A stretch of 48,930 nt of DNA. Source: Chloroflexota bacterium (lineage in GTDB: Bacteria > Chloroflexota > Dormibacteria > Dormibacterales > Dormibacteraceae). The stretch is taken from NCBI GenBank assembly GCA_005880945.1, contig VBIU01000062.1, positions 1-48,930 of the forward strand. Reading direction: 5' to 3'. The notes under the pieces are model-generated. The model made no database searches. It was not told the DNA's origin and was given only the letters and a program-made list of their open reading frames with translations. Shown one piece after another: positions 1-48,930 of this stretch (positions within the stretch are counted from its first letter, which is position 1; each line of letters starts with the position of its first letter). The position numbers and the translations under genes are program-made.

Positions 1-1570
1 GCCCGGCGTCGCCGGCGCGGGCAGCTTCGATGGCCGCGTTGAGGGCGAGCAGGTTGGTCTGGTCGGCGATGTCGTTGATCAGCTCGAGGATGCCCTCGAT
101 CTCGTTGACGCGCCCGGCGAGGGCGAGGGTGCGATCGCCTGAGGCGCGCAGGTCGGTCTGCGCGAGCTCGAGGTTGGCCTGCACCTCGCCTGCCTGGGCC
201 GAGACCCTGTCAACCGTGTCGGCAATTGAGGCAGAGCTGCGTGCGACCTCTTCCATGCTGGCCGAGGTGGCGGTCGCGGCGGTGGTCTGCTCGGAGGTCG
301 CGGCGGCGAGCTGCTCGGCCACCGCCGACAGCTTGCCGGCAGACTCCGTGACCTCGCCTCTGAGGCGTAGAAGGACGCCGCTGAGCCGCTCGACCATCGC
401 ATTGAAAGTGTCCCCGAGCCGGCGAACCTCGCCATCGCCCTTGAGCTCGACACGCGCGGAGAGATCTCCCGCCGCCACTCGCGCGGCGGTCCGAGAGAGC
501 GCGACGATGGGTCGCGTCGTGACGATCGCGAGGACGATGGCGAAGCCGATGAGCAGCAAAGTGCTCAACGCCTGCAGCAACGAGGTTCTGATCTCCTGCT
601 CGCGGACGGGCGCGAGCGCGCTTGCTGTATCTGTTGACGCGATCACCACCATGGCCAGGCTTTCGAGCGGCTCGTATCCGGCCAGGACGCTCCGCCCCCG
701 GTAGTCGACGATCTGGGCCGCACCCGGTCCGACTCCGATGGCTCGATCGAAGATGCCGCCCTCAGCCCTGGTCGTGAGTGCGCCCTTGGCGACGATTTCT
801 TTTTCATCCGGCACCACGCCCCAGTCAGAGCTGTAGAGAAGAAGGTGCTGAGCGTTGACCAGGTGCACCTCCTGGTCGTTGGCGGTCGAGACATCGAGGC
901 CATATGGGTTGAGCAGGCGCCCGAGCACTGCCACGTTCAGGTCGCCGACCAGCACGCCTTCCGACTTGCTGTCCGCCACGACTATTGGAGCCGTCATGAT
1001 CCAGTCGAGGCCGTCAGGTCCCGTTTCAATCGGCCCCAAGGTCTCGACGCTGAGGCTGTTGGCGAACGTCGACCCCGACGGTCGGGCCGAGAGCTCGTGC
1101 CCCGGAGCCGTCGACGCTATCGTGGTTGCGCTCAAGTCGAAGATCTGCAGGTCGTCAAACGACGTCTGGGAGGTGAGCGAGTCGTGCAGGCGTGCGTTTA
1201 GACCGGGCTTCCTCAGGTTGCCCACGTTGCCTTGCGCCATCGCGCGAAGCTGGGCCTTGCGTTCCGCCACCCAGTCGCTGATGCGGACTGCCGCGCTCCC
1301 GGCCGTCGCCTCGCTGCGGGCTTTGGCCTGGTCGAGGCTCGTCTGCGTGCTCCAGTTGGCCATCACGAATCCGAGCAGGACCGCGGTAGGGACGGACACG
1401 AGCAGCGCCCCCGCGACGATGCGAAGCGAGTAGTTGTCGAACCTCCTCCAGCTCCTCCGACCCCGGGGCGCGCGTGGGGCCCCAGTCGGGGCCCTCACCA
1501 GGCGAAGTGCCGGTGCCTTGGCGTCAAGTTCGGGGGTGCCCGGCGGCCTCTTCTCAGCTGCATCGTCCAT
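1..1570 (-). CDS. Methyl-accepting chemotaxis protein, C-terminus cut by window edge
   Basis: Transmembrane chemoreceptor that would signal to a CheA/CheW complex. I translated the minus strand from ATG at 1570; 523 codons are present and the gene continues beyond base 1. A basic, proline-rich cytoplasmic N-terminus of about 45 residues precedes TM1 (about 49-70). A Cache-like extracytoplasmic sensor region (about 70-325), TM2 (about 332-355), a HAMP region (about 355-407) and a signalling coiled coil follow. The hairpin tip reads INDIADQTNLLALNAAIEAA, the near-invariant MCP signature, just before the window edge. The response regulator upstream (1661-2359) is on the same strand 90 bp away, so co-transcription is plausible. 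No Shine-Dalgarno is obvious. The ligand cannot be inferred. The family call is very secure; the start is moderately secure. Confidence 0.93.
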   Translation of the reverse strand, partial: MDDAAEKRPPGTPELDAKAPALRLVRAPTGAPRAPRGRRSWRRFDNYSLRIVAGALLVSVPTAVLLGFVMANWSTQTSLDQAKARSEATAGSAAVRISDWVAERKAQLRAMAQGNVGNLRKPGLNARLHDSLTSQTSFDDLQIFDLSATTIASTAPGHELSARPSGSTFANSLSVETLGPIETGPDGLDWIMTAPIVVADSKSEGVLVGDLNVAVLGRLLNPYGLDVSTANDQEVHLVNAQHLLLYSSDWGVVPDEKEIVAKGALTTRAEGGIFDRAIGVGPGAAQIVDYRGRSVLAGYEPLESLAMVVIASTDTASALAPVREQEIRTSLLQALSTLLLIGFAIVLAIVTTRPIVALSRTAARVAAGDLSARVELKGDGEVRRLGDTFNAMVERLSGVLLRLRGEVTESAGKLSAVAEQLAAATSEQTTAATATSASMEEVARSSASIADTVDRVSAQAGEVQANLELAQTDLRASGDRTLALAGRVNEIEGILELINDIADQTNLLALNAAIEAARAGDAG

Positions 1571-1660
1571 GTAGTACGCCGCGCGGCCTGTTTTGTCGCC
1601 ATGGGTGGAGACGGCGGCCTTCCCCTATAAGAGGATGGGGGAACCCAGTATGGAAGCCGC

Positions 1661-2359
1661 CTAGAGCTGGATCAGGCCCTTGCGCGCCGCGGCGATGACC
1701 GCCTGCAGCTTCGAGTGCACCTGGAGCTTCTCGATCACGTGCCTGACGTGCCACTCGACGGTGTGGGGGGCGATGCTCAGCCGCTGGGACATCGCGGCGG
1801 TATCCATGCCTTCAGCCAGCAGGTGCAGCACATCGAGCTCACGCGGCGTGAACTCCGCCAGGAGCTGCTCGCGCTCGCGCCGCCTGGACACCACGCCGCG
1901 CTGCCGCGCGATCGCGCGGGCGAAGAGCTCGACCGGGATCAGGACCTCGCCCCTCGAGGCCCTGCGAACGGCCTCGATGATCTGCTCGGCGGTGGCATCC
2001 TTGGTGAGGTATGCCGTGGCCCCTGCGTCAACTGCGTCGAGGAGCGCTGACTCGGACTCGTCCGCGCTGTGGAAGACGATCGCCGCGTCGGCGTACTCGT
2101 TCTGGATCATGCGGGCGGCCTCTGGCCCGGGTACGTCTGGGAGCCGGAAGTCCATCAGCACGACGTCCGGCCGTGAATCGGCAGCCGCTCGCAGAGCGCC
2201 GGCGCCGGAGCCAGACACGCCGGACACTGCAAGGTCGGGCTGCTCCTCCAGGACCCGCGCCAGGGCGGAGGCCAGCAGCGGGTGGTCTTGCACTATCAAC
2301 ACGTGCACTCTGCGAACCGCCGGCTCGCCGCCGTCGGTTTCAGGCTCGAAGTTGCGCAC
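1661..2359 (-). CDS. NarL/LuxR-type response regulator
   Basis: Two-component response regulator: an N-terminal receiver and a C-terminal LuxR/GerE helix-turn-helix. The likely phospho-acceptor is D70 in VVLMDFRLPD. The conserved lysine is K120 (AYLTK). The acidic pocket has Q24-D25 (IVQDHP) where most receivers have two acidic residues, so Mg binding may differ. The HTH starts near residue 168 (FTPRELDVLHLLAEGMDTAA) and runs to the C-terminus, where HTVEWHVRHVIEKL is the recognition-helix region. It sits upstream of the chemoreceptor on the same strand, with no histidine kinase in view. The ATG at 2359 gives 232 aa, a normal family length. The regulon is unknown. Confidence 0.93.
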   Translation of the reverse strand: MRNFEPETDGGEPAVRRVHVLIVQDHPLLASALARVLEEQPDLAVSGVSGSGAGALRAAADSRPDVVLMDFRLPDVPGPEAARMIQNEYADAAIVFHSADESESALLDAVDAGATAYLTKDATAEQIIEAVRRASRGEVLIPVELFARAIARQRGVVSRRREREQLLAEFTPRELDVLHLLAEGMDTAAMSQRLSIAPHTVEWHVRHVIEKLQVHSKLQAVIAAARKGLIQL

Positions 2360-2438
2360 CGTCGTTAACGTGTACTCATGCAGGCGACACTCGCTACGCC
2401 ATTACGTGTTTGCACCGCCATTCCCATCTGCAACTGTA

Positions 2439-2476
2439 AAGCGAAATACTTAACGTGCGCCCCGCTTAAGCGAAAT
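2439..2476. repeat. Direct repeat AAGCGAAAT x2 in divergent intergenic region
   Basis: Two exact 9-bp copies of AAGCGAAAT lie at 2439-2447 and 2468-2476, a 29-bp period, in the 140-bp AT-richer gap between the divergent response regulator and the RfbD-like gene. The position and near-three-turn spacing suit a cooperative operator. A chance repeat is possible. Confidence 0.3.
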
Positions 2477-2502
2477 TCGATTTGCTGGTACGTTCCCGGC
2501 AG

Positions 2503-3354
2503 ATGAGAGTGCTGGTGCTTGGGGCCGGCGGACAGCTCGGCTCGGAGATGGTCCGGCTCTTTCCCCAGGCAGTCGGTCTGAAGCACGGCGATCTCTCCAT
2601 CACCGATATGGCGGGGATCGAGCGGACATTCGGTCAGGTCCGTCCGGAGCTGGTCTTCAACTGCGCGGCGTACAACGCGGTGGACGGTGCCGAAGGCGAC
2701 CCGGAGACCGCCCGGCTGGTGAACTCAGTCGGCGCCGGCATGATCGCCGCCGCCTGCCGCCGGCACGAGGCCCGTCTCGTGCACTTCTCGACCAACTTCG
2801 TCTTCGACGGCTCTCAGAGCCGGCCTTACGTGGAAACCGACCCGACCGGGCCGCTCGGAGCCTACGGCAGGTCAAAGCTCGACGGCGAGCGGGCGGTTGC
2901 TGATGCCCTCGCGGGTGCCCTGGTGATCCGCACCGCAGCGGTGTTTGGCGATCGCGGGTCGGCGGTGAAGGGAGGCAGCTTTCCCGAGCGGATCCTCGAA
3001 CGCGCCAGGAAGGGCGAGCGGCTCCGCGTCGTTTCCGACCAGCACGTCAACCCGACCTACGCGCGCCACCTCGCCGGCGCCGCCGCCGCGCTCGCGGCCG
3101 GCGGCATGACCGGTGTCATCCACGTGGTCGCGGCCGGTTGCTGCGCGTGGGACGAGCTCGCGCGAGCGACCCTGTCGGAATGCGCCGTCGATGTGGCGGT
3201 GGATTCGGTCACGAGCGGCGAGCTGGCCGGCCGGGCTCCGCGACCGCTCAACGGGTGCTTGGCCTCGTTGCGCACGGCTCCCCTCCCGCCGTGGCGCGAC
3301 GGTTTGGCCGAGTGGGCCGCGAATCGGGCTGCGGTGGGACCGACGAACCCATAA
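2503..3354 (+). CDS. rfbD: dTDP-4-dehydrorhamnose reductase-like (RmlD/RfbD family)
   Basis: Extended short-chain dehydrogenase/reductase of the RmlD family. The family reduces dTDP-4-keto-6-deoxy-L-mannose to dTDP-L-rhamnose, a polysaccharide precursor. The N-terminal VLGAGGQLGSE is the NAD(P)-binding glycine motif. FSTNFVFDG carries the catalytic Ser/Thr, and AYGRSK the Tyr-x-x-x-Lys pair. The length (283 aa) fits. I chose ATG at 2503, where the Rossmann strand starts at once (MRVLVLGAGG), over a TTG at 2482. No rmlA, rmlB or rmlC is in the window, so the exact substrate is inferred from family only. The gene fits the polysaccharide context downstream. Confidence 0.8.
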   Translation: MRVLVLGAGGQLGSEMVRLFPQAVGLKHGDLSITDMAGIERTFGQVRPELVFNCAAYNAVDGAEGDPETARLVNSVGAGMIAAACRRHEARLVHFSTNFVFDGSQSRPYVETDPTGPLGAYGRSKLDGERAVADALAGALVIRTAAVFGDRGSAVKGGSFPERILERARKGERLRVVSDQHVNPTYARHLAGAAAALAAGGMTGVIHVVAAGCCAWDELARATLSECAVDVAVDSVTSGELAGRAPRPLNGCLASLRTAPLPPWRDGLAEWAANRAAVGPTNP

Positions 3355-3396
3355 AAAAGGCTCGGGCCGGGCGATTTCTCGACACCGGCTCCGAGC
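3353..3396 (-). terminator. Intrinsic terminator, minus orientation
   Basis: Read on the minus strand, GCTCGG (3396-3391) pairs with CCGAGC (3365-3360), and an inner CCGG pairs with CCGG, then six T follow (A-run 3353-3358 on plus). No T-run follows in the plus direction, so the element is oriented against the RfbD-like gene, whose stop codon it overlaps. No minus-strand protein gene lies upstream, which points to a non-coding transcript. Confidence 0.65.
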
Positions 3397-3502
3397 TTGG
3401 CTGCGGGGGGTGAGTTCCTATTAGGTTGTTGGTATTCCGGCCGGCGTCCCGTTTGAGGACCCTGTGGCGGCGCCTCTTTACGGAAGTTTAGGCGGGGAAT
3501 CC
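3353..3502 (-). ncRNA. Candidate small RNA, about 150 nt
   Basis: Inferred from a plausible sigma70-type promoter on the minus strand (see 3509-3536) about 110 nt upstream of a strong intrinsic terminator, with no open reading frame between. Predicted start is near 3502 and end near 3353. A possible internal helix pairs GGATTCC near the 5' end with GGAATACC around 3438-3431. I do not recognise an Rfam family: it is not a convincing 6S, SRP, tmRNA or RNase P RNA. It could instead be a leader or antisense RNA linked to the divergent regulator at 3630. Confidence 0.35.
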
Positions 3503-3570
3503 GTGAGCACTATAGCGGATTCTCGTGCATTTTCAGCTATATATCGACTACTTCGCTCTCGGAATACCAA
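3429..3570. promoter_or_regulatory. Array of four GGAAT half-sites upstream of the triple-HTH regulator
   Basis: An exact 11-bp inverted repeat brackets this region: TTGGTATTCCG at 3429-3439 and CGGAATACCAA at 3560-3570. Between them a second inverted pair, GAATCCG (3497-3503) and CGGATTC (3516-3522), shares the GAAT core. The region also holds the AT-rich stretch TATATA near 3539-3544, a likely -10 zone for the plus-strand operon. The best reading is an operator array for the regulator encoded immediately downstream. A small TIR-bounded insertion element is the alternative, but no target duplication is visible. Confidence 0.45.
3509..3536 (-). promoter_or_regulatory. Candidate minus-strand promoter (CTGAAA - 16 bp - TATAGT)
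   Basis: On the minus strand, CTGAAA (3536-3531) and TATAGT (3514-3509) are separated by 16 bp. The -10 lies in the loop of an inverted repeat GAATCCG (3497-3503) / CGGATTC (3516-3522). A protein bound to that repeat would cover the -10. Confidence 0.4.
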
Positions 3571-3629
3571 GGGTCCGGTTGCGGCGGGCGATCCACTCGT
3601 GATACAGATGCGTTAGTCCTGCACACGTC

Positions 3630-4196
3630 TTGCAAAGTTTGATCAGTTCGAGGGAAGTGGCCAGTCGTCTGGGCGTCAGCCAGGCGACTGTTCTTCGTGC
3701 CGTGGTACGCGGCGCGCTGGCGGCCGCCGAAACCACGCCGGGCGGGCACCGCCGCTTCCGTATCGAGGACGTCGACGCCATGGCCGGAGCACCCATTCCC
3801 ACCATGCGCCGCATCCCCAGGCTGATCAGCACCGGAGCGGCGGCGCGGCTGCTCGGCCTGAGCCAGCACACGGTGATCAGGGCCTGCAAGGAAGGGCGCC
3901 TCGAGCCCGACGAGGTCACGCCGGGCGGCCACCGCCGATTCTCCGAGGACCGAATCCGCCGGCTGGCACCACATGCGGGCGAGCTCGTCGGCACCGCCGG
4001 CGCAGCTCGCGTCCTTGGGCTGACGGTTGCCAAGCTGCTGCGCGCGGTTCAATGCGGCGCCGTTAGTCCGGCGGCTGTCACTCCCGGCGGGCATCGGAGG
4101 TTTGCGACTGCGGACCTCTCGTCCAGCTTGCTTCAGTCTGAAGGCACAGGGAGCCACCAAGACGCCGGTGGTTGGGCTGGTGATGGCGCCCGGTAA
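3630..4196 (+). CDS. Regulator with three tandem MerR/BldC-type HTH units
   Basis: Predicted DNA-binding protein of 188 aa made almost entirely of three repeats of a MerR/excisionase-like winged helix. Each has an alanine-rich HTH (SREVASRLGVSQATVLRAV; GAAARLLGLSQHTVIRA; GAARVLGLTVAKLLRAV), then a wing ending in TPGGHRRF. The three TPGGHRRF copies are identical and lie about 60 residues apart. Single-unit relatives such as BldC bind direct repeats cooperatively; a covalent three-unit form is unusual. The start is TTG at 3630; an in-frame stop at 3600-3602 limits extension, and no good Shine-Dalgarno is visible. The stop overlaps the next gene's start by 14 bp, which suggests it controls or is coupled to the glycosyltransferase-exosortase operon. 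The family is secure; the target is inferred. Confidence 0.8.
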   Translation: MQSLISSREVASRLGVSQATVLRAVVRGALAAAETTPGGHRRFRIEDVDAMAGAPIPTMRRIPRLISTGAAARLLGLSQHTVIRACKEGRLEPDEVTPGGHRRFSEDRIRRLAPHAGELVGTAGAARVLGLTVAKLLRAVQCGAVSPAAVTPGGHRRFATADLSSSLLQSEGTGSHQDAGGWAGDGAR

Positions 4197-6765
4197 CGGC
4201 TCATCCGATGAGGGCGATCCTTTACACAGGACCGGAATCGTCCTCGGCCTGGCCCTGCTGCTCATCTCCGCCGGCGTCGCCCTTCTCGCGCTGGCGCTGT
4301 TTTCAGAGCTGACCCGTTACGGGGTGGCGGCAGTCTCGATGCTCGGGGGCCTGATCCTCATCGGTTCCGAGATCGTGAGGCTCCGGTCGCGACCTGACCG
4401 CGGTCAGCTGCTGTGGACAGCGCTTCTCGACGGAATCCTTCTGGCCGGGGTCGTGCTGGCGATCACGCCATTCGCGTCCCTTACCAAGGGTTTCGTCGAC
4501 CTCATAGTGCAGTCGAAGATCCAGAGCGGCGCCGACTGGCTGGCGTACGGATTTGCGTTCACGGGCCTGTTCCTGGGAGCTCTGTTTTTCGCCTACGCGG
4601 TCAAGTACTACCTGAGCACTGTGATCGTGCTCATCACGTCGCTCGCCACAGGTCGCACCGGCAACGGACACGTTGGAAACGGCCATAGCGCCAACGGTGG
4701 GCTCAACCGGATCGGCAGCGGCAATGGCAACGGGTATCACATCGATCTCGGGTACCACCCGTTCGTGTCGGTTCACGTCGCCGCCTACAACGAAAGGCGT
4801 GTGATCGAGCGGCTGCTCACGGCGCTCTCCCAGCTCGAGTACCCCGAATACGAGGTCATCGTCGTCGATGACTCGACTGACGATTCAAAGCTCATCCTCG
4901 AACGCTGGGCGAACGCCCCGGGATTCAAGATCCTCCATCGCACCAGCCGTCAGGGCTACAAGGGGGGAGCGCTGCGAGAGGCGCTCAAGGTCATGGATCC
5001 GCGCACCGAGTACGTGGTCGTCTTCGACGCCGACTCGGTGCCGTTCTCGGATTCGATCGACCGTTTTCTGCCGCACTTCTACCACGAGAAAGGAAACGGC
5101 CGCGGCGGCAATGGCAATGCCGGCCAGCCTGGCGAGCAGCCGATCAAGCGCCGCGAGGAAGTCGCCGCGGTGCAGAGCTATCAATGGCACGTTCTGAACA
5201 AGTCCGAAAGCTGGCTGACGGAGGCGGTGCGGGCCGAGTACGCCGGCAGCTACATGGTCGAGCGCCCGTTCCAGGACGCGGTCGGCTCGCTGAAGATGGT
5301 CGCGGGGACCGCTTACATGATCCGCGCGGACCTTCTCCGCGAGGTCGGCTGGGGAACCAGCATCACCGAGGACTGGGAGCTCACTCTCAAGCTTTATTCG
5401 CGCGGCTACAAGGTCGCCTACACGCCATGGGCCGAGACGCCGGCCGAATGCGTCAGCACTTTCTCGAGGTTGGCGCGGCAGCGGATGCGCTGGGCGGAAG
5501 GGCACACGCACAACGTCCGCAAATGGTTCTGGCCGATCATGCTTTCGCCCGCCGTCACGCCGCTCGAAAAGCTGGAGTTCCTCTTCGACACCACCTACTA
5601 CCTTCAGGCCGGGCTCTTCGTCATCGGCACCTTGAGCTGGCTGGCGTCCGAGGTCATCTTCCACACCCACGTGCCGGGTTGGACCGCCACCCTCGGCTGG
5701 GCCCTTCTGTTCTCCAACATCCTGGCCCTGCCGCTGATGAACCTCGGCGGTCTGATCCTCGAGGAAGCGCCGCCACGAGACCTGCAGGGAGTGCTGGGGG
5801 CGGTGGTGCTTTCCTTTGCGCTCGTCCCGTTCCAGGGCTGGGCGGCGTTGAAAGGCCTGCTCAGCAGGGAGGAGGGCCCTTGGTTCCGCACGCCGAAGAC
5901 CGGGCGCATCACCGACGAGGTCCATCACCTCCGCCGCCTCCACCTGCTGCGGCGCTGGCTGCTCGGCCATCGCACAGCGGTGGGCGAGGGACGCTCCGGC
6001 AGCGCGCGGCCGTTCTCATCCGGGCCACCCACCGCACACATCCGCGCGTCCCGGCCCATCGATCCTCATCGCCGGCTGGGCTGGCTCGTGGTCGGGGCCA
6101 TCGTGCTGGCGGTCGGCGCATTGGTGTGGGGATCGGCGAGCGTGCCGGTAGTCCAGTCGGCAGGCAACCCGCTCTACCTGCATGGCACAGGCGTCTCGCC
6201 GGGCTGCACGCCATCCACGATGGACCAGGTGGTCGGCACTCGGGCCACCGCGTGCTCGGTCTCGGCCAGCGGAACGACGTCCATCTTCGGGTTCACGAAC
6301 CTGCCTTCGCAGACAGTCAGCGCCGGAGTGTGGTCTTTCACCATGTACTGGACGGGCGGTTCTGGCACGACGAAAGACACAGTGACCGTCACCGCGGGGG
6401 CAGTCGTCGGGGCGAGCTGCGCGGGCTTCGTGGCGACGATACCCAGCGTCGGCACATGGACCACCACGTTCGGCAGCAATGGGGTCAACACGACGAGCCC
6501 GTTCACAGTCAGCACCAGCGCGAGCCAGTTGCCTCTGGTGATTCCTCCGGGTGGCTCCCTGTGCTTGAGCGTGGCGCTCACCCACGGGACTGGGGGCGCA
6601 ACCTCGATGACCTATGACGGCATCGCGGGAGTCGCCGACACCCAGGTGATTCCTCCATCAACGGTGGTTCCGGAGTCGCTCCTGGGATTCATCGGCCTTG
6701 CGGTGGCGATTCCCGCGATAACCGGACGAAGGCGTTGGTTGTCGTTCTTCAAGGTGCGGGCATGA
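4183..6765 (+). CDS. Processive GT2 glycosyltransferase with exported C-terminal domain and PEP-CTERM-like tail
   Basis: Membrane glycosyltransferase of the cellulose-synthase/NodC type, 860 aa from ATG 4183 (GTG 4180 is an alternative). About four TM segments come first. The catalytic domain has VAAYNERR (about 197), VVDDSTDD, DADS (about 281, the DxD metal site), the TED acceptor motif (about 394) and RQRMRW (about 432, the QxxRW motif of processive enzymes). Three TM segments follow, then another TM (about 632-652) and a Ser/Thr/Gly-rich beta-type domain of about 170 residues. The end is a sorting-signal-like tail: VPESLLGF (about 829), a hydrophobic helix, GRRR and a short basic end. That tripartite tail is what exosortases recognise, and an exosortase gene overlaps by 4 bp. 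Two Gly/Asn-rich low-complexity inserts flank and interrupt the catalytic domain. GT2 near exosortase XrtG is known; fusion of enzyme and sorting signal is the oddity. Substrate sugar unknown. Confidence 0.88.
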   Translation: MAPGNGSSDEGDPLHRTGIVLGLALLLISAGVALLALALFSELTRYGVAAVSMLGGLILIGSEIVRLRSRPDRGQLLWTALLDGILLAGVVLAITPFASLTKGFVDLIVQSKIQSGADWLAYGFAFTGLFLGALFFAYAVKYYLSTVIVLITSLATGRTGNGHVGNGHSANGGLNRIGSGNGNGYHIDLGYHPFVSVHVAAYNERRVIERLLTALSQLEYPEYEVIVVDDSTDDSKLILERWANAPGFKILHRTSRQGYKGGALREALKVMDPRTEYVVVFDADSVPFSDSIDRFLPHFYHEKGNGRGGNGNAGQPGEQPIKRREEVAAVQSYQWHVLNKSESWLTEAVRAEYAGSYMVERPFQDAVGSLKMVAGTAYMIRADLLREVGWGTSITEDWELTLKLYSRGYKVAYTPWAETPAECVSTFSRLARQRMRWAEGHTHNVRKWFWPIMLSPAVTPLEKLEFLFDTTYYLQAGLFVIGTLSWLASEVIFHTHVPGWTATLGWALLFSNILALPLMNLGGLILEEAPPRDLQGVLGAVVLSFALVPFQGWAALKGLLSREEGPWFRTPKTGRITDEVHHLRRLHLLRRWLLGHRTAVGEGRSGSARPFSSGPPTAHIRASRPIDPHRRLGWLVVGAIVLAVGALVWGSASVPVVQSAGNPLYLHGTGVSPGCTPSTMDQVVGTRATACSVSASGTTSIFGFTNLPSQTVSAGVWSFTMYWTGGSGTTKDTVTVTAGAVVGASCAGFVATIPSVGTWTTTFGSNGVNTTSPFTVSTSASQLPLVIPPGGSLCLSVALTHGTGGATSMTYDGIAGVADTQVIPPSTVVPESLLGFIGLAVAIPAITGRRRWLSFFKVRA

Positions 6766-7346
6766 CGCGACACGACCGCGATGCAATGAACATGACCCTC
6801 GTCGCGATCACGTGCGCGCTGCTGATGCTGCTGCCGTTGGTCACGACCTTCGACGACCTGCTCACCTCGTGGGCGCTCCAGCTTGGCGCGAACAACCCGT
6901 TGCAGGGCATCGTGCCGATCGAGGCGCGCATGGTGGTGGGCCTTCTCGGTCTCGTCGGCATCCACGCCGCGGCCTCCGGCAGCCACATCGTGATCTGGGA
7001 CGCCGCCGGCTCGATGCACACGCTATTCATCTCCTGGAACTGCATCGGCTGGCAGAGCCTCGTGCTTCTCGGCATCAGCCTTTTCTCTGGCTTGCGCGGC
7101 CGGCAATCGCTGGAGGCGCGAGTTCAGGTTGTGCTGATTGGGGTTGCCGGCACCATGCTTCTGAACCTGATGCGCGTGGCGGCGGTGGCGGCGATCGCGG
7201 CTACCTTCGGTCAGATCCCCGCCCTGATCTTTCACGACTACGGCGGCACGATCCTCGTCGTGTGCTGGCTCTTCGCCTTCTGGATCTTCGTCCAGCGATG
7301 GATTCTGGTCGCGCCTCCTTCTGACGAGGTCGAGGTGTTCGCATGA
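6762..7346 (+). CDS. Exosortase/archaeosortase-family cysteine protease-transpeptidase
   Basis: Polytopic membrane protein of 194 aa with the exosortase catalytic set: Cys94 in SWNCIGWQS, Arg138 in NLMRVA and His158 in FHDYGG, each at a membrane boundary. Family members cut proteins with PEP-CTERM-type tails at the membrane and may transfer them to a carrier. I chose ATG 6762, which overlaps the glycosyltransferase stop in ATGA, over an upstream start at 6735. The next gene also overlaps by ATGA, so translation is coupled on both sides. The only tail resembling a substrate in this window is the C-terminus of the preceding glycosyltransferase. It is shorter than proteobacterial EpsH-type exosortases and resembles the compact XrtG/archaeosortase type; I cannot assign the subclass from sequence alone. 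Confidence 0.87.
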   Translation: MTRHDRDAMNMTLVAITCALLMLLPLVTTFDDLLTSWALQLGANNPLQGIVPIEARMVVGLLGLVGIHAAASGSHIVIWDAAGSMHTLFISWNCIGWQSLVLLGISLFSGLRGRQSLEARVQVVLIGVAGTMLLNLMRVAAVAAIAATFGQIPALIFHDYGGTILVVCWLFAFWIFVQRWILVAPPSDEVEVFA

Positions 7347-9571
7347 AGCGGTGGATCCGGCTCGGGCTGCAGACCGTCTTCGGTGTGTTCCTGCTGTGGC
7401 TCTGGCTACGCACGGTTTCGCTGCCGGAGGTCGCCAGCCACGCGCGCGTCCAGAGCTGGCCCGCGGTGGTTCTCATGGTCTGCCTGTTTCTGGTCACGGC
7501 TTTGATCAGGGCCCGGCGCTGGCTGCTGCTGCTGCGTCCTCTGGCGCCGGTGGGGATGGTGCGGGCGTTCGCGATGAACGCCGCGGGAGGAATCCTGAAC
7601 TACGTCGTCCCGATTCGCACCGGCGATGCGGCACGCGCGTGGTGGCTTTGGCGGCGGCATCGCGTGCCGGCCGGCTCCGCGCTGGCGACCATCGTCATCG
7701 ACAAGGCATGCGACCTGGCCGGCGTCGCCCTCGTTCTGGCCGTTCTCGAGATCGTGGCCGCCACCGGCGCCGTGAGCGCCCCGCGAGGACTCCTCGGGGC
7801 GGCCGCGCTCGCGGTCGCGCTGCTGGCGGCTGTCCTGGGGACCGCCCTGGCCGGGCCGAGGATCGCGCGCTCTTCCCTCGCGCGCCGCCTGCTCCCAGCG
7901 GGGTTTGCCGCGGCGCTGGCCGGCCAGGCCTTCGCGTTTCGCGCGGGCGCGCGCGGCCTGTGGACCCCGGCGCTGGCCGGACGCCTTGCGGCCCTGACGG
8001 CGCTGGCGCTGGTCATCGACGCCTTCAACTTCACTCTGCTCTTCGCGGCGGTCGGCGTCGATGTGCCCGTCTTGAAGGCGATGGCGGCGTACCCGGCGCT
8101 GCTGCTGAGCTTTGCGATTCCGGCCGGCCCCGGATACGTCGGCAACCTGGAGGTGGCCGGCGCTTTGGTCCTGGGCGGTGGGCTGGGGCTTGCGGCGCCG
8201 GTGGCGGCAGGGGCGATAGTGCTCTACCACGCGATCACGGCGGGCTTTGCTCTCGTGATCGGTCTGCTCGGCTTTCTGCTCGTCGGCGGCAGGCGTCGGC
8301 TGCAGGCCGGCGGCCCGCGCCGCATCGCGGTCTTCCACTGCGGCTTCACCTATTCCGGCGGAGGCGAGCGCATCGTGATCGAAGAGGTGCTGGGGCTGCG
8401 GCGCCGTGGCTTCTCGGTCGAGTGCTACGCGCCGACGGTTGACGCGTCGCGCTGCTATCCCGACCTGATCGGAGAGGTCCGGGTGCGCACCTTCCTGCCC
8501 CAGCTTCCGCGTTGGTTCCCGTTCCGCGAAGCGATGCAGATGGCCGCGGCTTCTCTCCTCATGCCGTTGTACGCATGGCGCTTTCGAGGCGTCGACGCCA
8601 TCGTCGGCTGCAACCAGCCCAGCGCCTGGATCGCTTGGTGGGCCGCCCGCCTGATCGACGTCCCGTATGTCGTCTACCTGAATCAGCCGAACCGGTTGGT
8701 CTACCCGCGGAGCATCGACCGCGAGACGGGCTGGGTGGCGAACGCGGACTATCGTCTGCTCGCCGCGATAGTTCTGCGAGCGACGAAGTTCGTCGCGTGG
8801 GCGGACCGGCGATCGGTGCAGGAGGCGGACCAGCTGCTCGTCAACGGCGACTACATCGGCGACATCATCCGCGGCATCTACCGGCGAGATGCGATCGATT
8901 GCCCAGCCGGCTGTCACGTCGCCGCATCGGGATTTCCTCTGCCGGAGCAAGCGCGTTTCTCAGGCGGCCTGACCATCAACGGCTACCCGATCAGGCGGCC
9001 TTATGTGCTGCTCACCAACCGCCACTACCCGCAGAAGAGGTTCGACCTCGCGATCCGCGCCATCCAGGAGGTGCGCAAGCGCCATCCCAAGGCCCAGCTT
9101 GTGATCCCGGGCCCTTCAACCTCTCACACCGCTGCTCTCCAGGCGTTGACGTCCGAGCTGAAGCTCACCGACGGGGTGCTCTTCCTCGGCGCGATAACCG
9201 AAGAGGAGCTGAGTCGTCTATACGAGGGCGCCGCCGTCTACGTCTATCCAGCGCCCGAAGAGGATTTCGGCATGGGGGTCATCGAATCGATGGCCAGGGG
9301 AGTGCCAGTGGTGGCGTGGAACCAGGCGGGTCCCACAGTGACAGTGGCGCCGGGGACAGGCCATCTCGCCGAGCCGCTCGAGGTCGACGACTATGCCGCG
9401 GGCATCGCCTCGCTGCTCGACGACCCACACGCCAACCAGGCCACCGGAGCGCGAGCCGTTGACTGGGCGCGCCGTTTCGACTGGGAGAGGCACATCGACA
9501 CGCTCGAGCATTCGATACTCGAAGTTGCCCGCTCGCACGAGCAGGTGGCGGCGGCAGCAGCCACGGCATGA
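7343..9571 (+). CDS. Flippase-like (LPG_synthase_TM/UPF0104) domain fused to GT4 glycosyltransferase
   Basis: A 742-aa fusion. Residues about 1-320 are a multi-TM domain of the lysylphosphatidylglycerol-synthase-TM/AglD-like family; the typical signature GGILNYVVPIRTGDAARAWW and the PAGPGYVGNLE stretch are visible. Residues about 325-742 form a GT-B, GT4-type glycosyltransferase: YSGGGERIVIEE near its start, NRHYPQKRFDLAI mid-domain and EDFGMGVIESMARGVPVVAW, the E-x7-E nucleotide-sugar motif. It would act at the inner face of the membrane on a lipid-linked sugar, perhaps coupling glycosylation to translocation; that coupling is inference. It starts at ATG 7343, overlapping the exosortase stop by 4 bp. 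Both halves are also known as separate proteins. No frame break joins them, so the fusion looks genuine. Confidence 0.87.
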   Translation: MKRWIRLGLQTVFGVFLLWLWLRTVSLPEVASHARVQSWPAVVLMVCLFLVTALIRARRWLLLLRPLAPVGMVRAFAMNAAGGILNYVVPIRTGDAARAWWLWRRHRVPAGSALATIVIDKACDLAGVALVLAVLEIVAATGAVSAPRGLLGAAALAVALLAAVLGTALAGPRIARSSLARRLLPAGFAAALAGQAFAFRAGARGLWTPALAGRLAALTALALVIDAFNFTLLFAAVGVDVPVLKAMAAYPALLLSFAIPAGPGYVGNLEVAGALVLGGGLGLAAPVAAGAIVLYHAITAGFALVIGLLGFLLVGGRRRLQAGGPRRIAVFHCGFTYSGGGERIVIEEVLGLRRRGFSVECYAPTVDASRCYPDLIGEVRVRTFLPQLPRWFPFREAMQMAAASLLMPLYAWRFRGVDAIVGCNQPSAWIAWWAARLIDVPYVVYLNQPNRLVYPRSIDRETGWVANADYRLLAAIVLRATKFVAWADRRSVQEADQLLVNGDYIGDIIRGIYRRDAIDCPAGCHVAASGFPLPEQARFSGGLTINGYPIRRPYVLLTNRHYPQKRFDLAIRAIQEVRKRHPKAQLVIPGPSTSHTAALQALTSELKLTDGVLFLGAITEEELSRLYEGAAVYVYPAPEEDFGMGVIESMARGVPVVAWNQAGPTVTVAPGTGHLAEPLEVDDYAAGIASLLDDPHANQATGARAVDWARRFDWERHIDTLEHSILEVARSHEQVAAAAATA

Positions 9572-11229
9572 AGCTCCTTCCCAGGATCCTCGCCGGCGAG
9601 GACGAGGAGGAAGGACCGCCGGAGCCGGAACCTGAGGCCGCCGTTGAGTCGCATGGAGGGCAGAGCGCCCTGCATTGGGGCTGGACGCTGGCGCTGGCCG
9701 GTGGCGCAGCCCTTCCGCGTCTTCTATATATGTTCGTCCTGACCGATCCCGAGAATCCGGGGATCCGCCGGTACGGCGACGTCTGGCATCACTGGCAGAT
9801 CGCCTACCTGACCAAGGAGATTGGGCTGAGTGCGCCCGGCGGTCCTCGACTGTGGGACCTCAAGGGCCTCGACTATTTCTGGGGCGTGCTGCACCCGCTT
9901 CTGATGGTCGGGCTTTTCGATCTGACCGGGTCGATCGACATCGTGCTGAACCGCCTCGTGAGCGCGGCCTTCGGCGTTGTCGTGGTGGTCCTCCTGTTCC
10001 ATATCTGCCGGCGCTTCTGGGGAACGCACGTTGCTGTGGGCGCTGCGCTCATCGCGATCCTGCTGCCGACCAGCGTCATGAACGACGCGTCCGGAATGCT
10101 CGAGCCGCTGGGGGTTGCCCTCCTGCTCGCCGGCGTGTGGGCCTGGCCGCGCAGGGGAGGCTTTTGGGCCGGGCTGGCTTTCGGGGTCGCCACGATGGCG
10201 CGGGCCGAAGCGTGGATCTTCAGCCTCGGCATGGTCGTGGCCGCTCACCTGCGCCGTGAGGGGTGGCAGCAGCGCCTCCCACTGCTCGCCGGCTTCGTGG
10301 CCGTGATGCTCGTTTACATGAAGGTCTTGCAGGACCAGACCGGAAACGCCATCTATCCCCTGTGGTGGAACTTCTTCGCCAACGCAGTCGGCAAATGGGA
10401 ATTTGCGCCGGTCAGCGCATCGCAGGCAAGCGTTCGTCCTGTGCTCGGAGCATTGCTAGCTGTCGCCGCTATCGGGCTTGCCTGGGCCCTCATCACCCGG
10501 CCGCCCTCATACATGCTCCTAACCTTCGGGTTCGGTTACTGGGTGTTTGTCGCGGGCATGCTCGGCTTCACCTCGTACCTCGCGAGCTGGGTTTGGTGGA
10601 TGCCGATCACACGCGTCTTTGCCTTTCCTTATGTCTTTGCCGGCGTGCTGCTGGCGGTGGCGCTGCTGTGGTGGGCGCCGAGGAGGCTCGGTAATCGGAT
10701 ATTGCCCCTCGCATGGACGGCAGTCGGTGCAACCCTGGTGGTCACGCAGGTGGCATGGGTTCCCATCGCGCAGGTCTTCGGGCCCTCCGAGGCCGAATGG
10801 CACGTGGTACAGGCGGAGAGCATCCAGCTCGGAGCGTGGTACAACCAGGCTCCCTATGCCGGCCATGCGCTCGCGGTGCCGCCGGAACGGCCCGACATCA
10901 CCTATGGCCTTGCCCGCTTCGGTGGCGTCGAGGGCAAGCATCTCGTGAGCGAGATGTATGACCCGTTCGCCTATCTGCCATCGGGCTATCGCTACGAGGA
11001 TCACGAGGCCGCTGTCACCACCCTCGTGCAGTGCTGGCTCGGCGACACCGACACCAGGCTGATCGCAATACCCCGGAACGACCCCAACTACGCCCTGCTT
11101 CAGCAGCTGAACCCGAGCTGGTTCGTGCGTTTGGGAACCATGGATGAGGCTGGTTGGACGGTGAATGGCGTATCCGTACCGCCGCTGACCGCGGCAGAGT
11201 GCAAGGCAGCTCGATCGGCGACCCAATAA
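9568..11229 (+). CDS. GT-C type membrane glycosyltransferase-like protein
   Basis: Polytopic membrane protein (553 aa) with an acidic cytoplasmic N-terminus (GEDEEEGPPEPEPE) and roughly ten to twelve hydrophobic segments. The first periplasmic loop has YGDVWHHWQIA, placed like the catalytic Asp/Glu of GT39/ArnT-type enzymes that use polyprenyl-phosphate sugars. A soluble C-terminal part of about 140 residues follows (from about 410). Its ATG overlaps the preceding stop in ATGA, so it belongs to the same translational unit. A role in transferring sugar to a lipid or protein outside the membrane is inferred from fold and context. No close subfamily is recognised. Confidence 0.72.
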   Translation: MKLLPRILAGEDEEEGPPEPEPEAAVESHGGQSALHWGWTLALAGGAALPRLLYMFVLTDPENPGIRRYGDVWHHWQIAYLTKEIGLSAPGGPRLWDLKGLDYFWGVLHPLLMVGLFDLTGSIDIVLNRLVSAAFGVVVVVLLFHICRRFWGTHVAVGAALIAILLPTSVMNDASGMLEPLGVALLLAGVWAWPRRGGFWAGLAFGVATMARAEAWIFSLGMVVAAHLRREGWQQRLPLLAGFVAVMLVYMKVLQDQTGNAIYPLWWNFFANAVGKWEFAPVSASQASVRPVLGALLAVAAIGLAWALITRPPSYMLLTFGFGYWVFVAGMLGFTSYLASWVWWMPITRVFAFPYVFAGVLLAVALLWWAPRRLGNRILPLAWTAVGATLVVTQVAWVPIAQVFGPSEAEWHVVQAESIQLGAWYNQAPYAGHALAVPPERPDITYGLARFGGVEGKHLVSEMYDPFAYLPSGYRYEDHEAAVTTLVQCWLGDTDTRLIAIPRNDPNYALLQQLNPSWFVRLGTMDEAGWTVNGVSVPPLTAAECKAARSATQ

Positions 11230-12047
11230 CGCACCCTCCGTCGTTCGATTACGAGGCCAAGCATTGGGGCGCCGCTCAGCTCATGCCGCGCCCCTGGTAC
11301 ATGAACGGGTTGAAGCTTCGCTACCTGCTGTCAGATCTGCGCGGCGTTCGCGGCAAGGTTCTCGACGTGGGTTGCGGAGCGGGGTCGGTCGCCAAGGCGG
11401 TGAAAAGGCAGCGGCCGGACCTGGCTGTCTTCGGCTGTGACCTGAGCCAGTCCGCGCTCGCCATCGCGAGCGCCTCCGCCGCGGGCGTCGACTTCCGGCA
11501 GGCGACCGCCGAACGCCTCCCCTTCGACGACGGCGAGTTCGATTTTGTCTGGATCTTCGACGTGCTCGAGCACGTCGATATTCCCGAGCAGGTTCTTCGC
11601 GAGGTGGCGCGCGTCCTGCGGCCGGGTGGCGGCTTTCACATAGTGCTGCCGCTCGAAGACCAGCCATGGACCCTCTACCGGCTGGTCGGTTGTGGAACCA
11701 GGTGGACGGCAAAGGTCCGTCACGGCGGCCACATCCAGCTGTTCTCGGCCGAGCGCTTCCGAAGCATCGCGTCGGCGTGCGGTCTCCCGGTCGTGCGCTC
11801 GCGCTGGAGCTATCACGCTCTGCTCCAGGTCCTCGATCTCGTGTATTTCTCCTGGCTCGATTGGCGCGGGCCCGTCAGCGGCTCGGTCGAAGACATGTCA
11901 GCTTCACGCCGCGGCGTGATCGGCGCATCGATGCGCGCCGCGGCCAGGGTGGTGGCGACTCTCGCCTGGGGGGAGGCGCGAATGCTGCGTGCCCTACCGG
12001 GCGGGTGCGGTCACTTCACGTGCGAGCGCAGCGCGCTCAGCTGCTGA
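11199..12047 (+). CDS. Class I SAM-dependent methyltransferase
   Basis: Methyltransf_11-type enzyme. VLDVGCGAGSVAKAV is SAM motif I, FGCDLS is the post-motif acidic strand, and FDFVWIFDVLEHV plus LREVARVLRPGGGF are the typical motifs II/III. A C-terminal segment with VYFSWLDW and VVATLAWGEARML may touch the membrane. It probably methylates a sugar or lipid-linked glycan, by context only. The start is uncertain: GTG 11199 overlaps the previous gene by 31 bp, while ATG 11154 overlaps by 76 bp. Its 3' end overlaps the convergent epimerase by 11 bp. Confidence 0.85.
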   Translation: MQGSSIGDPITHPPSFDYEAKHWGAAQLMPRPWYMNGLKLRYLLSDLRGVRGKVLDVGCGAGSVAKAVKRQRPDLAVFGCDLSQSALAIASASAAGVDFRQATAERLPFDDGEFDFVWIFDVLEHVDIPEQVLREVARVLRPGGGFHIVLPLEDQPWTLYRLVGCGTRWTAKVRHGGHIQLFSAERFRSIASACGLPVVRSRWSYHALLQVLDLVYFSWLDWRGPVSGSVEDMSASRRGVIGASMRAAARVVATLAWGEARMLRALPGGCGHFTCERSALSC

Positions 12048-13089
12048 CCGAAGCCGCCCAGGCGACCAGATCCCTTAGACCACGATCAAACGGGATCTGC
12101 GGCTCCCAGCCGAGCTCGTCTTTCGCCTTGCCGATGTCGCTCACGTAGAAAACCTGGTCGCCTTCGCGCCAGTCGGAGAACGTGTACGTCGGTTTGGTGT
12201 TCGTGAGCTCGCCGATCCGGTCGATCACCTCGATCAGGTTCCTCTGGTTTGGCGGGCCGCCGCCCACGTTGTAAATCCCGCCACGAGTCGTCTCGATCTT
12301 CTCGATGGCTGTCGCGTAAAGCAGGCTCAGGTCTCTGGCGTCCAGCAGGTCCCGCACCTGTGTGCCGTCGCCATAGATGGTGAGCGGGCGCTTGTTGAGG
12401 ATCGAGTGGACGAAATGGGCAACCCAGCCCTGGTCCTCGGTGCCGTATTGATGCGCGCCATAGATGCAGCTCTGTCGCAGCACGACAGTGTTCATGTGGA
12501 AGCAGCGCGCGTAGTCCCTGACGTACTGGTCCGCCGCGCCCTTGCTGCACCCATAGGGGCTGTGGAAATCGATCGGCTGGCTCTCTTTACAGGCGACGTT
12601 GTTGTGCTCGAGCTTTCCGTAGACCTTGTTCGTCGATGCGAACACAAACGGCACCTCGGGATTGTGCTTGCGCGCTGCCTCCAGGAGGTTCAGCGTGCCC
12701 CCCGCGTTGATGTCGAAGTCCGTGGCCGGGTCGGCGAGTGAGGTCGTCACCGCAACCTGGCCGGCAAGATGGAGGATCGCGTCCTGGCTCTTGACGTGCT
12801 CGTTCAGGGCGCTCGCGTTCCTCACGTCCTCTTTTATGAAGGTGGTATCCGCCGGGTGCTGCGTGATCAGCCACTTCAGGTTGCGCTCGGTCCCAGGGCG
12901 GCTGAGGTTGTCAAGGATGCTCACGTGCCAGCCGTCTTCGATCATTCGGACGGCGGCGTTGACGCCGAGAAAGCCCGCCCCGCCGGTGATCAAGATCCGG
13001 CGCGCCGCCCCACGCTCAGCTTTTCGCGCTGGTCGCGGCTTGGCTCGTGATCTGAGTCCGGGCTCGGCGCGCAGCGATGGCGGGGTCAT
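12037..13089 (-). CDS. NAD-dependent sugar epimerase, CDP-paratose/CDP-tyvelose 2-epimerase-like
   Basis: Extended SDR sugar-nucleotide enzyme. LITGGAGFLGVNAA is the NAD site, FASTNKVYG holds the catalytic Ser/Thr region, and SPYGCSKGAADQYVRDYAR carries the Tyr-x-x-x-Lys pair. STNKVYG and RQSCIYGAHQYGTEDQGW recall CDP-paratose 2-epimerases more than GalE, though substrate calls in this superfamily are unreliable. The protein is 350 aa with a basic N-terminal extension of about 30 residues before the Rossmann strand. It converges with the methyltransferase and probably supplies a sugar for the adjacent glycan locus. Confidence 0.82.
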   Translation of the reverse strand: MTPPSLRAEPGLRSRAKPRPARKAERGAARRILITGGAGFLGVNAAVRMIEDGWHVSILDNLSRPGTERNLKWLITQHPADTTFIKEDVRNASALNEHVKSQDAILHLAGQVAVTTSLADPATDFDINAGGTLNLLEAARKHNPEVPFVFASTNKVYGKLEHNNVACKESQPIDFHSPYGCSKGAADQYVRDYARCFHMNTVVLRQSCIYGAHQYGTEDQGWVAHFVHSILNKRPLTIYGDGTQVRDLLDARDLSLLYATAIEKIETTRGGIYNVGGGPPNQRNLIEVIDRIGELTNTKPTYTFSDWREGDQVFYVSDIGKAKDELGWEPQIPFDRGLRDLVAWAASVSS

Positions 13090-13149
13090 CGGGGGTCCCC
13101 TACCTTAAGACAATCGCTGCTGAGCGACTCCGGCGCATGCACGTGACCG

Positions 13150-14406
13150 GTGGCTAGAGAGGTGTCAGATCCGTCCGGCAGTCGCAGCACCCATGCCTAC
13201 CATAGACGCGTGGCGCCGTCCGACCTGGCCCTGTCAGCACCCGACACCCGGTCTCTCCGCTCGAACTGGGAGAGCGAAACGCGAATGGCGGGGGTCTACG
13301 AAGCGCTGGCCGAGGTCGCCTCAGACGCCGGACTGCGACTGCGCTTGAAGGCCCTTGCCGCAACTGAGAAGCGCCATGCCGACGCATGGGCCGAGCTGCT
13401 CGCCGCGGGAGGCGTGAAGCTTCCTGAGCGCACGCCGCGTTTCACGGCGCGCGTCCTCGCCGGGCTCGCCCGGATCGCGGGAATCGGCCCGGCGCTCGCC
13501 CTGGCCGGCGCTGCCGAAGGCCAGGTCTTGCGGTCGTATCTCGGCCAGGTCGCGACGATGTCGGACCAGCGTGCGCAGGGAGTCCTGCGAAAGTTGCTCC
13601 CCGAAGAGCTCGATCACCAATCAAGCGAAGACATCGCCGAGGGCGGCGACCTGCAGTCTGCAACAGCGGGCGAGGTCGGCGGCGGCGGCATTGATGTGGT
13701 GGACGAGGAGTGGCACGGCGGCGGCATCGAGAGCATCCGGAACGTGATCTACGGAGTCAACGACGGCCTGACCGCCACCCTCGGCGTCCTCGCGGGCGTG
13801 GGCGGCGCGAGCGTCGAGCCACATGTGGTGCTCATCGGAGGGCTTTCCGCGATGGTCGCCTCCGGGGTGTCGATGGCGGGCGGCGCCTATCTCGCCAGCA
13901 AGTCGCAGCGCGAGGTCTTCGAAGGCCAGCTCGCGCGCGAGGCCGCTGAGATCGAAGCGATGCCCGAGCTCGAGCGGGCGGAGCTGGTGAAGATCTATCG
14001 CTCCAAAGGCCTGACCCCGGCCGAGGCCACGACCATCGTCGGGCGCATCACGGCCGACAAGAAAGTCTGGCTCGAGACGCAGGCCCGCGAGGAGCTCGGC
14101 CTGGATGTCTCACAGTTCGAGAACCCGATGCGTGAGGGCGTGGTCGCCGGCGTCTCCACGTTGGTCGGCGGCGCGATCCCGGTGCTTGGCTACGTTGCCG
14201 GCCGCTTGATCCTTGGCGCGGCGCTGTCTGGGTTGGGGGCTCTCGTCATCGCCTTCGTGTTCTCCGCCGCGTTCTTGTTCCTGATCGGCTCCGCGAGGTC
14301 GTTCTTCACGGGGAAGGGCGGCGTCCGGTCAGGCGTGGAGATGCTGGTGGTCGGCACCGTCGTCGCGGTGATCACGTACGCGGTGGGCGTGCTCTTCCGG
14401 GCCTAG
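13150..14406 (+). CDS. Er-VIT1 type fusion: ferritin-like domain plus VIT/CCC1 iron-manganese transporter
   Basis: Membrane metal transporter with a cytosolic ferritin-like (erythrin) N-terminal domain, as in rhizobial MbfA. Residues about 36-165 hold ferritin-type ligands (ESETRMAGVYE, EKRHADAW and EELDH, each with an E-x-x-H-like pattern). The VIT domain starts near 195 (ESIRNVIYGVNDGLTATLGV), includes the cytoplasmic metal-binding loop (EIEAMPELERAELVKIY), and ends with three TM helices. Likely role: export of Fe(II)/Mn(II) or relief of iron stress. The start is GTG 13150; GTG 13210 is equally possible, as neither has a clear ribosome-binding site. It is divergent from the epimerase, with 60 bp between. 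Confidence 0.88.
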   Translation: MAREVSDPSGSRSTHAYHRRVAPSDLALSAPDTRSLRSNWESETRMAGVYEALAEVASDAGLRLRLKALAATEKRHADAWAELLAAGGVKLPERTPRFTARVLAGLARIAGIGPALALAGAAEGQVLRSYLGQVATMSDQRAQGVLRKLLPEELDHQSSEDIAEGGDLQSATAGEVGGGGIDVVDEEWHGGGIESIRNVIYGVNDGLTATLGVLAGVGGASVEPHVVLIGGLSAMVASGVSMAGGAYLASKSQREVFEGQLAREAAEIEAMPELERAELVKIYRSKGLTPAEATTIVGRITADKKVWLETQAREELGLDVSQFENPMREGVVAGVSTLVGGAIPVLGYVAGRLILGAALSGLGALVIAFVFSAAFLFLIGSARSFFTGKGGVRSGVEMLVVGTVVAVITYAVGVLFRA

Positions 14407-14419
14407 TTTTTCGCGTCCG

Positions 14420-14842
14420 TCACGCCGTGTTGATGCCGCGGAGGAAGGCGATGCTCACGATCCAGGCCGCGCCGGCGAGGATGACGGCCTCGCGCCGGCG
14501 TGGTCCGTTTTGAGCGTATAGGTAGGCGCCGGGCAGAAAGAGGACGGCGAAGATGCCATAGACGATGTGCAGCAGCACGCTCGGTCGCCCGCCCAAGACA
14601 AATGCGGCGAGGCCGAGCAGTCCCTGCACAGCGGTCAGGACCGCCATGATCAAGAAGCTCGCGCGGAAACCACCCCCGAGCTCATGGTTTCGAAAGTACT
14701 TGTAGGTTCCCCAGATGCCGAGCACCACCGCGTACGCGAGGAGCGCCCTCGCGGCGAAGCCATGGATGGAGCCGAGCGTCTGGGTCAAGCGGCGGCGATT
14801 CGGCCGGCGGTGCTCAAGCCGGTGCGCGAGAAACCTGCTCAC
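14420..14842 (-). CDS. Four-TM membrane protein of unknown function
   Basis: Small polytopic protein (140 aa) with a basic N-terminus, four hydrophobic segments and a tail ending SIAFLRGINTA. The first TM is preceded by SIHGFAARALL, and a short loop with KYFRNHELGGGF follows it. I do not recognise the family. The start GTG at 14842 overlaps the end of the upstream epimerase by 29 bp on the same strand; TTG 14788 would avoid overlap and leave all four TM segments. It is probably co-transcribed with the epimerase. Confidence 0.6.
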   Translation of the reverse strand: MSRFLAHRLEHRRPNRRRLTQTLGSIHGFAARALLAYAVVLGIWGTYKYFRNHELGGGFRASFLIMAVLTAVQGLLGLAAFVLGGRPSVLLHIVYGIFAVLFLPGAYLYAQNGPRRREAVILAGAAWIVSIAFLRGINTA

Positions 14843-15755
14843 GGAAGTAATCCACCGTGAGGCTCAGGCCTTCTTCGAGGTCGACGCGCGGCTCCCAGCC
14901 GAGGTCGCGGCGTGCACGCGAGTTGTCCAGCGCGATGCGATAGACGTCGCCTTTTCGACGTGGACCGTGTTTGGGCGACGACGTGTAATCGGTCAACAGG
15001 GCCAGCTTCCGGAACAAGTCATTCACGGTCACAGGAATGCCGCTGCTGACGTGGTAGATCCCGCCCGAGCCGCGCTCGAGCGCCGCCAGGTTGGCGGTGG
15101 CTGCGTCACCGACGTGGAGCATGTCGCGCGACTGTTCGCCGTCGCCGTCGACGGTCACAGGCTTTCGCGCCAGCATCCGGCTCGCAAAAATCGCCACCAC
15201 CCGTCCTTCCTCGGCATAGAAGTCCTGCCGCGGACCGTAGATGTTCGCGTAGCGGAGGACTGTGAACTCGAGGCCGAACGTTCGCTTGAACGTGCCGAGG
15301 TATTGCTCAAACGAGAACTTGCTGGTGCCGTATGGCGACAGTGGTCGCACCGGATGGTCTTCGCCCGCAGGCACGACGTCGGGCTCGCCGTAGAGCGCGC
15401 CGCCTGTCGAGATGAAGATCACCTTCTTCACCCCGTTGTCGGTGGACGATTTGAGGACGTTCAGGCCTCCGACTATGTTGACGTGGGCGTCGTATCCGGG
15501 GTCGGCGACGGATTTGGGCACCTCCGACTGCGCGGCATGGTGGTTGACGATCTCGGGACGGAATCCCGCTATGACGCGCTCGACGCCCGGCTGGTCGCGG
15601 AGGTCGACTCGATGAGTTTCGGCTGCCGGGTTGAGGTTGGCTTCGTTGCCGGTGCTGAAGTTGTCGAGAACTGCGACCTCGTGGCCGGCGGCCACATATG
15701 CGTCAACGACGTGGGAACCGATGAACCCGGCGCCGCCCGTCACCAGAATCCGCAC
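14814..15755 (-). CDS. UDP-glucose 4-epimerase-like NAD-dependent epimerase/dehydratase
   Basis: GalE-type extended SDR of 313 aa. RILVTGGAGFIGSHVVDAY is the NAD-binding motif, FISTGGALYGE the catalytic Ser region, and SPYGTSKFSFEQYL the Tyr-x-x-x-Lys pair. LRYANIYGPRQDF and DMLHVGDAATANL are classic family segments. I chose GTG 15755 because the Rossmann strand begins there. The open frame extends upstream to 16163, but that stretch is antisense to ybeY and has no epimerase features. It probably provides a UDP-sugar for the polysaccharide locus; the exact sugar is not determined. Confidence 0.88.
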   Translation of the reverse strand: MRILVTGGAGFIGSHVVDAYVAAGHEVAVLDNFSTGNEANLNPAAETHRVDLRDQPGVERVIAGFRPEIVNHHAAQSEVPKSVADPGYDAHVNIVGGLNVLKSSTDNGVKKVIFISTGGALYGEPDVVPAGEDHPVRPLSPYGTSKFSFEQYLGTFKRTFGLEFTVLRYANIYGPRQDFYAEEGRVVAIFASRMLARKPVTVDGDGEQSRDMLHVGDAATANLAALERGSGGIYHVSSGIPVTVNDLFRKLALLTDYTSSPKHGPRRKGDVYRIALDNSRARRDLGWEPRVDLEEGLSLTVDYFREQVSRAPA

Positions 15756-15779
15756 CGGAATTGACTCTAGCGGGTTTAC

Positions 15780-16253
15780 TTGACGGTAGTGGCTGAGCAG
15801 GCGCGGCTGGCGGTCGAGGTGACCAAAGCAGTGCGAGTGCCAGTGCCGCCCGCACTCGTCCGCACCGTTCTCGCCCGCGCTGCGTCGCTGCGCGAGGTGG
15901 AGGCCCGGCTGCCGGAAGGGGAGTCCAGCATCGCTGTGCGCATCACCGGCGACAGGGAGCTCCGTCGCTTGAACAGGCTGTATGCCGGCGATGATTCGGC
16001 CACCGATGTGCTCTCGTTCGCGGGCACCGGCGATCACCTGGGGGACATCGCGATCTCCTGGACACGTGTCGCGCACCAGGCCGCCGAATACGGGCACCCG
16101 GTCGTCCCCGAGCTCGCTCTCCTTAGCATCCACGGGATGCTTCACCTGCTGGGATGGGATCACGCGACCGCCGCGGAGCGCAAAGAGATGTCACGTCTGA
16201 CACTCGCCGCCCTCGAGCTTTCCGACCTGCGACTGGCGCCCGGTCGTCTCTGA
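15780..16253 (+). CDS. ybeY: Endoribonuclease YbeY (rRNA maturation factor)
   Basis: Zinc-dependent endoribonuclease involved in 16S rRNA 3'-end maturation and 70S quality control. The signature H118-x3-H122-x5-H128 is visible in HGMLHLLGWDH, preceded by the family motif SATDVLSF and GDIAIS. The length (157 aa) is typical. The start is TTG 15780, with GTG 15789 as an alternative; both lack a good Shine-Dalgarno. It is divergent from the epimerase with 24 bp between start codons, so promoters must overlap. It heads a run of core translation and repair genes. Confidence 0.93.
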   Translation: MTVVAEQARLAVEVTKAVRVPVPPALVRTVLARAASLREVEARLPEGESSIAVRITGDRELRRLNRLYAGDDSATDVLSFAGTGDHLGDIAISWTRVAHQAAEYGHPVVPELALLSIHGMLHLLGWDHATAAERKEMSRLTLAALELSDLRLAPGRL

Positions 16254-16335
16254 GCGCGCGTAAACTCATCAGCCGGTCTGCGGCGCTCGCCGCGGGCCCA
16301 GCTGCGTCTACCCGGATTTTCGAAAAGGTCAGGAC

Positions 16336-16938
16336 TTGGTTCGAGAAGAGCTGCTAATCGTCGGGCTTGGCAACCCGGAGTCGGAGTATGCGGACACGCG
16401 CCACAACCTCGGTTTCGCCTGCGTGCACGAGCTCGGTCGGCGCCTGGGCGTCCGGGTCGATCGCAAGCGGTGGCAGTCGCTGGTCGGGCGCTCGGATGAG
16501 CACGGCATCTGGTTGCTGCTGCCGCAGACGTACATGAACCTGTCCGGCCAGGCGGTCGCCAAGGCACTGCGCGATCTCAGCCTGACCCCCGATCGGCTGT
16601 GGGTCGTGCATGACGAGCTGGACCTTCCGCTTTGCCGGATGCGAATCCGGCGCGGTGGCTCGGGCGCGGGGCACAACGGCGTGCTCTCGCTGATCAGCTC
16701 GCTGGGCACGCCGGACTTCGTTCGCTTTCGACTCGGAATCGGAAAGCCGGCCCGGAAAGGCTCGACGTCCGGCCGGCACTACGTGCTTGGACGGTTCACC
16801 AAGGCCGAGGCCGCGCGCCTTCCGAACATCGTCGACGGCGTCGCCAGCGCGCTGGAGCTTGCCCTTGAGGCCGGCGTCGAGCGGGCGATGGAACGGTTCA
16901 ATCGCCCTGGCTCGCTTGGGTGCGAAGAGCTGCCGTGA
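16336..16938 (+). CDS. pth: Peptidyl-tRNA hydrolase
   Basis: Releases tRNA from peptidyl-tRNA that drops off the ribosome. N13 in VGLGNPESEY and catalytic H23 in TRHNLGF are present, with PQTYMNLSGQAV, the HDELDLP acidic motif and GSGAGHNGVLS. At 200 aa it matches bacterial Pth. The start is TTG 16336, preceded by an AAAAGG tract about 8 bp upstream. The stop overlaps the mfd start in GTGA, and pth-mfd adjacency is common in Gram-positive-type genomes. Confidence 0.96.
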   Translation: MVREELLIVGLGNPESEYADTRHNLGFACVHELGRRLGVRVDRKRWQSLVGRSDEHGIWLLLPQTYMNLSGQAVAKALRDLSLTPDRLWVVHDELDLPLCRMRIRRGGSGAGHNGVLSLISSLGTPDFVRFRLGIGKPARKGSTSGRHYVLGRFTKAEAARLPNIVDGVASALELALEAGVERAMERFNRPGSLGCEELP

Positions 16939-19900
16939 GCGCTCTCTGGGAGCAGACCGTTGGTGCCGCGCCTGAGCTGTTGCGCTGGCTGGCGGCCGGT
17001 CCCTCCGAGCTGAAGGTCGCACGTTTGCCCCGGCCGGCCTGGGCGATCGTGGCTGGTTCCCTGGCGCGTGCCTGTCACGCAAGGGGTCTCCCGCTGCTGG
17101 TCATGGTGCCTGCCCCGGATCGCTTCGCCGACGAGCTGCGGCCGTGGCTTGCCGGCCGGCCGTCTACCCATGTGTTCGCCGAGATCGCTGTCTCGTTCCT
17201 TGACCGTCCGCCCGCGAGCGACGAGGCCGTCAACAAGCGCCTCGAGGCGCTCGCAGCGCTCGTTGAGTCGGTTGACGAACCGATGGTGGTCGTTTCGTCT
17301 CGCCGGGCTTGCGCGCGCATGACCATCTCACCGGCGGAGCTTGCGGCAGGCACTGTCGTGCTCGCCCCCGGCGCCGGCCCCGATCCCGTCACCATCGCCG
17401 CTCGCCTGGTGGAGCTGGGGTACTCGAGGGAAGCCCTCGTCGAGGATCGCGGCCAGTTCTCGGTTCGCGGCGGAATCCTCGACGTGTTCCCGGCGGCAGC
17501 GGACGCACCGGTGCGCGCGGAGTGGTCGGGCGACGTGGTCGAGACCTTGCGATTGTTCGATCCAGAGAACCAGCGCTCCGTGATGGCGATCCCGAATGCA
17601 TCGATTCGCGCGGGTCGAGAGCTCCTGCTCGGCCCGGAGCGCGGTTCCGCAGCGGTCGCGCGGCTGCGCGCGGCGGTTTCGCTGGACAGCCTGCGCGCCG
17701 ATGTGCGCGGCGATTGGGAGGATGAGCTGATCCGCCTCGAGGCCGGATCCGCGTTTCCTGGGGTCGAGTTCTACTCCGCGTACCTCGATCCGGAGCGCCC
17801 GTCTCTGCTAGAGCATCTGCCGCCCGAGGCGGTCGTGCTCGACTTCGAAGCGGACCGGCAGCGCGCGGACGCGCGATCGCTGATCGAGGAGACGGAGATG
17901 CTTGCGGCTGCCGAGTCCGGTGGCGGGGAGCTGCCTCGCGGATTCAGGTTGCCGATCGTGCCGCTCGATCGTTTCGACTCGCTCGCGGCACGCCATCGAA
18001 TGCTGGTGAGCGCGGGCGAGGTCGATGGCGACGCATTGGACCTGGGCTGGGTCGAGGTCGAGCCGTACGTCGGGCGGCCGCGCGTCCTGGCCGACACCGT
18101 CGTCATGGCCGGCTCCGCGACCGTCGTCCTGGCCAGCGAGCAGGCAGAACGCCTCACCGCCCTTCTGGATGAAAGCAAGGTGAAGGCGCGGCCACGCGAG
18201 GCCGACCTCGACCTGGATCTCGAGCTGAAGCCGGGCTTCTCGCACGCCGATGTCGACATCGCGGCGGGGTGCGCGCAACCAGCGATCGGCTTTCACCTGG
18301 CAACCGACGCCGAGCTGTTCGGCCGGCTGCGGCGCCCATCTGGCCGGGGCCCACGGCAGGCCGCGACGCGAGCCCAGGACCTCACGCGCGAGTTCACGCT
18401 CGAGTTCGCTCCAGAAGAGCTGGTGGTCCACGTCGACCACGGCATCGCCCGGTTCAAAGGCATGCGTTTGATCGAAACCGACGGCGCCCATCGCGAGTAC
18501 CTCGAGCTCGAGTACGCGGAAGGGGACCGCTTGTTCGTGCCCGTCGAAAACCTGGATCGCGTGCAGAAGTACCTGGGTGGCGAGGGCGAACCGACGCTCC
18601 ACAGGCTGGGCACAGGGGATTGGACGCGCGCGCGAGGGCGGGCCCGAAAAGTCGTCCAGGACGTGGCCGAGGACCTCCTCAGGATCTACTCGCTCAGGGA
18701 GGCTAGGCCAGGAATCGCGTTCGCGCCTGATACAGCGTGGCAGCAGGAGCTCGAGTCCTCCTTTCCTTATGAAGAGACCCCTGACCAGGTGGCGGCCCTC
18801 GCCGAGATCAAGGCCGACATGGAGTCGGACCGGCCGATGGACAGGCTTCTATGCGGCGATGTCGGTTTCGGCAAGACCGAGCTTGCGCTGCGCGCAGCGT
18901 TCAAGGCGGCGATGAGCGGAAAACAGGTCGCGCTACTGGCGCCGACGACGGTTCTGGCGCAGCAGCACTTCCACGTCTTTCGCGAGCGGTTGAGCAAGTT
19001 CCCGGTTGCGGTCGAGATGCTGTCGCGGTTCGTCGATGACGAAACGCAGGCTCGAACCATCGAGGGCTTGAAGGCGGGCCAGGTCGACATCGTCGTTGGG
19101 ACACATCGCCTTCTCCAGCGTGACGTGCGCTTCAAGCGGCTCGGGCTGCTCATCGTCGACGAGGAGCATCGATTCGGCGTCATGCAGAAGGAAAGGTTGA
19201 AGAAGCTCCGGACGCAGCTCGACGTGCTCTCGTTGTCCGCGACGCCAATCCCTCGAACGCTCCACATGGCAGTGGGCGGGATTCGCGACATGAGTGTCAT
19301 CCAGACCCCGCCTGAGGAGCGCCAGCCGATCAAGACGTATGTCACCGCGGATGACGATGCGCTGGTCAAGGAAGCGATCAGCCGGGAGCTCCAGCGGGGT
19401 GGCCAGGTGTACTACGTCCACAACCGCGTGCGCACCATCGAGAAAGCGGCGAACCGGGTTCGAGATCTGGTGCCGGACGCCAGGGTTTCTGTCGGTCACG
19501 GTCAGATGCCCGAGGACCAGCTGGCTGAGGTGATGGTCGCCTTCGAATCGGCCAAGTTCGACGTGCTCGTGTGCACGACCATCATCGAGTCCGGCCTCGA
19601 CATCCCGAACGTCAACACGATCATCGTGGAGCGCTCCGACCGCTTCGGCCTGGCCCAGCTCTATCAGCTTCGGGGGCGCGTCGGGCGCTCGGGCAGGCGC
19701 GCGTATGCGTACTTCCTCTACGACCCAAGGCGCTCGCTCACCGAGCGAGCCGACAAGCGGCTCGACGTCATCTCCGGGCTGCATGAGCTCGGGCAAGGAT
19801 TCAAGATCGCTCTGCGCGATCTCGAGATTCGAGGCGCGGGCAACCTCCTCGGCACGGAGCAGCACGGAGCGATTGCCGCCGTGGGTTTTGAGATGTACCT

Positions 19901-20435
19901 GCAGATGCTTCAGAGCGCTGTCGCAAAGATGCGGGCCGGGTCAGAGGAGACGGCGGTCACCGACGTGCTTTCGACAACCGAGATGAACCTCGACCTCCCG
20001 CTCGACCATTTCATACCGCGCTCATTCATCCGCGACGAGAAGCTTCGGCTCGGAGCGTACCGGCAGCTCGCGGGGACCGAGGATGAGGACGAGCTCGAAT
20101 CAGTGTTGCGCTCCCTCGAGGACCGGTACGGCCCCGGTCCGGCGCAGCTCGACAACCTCGCCTACTCGCTGCGCATCAAGCTGCGCGGGCAGCGATTGGG
20201 GCTCAAGGCGGTGGTCGCGGAAGGTCACGACCTGGTGATCCGGGTCGACCCGCAGCGCTACCTGGACGTCGACGAGCTGGCCAGGCGCTTCGCCGGCCGC
20301 ATCGCCATTGCCCCCAATCGCATCAAGATGCGACGACAGGGCGAGGGCTGGCGCGATGACCTGCTGGCCTTGCTCGATGAGATGACCCAGCTGTACCAAT
20401 CGGGACGCGGCGTAGCGGCCCTGCCTGGCAGCTGA
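16935..20435 (+). CDS. mfd: Transcription-repair coupling factor Mfd
   Basis: ATP-dependent DNA translocase that removes stalled RNA polymerase and recruits UvrA; 1166 aa, normal length. Order: a UvrB-like N-terminal module (VRGGILDVFP), the CarD-type RNA polymerase interaction domain near 499 (VHVDHGIARFKGM), then RecG-like helicase lobes with Walker A CGDVGFGKTE (about 640), DEEH box IVDEEHRFGV (about 740), SATPIPRTLHMA, TTIIESGLDIPNVN and QLRGRVGRS. The C-terminal TRCF domain follows. GTG 16935 overlaps the pth stop by 4 bp; a TTG at 16920 is an unlikely alternative. Complete and apparently functional. Confidence 0.97.
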   Translation: MSALWEQTVGAAPELLRWLAAGPSELKVARLPRPAWAIVAGSLARACHARGLPLLVMVPAPDRFADELRPWLAGRPSTHVFAEIAVSFLDRPPASDEAVNKRLEALAALVESVDEPMVVVSSRRACARMTISPAELAAGTVVLAPGAGPDPVTIAARLVELGYSREALVEDRGQFSVRGGILDVFPAAADAPVRAEWSGDVVETLRLFDPENQRSVMAIPNASIRAGRELLLGPERGSAAVARLRAAVSLDSLRADVRGDWEDELIRLEAGSAFPGVEFYSAYLDPERPSLLEHLPPEAVVLDFEADRQRADARSLIEETEMLAAAESGGGELPRGFRLPIVPLDRFDSLAARHRMLVSAGEVDGDALDLGWVEVEPYVGRPRVLADTVVMAGSATVVLASEQAERLTALLDESKVKARPREADLDLDLELKPGFSHADVDIAAGCAQPAIGFHLATDAELFGRLRRPSGRGPRQAATRAQDLTREFTLEFAPEELVVHVDHGIARFKGMRLIETDGAHREYLELEYAEGDRLFVPVENLDRVQKYLGGEGEPTLHRLGTGDWTRARGRARKVVQDVAEDLLRIYSLREARPGIAFAPDTAWQQELESSFPYEETPDQVAALAEIKADMESDRPMDRLLCGDVGFGKTELALRAAFKAAMSGKQVALLAPTTVLAQQHFHVFRERLSKFPVAVEMLSRFVDDETQARTIEGLKAGQVDIVVGTHRLLQRDVRFKRLGLLIVDEEHRFGVMQKERLKKLRTQLDVLSLSATPIPRTLHMAVGGIRDMSVIQTPPEERQPIKTYVTADDDALVKEAISRELQRGGQVYYVHNRVRTIEKAANRVRDLVPDARVSVGHGQMPEDQLAEVMVAFESAKFDVLVCTTIIESGLDIPNVNTIIVERSDRFGLAQLYQLRGRVGRSGRRAYAYFLYDPRRSLTERADKRLDVISGLHELGQGFKIALRDLEIRGAGNLLGTEQHGAIAAVGFEMYLQMLQSAVAKMRAGSEETAVTDVLSTTEMNLDLPLDHFIPRSFIRDEKLRLGAYRQLAGTEDEDELESVLRSLEDRYGPGPAQLDNLAYSLRIKLRGQRLGLKAVVAEGHDLVIRVDPQRYLDVDELARRFAGRIAIAPNRIKMRRQGEGWRDDLLALLDEMTQLYQSGRGVAALPGS

Positions 20436-20458
20436 GGTCCGTGCCAGAATCACGACCG

Positions 20459-21256
20459 ATGACAGACTCGTCGGAGCCGCCGTTCTCGCCTGGAATCACC
20501 GCAATTTTTGAGGTCGTCGCGCGGCTGCGCGCACCGGACGGATGCCCGTGGGACCGCGAGCAAACCCACGAATCGCTTCGGCAGTACCTGCTCGAAGAGA
20601 CCTACGAGCTGCTCGAGGCAATCGATTCAGGCGACGACGCCAAGATCATGGAGGAGCTTGGCGACCTGCTCCTGCAGGTGGCCATGCATGCCGAGATCGC
20701 CGCCCAGGAATCCCGCTTTGACGCTGCGAAAGTTTCAGAAGCGGTGGCGGCGAAGATGGTGGCGCGACACCCGCACGTGTTCGGATCGAAATCCGTGACG
20801 GATGCGGACGAGGTCTTGCGCAACTGGGAGCGCCAGAAGGTCCACGAGGCGCGCAAGTCAGGCCGCGAGGACGAGTCTGTGGTCGACAGGGTGCCGGCGA
20901 CGCTGCCGGCCCTCGCATGGGCTCTCGGCCTGCAAAAGCGTGCGGCTCGCGTCGGTTTCGATTTCGCGTCACCGAACGAGACAGCCGAAGCCGTCGCCGA
21001 GGAAGCGCGCGAGCTGGCCGGGGCAGCGGGCGTGCGAGAGACTTTTGAGGAGATGGGCGACCTCCTGTTTGCGGTGGTTTCGCTCGCCCGCCGCCTCAAG
21101 GTCAATCCAGAGGATGCCTTGAGGGTCGCGGGCCAGCGATTTCGCCGGCGTTTCGCGCAAACCGAGGCGTCGCTTCGAAAGGACGGCGTGAACTTCAGCG
21201 ACCTCGATTCCGACGAGCAGGCGAGACGCTGGCGCGAGTCCGGAGAGACAAGCTAA
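20459..21256 (+). CDS. mazG: Nucleoside triphosphate pyrophosphohydrolase MazG
   Basis: Hydrolyses NTPs/dNTPs to monophosphates and pyrophosphate, helping to clear aberrant nucleotides. Two MazG folds are present: the first with RLRAPDGCPWDREQTHESL and the metal-binding LLEETYELLEAI / MEELGDLLLQV helices, the second with AEEARELAG and FEEMGDLLFAVVSLAR. WALGLQKRAARVGFDF joins them. ATG 20459 gives 265 aa; GTG 20441, six codons upstream, is possible but a GAGG lies only 3 bp before it. It follows mfd closely. Confidence 0.94.
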   Translation: MTDSSEPPFSPGITAIFEVVARLRAPDGCPWDREQTHESLRQYLLEETYELLEAIDSGDDAKIMEELGDLLLQVAMHAEIAAQESRFDAAKVSEAVAAKMVARHPHVFGSKSVTDADEVLRNWERQKVHEARKSGREDESVVDRVPATLPALAWALGLQKRAARVGFDFASPNETAEAVAEEARELAGAAGVRETFEEMGDLLFAVVSLARRLKVNPEDALRVAGQRFRRRFAQTEASLRKDGVNFSDLDSDEQARRWRESGETS

Positions 21257-21337
21257 GGGGTGCGGCCAGAGATGCCGACCGGACCTTCGGCGCCCATGCG
21301 GCCCATCTGCGTTGTTGCGGCCTGCGTTGCTCGCTTA

Positions 21338-21404
21338 CGCATCTACGATGCGCGCGCTGTGCTACTCGGCCGCTCCGCTGGGGCCCCCATGACGGAGTCA
21401 TGGG
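21338..21404. repeat. Two adjacent perfect hairpins in the mazG-ftsB gap
   Basis: The 256-bp gap after mazG holds CGCATC-TAC-GATGCG (21338-21352) and CCCATGAC-GGA-GTCATGGG (21386-21404). Neither is followed by a T-run, so neither is a classic terminator. Compact palindromes in a row resemble dispersed intergenic repeat elements (REP/MITE-like). Copies elsewhere in this window were not found by eye. Confidence 0.35.
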
Positions 21405-21467
21405 AGGGACCCCTGGATCACCGAATCTCTCGGCCGGCCCTCCGACCGCACCCCGGGGCCGGTTTGT

Positions 21468-21473
21468 TATAGT
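21468..21473 (+). promoter_or_regulatory. Candidate -10 box TATAGT for the FtsB-like gene
   Basis: TATAGT lies 40 bp upstream of the ATG at 21513 in an otherwise GC-rich gap. No convincing -35 is present at 16-18 bp, so the assignment is tentative. Confidence 0.3.
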
Positions 21474-21512
21474 CGGCACCTCGTCCACGCGGACATCCAG
21501 TAACGACGCAGC

Positions 21513-21884
21513 ATGAGACACAGCAAAGCCGTAGTTGCCGCAGGCAGCGTGCGCGCCAGCACGCATGGAGTACGTCGCACCATCGTCGTCGCGGTGGTGG
21601 CGGTGATCGCCATATGGACCGCCTATGCATTCGCACAGGAGGCCTACATCGGCCACAAGCTGAGCCAGCAGGTGGCCGACCTGCATCGCCAGAATGCCCG
21701 CCTGGCGGCGGAGAACAAGGGCTATCGCAAGGACGTGCAGTCGATTACCTCTGGCGCTGCCAACGAGGAAGAGGCTCGTCTGCACGGATACGCCCGCAAG
21801 GAGGAGCGCCTCTACCTGGTGACGGCTCCTGCATCTCCAACCCCGGCGGCCTCGCCGGCCGCATCGGCCACCCCTGACCCCTGA
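21513..21884 (+). CDS. Septum formation initiator (FtsB/DivIC-like)
   Basis: Bitopic division protein (123 aa): a basic cytoplasmic N-terminus of about 20 residues, one TM (about 22-42, IVVAVVAVIAIWTAYAFA), then a coiled coil with leucine/alanine heptads (QQVADLHRQNARLAAENKGY) and the conserved C-terminal EEEARLHGYARKEERLYLV region. In the family this protein links FtsL and FtsQ at the septum. The C-terminus ends in an Ala/Pro/Ser/Thr-rich tail. The location between mazG and the tRNA/tilS/ftsH genes matches the usual neighbourhood of divIC. The ATG is well placed for the TM, but no clear Shine-Dalgarno is seen. Confidence 0.85.
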   Translation: MRHSKAVVAAGSVRASTHGVRRTIVVAVVAVIAIWTAYAFAQEAYIGHKLSQQVADLHRQNARLAAENKGYRKDVQSITSGAANEEEARLHGYARKEERLYLVTAPASPTPAASPAASATPDP

Positions 21885-21908
21885 AAAAGAGGGTCCCCAG
21901 GGCGGCGG

Positions 21909-21914
21909 TATAAT
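21909..21914 (+). promoter_or_regulatory. Consensus -10 (TATAAT) directly before tRNA-fMet
   Basis: A perfect TATAAT ends 6 nt before the first base of the mature tRNA. Transcription starting the usual 6-8 nt downstream would begin at or within about 3 nt of the mature 5' end, leaving almost no 5' leader. No good -35 is seen. Confidence 0.6.
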
Positions 21915-21920
21915 TCAAAC

Positions 21921-21995
21921 CGCGGAGTGGAGCAGCGGCAGCTCGTCGGGCTCATAACCCGAAGGTCGTCGGTTCGAATCCGACCTCCGCAACCA
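21921..21995 (+). tRNA. Initiator tRNA-fMet (CAU)
   Basis: A 75-nt cloverleaf with encoded CCA. Acceptor CGCGGAG/CTCCGCA has a C1-A72 mismatch, the D stem has A11-U24, and the anticodon stem ends in GGG/CCC around loop CTCATAA. All three are hallmarks of bacterial initiator tRNA. T loop TTCGAAT, discriminator A. The D loop is short (7 nt). Confidence 0.95.
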
Positions 21996-22009
21996 ATTCA
22001 GGCAACCCC

Positions 22010-22039
22010 GGAGCCGGGTCACCCGGCTCCTCGCATTTT
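22010..22039 (+). terminator. Hairpin after tRNA-fMet, weak intrinsic terminator
   Basis: GGAGCCGGG-TCA-CCCGGCTCC (22010-22030) is a perfect 9-bp stem, followed by TCGCATTTT. It could end the tRNA-fMet transcript or sit at the head of the next small ORF. Its 3' arm is only 9 nt upstream of the Shine-Dalgarno of that ORF. Confidence 0.5.
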
Positions 22040-22047
22040 GGAGAGCA

Positions 22048-22131
22048 TTGAACAAGAGGAAACGGGTGGCGCTTTCGAAGCGGCGCACCAAGAAGCGCAA
22101 GCTGAAGGCGCGGGCACAGGCGGCGCGATAG
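22048..22131 (+). CDS. Small highly basic protein, 27 aa
   Basis: A short reading frame between two tRNA genes: TTG start, 27 residues, TAG stop. It begins MNKRKRVALSKRRTKKRKLK and ends in RAQAAR; 14 of 27 residues are Lys or Arg and there are no acidic residues. A GGAGAG Shine-Dalgarno lies just upstream (22040-22045). Such a composition suits an RNA-binding or ribosome-associated peptide, comparable in character to the tiny bS22/bTHX-type ribosomal proteins, but I cannot assign it to either. The frame uses AAG/CGC codons as neighbouring genes do. It is easy to miss because of its size. Confidence 0.6.
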   Translation: MNKRKRVALSKRRTKKRKLKARAQAAR

Positions 22132-22192
22132 GATTTCTCCAGAATTGCGCCCTGCGCGCTTGCCGGCGGCAGGAGTGCGCTCGGCGTCCCGC

Positions 22193-22268
22193 GGTGCCGT
22201 AGCTCAGGCGGTAGAGCGCGCGACTCATAATCGCGTTGTCGCTGGTTCGAGTCCAGCCGGCACCACCA
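22193..22268 (+). tRNA. tRNA with CAU anticodon, probably tRNA-Ile2 (lysidine target)
   Basis: A 76-nt cloverleaf with encoded CCA: acceptor GGTGCCG/CGGCACC, D arm AGCTCAGGCGGTAGAGC, anticodon stem-loop CGCGA-CTCATAA-TCGCG, T arm GCTGG-TTCGAGT-CCAGC. The anticodon arm and flanking bases (GCGACTCATAATCGC) match those of E. coli tRNA-Ile2 rather than elongator tRNA-Met. Directly downstream is tilS, the enzyme that converts this CAU anticodon to lysidine-AU. Elongator tRNA-Met is the alternative. Confidence 0.85.
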
Positions 22269-23611
22269 TGCTGCCCACCCTTCCTCCCGAACCACTGTTG
22301 ATCGGATTTGACCGATCGGCCCTCATCCGCCCCGGCGAGAGGGTGCTCATCGCCGTGTCCGGCGGCGCCGACTCAACCGCGCTTCTGATCGCCGCTCTCG
22401 AGCTGGGCCACGACGTGGTCGCCGCACACTACGACCATGCCCTCCAGGCGGGATCGCAAGCTGCGGCCGAACACGTGGCGGACCTGTGCCACCGGCTCGG
22501 CGTCAAAGTGGTGGTGGAGCGCCGGCGCAGTGCGCTCTCGCGAGGCTCGATCCAGGCTGCCGCCCGAGAGCTTCGGTACGACTTTCTCGAGCGTGCGCGC
22601 ATCGAGGCCGCGGCACCTGTCGTCGCGCTCGGCCATACAGCCGACGACGTTGTCGAAGGCGTCGTGCTCCATCTTCTCCGCGGGTGCGGGATCGCAGGTC
22701 TTCGCGGCATGCCCGCCAGGCGTGGGGCGTTTGTGCGCCCGCTCCTATCTGTCTGGAGGCATGAGGTCGTCGACTTCCTGGCCCGGCGCGGAGTGGTGGC
22801 GCTCGAAGACCCGGCGAACGCCAACACCGCATACGCCCGGGTGCGCGTGCGGCGCGAGATCCTGCCACGGCTCGAGAGGGACCAGCCCGGTATCCGGCGC
22901 CGGTTTCACGCCGTCGCACGACGAGCCTCAGCGATCCAGGAATCAATCGAGCAGGAGGCGGCCGGCGCGCTGCAGAGCGGAGCGCTTACCCGCTCGGCGG
23001 TAGCCCGGACGACCGAGCCGGTAGGGGCGGAGCTGATGCGGCTGCTCTACGTCCGGGCAGGCGGCGCCCAGCCCGCGCTGTCCCGCGCGCACCTGAAATC
23101 GATGCTTCGACTGGCCCAGCCCGGGCGTGGCGGACGCGGGATCGACCTACCCGGCGGTCTGCGGTTGCGTATCGTGGGGGAAACCATGGAGATCGTGGCA
23201 TCCGCCACCGCCACTGACCGGCGGACTCGGCCGGGCCAGGGCGTCATCCACGTGACCCGCTGCGCCGGCTGCGAGGACGCGGATGCGGCACACCTTCACG
23301 CCGGTCTCGACCTGCGATTGGGGTTTCGGACGCCTGGCTTGACCATGCGACCGCGCGGCGGGCGGGGCACGCGCAAGCTGCAGGACATCTTTGTCGACGC
23401 GCGCGTGCCTCGCGAAGAGCGCGACGCTTGGCCGCTGGTTTTTGCCGGCGACCGGTTGGCATGGGTTCCTGGAGTCGCCGTCGACGCAGACCTGTCGAGC
23501 CCTCCCGGCGTCGTCGGGCAGCACGTTTCGGTAGCCCCGTCGCCAATGCGCGAGAAGTCAAAAATTGCTGTGGTAGACTCGCTGGACAGCCTTCCAGGAG
23601 AGCCGAGTTGA
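22268..23611 (+). CDS. tilS: tRNA(Ile)-lysidine synthase TilS
   Basis: Modifies C34 of tRNA-Ile2 to lysidine so that it reads AUA as isoleucine. The N-type ATP pyrophosphatase P-loop SGGADS is at about 31-36; [20 protein letters not shown] and an [18 protein letters not shown] segment follow. The C-terminal domain has [22 protein letters not shown] and [20 protein letters not shown]. The protein is 447 aa, normal for the full-length type. ATG 22268 puts the P-loop at the expected distance from the start, and its A is the last base of the upstream tRNA CCA end. TTG 22298 is the next alternative. The stop overlaps the ftsH start. Confidence 0.93.
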
Positions 23612-25455
23612 GCCGCTTCCCCCGCTCCAGCCTGTTTTATTTCGCCCTGGTCGTACTGCTCGGCCTGGTGTTTTGGTTCACCTGGCAATCGATCCAGGGC
23701 AACCAGAGCTCCAACGACTGGACCTACTCGCAGCTCCTGAGCAACGCGCAGAGCGGCAACGTCACGTCGCTGGAGATCAATGGCGCCGACGGGATCGCCG
23801 TCGATTCATCCAAGAACAAGCACAACGTCACCCTTCCCGACTGCTCTGGCGAGTGCAAGTTCATCGACGACCTCGCGGCAGCGCATGTGAGCGTCAAGTT
23901 CGACAAGAACAACGGCGGCAACTACCTGCTCAGCGTGCTGCTCCCGAACATCATCCTGGTCATCCTCATCGCCGCATTCATGTGGTGGGTGCTGCGCCAG
24001 ACGCAGAGCGGCAACAACCAGGCCATCTCCTTCGGGCGGTCTCGCGCGCGCATGATCGCGGGCGATAAACCCGCCATCACCTTCGCCGACGTGGCCGGCG
24101 TTGAGGAGGCGAAACAGGAGCTGAGCGAGATCGTCGAGTTCCTGAAATACCCCGAGAAGTTCGTCGCCCTCGGCGCGCGCATCCCAAAGGGATGTTTGTT
24201 GGTGGGGCCTCCCGGAACAGGCAAGACCCTCCTGAGCAAAGCGGTGGCCGGTGAGGCAGGCGTGCCGTTCTTCTCGATCTCAGGTTCCGAGTTCGTCGAG
24301 ATGTTCGTCGGCGTTGGCGCCAGCCGGGTCCGCGACCTGTTCGACCAGGCGAAGAAGAACTCTCCTTGCATCGTCTTCGTCGATGAGATCGATGCGGTGG
24401 GCCGCCAGCGCGGCGCAGGTCTTGGTGGCGGGCACGATGAGCGCGAGCAGACCCTGAACCAGCTGCTCGTCGAGATGGACGGCTTCGACACCAACACGCA
24501 CGTCATCGTGATCGCGGCGACGAACCGCCCGGACGTGCTCGACCCTGCCCTGCTTCGGCCGGGACGGTTCGACCGCCACGTGACACTCGACCGGCCGGAC
24601 ATCAAGGGCCGCCGCGCCATCCTCGACGTGCATGCGAGGAACAAGCCTCTCGATTCCACCGTCGACCTCGACGTTCTCGCGCGCCAGACGCCCGGGTTCA
24701 GCGGTGCGGACCTGGCCAACCTGATCAACGAGGCCGCGATCCTCGCCGCGCGCGCCAACAAGAAGGTGATCGGGATGGAGGAGCTCGAGGAGGCGATCGC
24801 GCGCGTGATTGCGGGTCCCGAGCGCAAGAGCCGCCGCATCTCCGACCATGAGAAAGAGGTCATCGCGTACCACGAGACGGGCCACGCCCTGGTCATGAAA
24901 GCGCTGCCTCATACGAACCCGGTTCACAAGGTTTCGATCATTTCGCGAGGCATGGCGCTGGGTTGGACCCTGAGCCTGCCCGAAGAGGACAAGTATTTGA
25001 TCTCGCGCGATGAGCTGATGGACGAGATTGCCGGCATCATGGGCGGCCGCGTCGCTGAGGAGATCGTGTTCGGCGATGTCACCTCGGGGGCTGAGAACGA
25101 CATCCAGAAAGCGACGCAGCTGGCCCGCCGGATGGTGACGCAGTGGGGCATGAGCGAAAAGCTCGGCACCGTGACGATGGGCCATAAGGAGGAGCTCGTG
25201 TTCCTCGGCCGGGACCTCGGCGAGCAGCGCAACTACTCGGAAGAGGTTGCGGCGGTGATCGACGAGGAGATCCGCAGCATCGTCAACCACGGCTACCAGA
25301 CGGCCAAGGTGATACTCACCGCTCAACGGCACAAGATGGATGCGGTGGTCGAGAGGCTCAAGGTCGTCGAGACGCTCGACGCCAAAGAGCTGGACGAGAT
25401 CCTCAACCGCGAGGCGCCCGAAGCCCCCGCAGCCGCGTCCTCGACAGCGTCGTAA
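23608..25455 (+). CDS. ftsH: ATP-dependent zinc metalloprotease FtsH
   Basis: Membrane-anchored AAA protease that degrades misassembled membrane proteins and short-lived regulators. TM1 ([18 protein letters not shown]), an extracytoplasmic loop of about 80 residues, and TM2 ([15 protein letters not shown]) precede the AAA module: Walker A GPPGTGKT (about 200), Walker [10 protein letters not shown], and the SRH region [20 protein letters not shown]. The zinc site HETGH is near 421. TTG 23608 overlaps the tilS stop and has a good AGGAG 8 nt upstream; an upstream start at 23428 inside tilS is rejected. It has 615 aa with a short Ala/Pro C-terminus. Confidence 0.97.
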
Positions 25456-25474
25456 CACGCCGGCACCGCCGCCG

Positions 25475-26329
25475 CTGATCGTCGCCGGCCGGGGAAACCT
25501 CGGCCGCAGCCTTGCGCGCGGCCTGCGCGCGGCCGGGCACCGGGTGCGGCTGGTGAGCGCCCGAGCTGGCCTGACCAGGCTCATTCGGGATCTCGAATCC
25601 AAGGGCGGAGCTGTCGTGTTCCTGACCGTCCCCGACGGCGCCGTGGCGGCAGTCGCCGCCAAGCTGGCTGCCGCGGGCGCTGGCATTCCTGACACCGTCG
25701 GATTCGTCCATGCGAGCGGGGCGCTGCAGCTCGGCGCTCTGGCGCCCCTTGGCGAGCGCCATCCCGTCGGCTCATTTCACCCGCTGCGCTCGTTCCCCGA
25801 GCCCGGTCCGCCCGAAGCATTCGAGGGGATCGTCATCGCCGTCGACGCGACCAGGCCTTCGCTGCTCCGGGTGCTCGAGCGGCTCGCTCGCGACCTCGGG
25901 GCGAAGCCGAGAAGGGTCGAGGACAGCGAGCGAGCGCTCTACCACGCGGCCGCGGTCTTCGCATCCAACTACGTGGTTTCGCTGCTTGGCGAGGCCGCGA
26001 GCCTGCTCGAGGCTTCGGGGTGGAGCGAGCAGGAGGCGGTGCGTGGTCTGGCGCCACTGGCTGAAGGGGCCATCGCCAACGTCACGAAGCGCGGTCCGAC
26101 CGCGGCCCTCACCGGCCCGGTCCGCCGCGGCGACGCCCTGACGATCCGGCGCCACCTTGCTGCCCTGGGCGAGCTCGACGAGCGGCGCCACGGGGACCTT
26201 TATCGTATGCTCGGCGAAGTCGCGCTCGAGATCGCCAAACGGGCGGGTTTGGAGCCCGCGGCGGCCGAGCAAACGAGAAGGGCGCTGACCCGAAAAGTGG
26301 CAGCGACCCGAAGGAGACCTCGTAAATGA
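25475..26329 (+). CDS. Rossmann-like/DUF2520 NAD(P)-binding protein in the pan operon
   Basis: Two-domain dehydrogenase-like protein. LIVAGRGNLGRSLARGL is the dinucleotide-binding motif right at the N-terminus; SGALQLGAL and HPVGSFHPLRSFP are typical of the DUF2520 family, and an all-helical C-terminal domain follows (YHAAAVFASNYVV). The stop overlaps panB in ATGA. The family is repeatedly found beside panB/panC, and no panE is in view, so a ketopantoate-reductase-like role is a reasonable inference, not shown. Start problem: no ATG, GTG or TTG lies between 25340 (116 bp inside ftsH) and the first conserved strand. CTG 25475 sits directly before that strand and is used here; 25340 is the conventional alternative. 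Confidence 0.72.
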   Translation: MIVAGRGNLGRSLARGLRAAGHRVRLVSARAGLTRLIRDLESKGGAVVFLTVPDGAVAAVAAKLAAAGAGIPDTVGFVHASGALQLGALAPLGERHPVGSFHPLRSFPEPGPPEAFEGIVIAVDATRPSLLRVLERLARDLGAKPRRVEDSERALYHAAAVFASNYVVSLLGEAASLLEASGWSEQEAVRGLAPLAEGAIANVTKRGPTAALTGPVRRGDALTIRRHLAALGELDERRHGDLYRMLGEVALEIAKRAGLEPAAAEQTRRALTRKVAATRRRPRK

Positions 26330-27180
26330 CTACGGTCCTGGACGTCCAGCGGTTCAAGGATGAAGGCCGTCGGTTTGCGATGCTCACCGCATACGACTAC
26401 CTGAGCGCGCAGATACTCGACGAAGCCGGGATTCCAATTCTCTTGGTCGGCGACAGCCTCGGGATGGTTGTGCTCGGCTACCCGACGACCCTGCCCGTGA
26501 CCCTGGACGAGATGATCCATCACGCCAAGGCGGTCGCCCGCGGCTCGCGGCAGGCGATGCTCGTCGGCGACATGCCGTTCATGTCCTATCACGCGTCAAT
26601 CGAGCAGGCGATCACCAGCGCCGGGCGCTTCCTCCAGGAGGCCGGCATGCATGCGGTCAAGCTGGAGGGCGGCGGCCGGACTGTTGAGATCACCCGGCGG
26701 CTGACGGCCATCGGCATTCCTGTCATGGGCCACCTCGGGCTGACCCCACAGTTCGTGCACCAGATGGGCGGATTCAAGATCCAGGGCAAGAGCGAGGCGC
26801 AGGCGGCGCGCATCCTCGCCGATGCGAAGGACCTGCAGGAAGCGGGCGCGTTCAGCCTTGTGCTGGAAGGGGTGCCCAACGCCCTCGCCAGCCGCATCAC
26901 CCAGGAGGTTCGCATCCCGACCATCGGGATCGGCGCGGGCCCGGGCACAGATGGTCAGGTCCTCGTCCTCCACGACATGCTGGGACTGACCACCGGCAAG
27001 GCGCCGAAGTTCGTGAAGCGCTACGCCAACCTCGCGGACGAGATCGGAAAGGCCGCGCGACAGTTCGCCGGCGAGGTCGGCACCGGGGCTTTCCCCGGTC
27101 CCGAGCACTCGTACTCGGCCAACGGCGCCGCCCCCGCTGCGAAGGAGTCGCGAGAAGAGGTCAAGTACGGCGCCGGATAG
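26326..27180 (+). CDS. panB: 3-methyl-2-oxobutanoate hydroxymethyltransferase
   Basis: First committed step of pantothenate synthesis: transfers a hydroxymethyl group from methylene-THF to alpha-ketoisovalerate to give ketopantoate. Hallmarks are MLTAYDYLSAQ, LLVGDSLGMVVLGY, VGDMPFMSY, VKLEGGG, MGHLGLTPQ and IGIGAGPGTDGQVLVLHDM. Length 284 aa with a short variable tail. It starts at ATG 26326, overlapping the DUF2520 gene by 4 bp; panC follows 31 bp after the stop. A complete, orthodox PanB. Confidence 0.97.
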   Translation: MTTVLDVQRFKDEGRRFAMLTAYDYLSAQILDEAGIPILLVGDSLGMVVLGYPTTLPVTLDEMIHHAKAVARGSRQAMLVGDMPFMSYHASIEQAITSAGRFLQEAGMHAVKLEGGGRTVEITRRLTAIGIPVMGHLGLTPQFVHQMGGFKIQGKSEAQAARILADAKDLQEAGAFSLVLEGVPNALASRITQEVRIPTIGIGAGPGTDGQVLVLHDMLGLTTGKAPKFVKRYANLADEIGKAARQFAGEVGTGAFPGPEHSYSANGAAPAAKESREEVKYGAG

Positions 27181-27211
27181 CGCCCCGGCCGTCATCGAAA
27201 CCCCTGGTGCG

Positions 27212-28027
27212 ATGCTCGAGACCTCCCGCCGCTGGCGGCGCGAGGGCGATTCGGTGGGCCTCGTCCCGACCATGGGTGCGCTGCACGCCGGGCACATGAG
27301 CCTTGTGGAACGGGCCTGCCAGGACAACACGAAGGTCGTGGTCAGCGTCTTCGTGAATCCGCTTCAGTTCGGCCCGGCCGAGGATCTCGACCGCTACCCG
27401 GCCACTCCACAGCGCGACCTCGATCTCCTTCGTTCGGCCGGTGTCGCCGCCGTTTACATGCCAAGCGCAGAGACCATGTACCCAGCGGGGGCGACCACGC
27501 GGATCCAGGTCCACGGGGTGGCAGAACCCCTCGAGGGCGAGGCCCGCCCAGGCCATTTCGAGGGCGTCGCCACCGTCGTCGCCAAGCTGTTCAACGCCAT
27601 CGAGCCTGACCGAGCTTACTTCGGCCAGAAGGACGCGCAGCAGGCGGCGGTGGTGAAACGTCTGGCGCGGGACCTGGATACAGGGGTCGAGGTCTGCATT
27701 TGTCCAACCGTGCGCGAAGCAGACGGCCTGGCGCTCAGCTCCCGGAACGCCTACCTCGGCCCGGAGGAGCGCAAGGCGGCCGCCTCCATCAGCGCAGCCC
27801 TTCGCCGGGCCGCCAACTCATACGGCGCCGGCGAGCACGACCTCGAGCGCCTGCGTCGGGAGGTCCTGGAGGTCCTCGAAGCCGAGCCCCTGGCGAGGGT
27901 CGACTATGCCGCCCTGGTCGACGCTGAGACCTTCAGGCCTCCCGGAACCCTCGCCGTGCTGGCGGTCCGGATCGGGAAAACGCGCCTCATCGACAACCAC
28001 GACCTGGCTCAGCCCTTTCCTGGCTAA
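27212..28027 (+). CDS. panC: Pantoate-beta-alanine ligase
   Basis: Condenses pantoate and beta-alanine with ATP to give pantothenate. VPTMGALHAGHMSLV carries the HIGH-like motif; VFVNPLQFGP, YFGQKDAQQ, RDLDTGVEV and ALSSRNAYL (KMSKS-like Ser/Arg region) are present. ATG 27212 is the only canonical start, but the family's first strand is encoded upstream in the same frame (VIETPGAM, 27191-27214), and no ATG/GTG/TTG lies between the in-frame TGA at 27014 and 27212. The true start may be near-cognate (CTG 27137, or GTC/ATC at 27191-27196). Function is secure. Confidence 0.95.
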   Translation: MLETSRRWRREGDSVGLVPTMGALHAGHMSLVERACQDNTKVVVSVFVNPLQFGPAEDLDRYPATPQRDLDLLRSAGVAAVYMPSAETMYPAGATTRIQVHGVAEPLEGEARPGHFEGVATVVAKLFNAIEPDRAYFGQKDAQQAAVVKRLARDLDTGVEVCICPTVREADGLALSSRNAYLGPEERKAAASISAALRRAANSYGAGEHDLERLRREVLEVLEAEPLARVDYAALVDAETFRPPGTLAVLAVRIGKTRLIDNHDLAQPFPG

Positions 28028-28042
28028 ATCGAGGTTCTGCGG

Positions 28043-28048
28043 TACAAT
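28043..28048 (+). promoter_or_regulatory. Candidate -10 box TACAAT upstream of rpsA
   Basis: TACAAT lies about 70 bp upstream of the rpsA start in the short panC-rpsA gap. No clear -35 at the usual spacing is visible. The gap otherwise shows a G-rich Shine-Dalgarno (28103-28110). Confidence 0.35.
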
Positions 28049-28118
28049 TGGGGTTCGTACTGGCGGAGGCCGATTTGACGACCAACACCACACCAATAAT
28101 CCTAGGGGGGAAAGCGCG

Positions 28119-29312
28119 TTGTCCAATGAGTCCGGTGCCGTCCTGACAGAGCAAGAGGAGGTGACCGAAACAGACTCATCCGCGATGACGATGGAGGATT
28201 ACCTCCATTACGAGTCGGAGGCCTTCAAAACTCCCAACCACGGCGACATCGTGGATGGCATCGTGGTTCGAGTCGACGCCGATGAGGTGCTCGTCGACAT
28301 CGGGGCCAAGGCGGAAGGAGTCATCTCCAGCAAGGAGCTCGGTCTGCGAGGCGAGGTCGATTCGGTCGGCCTGGAGCCCGGTGACCAGATCAAGGTCTAC
28401 GTCCTCCAGCCGGAGAACGAAGAAGGCAACGTCGTCCTCAGCCTGCGCCGGGCCCGGGCCGAGACCACCTGGATCGTGGCCGCGGAGAAGCAGACCGACG
28501 GGTCAGTCATCGAGGCCGACGTACGGGAGCAGAACAAGGGCGGCCTGATCGTCAACGTCCTTGGGCTCCGCGGCTTCCTCCCCTCGAGCCAGGTGGCACG
28601 CGCTTATGCGGGCAGCCTGGAGTCCCTTGTCGGTCAGCGCATCCCCGTGAAGATCCTCGAGGTCAACCGGAAGCGCAACCGGCTCATCGTGAGCCAGAAG
28701 GCAGCCGAGGATGAGGATCGCGCGCGCAAGCGCGAGGACCTGTTCAGCCGCCTGCTGACCGGCACGACGGTCAAGGGCACGGTGTCCGGCATCACGAGCT
28801 ACGGTGCCTTCGTCGACATCGGCGGCGCCGACGGTCTGATCCACATCTCGGAGCTCTCGTGGGATCGGGTCTCCAAGGTCACCGACGTGCTCCAGCTCGG
28901 CGACGAGGTCACTGTCAAGGTGATCAAGCTCGACCCCGAGCAGACCCGCATTTCCCTTTCGCTCCGCCAGCTTCAGCAGGACCCCTGGGAAAAGCTCGTG
29001 CAGTCGATGCCGATCGGCTCGATCGTCGAGGGCCAGGTCACCAAGACGAAGAAGTACGGCGCCTTCCTTCAGATCATGGCCGGCATCGAAGGTTTGCTGC
29101 ACATCTCGGAGCTGTCGTGGGATCACGTCGAGCGAACCGAAGACGTGCTCAAGGTTGGGGAGACCCTCCAGGTCAAGGTGATCGGGATCGACACAGCCCG
29201 CCGAAGGATCTCGCTGAGCTTGAAGCAGCTTTCCGCTCCGCCGGCAAGCCTCGCAGCGAGCCGGAGCGACCGCCGGCCGGACGAGTATGAGGACGTGGAG
29301 GACGAGTCCTAG
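28119..29312 (+). CDS. rpsA: 30S ribosomal protein S1
   Basis: RNA-binding protein with four S1 (OB-fold) repeats in 397 aa, the Gram-positive-type four-domain form rather than the six-domain proteobacterial one. The repeats begin at about GDIVDGIVVRVDADEVLVDI, SVIEADVREQNKGGLIVNV, TTVKGTVSGITSYGAFVDI and SIVEGQVTKTKKYGAFLQI; the last two carry the tight HISELSWD motif. An acidic N-terminal leader (TEQEEVTETDSS) and acidic C-terminus flank them. TTG 28119 is preceded by an AGGGGGG ribosome-binding site 9 nt upstream. Upstream in-frame codons back to 27906 overlap panC and are not S1-like. Confidence 0.96.
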   Translation: MSNESGAVLTEQEEVTETDSSAMTMEDYLHYESEAFKTPNHGDIVDGIVVRVDADEVLVDIGAKAEGVISSKELGLRGEVDSVGLEPGDQIKVYVLQPENEEGNVVLSLRRARAETTWIVAAEKQTDGSVIEADVREQNKGGLIVNVLGLRGFLPSSQVARAYAGSLESLVGQRIPVKILEVNRKRNRLIVSQKAAEDEDRARKREDLFSRLLTGTTVKGTVSGITSYGAFVDIGGADGLIHISELSWDRVSKVTDVLQLGDEVTVKVIKLDPEQTRISLSLRQLQQDPWEKLVQSMPIGSIVEGQVTKTKKYGAFLQIMAGIEGLLHISELSWDHVERTEDVLKVGETLQVKVIGIDTARRRISLSLKQLSAPPASLAASRSDRRPDEYEDVEDES

Positions 29313-29324
29313 CCGGACTCGAGC

Positions 29325-30950
29325 TCACTCGGCGATCGGCAGCACCTGCTCAAAGTTCGATGGCGGCACGCCCTTGCCTGCCAGGCGCTGCCGTGCGGGG
29401 ACGAAGTACGGATCGATCTTGAGCGCCATCAGGTAGTACGCGCGCGCATCGGCTGAGTGACCGAGCGCCACCTCGGCGTCGCCGATGTCTACATAGAGCT
29501 GAGGGTCGCTCTCGCCTTGATGTGCAGCGACCTTCATCTCCTGAAGGCCGCCGATTGGGAACCCCCTGGCGACCAAGCTCTTGCCAAACACCCAGGCATA
29601 GCGACCCTGAATAGGATCGGCTGCGGCTGCCAGCTCGAGCTTGCCCTGGTAGTACCAGATGTCGGCAAGGATCGGTGCCACCCCAAGCCAGACGACCACC
29701 ACCGCCAGCAAGGCGGCGGCGAGCGAGCGAAGCGCACGCTGGCGTGGTACCGGGTCCGGCCGGCCAGGCTGGGTTGAGCCGGCTGTCTCGCTCGCTCGCA
29801 CACCTGACCAGGCGGTGCCCGCCAGGAGCCAGAAGGCGCCCGTGGCGGGAGCCCAGTCGAAGTTGAACAAGACCCAGACGGTGTAGCCGATGCACGCCGC
29901 GGCCAGCGGGCCGACCGAGGCGCCGAGGCGCCAGCGCCACACGCCGCGCAGCCAAACGACCAGGACCCATCCCAGCGCCGCCAACCCAACCAGACCCTGG
30001 GTGGCCGCGATGTCGAGCGGCCCCGAATGAGCCCGATCGACCTGGGGGGCCCAGTCTCCGCTCAGGAACTGTCCGAATACGAGCCCGGTCGCGTCCTCAC
30101 CCCATCCTGTCAAAGGTCGGGCGGCGATCATGTGAACGGCATCCGGCCACAGGTGAAGCCGGGTGGGTCCGGGGTCGTCGTTGAGAAGGCGTAGAGGAGA
30201 GAGCAGGATCGCGAGGAGGGCGGCACCGACGACGGCAGCCGCCGCCAATGTTCCCCACAACGCCTTGCGTCCCTTGAGCTGAAAGACGGCCAGGGCGAGG
30301 CAGCCAGCAAGTGCGCCGAGCCCGCCGCTGCGCGAAGTGCTCGCCACCAGGGCGATCACCATCACGAGGACACCGATCCACCACGCGACGACGAACCGGC
30401 CGCCCCGCAGCCCCCGGGCCACGGCGAGCGGAATCGACATGGCCAGCAGGGCCCCCAGCAGGTTGGCATTGCCGAGATTGCCGTCCGGCCGGTAGTCGAT
30501 CTCGTGGTTGGTGAGCATCACCTGCTGCACGAGGGCCTGCACTGAGGCGATCGCGGTTCCGAATACAAGGGCTGGAACGACAAGGTCGCGCGACCGCCGG
30601 TCCCGCAGGAGCCAGACGGGAACCGCCAGCAGAGCCAGGTAGCTGAGCCGGACCGGCATCGACTCGTAGCGCGTATACGAGCCGGCCAGGCTCACCCCCT
30701 GGTTGACCGAGAAGTCGTACGCCAGGGTCGCGGCCAGGATGGCGGCGAGCAGCGGCAGCCGCAGCGAACCAAGCCGGGGTCCTCCCGGCAGCAACAGAGC
30801 GAGGCCCGCGCCCAGGCCGGCGCCCGCGATGACGATGCTGGCGCGAGGCAGGATGTAGGAATCGACGGCGATGGGTATAAAGACGGTGGGCAGCGCCAGG
30901 GCGATCGCCGCGGGGAGAAAACCGCCGAGGCGCTCAAGTAGCGGCCTCAT
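29325..30950 (-). CDS. O-antigen ligase-like (Wzy_C) membrane protein with C-terminal TPR
   Basis: Polytopic protein (541 aa) with about ten to twelve TM segments. The Wzy_C region is marked by VASTSRSGGLGALAGC and by a long extracytoplasmic loop (PLTGWGEDATGLVFGQF, then RAHSGPLDIAATQGLVGL) that carries the Arg/His expected in ligases and polymerases. The last about 70 residues form one or two TPR-like helical pairs (YVDIGDAEVALGHSADARAY). It may ligate or polymerise a surface glycan, perhaps the product of the 3630-12047 locus, 18 kb away; that link is inference. It converges with rpsA and is divergent from clpC. Confidence 0.8.
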   Translation of the reverse strand: MRPLLERLGGFLPAAIALALPTVFIPIAVDSYILPRASIVIAGAGLGAGLALLLPGGPRLGSLRLPLLAAILAATLAYDFSVNQGVSLAGSYTRYESMPVRLSYLALLAVPVWLLRDRRSRDLVVPALVFGTAIASVQALVQQVMLTNHEIDYRPDGNLGNANLLGALLAMSIPLAVARGLRGGRFVVAWWIGVLVMVIALVASTSRSGGLGALAGCLALAVFQLKGRKALWGTLAAAAVVGAALLAILLSPLRLLNDDPGPTRLHLWPDAVHMIAARPLTGWGEDATGLVFGQFLSGDWAPQVDRAHSGPLDIAATQGLVGLAALGWVLVVWLRGVWRWRLGASVGPLAAACIGYTVWVLFNFDWAPATGAFWLLAGTAWSGVRASETAGSTQPGRPDPVPRQRALRSLAAALLAVVVVWLGVAPILADIWYYQGKLELAAAADPIQGRYAWVFGKSLVARGFPIGGLQEMKVAAHQGESDPQLYVDIGDAEVALGHSADARAYYLMALKIDPYFVPARQRLAGKGVPPSNFEQVLPIAE

Positions 30951-31080
30951 ACGTCTCCACTAAAGGAAATCCGCCGGTTGAGTTGTTCGTTATATTAGGG
31001 GCGAGGTACCGCCGGGTATCCCAAAACAGATAGAGGAGGTGCTGGCCCCACCCTAACCGTCGTAGTCCAGGAGGAAGATC
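30951..31080. promoter_or_regulatory. Divergent intergenic region between Wzy_C-like gene and clpC
   Basis: 130 bp with an AT-rich core (GTTATATTA, 30989-30997) that could supply -10 elements on both strands, and two AGGAGG tracts (31033-31038 and 31069-31074). The second is the clpC ribosome-binding site, 6 nt before its TTG. I see no CIRCE, CtsR or complete HspR/HAIR operator, though TTGAGT (30978-30983) matches a HAIR half-site. Confidence 0.45.
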
Positions 31081-33579
31081 TTGTATCCGTTTGAACGATT
31101 TACTGAGCGAGCCAAGAAGGTTCTGACGCTCGCCCAAGAAGAAGCAGAACGATCGCACCACAGCTATATCGGAACAGAGCACTTGCTCCTGGGTCTGCTA
31201 CGTGAAGGCGAGGGCCTGGCCGCCAAGGTTCTGAACAACCTTGGCGTGGAGATCGGCAAGGTCCGCCAGACCATCGAGTCGGTTCTGGGCCGCAACGAGC
31301 GGATCATCATCCAGCAGATCATTCCTACGTCCCGCGTCAAGAAGGTCATCGAGATCTCCTTTGAGGAAGCGCGACGGATGGGCCACAACTACGTGGGCAC
31401 CGAGCACCTGTTGCTCGGTCTCCTGATCGAGGGCGAGGGCATCGCCGCGCACGTCCTCGAGGACCTCGGCGCAACGCTGGAGAAGGTGCGCTCCGAGATC
31501 GAGCGCCTGCTGCACGACTCGAGCGCGGAGACCGAGGCCGAGCCTGCGCCCAAGAAGCCGTCGAAGACCCCGCTTCTCGACCAGTTCGGTCGCGATCTGA
31601 CGGAGCTGGCGCGTCGCAATCAGCTCGATCCCGTCATCGGCCGGGAGATGGAGATCGAGCGGGTGATCCAGATTCTCAGCCGGCGCACCAAGAACAATCC
31701 CGCGCTCATCGGCGAGCCCGGCGTTGGCAAGACCGCCATCGCCGAAGGACTTGCACAGCAGATCAACCTGGGCAACGTGCCCGAGTCGCTCCAGCACAAG
31801 CGGGTGCTCACGCTCGACATGGGCGCTCTGGTCGCGGGTACCAAATACCGCGGTGAATTCGAGGAGAGGTTGAAGAAGATCCTCGACGAGATTCGCTCGA
31901 GTCGCGAGGTCGTGCTGTTCATTGACGAGCTGCACACGCTGGTTGGGGCCGGTGCGGCGGAAGGCGCGATCGACGCCGCCAACATCCTCAAACCCGCGCT
32001 CGCGCGCGGCGAGATTCAGTGCATCGGCGCGACCACGCTCAACGAGTACCGCAAGTACATCGAGAAAGACGCTGCCCTCGAGCGCAGGTTCCAGCCGGTC
32101 TTCGTCGACCAGCCGACGCTGGCCGAGACGATCGACATCCTCAATGGCGTCAAGTCGCTTTACGAGAAGCACCACAGGGTCACGATCACCGATGCGGCGG
32201 TTCACGCCGCGGCCGTGTTGAGCGACCGCTACGTCAGCGACCGTGCACTCCCCGACAAGGCGATCGACCTCATCGACGAAGCGTCAGCGCGCGTCCGCAT
32301 GAAGCTCACGACCACACCGGACGACCTCAAGGAACTCCAGAAGGAGATCAAGAAGCACCGCACCGACCAGGATGAGTCGGTCAACAAGCAGGACTTCGAG
32401 GCCGCCGCAAGCGTGCGCGACAAGGTGAAGAAGCTGCAGGACAAGCTCGCCGTCAAGGAGGCCGCCTGGCGCGACAAGCTCGGGGAGACCGTCCCCGAGG
32501 TCGGCGAGGAGGACATCGCCCAGATCGTTGCGGCGTGGACTGGCGTGCCCGTCTCCCGCCTCGTCGAGGAAGAGACCGCGCGGCTTCTGCGCATGGAAGA
32601 AGAGATCCACAAGCGGATGGTCGGTCAGGATGAGGCGATCGTCACCGTGTCGCAGGCCGTGCGACGCGCGCGCGCCGGTCTGAAGGACCCACGCCGGCCG
32701 ATTGGATCATTCATATTCCTGGGCCCGACTGGAATCGGAAAGACGGAGCTGGCGCGAGCGCTCGCCGAGTACCTCTTCGATTCGGAGGATGCGCTCATCA
32801 AGCTCGACATGTCGGAGTTCATGGAGCGTCACACCACCGCTCGGCTGGTCGGCTCACCTCCAGGGTACGTCGGCTACGACGAGGGCGGTCAGCTGACCGA
32901 GGCGGTGCGCCGGCGACCCTACGCGGTGATCCTGTTCGACGAGATCGAGAAGGCGCACCCCGAGGTGTTCAACATGCTCCTTCAGATCCTCGAGGACGGA
33001 AGGCTCAGCGACGCGAAGGGCAAGATCGTCAACTTCGCGAATACCGTGATCATCATGACGTCGAACCTGGGCATCCGCGATGTGAACCAGGCCGGGACCT
33101 CGCTCGGTTTCCAGCCGGCTGTGGTCGATGAAGCCGACGAGGTCGAGCGCCGCCACAAGAACACGAAGGAAAAGATCGACGAGGAGCTCAAGCGGATGTT
33201 CCGCCCTGAGTTCCTCAACCGGGTTGACGCGGTGGTCGTCTTCAAGAGCCTGACCACGGGGCAGATCCGTCAGATCGTCGATCTGCAGCTGCAGAAGCTG
33301 GGGAAGCACCTGGTGGAGCAGCAGATAACCATCGAGGTCACCGACGCGGCAAAAGATCTACTCGCCAAGGAGGGCTACGACCGCATCTACGGCGCGCGCC
33401 CGCTGCGGCGTGTCATCACGAGCAGGATCGAAGACCAGCTGTCGGAGCACCTGCTGCGCGGAAAGATCGCGCGAGGCGACACGGTCCAGATCGACGTGGA
33501 TGGCGAAGAAGGGCTGAAGTTCACGCCGGTCAAGCACCGGCACAAGGAGCCGGCGGGCGCGGCTGCCGCCAAGCCTTAG
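31081..33579 (+). CDS. clpC: ATP-dependent Clp protease ATPase ClpC
   Basis: Hexameric unfoldase that feeds ClpP. The N-domain has two Clp_N repeats ([39 protein letters not shown]). AAA-1 has Walker [10 protein letters not shown] (about 211). A UVR motif follows in the middle domain ([20 protein letters not shown], about 440). AAA-2 has GPTGIGKTE (about 547), and a ClpB_D2-like end finishes the protein. The UVR motif and the M-domain length separate ClpC from ClpB and ClpA. 832 aa. TTG 31081 has an excellent AGGAGG 6 nt upstream. No McsA/McsB or CtsR genes are adjacent. Confidence 0.97.
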
Positions 33580-33601
33580 CTTCCGTTTCGCGAGCTCTTG
33601 A

Positions 33602-33621
33602 CAGGCTGGCTTGTCAGCCTG
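33602..33621. terminator. Hairpin between convergent clpC and receiver gene
   Basis: CAGGCTG (33602-33608) and CAGCCTG (33615-33621) form a perfect 7-bp stem with a 6-nt loop in the 62-bp convergent gap. No T-run on either strand, so it is at best a weak bidirectional terminator or processing site. Confidence 0.35.
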
Positions 33622-33641
33622 GAACATGCTGGCTACGCCGG

Positions 33642-34040
33642 TCAAGACTTGAGCCACCGTTCGAGACCTTCCGTCAGCTTGGCCGGGGTCGTCTCGGCCT
33701 TGATCAGATGGTCCAGGACGCCGAGCTTGGCCACGCGATCACCAAGCTCCCTCAGGCTGTAGTTGGAGAGAATCACCACGCGGACATGCTTGGTAGCCGG
33801 ATCGCTGCGTAGGGCCTGCAGAACGCCGACCCCATCCAGCTTGGGCAGGCGGATGTCCAGAAAGATGATGTCGGGCAGCTCGCGACGCACCATCTCGAGA
33901 GCCATCTCTCCATCGAAGGCGACGTCCACACGATAGCCGTCGAGCTCGAGCTTCAGCTTGTACATCTGGGCGACCGAGCGGTCGTCTTCGATAAGCAACA
34001 CCCGGACAGCATCTCGCCCCCCAGGCGAGCTTCTGGTCAC
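33642..34040 (-). CDS. Single-domain (CheY-like) response regulator
   Basis: Stand-alone receiver of 132 aa with no output domain. LLIEDDRSVAQMY gives the acidic pair, IIFLDIRLPKLDG the phospho-acceptor Asp, VVILSNYS the Thr/Ser switch and HLIKAETTP the conserved Lys. It resembles receivers that relay phosphate or act by protein contact. GTG 34040 is used; GTG 34001, just before VLLIEDD, is equally plausible and matches the usual family start better. No cognate kinase is nearby. Confidence 0.9.
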   Translation of the reverse strand: MTRSSPGGRDAVRVLLIEDDRSVAQMYKLKLELDGYRVDVAFDGEMALEMVRRELPDIIFLDIRLPKLDGVGVLQALRSDPATKHVRVVILSNYSLRELGDRVAKLGVLDHLIKAETTPAKLTEGLERWLKS

Positions 34041-34152
34041 CTCCGCACCCCCATGACTGAGCGTACGACAAGTTCCCCTTCGCGGCCGCTTCGAGCAGAA
34101 CGTCCGCGAGCATCACCGACGGAGTGGACGTAGCGCGACAATTGGTCGCACA

Positions 34153-34998
34153 TTGAGCGCGCCCGCACCCCTGCGCCTGCGCCCGTTAGAAGTCGGCGAC
34201 CTGCTCGACGAGACGTTCCGAATGTACCGTCGCCACTTCTTCTTGTTCGCCGGGATATCGGTGATCCTCTCCATCCCGCTTGCCGCATTGGCGGGTTACG
34301 GCTTCTTCAGCCTGTTCTCGAGCCTCGTCGCGCAGACCGGGACCGACCAGCCCGTCGACTTCACCACCTTGACCCCGTCCCTGACCGCGTTCGCGCTGTT
34401 TCTTGTCCTGAACATCGCGCTGTACCCGCTTCTGTACGGCTCGATCACCTACGCCGTATGCGAATCCGCACTCGGTCGGCCCGTGACGCTCTGGGGTGCG
34501 TTGCGAGGCGCTTTGCGCCGCTATTTCCAGATACTTGGGTTCCTCGTCCTCATCGGGCTCATGGCGTTCGTTTTCTGCTTGCTTCCGCTCTGGATCTGGA
34601 TCTGGGTCGGATGGATCGCAGTCATGCCCGTCATGTTTATCGAGAACACGGGGTTGATCGCGGCGATGGGCCGCAGCTGGCGACTCGTGGAGGGACGCTG
34701 GTGGCACACCCTCCTCATCGTGTTCCTGATCGTCGTCCTCATCTATGTGGTCAGTGCGGCATTGGGCGCGTTTCTGTACTTGGGCCAGACCTTGTTGCAG
34801 ATCATCCTGTCGAGCTACCTGGGCCTCGGCATTGCCGAGGCGGCGAACATCATCGTCAGCGCTCTGATCAATCCCATCCTGCAGATCGCCATCGTTTTGA
34901 TCTACTTCGACCTTCGTGTGCGCAAGGAAGGTCTCGACCTCTTTCAGCTCGCCGAGCACGTGAGCAGTCCGACATCACCGGCCGCGAGCGCTCTCTGA
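34153..34998 (+). CDS. Polytopic membrane protein, GPDPase-membrane-domain-like
   Basis: 281-aa protein with a conserved cytoplasmic N-terminal motif (RPLEVGDLLDETFRMYRRHF) typical of membrane proteins annotated as the glycerophosphoryl-diester-phosphodiesterase membrane domain/DUF975-like family. Six hydrophobic segments follow, including the LPLWIWIWVGWIAVMPVMFIE stretch ahead of the SWRLVEGRWWHTL loop. No catalytic residues are apparent; function unknown. TTG 34153 is used. It opens the MoxR/DUF58 cluster and overlaps the next gene by 4 bp if that gene begins at CTG 34995. Confidence 0.72.
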   Translation: MSAPAPLRLRPLEVGDLLDETFRMYRRHFFLFAGISVILSIPLAALAGYGFFSLFSSLVAQTGTDQPVDFTTLTPSLTAFALFLVLNIALYPLLYGSITYAVCESALGRPVTLWGALRGALRRYFQILGFLVLIGLMAFVFCLLPLWIWIWVGWIAVMPVMFIENTGLIAAMGRSWRLVEGRWWHTLLIVFLIVVLIYVVSAALGAFLYLGQTLLQIILSSYLGLGIAEAANIIVSALINPILQIAIVLIYFDLRVRKEGLDLFQLAEHVSSPTSPAASAL

Positions 34999-35903
34999 AG
35001 ACGCCCCACCGCGTCGGAATCTTCGCGTTCGCCTCGCTGGCCCTCTTTTTCGTGACGCCGATTCATACGGCCGCCGACAGCTCGACACCGGCCGCATACC
35101 GCCAGGCGGTTCAAGACGCGTTGGACCTGGCTCGCGGCGCGCTTCCAAATGACACGAGCACCGCTCGCCAGGCGGTCAATGTGCTCGAAGCAGGCACCGG
35201 GCTTTCCCAGCCCGAGGTCGTCGCCGACCTGCAGCGCAACCCGCCGGACTTCGAAGACGCGATCAGCCGGATGCAGGATCTTCTAAGCGCCCTCGACCAC
35301 CCCGCAGACACTTCAGACCCGGCGCAAGCGAAGCAGAGGTTGCACGACGTCCTTGCGATGCCGCGCTACGACCCTCTGCACCGGCCCCAATCGTGGCTTG
35401 ATCGACTGCGCCAGTGGGCGAGCGACCGGATCAACGACCTCTTGAATATCTTCCGGCGTGAGGCCGGCTCATCGCCCCTCCCCGATTTCTTCTTCTACAT
35501 CCTTGGTGCCATCGTCGTGGCCGCGGTGGCGATGATCATCTTCAGCTCGACCAGGGGTCGCTTCGCCGAGGGGGCGATCGCAGGCCGGCCGGCCGGACCC
35601 CGCGCGCCGGCCGACTACTTCGCCGAGGCCGACCGGCTGGCTGCCGCCGGCGATCGAGTGGGCGCGGTCCGCGCACTATGCGCCGGCGTCGCCGCCACCC
35701 TCGCCGGTGAAAGCACATGGGAGGGCAGCCCGCTCACGGTGCGCGAGATCTTCCGACACGCGCCCGATCCGGTGAGCCTGTACCCGCTCTTGATCCCATT
35801 CGAAGCCGCGATCTATGGCGGACGCGAGGTCGACGAGGCTACCTATGACCGAGCCGTCCGGGTGGCGGCCCCTTTCCGGCAGCCGGCGGAGCTGGCGGCA
35901 TGA
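34995..35903 (+). CDS. DUF4129 membrane protein, probable CTG start
   Basis: Secreted or membrane-anchored protein: signal-like N-terminus (KTPHRVGIFAFASLALFF), an extracytoplasmic helical region of about 130 residues, one TM (about 165-187, FFFYILGAIVVAAVAMIIF) and a cytoplasmic DUF4129-like C-terminal domain (ADYFAEADRLAAAGDRVGAV; GSPLTVREIF). DUF4129 proteins accompany MoxR/DUF58/transglutaminase-like systems. The only in-frame start that keeps the signal sequence and does not lie deep in the upstream gene is CTG 34995, which overlaps that gene's stop as CTGA. GTG 35052 would remove the signal. Its end overlaps the DUF4350 gene as ATGA. Confidence 0.78.
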   Translation: MKTPHRVGIFAFASLALFFVTPIHTAADSSTPAAYRQAVQDALDLARGALPNDTSTARQAVNVLEAGTGLSQPEVVADLQRNPPDFEDAISRMQDLLSALDHPADTSDPAQAKQRLHDVLAMPRYDPLHRPQSWLDRLRQWASDRINDLLNIFRREAGSSPLPDFFFYILGAIVVAAVAMIIFSSTRGRFAEGAIAGRPAGPRAPADYFAEADRLAAAGDRVGAVRALCAGVAATLAGESTWEGSPLTVREIFRHAPDPVSLYPLLIPFEAAIYGGREVDEATYDRAVRVAAPFRQPAELAA

Positions 35904-37047
35904 GAGGAGCGCGCGGTTGGGCACTCGCCGCAGTCCTGTCGTTGGCGGTCGCTGGGATTGCTTACCTTTTCCAACCCCTGCAGGATTCTCCCGAGCACAG
36001 CTCGACCAGCGATGCGGCGAACGGCACCTCAGCGGCTGTTCTTTTCGCGCAGGCCATGGGTCACCCGACCGTCGAGGTCGAGGGATCCTTCGCTCCACCA
36101 TCGCCCGACGGCCTCATGTTCGTGTTCACGCCCACCAGCCCATACACAGCTCTGGAGGCCGACCAAACCGCAGCATGGGTGCGCTCTGGCGGCGTCCTTG
36201 TCTTTGCTTCTGAGCTCGGCGACCCGGAGCTCGATCAGGCGCTGGGCGTGGTCCGAGTCGACGGCTTCGCGTCGAGCGGCACCGCCTACGGCAACCCTGT
36301 GCTGGCCGGCGTGAACCAGGTGGCGGGGGGCACGTTCTCGGTCCCCCTCGATCCGGCGCTCGGACAGGTGCCGATCCTGCGCAGCCGCGGTGGCTCTGCC
36401 CTCGGCTACACCGACTCCTTCGGAGCCGGTCGGGTAGTGGTGCTCGCCGACCCGCTGGTGCTCTGCAACGGCTACCTCGAAAAGCTGGACAACGGGCGCT
36501 TGCTGGCTGACCTGCTTGGAACGGCCGGACCCGCCGCCCCAGTCGCATTCGATGAGTACCACCACGGACTCACTCTCAGCGACTTCTCTCCGCAGGCCTG
36601 GGTGCTCACGCCTTGGGGAGCCGCGTTGTTGTGGCTTCTCGTCGCAGTGTTCGCCGGGCTGCTGCTTCGCGGCCGTGGCTTTGGGCCGCGCATCCCCCGA
36701 CCCGCTGAAGCCGCGCGTGCCGATGTCGAGTGGGCCGTCGCGCTGGGCGAGCTGCTTCGCCGGTCGGGCGCTCGCGCAGTCACGCTCGGGCTGCTTGCAA
36801 CCGCCAGCGAGCGAGCGGTGGCCGCTCGCACAGGCCTGCCGCTCCATCCCCGGGAGCGTTTTTGGAACGCCCTCTGGATCCGCGCCCCCGAGCTTGCAGG
36901 TGAGCTGGCCGAGGCCGAGCACGCCCTGTACGGCTCAGCCGGCGGAGACGCCGAGCTGTTGAAGGCCGCCCAGCGTCTGCACCACGTTGCATATCCAGTT
37001 TCGCCGGAGCGCCGCCCGCTCCGCCCGAGCGCGCCCAAGGAGGCCAA

Positions 37048-37051
<4 letters not shown>
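35900..37051 (+). CDS. DUF4350 domain-containing membrane protein
   Basis: 383 aa: an N-terminal TM (WALAAVLSLAVAGIAYLF), an extracytoplasmic DUF4350 domain of the GATase1-like type (GTSAAVLFAQAMGHPTVEVE; WVRSGGVLVFAS; GRVVVLADPLVLCNGYL), a second TM near 235-255 (WGAALLWLLVAVFAGLLL) and a helical cytoplasmic tail. DUF4350 proteins typically sit between DUF4129 and MoxR genes, as here. Biochemical function unknown. ATG overlaps on both sides (ATGA) give strong translational coupling. Confidence 0.85.
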
Positions 37052-38013
<962 letters not shown>

Positions 38014-38017
38014 TTCG

Positions 38018-39340
38018 ATGATTCGAGGACTTGCGCCGCAGCCCCGCCTGATCTGGGCGGTCGCCATCGGCGCCGCCCTGATCGCGCTCGCTGTCGCCTC
38101 GCCGGTGCTGGCTTTCGTCGCGGTCGCTTACCACGTCGGCCTCGTCCTCGTGCTGGCCCGCGACCTGGCACTGCTGCCCGGTCGCGCCGGTTATCGCGTC
38201 AAGCGCGTCGTCCCCGAACCGTTCTCTCTGGGCGAGATCGAAGAGGTGAAGGTGATGGTCGACAATCCGTTGGCGGCAGGACTCGAGGCACGGGTCGCGG
38301 ATCACGCGCCGGCTGAGCTGAAGCCGCGCCCGCGGGAGGTGGCGACGCGATTCGACGGCAACGGGCACCTGGAGATCCGTTATGTGACCTCGTCTCCGCG
38401 GCGCGGCGCATTCCACTTCGGCCCAGTCGACGTCCAGGTTTCGCGGCATGACGGCTGGTGGCGCCGCCAGGTGCGGCTGTCCAACCCTGAGGAGATCGCG
38501 GTCTTTCCCAACGTGGTCGCCATCAAGCGTGTGCAGCTGACGCTGCGGCGCGGCCTCCGCGCGATGGCCGGGCTGCGGCGCGCGCGGCCGCCGGGCGCCT
38601 CGACCGCGTTCGCCGGTCTGCGCGACTACGTGCGCGGCGACGACATCCGGCGAGTCAGCTGGACGGCCACCGCGCGTCGCGATCATCCGGTGGTCGTCGA
38701 GGTGGAGGCGGAACGCGGCCAGCAGGTGTTGATCGCCCTCGATTGCGGCCGGCTCATGACAGCGCCCGCCGGTGAGCTCGACAAGCTGGACTACGCGGTC
38801 AATGCGGCCCTCATGCTCGCCTGGGTCGCGCAGGCGTACGGCGATCGGGTCGGCTTGATGACCTTCGACGACCGCGTCACCGGTTTCATCAAACCGGAAC
38901 GCGGCAGCTCACAGCTGCGGCGTCTGACCGAGGCCCTCTATGCGATCAAGTCCGACTACGTCGAGCCGGACTTCGGGCATGCATTCACCCACCTCGCGCT
39001 GCGGCTCGGCCGGCGGTCGATGGTCGTCGTGCTGACGGACGTCCAGGATCCAGAGGCTTCGAAGGAGCTGGTCGCCCACTGCCTGCGCCTCGCCGCCCGC
39101 CACCTCGTGCTGGTGGTCGCAATGTCCGACCCGGCCGTCCTGAGGGCGCGCGACCAGCCGGTCACCACATCGGCGCGCGCTTACGAGTGGGCCGCGGCCG
39201 AGGAGTTCGTCGCCAGCCGCCGCGCGAGCTTCGAGCTGCTCCGGCGCGGCGGAGTGCTTGGGCTCGACGTTGTGGCGGGCAGCCTGAGCCCTGCGCTGGT
39301 CGAGCGCTACCTGGAGCTCAAGGAGCGGGCGCTGCTGTAA
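38018..39340 (+). CDS. DUF58 protein, MoxR partner
   Basis: 440 aa. Two N-terminal TM segments (about 10-50), a beta-rich region ([19 protein letters not shown]), then the DUF58 motif [20 protein letters not shown] near 200, and a VWA-like fold ([11 protein letters not shown], a MIDAS-like loop with variant residues; [12 protein letters not shown]). The start is ATG 38018, 4 bp after moxR. The open frame extends upstream to 37439 within moxR, but that part is not DUF58-like. It overlaps the convergent SpoIIM gene by 23 bp. Confidence 0.9.
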
Positions 39341-40313
39341 CTCGGCCGCGGCCCGCAAACAGCAGGTACGAGTAGAAAAGCAATCCTGTCGTCAGCCCGA
39401 CGACCACCTTGACAGCAAACGGCGCGTCCGAAGGCGACAGGTTGCCCTCGATCGTCCCAGCGATCACCAGCAAAGGCGCCAGGCCGATGAGCAGGATGAA
39501 TGCGCGTCGCGTGGCGATGACCAGCGCGTCAGAACGCTTTCGGTTGCCGGGCGAGATCAGCGCCCAACCCATCATCAGGCCAGCCGCCGCCTCGGCAACG
39601 ATGATCGAGAGCTCGAGGACGCCGTGGGCGATGACGAACTCGAACAGCCCGCCGCTGAGGCCATATGCCTGCGTGAAACCGAATAGGCCACCCAGGTGAA
39701 TTCCGTTGCTGATGAGCACGTACAGCACAGGAAGCCCGAAGACGACGCCAAAGGCAAAGGCGAGCATCGAGACCCAGATGTTGTTGGTCATGATCTCGCC
39801 GGCGACCATGGCGCGCTGCTCGGGCGGGATCTCCGTCCACAGCTTGTGGTGCTTCACGCCATCGATGACCCTCGCCGGCACTCCGAGGCTGGCGACGCCC
39901 TCGGGGTTTGCGAGCACCACGAAGTAAGCCACGATCGCGGGCACGAAAAGGAGCGCGGCCGACGCCAGGAGATAAGGCCACGCCTCTCGGTAGGTGCGGG
40001 GCAAAACCTCTGCATAGAAGTCGCGAACCCTCCGCCAGACCCGCCCGCCACGCCGGTAAACCACGCCATGACCACGACCGACGAGCCCGTTCAAGTAGCG
40101 GTGGACCGGCTCCTCGGGCCAGTCGCGCTGAGCCCTCGCCAGATCGGCGGTCGCGCGCCTGTAGAGCGCTGCCATCGCCATGACCTGCGCCGGTGCGAGG
40201 GCGTTCAAGCGACCTCCGCCTGCTGCCGCCAGCAGGTCTTCGAGTCGGTTCCAGTCGTCACGGCGAAGCGCGACGAACTCCTCAGAGCGCACGAAAAGCA
40301 AAATACTCGACAT
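39318..40313 (-). CDS. SpoIIM-family membrane protein
   Basis: Stage II sporulation protein M family, 331 aa: a cytoplasmic helical N-terminus ([35 protein letters not shown]) followed by about five TM segments ([58 protein letters not shown]). Despite the name, such genes occur widely with RDD and MoxR/DUF58 genes in non-sporulating lineages; the role is unknown. The ATG at 40313 overlaps the divergent RDD start codon by 2 bp. GTG 40292 fits the family's N-terminus better and would leave a short spacer. Confidence 0.88.
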
Positions 40314-41172
40314 GGAGCGGCCGCTCGCGGATAGCGATCTGATCGTCGCGACGCCAGAACGCGTTTCGTTCGGCTATCAGGTGGCAGGACTTGGGACCAG
40401 AGCGATCGCGCAGCTTCTCGACCTGCTGATCGTGACCGGGATCCTGATCGCGGTGTTCCTCTTCGCCTTCGCCGTCGGCGCCGTGACCAACTCGGACACG
40501 CTCGCGAACCTGATCATCATCATCGGCACCTTCGTTGTCGTCTTCGGGTACTTCTGGCTCAGCGAAGCGCTGTGGTCGGGCCAGACGATCGGCAAAAAGG
40601 TGTTCCGCCTGCGAGCGGTGGGCGATCGAGGCGAGCCGCTGACCTTCCTGCAGGCAGGCATACGAAACGTGGTCAGGATCGTGGACTTCCTTCCTTACGG
40701 CTACGGAGTCGGGATGGTCGTCCTGTTCGCCAACGGCAAAGGCAAGCGACTTGGCGACCTGGCCGCCGGCACCATCGTGGTCAAGGACTCGGACTTCGTC
40801 GCGCTTTGGCAGCTGGGAGGCGCCCGCCGTCCGGTCGACCCGACCGGGGCGCCCCCTCCGGTCAGTCCTCCTGATGGCGTCACATACGAGTACCCGGCCG
40901 CGCCGCCTCCTCCGCCAGGGGCCGGCGGTTATGTGGCGCCTGGCCCTTACGCGCCGGCGTCCCCCGCCGAGCTCACGCTTCGGCGCCTCGATCCGCAGCT
41001 CCGCCGGTTCGTGACCTCATACGCCAGGCGTCGCCACCAGCTCCCGGTGCACCTACGGGTTCAGCTGGCGGGAACCGTCCAGGCTGGGCTCCGGACTGCC
41101 ATGCCTGAGCTGTTCGCGCAGCAGGGCCCGCTCGCAACACTCGATCATCTGGCAGATCTGGACCAGCAGTAG
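40312..41172 (+). CDS. RDD-family membrane protein
   Basis: 286 aa. The RDD domain (about 18-160) has [16 protein letters not shown] with the conserved R..D pair, three TM segments, and the later [19 protein letters not shown] and [14 protein letters not shown] motifs. A proline/glycine-rich linker (about 180-215) connects to a helical C-terminal region ([20 protein letters not shown]). RDD proteins regularly pair with SpoIIM and MoxR clusters; proposed ion-transport roles for some members cannot be extended here. ATG 40312 is well placed for the domain; an open frame upstream to 40180 is antisense to SpoIIM. Confidence 0.9.
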
Positions 41173-41190
41173 CGGGCGAGCTTCCTGACC

Positions 41191-41224
41191 AACCCTCACC
41201 CTCACCCCAGAAGGGCAGAGGGTT
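41191..41224. terminator. Inverted repeat at convergent RDD/dehydratase ends
   Basis: AACCCTC (41191-41197) pairs with GAGGGTT (41218-41224), overlapping the end of the dehydratase gene. An ACCCTC tandem sits in the loop side. Such CCCTCACCC-rich palindromes are often dispersed repeats. There is no T-run, so terminator activity is uncertain. Confidence 0.3.
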
Positions 41225-42182
41225 CTGATGACAAAAGCCAGCGTTTCTCCTGCTCCTCCGTCAGGTTGCCTCCGCAAATCGGTACCGCCACCCGCCCGCC
41301 CGCAAACTCCGCGCGCCGTTTCGCCGCCGCTGCCAAGCCGGCAGCACCCGCGGGCTCCGCTACAAGGCCGGCGTTGTGGAACAGCATCTTGATCGCGGAG
41401 AGCATCTCCTGGTCGGAGACCAGCATCACCTCGTCGACCGTTTCTCGCATGGCGACCAGAGCCTGGGGGACGGGGACGCGGACCGCAATCCCGTCCGCGA
41501 TCGTGTCTGTCTTGTCCGTGCTGACCGGCTTGGCGGCTCGCCACGAAAGCTCCATCGCCGGCGCGCCCGCGGCGCAGACCGCGATCACGCGGGTCGCGGG
41601 CGAAGATCGCTTGATCCAGGTTCCGATCCCGTTGACGAGCGAGCCATTGCCGAGAGGAACGAACACGGCGTCCAGCGGTTCATCCATCCGGCCGAGCTCG
41701 AGCGCGATCGTCCCCGCACCCTCCGCAATCTCGGGCAGGAGACCGTCCTCCACATAGAGGGCGCCTGTCCGCTTCGCGCGCGCCTGTGCGCCGGCCTTGG
41801 CGGCATCGAAGTCGGCGCCCTCGAGCACGACGTCGGCGCCGAGCGCGCGCATGCGCGCCACTTTCAGCGAGTTGGCGCCGACCGCGGCGAACACGGTGAG
41901 CCGCTCGCCTCGCTTGCGGGCCGCGTAGGCCATGCCCTGGCCGAAATTGCCCGCCGAAGCGCACACGAGGCCGGCGGGCTGGCGCCCGAGTCGGTGGAGA
42001 AGGTAATCAGTGCCACGCCCCTTGAAGGATCGGATCGGGTTCAGACACTCGACCTTGAGGACGATGCTCACACCAAGGCGGTCGCTAAGCGGCTCGCAAA
42101 CGTACTGCGGAGAGTCCCGGAACACGGGGTCGATGACCTCTGCCGCCTCCTGGATCCGGTGGCTCGAGATCGACGCATCCAT
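41202..42182 (-). CDS. PLP-dependent threonine/serine dehydratase-family enzyme
   Basis: Fold-type II PLP enzyme of 326 aa. The Schiff-base lysine is in NPIRSFKGRGTDYL. The phosphate-binding loop is in CASAGNFGQGMAY (most threonine dehydratases have SxGNHxQG), with PLGNGSLVNG and AEPAGAAGLAAA at the usual places. It lacks the ACT regulatory domain of biosynthetic IlvA, so it resembles catabolic TdcB or a related pyridoxal enzyme. GNFGQG, with Phe in place of His, weakens an exact substrate call. It stands alone, convergent with RDD and divergent from radA. Confidence 0.85.
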   Translation of the reverse strand: MDASISSHRIQEAAEVIDPVFRDSPQYVCEPLSDRLGVSIVLKVECLNPIRSFKGRGTDYLLHRLGRQPAGLVCASAGNFGQGMAYAARKRGERLTVFAAVGANSLKVARMRALGADVVLEGADFDAAKAGAQARAKRTGALYVEDGLLPEIAEGAGTIALELGRMDEPLDAVFVPLGNGSLVNGIGTWIKRSSPATRVIAVCAAGAPAMELSWRAAKPVSTDKTDTIADGIAVRVPVPQALVAMRETVDEVMLVSDQEMLSAIKMLFHNAGLVAEPAGAAGLAAAAKRRAEFAGGRVAVPICGGNLTEEQEKRWLLSSEPSALLG

Positions 42183-42214
42183 CGCGCCCGACGATAAGGC
42201 AATCTAAATTCGGA

Positions 42215-42242
42215 CGCCGCCCTGGGGGTAGTCAGGGCGGCG
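42215..42242. repeat. Strong hairpin in the radA upstream region
   Basis: CGCCGCCCTG (42215-42224) and CAGGGCGGCG (42233-42242) form a perfect 10-bp stem with an 8-nt loop in the 180-bp gap before radA. A second short palindrome (CCGG/CCGG) lies just downstream around 42258-42273. No T-run follows, so it is not a classic terminator; it could be a leader structure or a minor repeat. Confidence 0.4.
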
Positions 42243-42362
42243 CCTTAACGCTTCAAGGAGCCGGGAGGCACTCCGGCTTGTCCTCTATATGAAGAACGCG
42301 CGGGCTGTTAAAAGGCTACGGCCGGACTTGTAAAAACCTGATGATGGGTGGAGAGTCACCTC

Positions 42363-43775
42363 ATGCCGAAATCGACAATCACCTTCGTTTGCACCGACTG
42401 CGGCGGCGAAAGCCTTCGCTGGTCCGGCCAGTGCCCGCATTGCCAAGCCTGGAACACGCTGCAGGAGTTCCAGGTCCGCAAAGCGCCTGGAAGCCGATCC
42501 CGTCGATCCCAGCCGTTGACCGGCGCCACACCAACGCCGCTGACCGACCTGGAGATCGATGCCGCACCGCGCCGGGCGCTGGCCTGGGGGGAGCTCAACC
42601 GGGTCCTTGGCGGCGGCATCGTGCCGGGGAGCCTGGTCCTGGTCGGTGGCGAGCCAGGGGTCGGCAAGTCGACCCTATTGATGCACGCCGCGCAGCAAGT
42701 CGCCGGCGGCGGCGGCAAGGTGCTGTACGCGTCGGGAGAGGAATCTCCCCAGCAGATTCACATGCGCGCCAAGCGTCTGGGGGCCATTCAGTCAGGAATC
42801 CTGCTGTTTGCCGAGAACGATCTGGACGCGATCTGCGAAGCGATCCGGTCGGAGGCGCCGCAGCTGGCCATCGTGGACTCCATACAGACGGTCACCGACG
42901 CCGGCTTCGAAGGCAGCGCCGGCAGTGTCACGCAGGTTCGGGAGTCGGCGGGACGCCTGATGCGCCTGGCCAAGGAGATCGGGGTTCCGATCTTCCTGGT
43001 CGGTCATGTCACCAAGGACGGGGCGATCGCCGGGCCCAGGGTACTTGAGCATATCGTTGACACCGTGCTGTACCTGGAAGGCGACCGGCGGCAGGAGCTG
43101 CGCGTCCTCCGCGCCATGAAAAACCGCTTCGGATCGGCCGAGGAGATCGGGGTCTTCGCCATGGGGGAGGGCGGCCTGGAGGAAGTTCCTGACCCGTCGT
43201 CGGCGCTTCTCAGCCAGGCGAACACGACCTCACCCGGAACCGCCATCGTCGCCGCGCTCGAGGGCACTCGGCCCCTCCTCATCGAGATCCAGAGCCTGGT
43301 GAGCAAAACCGACAACGCGATGGTTCGGCGCACGGCCAACGGGGTCGACGTCAACCGCCTCCACATGCTGCTCGCCGTGCTCGAGAAGCGAGCCGAGCTC
43401 ACACTCGGCAGATCAGATGTATTCGTCAACGTCGCCGGCGGCATCCGCATCACAGAGCCTGCCGCCGACCTTGGTCTCGCCCTGTCGATCGTCAGCAACG
43501 TTCGCAACAGGCCCCTGCCGGACGGCCTGGTTGTGATCGGCGAGCTGGGATTGGCGGGCGAGGTGCGCCGCGTGGGCCAGCTGGAGCGCCGCCTGACAGA
43601 GGCGGCCCGGCACGGGCTCGTGCGCGCTTTGATTCCGGCCGGGCTAAAAGCCGGCCGGCCCTCCGGCCTCGAGGTCATCGAGGTCCGGACGCTGGCGGAC
43701 GCGATATCCGCCGCTTTTTCTTCACCCATCCCGTCCGGCGCATTCATAGAGGAGGCCGAAGTCTCGGTCTCCTAG
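42363..43775 (+). CDS. radA: DNA repair protein RadA (Sms)
   Basis: Helicase-like protein that promotes branch migration in homologous recombination. The N-terminal zinc finger has CTDCGG and CPHC (about 10-29). The RecA-like core has Walker A GGEPGVGKST (about 95) and the RadA-specific KNRFG (about 253). A LonC-like C-terminal domain follows (VNVAGGIRITEPAADLGLAL; GELGLAGEVRRV). ATG 42363 has GGTGGAG about 9 nt upstream; GTG 42348 is the alternative. 470 aa. It starts the typical radA-PIN/TRAM-ispD-ispF-cysS-rlmB run. Confidence 0.97.
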   Translation: MPKSTITFVCTDCGGESLRWSGQCPHCQAWNTLQEFQVRKAPGSRSRRSQPLTGATPTPLTDLEIDAAPRRALAWGELNRVLGGGIVPGSLVLVGGEPGVGKSTLLMHAAQQVAGGGGKVLYASGEESPQQIHMRAKRLGAIQSGILLFAENDLDAICEAIRSEAPQLAIVDSIQTVTDAGFEGSAGSVTQVRESAGRLMRLAKEIGVPIFLVGHVTKDGAIAGPRVLEHIVDTVLYLEGDRRQELRVLRAMKNRFGSAEEIGVFAMGEGGLEEVPDPSSALLSQANTTSPGTAIVAALEGTRPLLIEIQSLVSKTDNAMVRRTANGVDVNRLHMLLAVLEKRAELTLGRSDVFVNVAGGIRITEPAADLGLALSIVSNVRNRPLPDGLVVIGELGLAGEVRRVGQLERRLTEAARHGLVRALIPAGLKAGRPSGLEVIEVRTLADAISAAFSSPIPSGAFIEEAEVSVS

Positions 43776-43785
43776 GAGGTCTCCC

Positions 43786-44862
43786 GTGAAACGTTCGGAG
43801 AAGCTCGCCCGATTCCTTGGGGCGGGGCTCGGCGTCGTCGGTGGTTTCGCGCTCGGCTACTTCATGGTCGGCGGTGTCGGCCATCCGCACCCGGGATTCA
43901 TCATCATCGGGCTGACCACGCTCGAAGGCCTGATCTTCGCGTACCTCGCCACGCCTTACGTGCTCGGGGGCTGGCGGACCTTCAACTTCCGCCTCACCAG
44001 CACACCGCTGCCCGACCTGTTGAGCGGCCTGCTCGGGATGGTCGTCGGACTTGTCATCGCTGCGCTGATCGGGGTGTTCGTGCGCGACCTGCCATACGGT
44101 GTGGCGCTGTCGTCGATCCTGGCCTTGCTGCTGGCCGCCCAGGGTGCGTCCGTCGGCCTCACACGCCGAAGCGAGCTGGCCGCTCTCTTTTTCGGCGGCA
44201 GCTCTGAGGCGAAGAGCCACCGCCTGAACGGGGTGCTGCTCGATACGTCGGTCATCATCGACGGGCGCATCCTCGACATCGCCAAAACGGGCTTTGTCGA
44301 TATGCCGTTGATCATCCTGAGCTCCGTGCTGCGAGAGCTTCAGCAGGTCGCGGATTCCGCAGACGCGACGCGGCGCCGCCGCGGCCGCCGCGGACTGGAC
44401 GTGCTGACGGACATGCAAAAGGATCCGTCCATACACCTTCAGGTGGTCGACGACGACGTCACTCCAGACACCGAGATCGACGCGCACCTCGTGCGCACCG
44501 CGAAGCGGAGGGCCTGGGGGATCATGACCAACGACTTCAACCTCAACCGGATCGCGCGCCTCGAGGGCGTGACGGTGTTGAACCTCAACGAGCTCGCCCA
44601 GGGGATGCGGCCGGTGGCGATCCCTGGTGAGGAGATCGTGGTGACAGTGGCGCGCGAGGGCAAGGAGCCGGGGCAGGGAGTCGGCAGCCTGGACGACGGC
44701 ACGATGGTCGTCGTTCAGAACGGCCGGCGATTGCTCAACCAGACCATCACCGCGGTCGTGACCTCGGTCATCCAGACCTCAGCCGGGCGCATGATCTTCG
44801 CCGAGCCGTCGGCGGTCGACGGCCGCCGCGGCAACCCGCGGAGCAAGGTCGAAAATGGTTAG
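43786..44862 (+). CDS. PIN and TRAM domain membrane protein (YacL-like)
   Basis: Predicted membrane-anchored ribonuclease-like protein, 358 aa. Four hydrophobic segments (about 10-130) precede a PIN domain from about 149 (GVLLDTSVIIDGR with the first catalytic Asp; VLRELQQVADS; AWGIMTNDFNLNRIA with a later acidic pair), then a TRAM domain (about 285-345; GQGVGSLDDGTMVVVQNG) that binds RNA. It is a regular neighbour of radA and ispD in Gram-positive-type genomes. GTG 43786 has AGGAGG upstream. Confidence 0.93.
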   Translation: MKRSEKLARFLGAGLGVVGGFALGYFMVGGVGHPHPGFIIIGLTTLEGLIFAYLATPYVLGGWRTFNFRLTSTPLPDLLSGLLGMVVGLVIAALIGVFVRDLPYGVALSSILALLLAAQGASVGLTRRSELAALFFGGSSEAKSHRLNGVLLDTSVIIDGRILDIAKTGFVDMPLIILSSVLRELQQVADSADATRRRRGRRGLDVLTDMQKDPSIHLQVVDDDVTPDTEIDAHLVRTAKRRAWGIMTNDFNLNRIARLEGVTVLNLNELAQGMRPVAIPGEEIVVTVAREGKEPGQGVGSLDDGTMVVVQNGRRLLNQTITAVVTSVIQTSAGRMIFAEPSAVDGRRGNPRSKVENG

Positions 44863-45556
44863 GTCGCTCTCCGTGGGAGCGATAGTGGCCGCCGCCGGAT
44901 CGGGCTCCCGCCTCGGCCGGGGCAGCAAGGCGCTGGTGCGCCTCAACGGGAGGACCACCCTGGCGCGGGTGCTCGAGTTGTTCCTGGCGCTGGACGAGAT
45001 CGAACGGATAGTGGTCGTCGGCCCGCCGAGCCGCCTCGAAAACGCGGAACGCGAGGTGGCCGCGCTGCAGCCGCGGAAACCGGTGGTCGTGAAGGCCGGA
45101 GGCGAAAGCCGCCAAGAATCTGTACGTGCCGGGCTCGCCGCGCTCGGCGAGTGCGATTTCGTGCTGGTGCACGACGCGGCCCGGCCGCTGGCCACGGCGA
45201 CCCTGGTGCGCCGTGTTCTCGCGGCCGCCGTGGAATCGGGGGCGGCGTTCCCCGCAATCTCGCCGCGCGATGCGGTCAAGCGCGTCGAAGGCAACCGGCT
45301 CGTTGAGAGTCTCGACCGGTCGCGAATCGTGCTCGCTCAGACTCCTCAGGCTTTCTCGTACGAGCTGCTGGCGCGCGCGCATCGCGAGGCGGCGGATGCG
45401 GGTCTGGTCGGTGACGATGACGCGCAGCTGGTTGCCGCCACAGGTCACGCGGTGACGGTTGTCGAAGGCGAGCCGGCGAACATAAAGCTGACGACGCCGG
45501 AAGACCTCGAAGTTGTCGAGGCGCTCATCAAAGAGCACGAAGCCGCCACGACGTGA
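44855..45556 (+). CDS. ispD: 2-C-methyl-D-erythritol 4-phosphate cytidylyltransferase
   Basis: Third step of the MEP isoprenoid pathway: CTP plus MEP gives CDP-ME. The nucleotidyl-transfer loop is AAAGSGSRLGRGSKALVRL, with GGESRQESVRAGL, VHDAARPL and DDAQLVAATGHAVTVVEGEP family motifs, and NIKLTTPEDLE near the C-terminus. 233 aa. It starts 8 bp before the PIN/TRAM stop and overlaps ispF by GTGA. Confidence 0.96.
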   Translation: MVRSLSVGAIVAAAGSGSRLGRGSKALVRLNGRTTLARVLELFLALDEIERIVVVGPPSRLENAEREVAALQPRKPVVVKAGGESRQESVRAGLAALGECDFVLVHDAARPLATATLVRRVLAAAVESGAAFPAISPRDAVKRVEGNRLVESLDRSRIVLAQTPQAFSYELLARAHREAADAGLVGDDDAQLVAATGHAVTVVEGEPANIKLTTPEDLEVVEALIKEHEAATT

Positions 45557-46029
45557 GGGTCGGAAGTGGGTTCGACGCGCACTCGCTCCGACCCGGCCGC
45601 AACCTGATCCTCGGAGGCGTGCGAATAGACCATCCTCTCGGCCTCGACGGTCATTCCGACGCGGACGTGCTGACGCACGCCGTCATCGACGCATTGCTCG
45701 GTGCCGCCGGGCTCGGCGACATCGGCGAGCATTTTCCGGCCGGCGACCCGCGATACAAGGGCGCGTCCAGCCTGGATCTGCTCGCGGCGGCGGTCCAGGC
45801 GATCAAGGCCGCGGGCTATCGAGTGGTCAACGTCGACGGGACCGTCATCGCTGAGGAGCCTCGGCTGCAACCCCACCTGGCTGCAATGCGCGAGCACCTC
45901 GCGAAGACTCTCGACGTCGACGCCGCTGCGGTCAATGTGAAGGCGACGTCGCCAGAGGGTTTGGGCGCGCTCGGACGCGAGGAGGGAATCGCTGCGCAAG
46001 CCGTCGCCCTGATCGAGGCAACCGGCTAA
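45553..46029 (+). CDS. ispF: 2-C-methyl-D-erythritol 2,4-cyclodiphosphate synthase
   Basis: Fifth MEP-pathway step: cyclises CDP-ME-2-phosphate to MEcPP. The zinc ligands lie in SGFDAHSL (Asp, His) and in the HSDADVLTHAVIDALLGA helix (His). GDIGEHFPAGDPRYKGASS and VKATSPEGLGALGREEGI are the family signatures. 158 aa. GTG 45553 overlaps the ispD stop by 4 bp. ispD and ispF are separate genes here, not the IspDF fusion. Confidence 0.97.
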   Translation: MRVGSGFDAHSLRPGRNLILGGVRIDHPLGLDGHSDADVLTHAVIDALLGAAGLGDIGEHFPAGDPRYKGASSLDLLAAAVQAIKAAGYRVVNVDGTVIAEEPRLQPHLAAMREHLAKTLDVDAAAVNVKATSPEGLGALGREEGIAAQAVALIEATG

Positions 46030-46044
46030 AGCTACCCTACGTCG

Positions 46045-47469
46045 GTGGCTCTCAGGCTTCACAACACCCTCACCGGCTCGAAGGACGTATTCGAGCCGCT
46101 CGAACGAGGACACGTCGGCATGTACACGTGCGGGCCCACGGTCTGGAATTTCGCGCACGTCGGAAACCTTCGCGCCTTCCTTTTCTACGACCTGCTTCGC
46201 CGGCACCTGCACGTCGCCGGCCATCGCGTGGTCCATGTCATGAACCTCACGGACATCGACGATCGGATTCTCGACCAGGCGATGCACGCAAACAAGACGA
46301 TCGCCGAGTACGTCAAGCCATATGCCTCGGCCTTCTTCGAGGACATGGCGGCGCTGCGCGCACAGCAGGCCGAGCACTATCCGAGAGCGACCGATCATAT
46401 TCCCGACATGGTCGCGATGATCTCGGCGCTCCTTGAGCACGAGCACGCCTATGTTGCGGATGGCGACGTTTACTTCAGGATCGCCAGCTTTCCAGCGTAT
46501 GGCGCGCTGTCGCACCTCGACCGCGGCGGGCTGAGGGCCGGCGCCCGAGTCGCCGCCGACAAATATGACAAGGAGTCGGTGAGCGACTTCGCGCTCTGGA
46601 AGAAGGCCCAGCCGGAGGACGAGCGCATCGGCGCCGCCTGGGATGCGCCGTTTGGACGGGGACGTCCCGGCTGGCACATCGAATGCTCGGCGATGGCCAA
46701 GCGATACCTGGGTGCGACATTCGACCTCCATTGCGGCGGCATCGATCTGATGTTTCCGCACCACGAGAACGAGATCGCGCAGTCTGAGGCGGCGAACCAC
46801 AAGCCCTTTGCGCGCGTCTGGCTGCATTCCGAGCATCTTGCCGAGGCAACCGGCGAAAAGATGTCGAAGAGTGCAGGTGGCTTCACCACCCTGCGCGACC
46901 TGATTGCCGCCGGCCACGATCCGCTGTCGGTTCGATTCTTTCTGATCGCCAACGCGCATTACCGCTCCCGCATTCGCCTGAGCACCGATGCCCTTCACGC
47001 AGCGGCTGAGCAGGTGCGCCGCCTGCGAGATTTTGCGGATAGGCTTCGGCGGTCGACCCCTGCGCAGGGCGAGGACGAAGCGCTGCTGCAAAGAATCTCG
47101 GAGGTTCGTAATGGCTACCGCGAGGCACTTGACGACGACCTCAACCTCCCGTACGGCGTGGGCCTCGTGTTCGAGCTTCTGCGCGAGGCCAACGCCGCGC
47201 TCGACGGCGACAGGGTTGGCGAGCGAGGCCTGTCGGAGCTCCGCGCTTTGATCGACGACGTCGATGCGCACCTCGATATCGTCAGCGCGGACGAGCCCGG
47301 CCTTGCCGACGAGGTCGAGCGACTGATCGCGGAGCGCGAGGCCGCCCGCGCCGCCCGCGACTTCGACCGGGCGGACGCCATCCGAGAAGAGCTGCGCCGG
47401 CGCGGCATCGCCCTCGAGGACTCCAAGGAGGGAGTGCGCTGGAAGCGCGTCCCGGCCGCGGCAAGATGA
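46045..47469 (+). CDS. cysS: Cysteinyl-tRNA synthetase
   Basis: Class I aminoacyl-tRNA synthetase charging tRNA-Cys. Zinc ligands include C29 (MYTCGPTVWNFAHVGN, with HVGN as the HIGH-type motif at about 39) and the later HIECSAMA and DLMFPHHENEIAQSE. EKMSKSAGGF is the KMSKS loop (about 272). The helical C-terminal domain ends KEGVRWKR. 474 aa, normal. GTG 46045 lies 16 bp after ispF, and the stop overlaps rlmB in ATGA. Confidence 0.97.
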   Translation: MALRLHNTLTGSKDVFEPLERGHVGMYTCGPTVWNFAHVGNLRAFLFYDLLRRHLHVAGHRVVHVMNLTDIDDRILDQAMHANKTIAEYVKPYASAFFEDMAALRAQQAEHYPRATDHIPDMVAMISALLEHEHAYVADGDVYFRIASFPAYGALSHLDRGGLRAGARVAADKYDKESVSDFALWKKAQPEDERIGAAWDAPFGRGRPGWHIECSAMAKRYLGATFDLHCGGIDLMFPHHENEIAQSEAANHKPFARVWLHSEHLAEATGEKMSKSAGGFTTLRDLIAAGHDPLSVRFFLIANAHYRSRIRLSTDALHAAAEQVRRLRDFADRLRRSTPAQGEDEALLQRISEVRNGYREALDDDLNLPYGVGLVFELLREANAALDGDRVGERGLSELRALIDDVDAHLDIVSADEPGLADEVERLIAEREAARAARDFDRADAIREELRRRGIALEDSKEGVRWKRVPAAAR

Positions 47470-48221
47470 TCAGCCGGCGGCCGAAACAGGCACGGTCCGC
47501 CGCTGTCGCGCCACAGGTCGCCCTGATACACGGACGCAATGCGGTCCTCGAGGCTGCGCGCGCCGGGCGAGTGGTGAGGGTGTTCCAGGCGTCAGGTCTC
47601 GGGCACGATCCGCGCCTCGAGGAGCTCGGACGTCTCGCGCGAATCGAGGTGGTGGCGCCTGATCGCCTGGACGCAATCGCTCCAGGGGTGCACCAGGGCG
47701 TGGCTGCCGAGCTGAAGCCCCGGCGCCGCTGGACGCTTAATGAGCTCCTCGCCACTGGTCCAACTCTGCTGGTCGCCCTCGATTCGATAATGGACCCGCA
47801 GAACCTGGGCGCGATCCTGCGGAGCGCTGAAGTCGCAGGCGCAGACGGCGCGATTCTTCCCGAGCACCGTAGCGCTCCACTGTCGCCGGCCGCTGTCAAG
47901 GCCAGCTCCGGTGCCAGCGAGCTGCTCCGCATCGCGCACGTGTCGGGCATGCCGTCCGCGATCGCCGAGGTCAAGCGTTCTGATATCTGGTGCATCGCGC
48001 TGGACCCGCGTGGCGAGGCGCTGGCGTGGGAGTTCGACCTGACCCAACGCGTGTGCCTGGTGGTCGGAAGCGAGGGCGAGGGAGTCCACCGGCTGGTCCG
48101 GGAGAGGTGCGACGCCCGCGTCAGGCTGCCGGTCAAGGGCCACATCGCGAGCTTCAACGCGTCGGCCGCGGCTGCTGCGCTCCTGTACGAGGTGATGCGC
48201 CAACGATCCCGAGCGACATAG
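47466..48221 (+). CDS. rlmB: 23S rRNA (guanosine-2'-O-)-methyltransferase RlmB family
   Basis: SpoU/TrmH-type (SPOUT) methyltransferase, 251 aa. An N-terminal substrate-binding domain (LIHGRNAVLEAARAGRVVRV) precedes the knotted catalytic domain: motif 1 LDSIMDPQNLGAILRSAEVAG, motif 2 LVVGSEGEGVHRLVRERCD, motif 3 LPVKGHIASFNASAAAAALLYE. The order cysS-rlmB supports RlmB. ATG overlaps the cysS stop by 4 bp. Confidence 0.94.
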   Translation: MISRRPKQARSAAVAPQVALIHGRNAVLEAARAGRVVRVFQASGLGHDPRLEELGRLARIEVVAPDRLDAIAPGVHQGVAAELKPRRRWTLNELLATGPTLLVALDSIMDPQNLGAILRSAEVAGADGAILPEHRSAPLSPAAVKASSGASELLRIAHVSGMPSAIAEVKRSDIWCIALDPRGEALAWEFDLTQRVCLVVGSEGEGVHRLVRERCDARVRLPVKGHIASFNASAAAAALLYEVMRQRSRAT

Positions 48222-48248
48222 GAGTTGCGTCGCCAGTGTTGCAGGGTT

Positions 48249-48267
48249 GGCCGGGGTCTCCCCGGCC
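48249..48267 (+). terminator. GC hairpin downstream of rlmB
   Basis: GGCCGGGG-TCT-CCCCGGCC is a perfect 8-bp stem, 28 bp after the rlmB stop, followed by ATGACTTT. The T-run is weak; it is a possible operon end or a dispersed palindrome. Confidence 0.45.
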
Positions 48268-48353
48268 ATGACTTTGTACCCAAACCACCACGCGTCGCGT
48301 GGAGAAACCAATCTCGAAACAATCCCATCCATATACCGGAAGGAGAGAGCCAC

Positions 48354-48405
48354 GTCGGCGAAGCCGACCTGGCGATGGGAGGGAACCATCCGGGTTCCCT
48401 CCCAT
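48354..48405 (+). terminator. Hairpin plus strong 13-bp stem before the Clp N-domain gene
   Basis: GTCGGC-GAA-GCCGAC (48354-48368) precedes ATGGGAGGGAACC (48375-48387) / GGTTCCCTCCCAT (48393-48405), loop ATCCG, then AGTTTTAG. The second is a good intrinsic terminator and ends 29 bp before the next start codon. It could close the rlmB transcript or attenuate a leader of the next gene. Confidence 0.55.
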
Positions 48406-48434
48406 AGTTTTAGCATCCCTAGACTGGTCGACTG

Positions 48435-48930
48435 GTGCCCGACGCTACAACCGACCTGAACAATGCCGTCGCCGACCTATCGCTGACGCGCAGCGCGCGT
48501 GAAGTGCTCGACCGAGCGGTCGCCATCGCCTCGGCTCGCGGTGCGCCGCAGACAGATCCCGTGGACGTGCTCAAGGCGACGCTCGAGAGCCGCGGCACGC
48601 TCGCCGCGCAGTCCATTCGGGAGCTGGGCGGTGACCCCTCGAGCATCAGCGCAGCGCTGGTGCCACCGGAAGGCTCGCCGAGCCTGCCGATCCGACAGCT
48701 GCTGGTCAACGCCAACCGCGAGGCGGGCGTGCTCGGCCATTACCAGGTCGATGCGATCCACCTGCTTCTCGCGATGCTCTACAGCGACTCGCCGGTGACG
48801 TCGGCCGCGCTCCAGAAGGCCGGCGTGACCCTGTACGACCTACGGCGACATCTCCAGACCGCTGCGAAGCCGGCGTTCGCCGGCGATCCGCGATCCGCCC
48901 CAAGGCCCGACGCGGCGCTGCGCCGCAAGC
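48435..48930 (+). CDS. Clp N-terminal-domain protein, cut by window edge
   Basis: Partial gene; 165 codons seen from GTG 48435. The translation shows a Clp_N-like helical repeat: LTRSAREVLDRAVAIASARG, then DVLKATLESRGTLAAQS, and a second unit with LLVNANREAGVLGHYQVDAI and HLLLAMLYSDSPV. The spacing matches the two-repeat N-domain of ClpC/ClpA, but conservation is looser than in the clpC at 31081. The sequence then becomes Ala/Pro/Arg-rich (AAKPAFAGDPRSAPRPDAA), so an AAA module may or may not follow. TAGACT, 9 bp before the GTG, could be a -10 for a nearly leaderless transcript. Confidence 0.72.
   Translation, partial: MPDATTDLNNAVADLSLTRSAREVLDRAVAIASARGAPQTDPVDVLKATLESRGTLAAQSIRELGGDPSSISAALVPPEGSPSLPIRQLLVNANREAGVLGHYQVDAIHLLLAMLYSDSPVTSAALQKAGVTLYDLRRHLQTAAKPAFAGDPRSAPRPDAALRRK

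Follow-up and report, generated by a model that had tools for sequence, protein, structure and literature searches.

A cellulose-synthase-like glycosyltransferase fused to a putative exosortase substrate: a candidate prokaryotic polyprotein

A single open reading frame (ORF) of a soil Chloroflexota bacterium probably encodes a polyprotein (we put the probability at roughly 0.75). Its glycosyltransferase (GT) would be freed from a fused exported domain by signal peptidase I, and the C-terminal tail would be processed by the exosortase encoded in the adjoining gene. ORFs of related Anaerolineae, which string several exported domains together via tail–signal-peptide hairpins, support this reading. 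Exosortases are widespread, and statements on their cutting and acceptors rest largely on comparative genomics. The window, meaning the whole stretch of DNA analysed, comprises 48,930 nucleotides (Dormibacteria, Dormibacteraceae; GCA_005880945.1, contig VBIU01000062.1, positions 1–48,930). The locus is laid out as follows.

3630–4196, forward strand: HTH protein gene with three HTH_17/excisionase-like repeats (Pfam HTH_17, 2.7e-20, three stretches)
4183–6765, forward strand: fusion ORF, 860 aa, without internal stop
4183–5868, forward strand: GT2 module, residues 1–562 (Pfam PF13641, AF2/Foldseek, motifs)
5869–6072, forward strand: basic cytoplasmic linker, residues 563–630 (composition, low pLDDT)
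6073–6159, forward strand: predicted internal signal peptide RLGWLVVGAIVLAVGALVWGSASVPVVQS, followed by A after the predicted cut, residues 631–659 (26 homologous junctions)
6160–6666, forward strand: exported domain, residues 660–828 (composition, AF2, Foldseek)
6667–6762, forward strand: putative sorting tail VPESLLGFIGLAVAIPAITGRRRWLSFFKVRA, residues 829–860 (alignment A1, profile search); stop codon at 6763–6765
6762–7346, forward strand: exosortase/archaeosortase family gene, 194 aa (TIGR04178; Cys94/Arg138/His158)
7343–9571, forward strand: LPG_synthase_TM (flippase-like) domain fused to a GT4 glycosyltransferase (PF03706, 4.2e-30; PF00534, 6.2e-28)
9568–11229, forward strand: PMT_2-type (GT-C) membrane glycosyltransferase (Pfam PF13231, 8.7e-6)

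The end of the HTH_17 gene overlaps the start of the fusion gene at 4183, and its product is a possible regulator. The last two genes listed (cluster c0) are conserved neighbours in related loci.

The GT module looks like a BcsA/hyaluronan-synthase-like GT2, a putative polysaccharide synthase. N-terminal TM helices, a cytoplasmic GT2 domain (Glyco_tranf_2_3, PF13641, 4.8e-24 in the Pfam search) and C-terminal TM helices make up the module. Its motifs DDS229, DAD282, TED395 and QRMRW433 are invariant or near-invariant in a 23-sequence alignment, and the best Foldseek match of its AF2 model is BcsA (9b8v, E=2.6e-17). The DDS/DxD/TED/QxxRW set and BcsA-like fold of processive GT2 synthases are thus both present. 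BcsA, hyaluronan synthase and PgaC share the fold, DxD, TED and QxxRW with the window GT, but identity is low and the window enzyme is fused to an exported, putative exosortase substrate. Copies of the GT subfamily were found in exosortase-positive genomes only, the one exception (G016) being a copy cut by a contig end. GT2 genes likewise adjoin exosortase-family genes at the XrtG locus of Firmicutes (TIGR03111 GT) and in XrtP systems (NF053846), but those GTs have about 440 residues and carry neither exported domain nor tail, unlike the 860-residue window protein. The latter scores 28.2 bits against TIGR03111 (cut-off 363.95) and 46 bits against NF053846 (cut-off 520), and the window exosortase does not match the XrtG model, so that no XrtG system is recognized. 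Reading the GT as XrtG-type was therefore abandoned, its scores lying far under cut-off. Near one relative (L162), a PTPS_related membrane protein, a trait shared with XrtG/XrtP systems, scores 25.9 bits, slightly below the cut-off of 26.4.

The initial annotation had described a GT2 that runs without a stop into an exported domain and tail, and both ORF and motifs bear this out. Among 80 homologous loci, 56 encode the GT and a tail in one continuous frame ahead of the exosortase gene. The arrangement spans four lineages: Dormibacterota, other Chloroflexota, Patescibacteria and Bathyarchaeota. All compared genomes are metagenome-assembled genomes or other assemblies. Two genes joined artificially by a lost stop or frameshift might fit some relatives in which the locus is divided or truncated (L184; contig ends), but the continuous ORF recurs in those 56 loci from separate assemblies and coding GC3 is maintained across the junction, at a high 0.82–0.90 throughout linker and ectodomain. 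The probability of such an artefact is negligible, and a sequencing-error origin, a concern raised at the outset, is refuted by the independent fused loci.

The adjoining gene overlaps the fusion ORF as ATGA (GGC ATGA CGC), and by its sequence the product is a divergent short branch of the exosortase/archaeosortase superfamily. Its TIGR04178 score of 32.6 bits exceeds the cut-off of 23. The residues singled out in the initial annotation lie in C94 (7041–7043), N135LMR138 (Arg138 at 7173–7175) and H158DYGG162 (His158 at 7233–7235); Cys, Asn, Arg and His are invariant across 25 homologues, matching the superfamily pattern of Cys, N-x-x-R and H-x-x-x-G (PMC1569441). Exosortase_EpsH (PF09721) gave no match genome-wide, the window exosortase included, so detection relied on TIGR04178 and self-built profiles. 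The exosortase profile found no match among solved structures. The best named subfamilies are archaeosortase C and thaumarchaeosortase, at 29 and 26 bits against cut-offs of 100 and 250. The known substrates of these two enzymes are separate proteins with PEF- and PEFG-type tails, to which tails such as IPEYG and IPELA are similar. Catalysis on the VPE motif would be expected from family membership.

The tail begins at V829 (VPESLLGFIGLAVAIPAITGRRR) and consists of a [VIM][PD]E motif, a TM helix and a basic cluster, RRR in the window. This is the tripartite C-terminus of PEP-CTERM substrates, and across the 25 rows of alignment A1 its PE is (nearly) invariant: the tail is conserved among homologues. 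The earlier description of the tail as PEP-CTERM-like holds for this layout only: PF07589 has no match in the window (best relative 13.4 versus 20.7 bits), and none of the named NCBIfam sorting-signal HMMs searched reaches its cut-off for these tails. The PEP-CTERM system also has a hydrophobic Cys/NxxR/HxxxG enzyme, tripartite tails on exported proteins and linkage to polysaccharide genes (PMC1569441). In the window family, by contrast, the second Pro of the motif is absent, beyond the reach of the PEP-CTERM HMM, and there is one dedicated substrate. An estimated 97% or so of PEP-CTERM proteins have a predicted signal peptide (PMC1569441), described as always N-terminal (PMC3237569), whereas the signal-peptide-like segment here is internal, at residues 631–659 behind the GT.

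Co-occurrence, co-variation and one-to-one pairing support the view that the fused tail is a genuine substrate signal, dedicated to the adjoining exosortase. The tail is present in 30 of 32 exosortase-positive genomes and in 0 of 29 exosortase-negative genomes; the two positive genomes without it keep exosortase fragments only. A tail-profile search of these 61 related genomes retrieved fusions only, at E values of 1e-13 to 1e-20 (all below 1e-12), against 0.004 for the best non-fusion match, and no better substrate was found elsewhere in them. Most of the genomes hold one tail per exosortase with the enzyme adjoining, the pattern of a sorting system dedicated to a single target, as PMC3237569 uses the term; exceptions with several cassettes are G060, G002, G029, G026 and G009. 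With GT distance controlled, ectodomain and exosortase distances retain a partial correlation of 0.754 (permutation p 5e-4). Within a same-genus pair, identity is 81% for the GT, 27% for the ectodomain and 52% for the exosortase, the fall beginning at the linker. Were the exosortase homologue inactive on the tail, the tail would be a mere C-terminal membrane anchor and the adjacency a matter of envelope-gene co-regulation. The lack of a match to the named sorting-signal HMMs is in keeping with this, but co-occurrence is exceptionless save for degraded remnants, pairing is one-to-one, ectodomain and tail diverge jointly with the exosortase, and the catalytic residues of the enzyme are conserved. 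An inactive homologue is accordingly very improbable.

The topology of the fusion runs from a basic linker (13 R/K in 68 residues; low pLDDT in the AF2 model) through an ectodomain with 2 R/K in 169 residues to RRR. Between linker and exported domain lies what looks like a cleavable internal signal peptide, with a predicted signal peptidase I cut after Ser659. Among 26 distinct homologous junctions, position −1 is always Ala, −3 is Val (20), Ala (4) or Ser (2), and −5 is Pro in 24, while −2 is variable and includes D, E, R and K (entropy 2.95 bits). The window's own −1 residue, Ser659, is permitted, but the family residue is Ala. AxA-like sites also occur in distant bacterial members; the Bathyarchaeal junctions inspected have no clear AxA site. 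Because the segment resembles a cleavable signal peptide, the GT itself is probably neither cut nor anchored by the exosortase, which is more likely to act on the exported domain once this has been separated from the GT. Of the earlier proposal that the tail is the neighbour's sorting signal and exposes the GT to cutting or anchoring, the dedicated signal stands, whereas the AxA junction and multi-module relatives speak against the GT as target.

The picture in the initial annotation corresponds to a signal anchor that is never cut: the exported domain would remain a covalent GT accessory guiding the glycan outside, and the exosortase would only trim the tail or attach the whole fusion to an acceptor in the envelope. 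Such an arrangement would suit the strict retention of the fusion across loci, the Bathyarchaeal junctions, and a jelly-roll that resembles carbohydrate-binding modules and is fit for a fixed accessory domain. Conserved −1 and −3, free −2 and Pro at −5, however, form the pattern of a cut site and not of an anchor, and multi-module ORFs, exosortase–substrate fusions and a GT-less ORF indicate that the module need not stay with the GT. We consider an uncut anchor unlikely, though the least improbable of the alternatives.

The polyprotein reading gains from these relatives. In Anaerolineae, up to four exported domains per ORF are joined by tail-RKRK-signal-peptide hairpins. One ORF (L147) encodes the GT and three signal-peptide/ectodomain/tail modules with two internal tail-RK-signal-peptide hairpins, followed by the exosortase; replication of this type of finding came from a search of the genome of L145. 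Another (L231) has 3539 residues, with a GT and three tail–signal-peptide hairpins. Masked stretches occur in the Anaerolineae sequence record from which the largest polyprotein comes. Elsewhere the substrate module stands behind the exosortase in place of the GT (L177, L173, L170), an exosortase and its own substrate form one chain (Bathyarchaeota), or the substrate ORF lacks a GT (L089, 901–1764). A phylum-wide search with the tail–signal-peptide region of L147 gave mostly fibronectin-type-III matches, which were set aside.

The exported domain (residues 660–828) is 31% Ser+Thr and has four Cys, all kept in 18 of 18 close homologues by alignment column counts. With the tail it is modelled by AF2 at a mean pLDDT of 88.8 as a jelly-roll beta-sandwich; Foldseek matches the ectodomain to the CocE C-terminal domain (E=2e-6), and the fold is similar to that of carbohydrate-binding modules. 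Tentatively, its most plausible role would be that of a surface protein akin to carbohydrate-binding modules, holding or organizing the glycan made from the same locus.

A mechanism can be proposed for the window protein. (i) The N-terminal half, a membrane GT2 synthase, would remain in the membrane, while the C-terminal half would have all the parts of an exosortase substrate, with its internal signal peptide, Ser/Thr-rich jelly-roll and VPE-TM-Arg tail. (ii) During synthesis the internal signal peptide would open a second translocation event. (iii) Signal peptidase I would cut after residue 659 and separate the exported domain from the GT, leaving a mature N-terminus at A660 (AGNPLYLHGTGVSPGCTPSTMDQVVGTR). 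(iv) The adjoining dedicated exosortase would recognize the VPE tail and remove or exchange it. (v) The exported domain would thereby be released or passed on to an acceptor in the envelope, perhaps the glycan or a lipid. Such a chain would supply enzyme and surface protein 1:1 at a single membrane site. Architecture, conservation, AxA statistics, one-to-one pairing, co-variation and the multi-module relatives are read from sequence, whereas cleavage at either site, the acceptor and the function of the exported domain are inferred.

More likely than not, the locus belongs to a class of prokaryotic polyproteins that crosses domains: a glycan synthase would be made in one chain with a single surface protein or with several, up to at least four, and in some archaea with the exosortase too. 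Signal peptidase I and a dedicated exosortase would cut such chains at their hairpin junctions, on the outer face of the membrane, coupling glycan synthesis 1:1 to delivery of a surface partner. Signal peptidase is known to process viral polyproteins at TM-signal hairpins. These are analogous in their tandem exported domains between anchor/signal helical hairpins, but are unrelated, and in the present family an exosortase would act as the second cutter. Among the papers searched, none joins exosortases with Patescibacteria or with polyproteins; a 2012 exosortase/archaeosortase paper lay outside the comparison.

An enzyme and a single substrate, paired by fusion and adjacency, offer a minimal system for questions of exosortase cutting and attachment. 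If the cuts are real, signal-peptidase and exosortase sites alternate along polyproteins of bacteria and archaea, a mode of processing familiar chiefly from viruses. For uncultured soil Dormibacterota, Anaerolineae, Patescibacteria and Bathyarchaeota, it would also be a direct means of coupling the synthesis of a polysaccharide to its surface protein.

The continuous frame claimed in the initial annotation, in which a GT2 glycosyltransferase (GT) runs into an exosortase-substrate tail ahead of an ATGA-overlapping exosortase, is borne out in the window.

4183-6765, plus strand: GT-substrate fusion, one uninterrupted ORF of 860 aa
6762-7346, plus strand: exosortase-family gene, 194 aa, overlapping the preceding fusion ORF as ATGA

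Residues 1-562 of the fusion form a GT2 synthase (Pfam PF13641, 4.8e-24) with motifs DDS, DAD, TED and QRMRW, and its predicted fold matches BcsA (Foldseek, E=2.6e-17). After the synthase come a basic linker, then a hydrophobic segment, then an ectodomain rich in Ser and Thr (S+T 31%; 2 of 169 residues basic; four Cys), and finally the tail VPESLLGFIGLAVAIPAITGRRR. The exosortase exceeds the TIGR04178 cut-off (32.6 bits against 23) and matches no named exosortase subfamily. Its predicted residues Cys94, Arg138 (N135xxR138) and His158 (H158xxxG162) are present and agree with the Cys/Arg/His triad proposed for EpsH (PMC1569441); these three and the Asn are invariant in 25 homologues.

The fusion is conserved. 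Of 61 related genomes, 32 carry a relative of the exosortase (38 of 110 class-wide), and a search with the exported domain returned unbroken reading frames of about 800-900 aa adjoining these genes. The initial annotation asked whether GT2 homologues beside exosortases share the tail. GT and [VIM][PD]E-TM-basic tail form a single ORF upstream of the exosortase in 56 of 80 loci, a set gathered with patterns from the window's own exosortase branch and not a survey of all exosortases. These comprise Dormibacterota (32), other Chloroflexota (9), Patescibacteria (9) and Bathyarchaeota (6). Locus titles in the collection scan name Chloroflexi, Candidatus Dormibacterota, Anaerolineae, Dehalococcoidaceae, Bathyarchaeota and several Patescibacteria (Gottesman-, Woese-, Curtiss-, Chisholm-, Levy- and Daviesbacteria). 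The tail ORF runs past the contig end in nine loci and has no GT match in four (one masked, one apparently frame-split); none was found upstream of the exosortase in 11, often because little upstream sequence is present.

Tail and exosortase are a dedicated pair. Across the 61 genomes, a tail profile built from 25 aligned tails found only GT-fusion or exosortase-substrate proteins below E=1e-12 (next best 0.004), which answers the question of other genes with the same tail. Hits fell in 30 of 32 exosortase-positive and 0 of 29 exosortase-negative genomes. The two tail-less genomes hold only exosortase remnants, and the absence of GT and tail from both suggests joint loss of the entire system.

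G004:C28:121761-121892: exosortase remnant, 44 residues (L081)
G035:C13:39121-39348: exosortase remnant, 76 residues (L078)

The GT subfamily (E<1e-60) was detected in exosortase-positive genomes only, save one contig-end-cut copy in G016. Ectodomain divergence tracks that of the exosortase (r=0.92; 0.75 as a partial correlation controlling for the GT), with a permutation p of 5e-4 that is optimistic since the sequences are related. Between the window and a genome of the same genus (G001, locus L065), identity is 81% in the GT, 27% in the ectodomain and 52% in the exosortase, and begins falling at the linker; substrate and exosortase were apparently swapped as one cassette.

At the GT-ectodomain boundary (SVPVVQS/AGNPLYLHG in the window), 26 distinct junctions were compared, each anchored on the first residue of its exported domain. 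Position -1 is Ala in 26 of 26, a figure partly built in by the selection motif, which demanded Ala on either side of the junction (-1 and +1) ahead of a domain start of the [YF]L[HY] type. Position -3 is Val, Ala or Ser, -2 is free (2.95 bits, with D, E, R and K among its residues), and -5 is Pro in 24 of 26; the free -2 and restricted -3 were not imposed by the motif. Members from Anaerolineae, Dehalococcoidia and Patescibacteria likewise have AxA-type sites after this segment; Bathyarchaeal sites are less clear. Alanine at -1 with a restricted -3 and a free -2 is what signal peptidase I sites typically show, and a plain anchor would not be expected to share it. This pattern strongly suggests that the segment is a signal peptide cut by signal peptidase; family membership and pairing indicate that the exosortase would cut the tail.

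Some loci repeat the substrate module or join it to other partners.

L147 (Anaerolineae, JAUWHR010000064.1): one 1963-aa ORF with GT and three signal peptide/ectodomain/tail modules, then exosortase
L231, 1883-12502 (Anaerolineaceae chromosome CP070708, G455; some stretches masked): 3539-aa ORF with GT and four ectodomains linked by three tail/signal-peptide hairpins; response-regulator receiver-like domain ahead of the GT (1883-2400)
L177, 4536-5960; L173, 3892-5316; L170, 4536-5924: Bathyarchaeal exosortases with a C-terminal substrate module and its own PE-type tail, between GT-substrate fusion and second exosortase
L089, 901-1764 (G060): substrate ORF lacking a GT, with a signal peptide and a tail of its own; cytoplasmic N-terminus with CxxC

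In L147 the first tail (MPGVRLPLL...NKRR) passes straight into a signal peptide (...VLSVSA/AP), the second (VVPEWVAIF...QRKK) into another (...SVPQVEA/AP), and the last (ITVPENALIL...KRKK) precedes the exosortase. CP070708 carries further pieces at L232 and L233, yet a single exosortase; G060 (L071 501-9094, L089 3-1764) has several GT-substrate or substrate-only ORFs and one exosortase. Regulator-like parts also lie ahead of, or fused to, other GT N-termini.

Window, 3630-4196, plus strand: gene with three HTH_17 repeats that overlaps the start of the GT
L070, 3377-6094: HTH-like repeats in frame with the GT
L071, 5873-9094: coiled coil at the GT N-terminus

A divergent cassette in G009 (L146 3263-5980; L070) carries EVDERSLPLAG rather than VPE in its tail, and its exosortase diverges furthest among those of Dormibacterota; VDE tails recur in L160, L162 and L163.

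Known GT genes near exosortases are separate genes. An estimated 97% or so of PEP-CTERM proteins have a predicted signal peptide (PMC1569441). A literature search for exosortase substrates within polyproteins, which did not cover the main 2012 survey, found no paper. Within that scope the processing layout appears undescribed; exosortase substrates themselves are a known kind.

The ectodomain is modelled as a jelly-roll beta-sandwich (mean pLDDT 88.8). In the PDB, cocaine esterase-type hydrolases match it best, through their C-terminal domain (E=2e-6, TM 0.53), and a CBM6 module matches more weakly (3.4e-3). Exosortase action would either release the ectodomain or transfer it to lipid or glycan. 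Relatives keep downstream genes for a flippase-like LPG_synthase_TM and GT4 protein and a PMT_2-type membrane glycosyltransferase, which may O-glycosylate the surface protein. Speculatively, the locus would produce a surface glycan together with a carbohydrate-binding-like surface protein.
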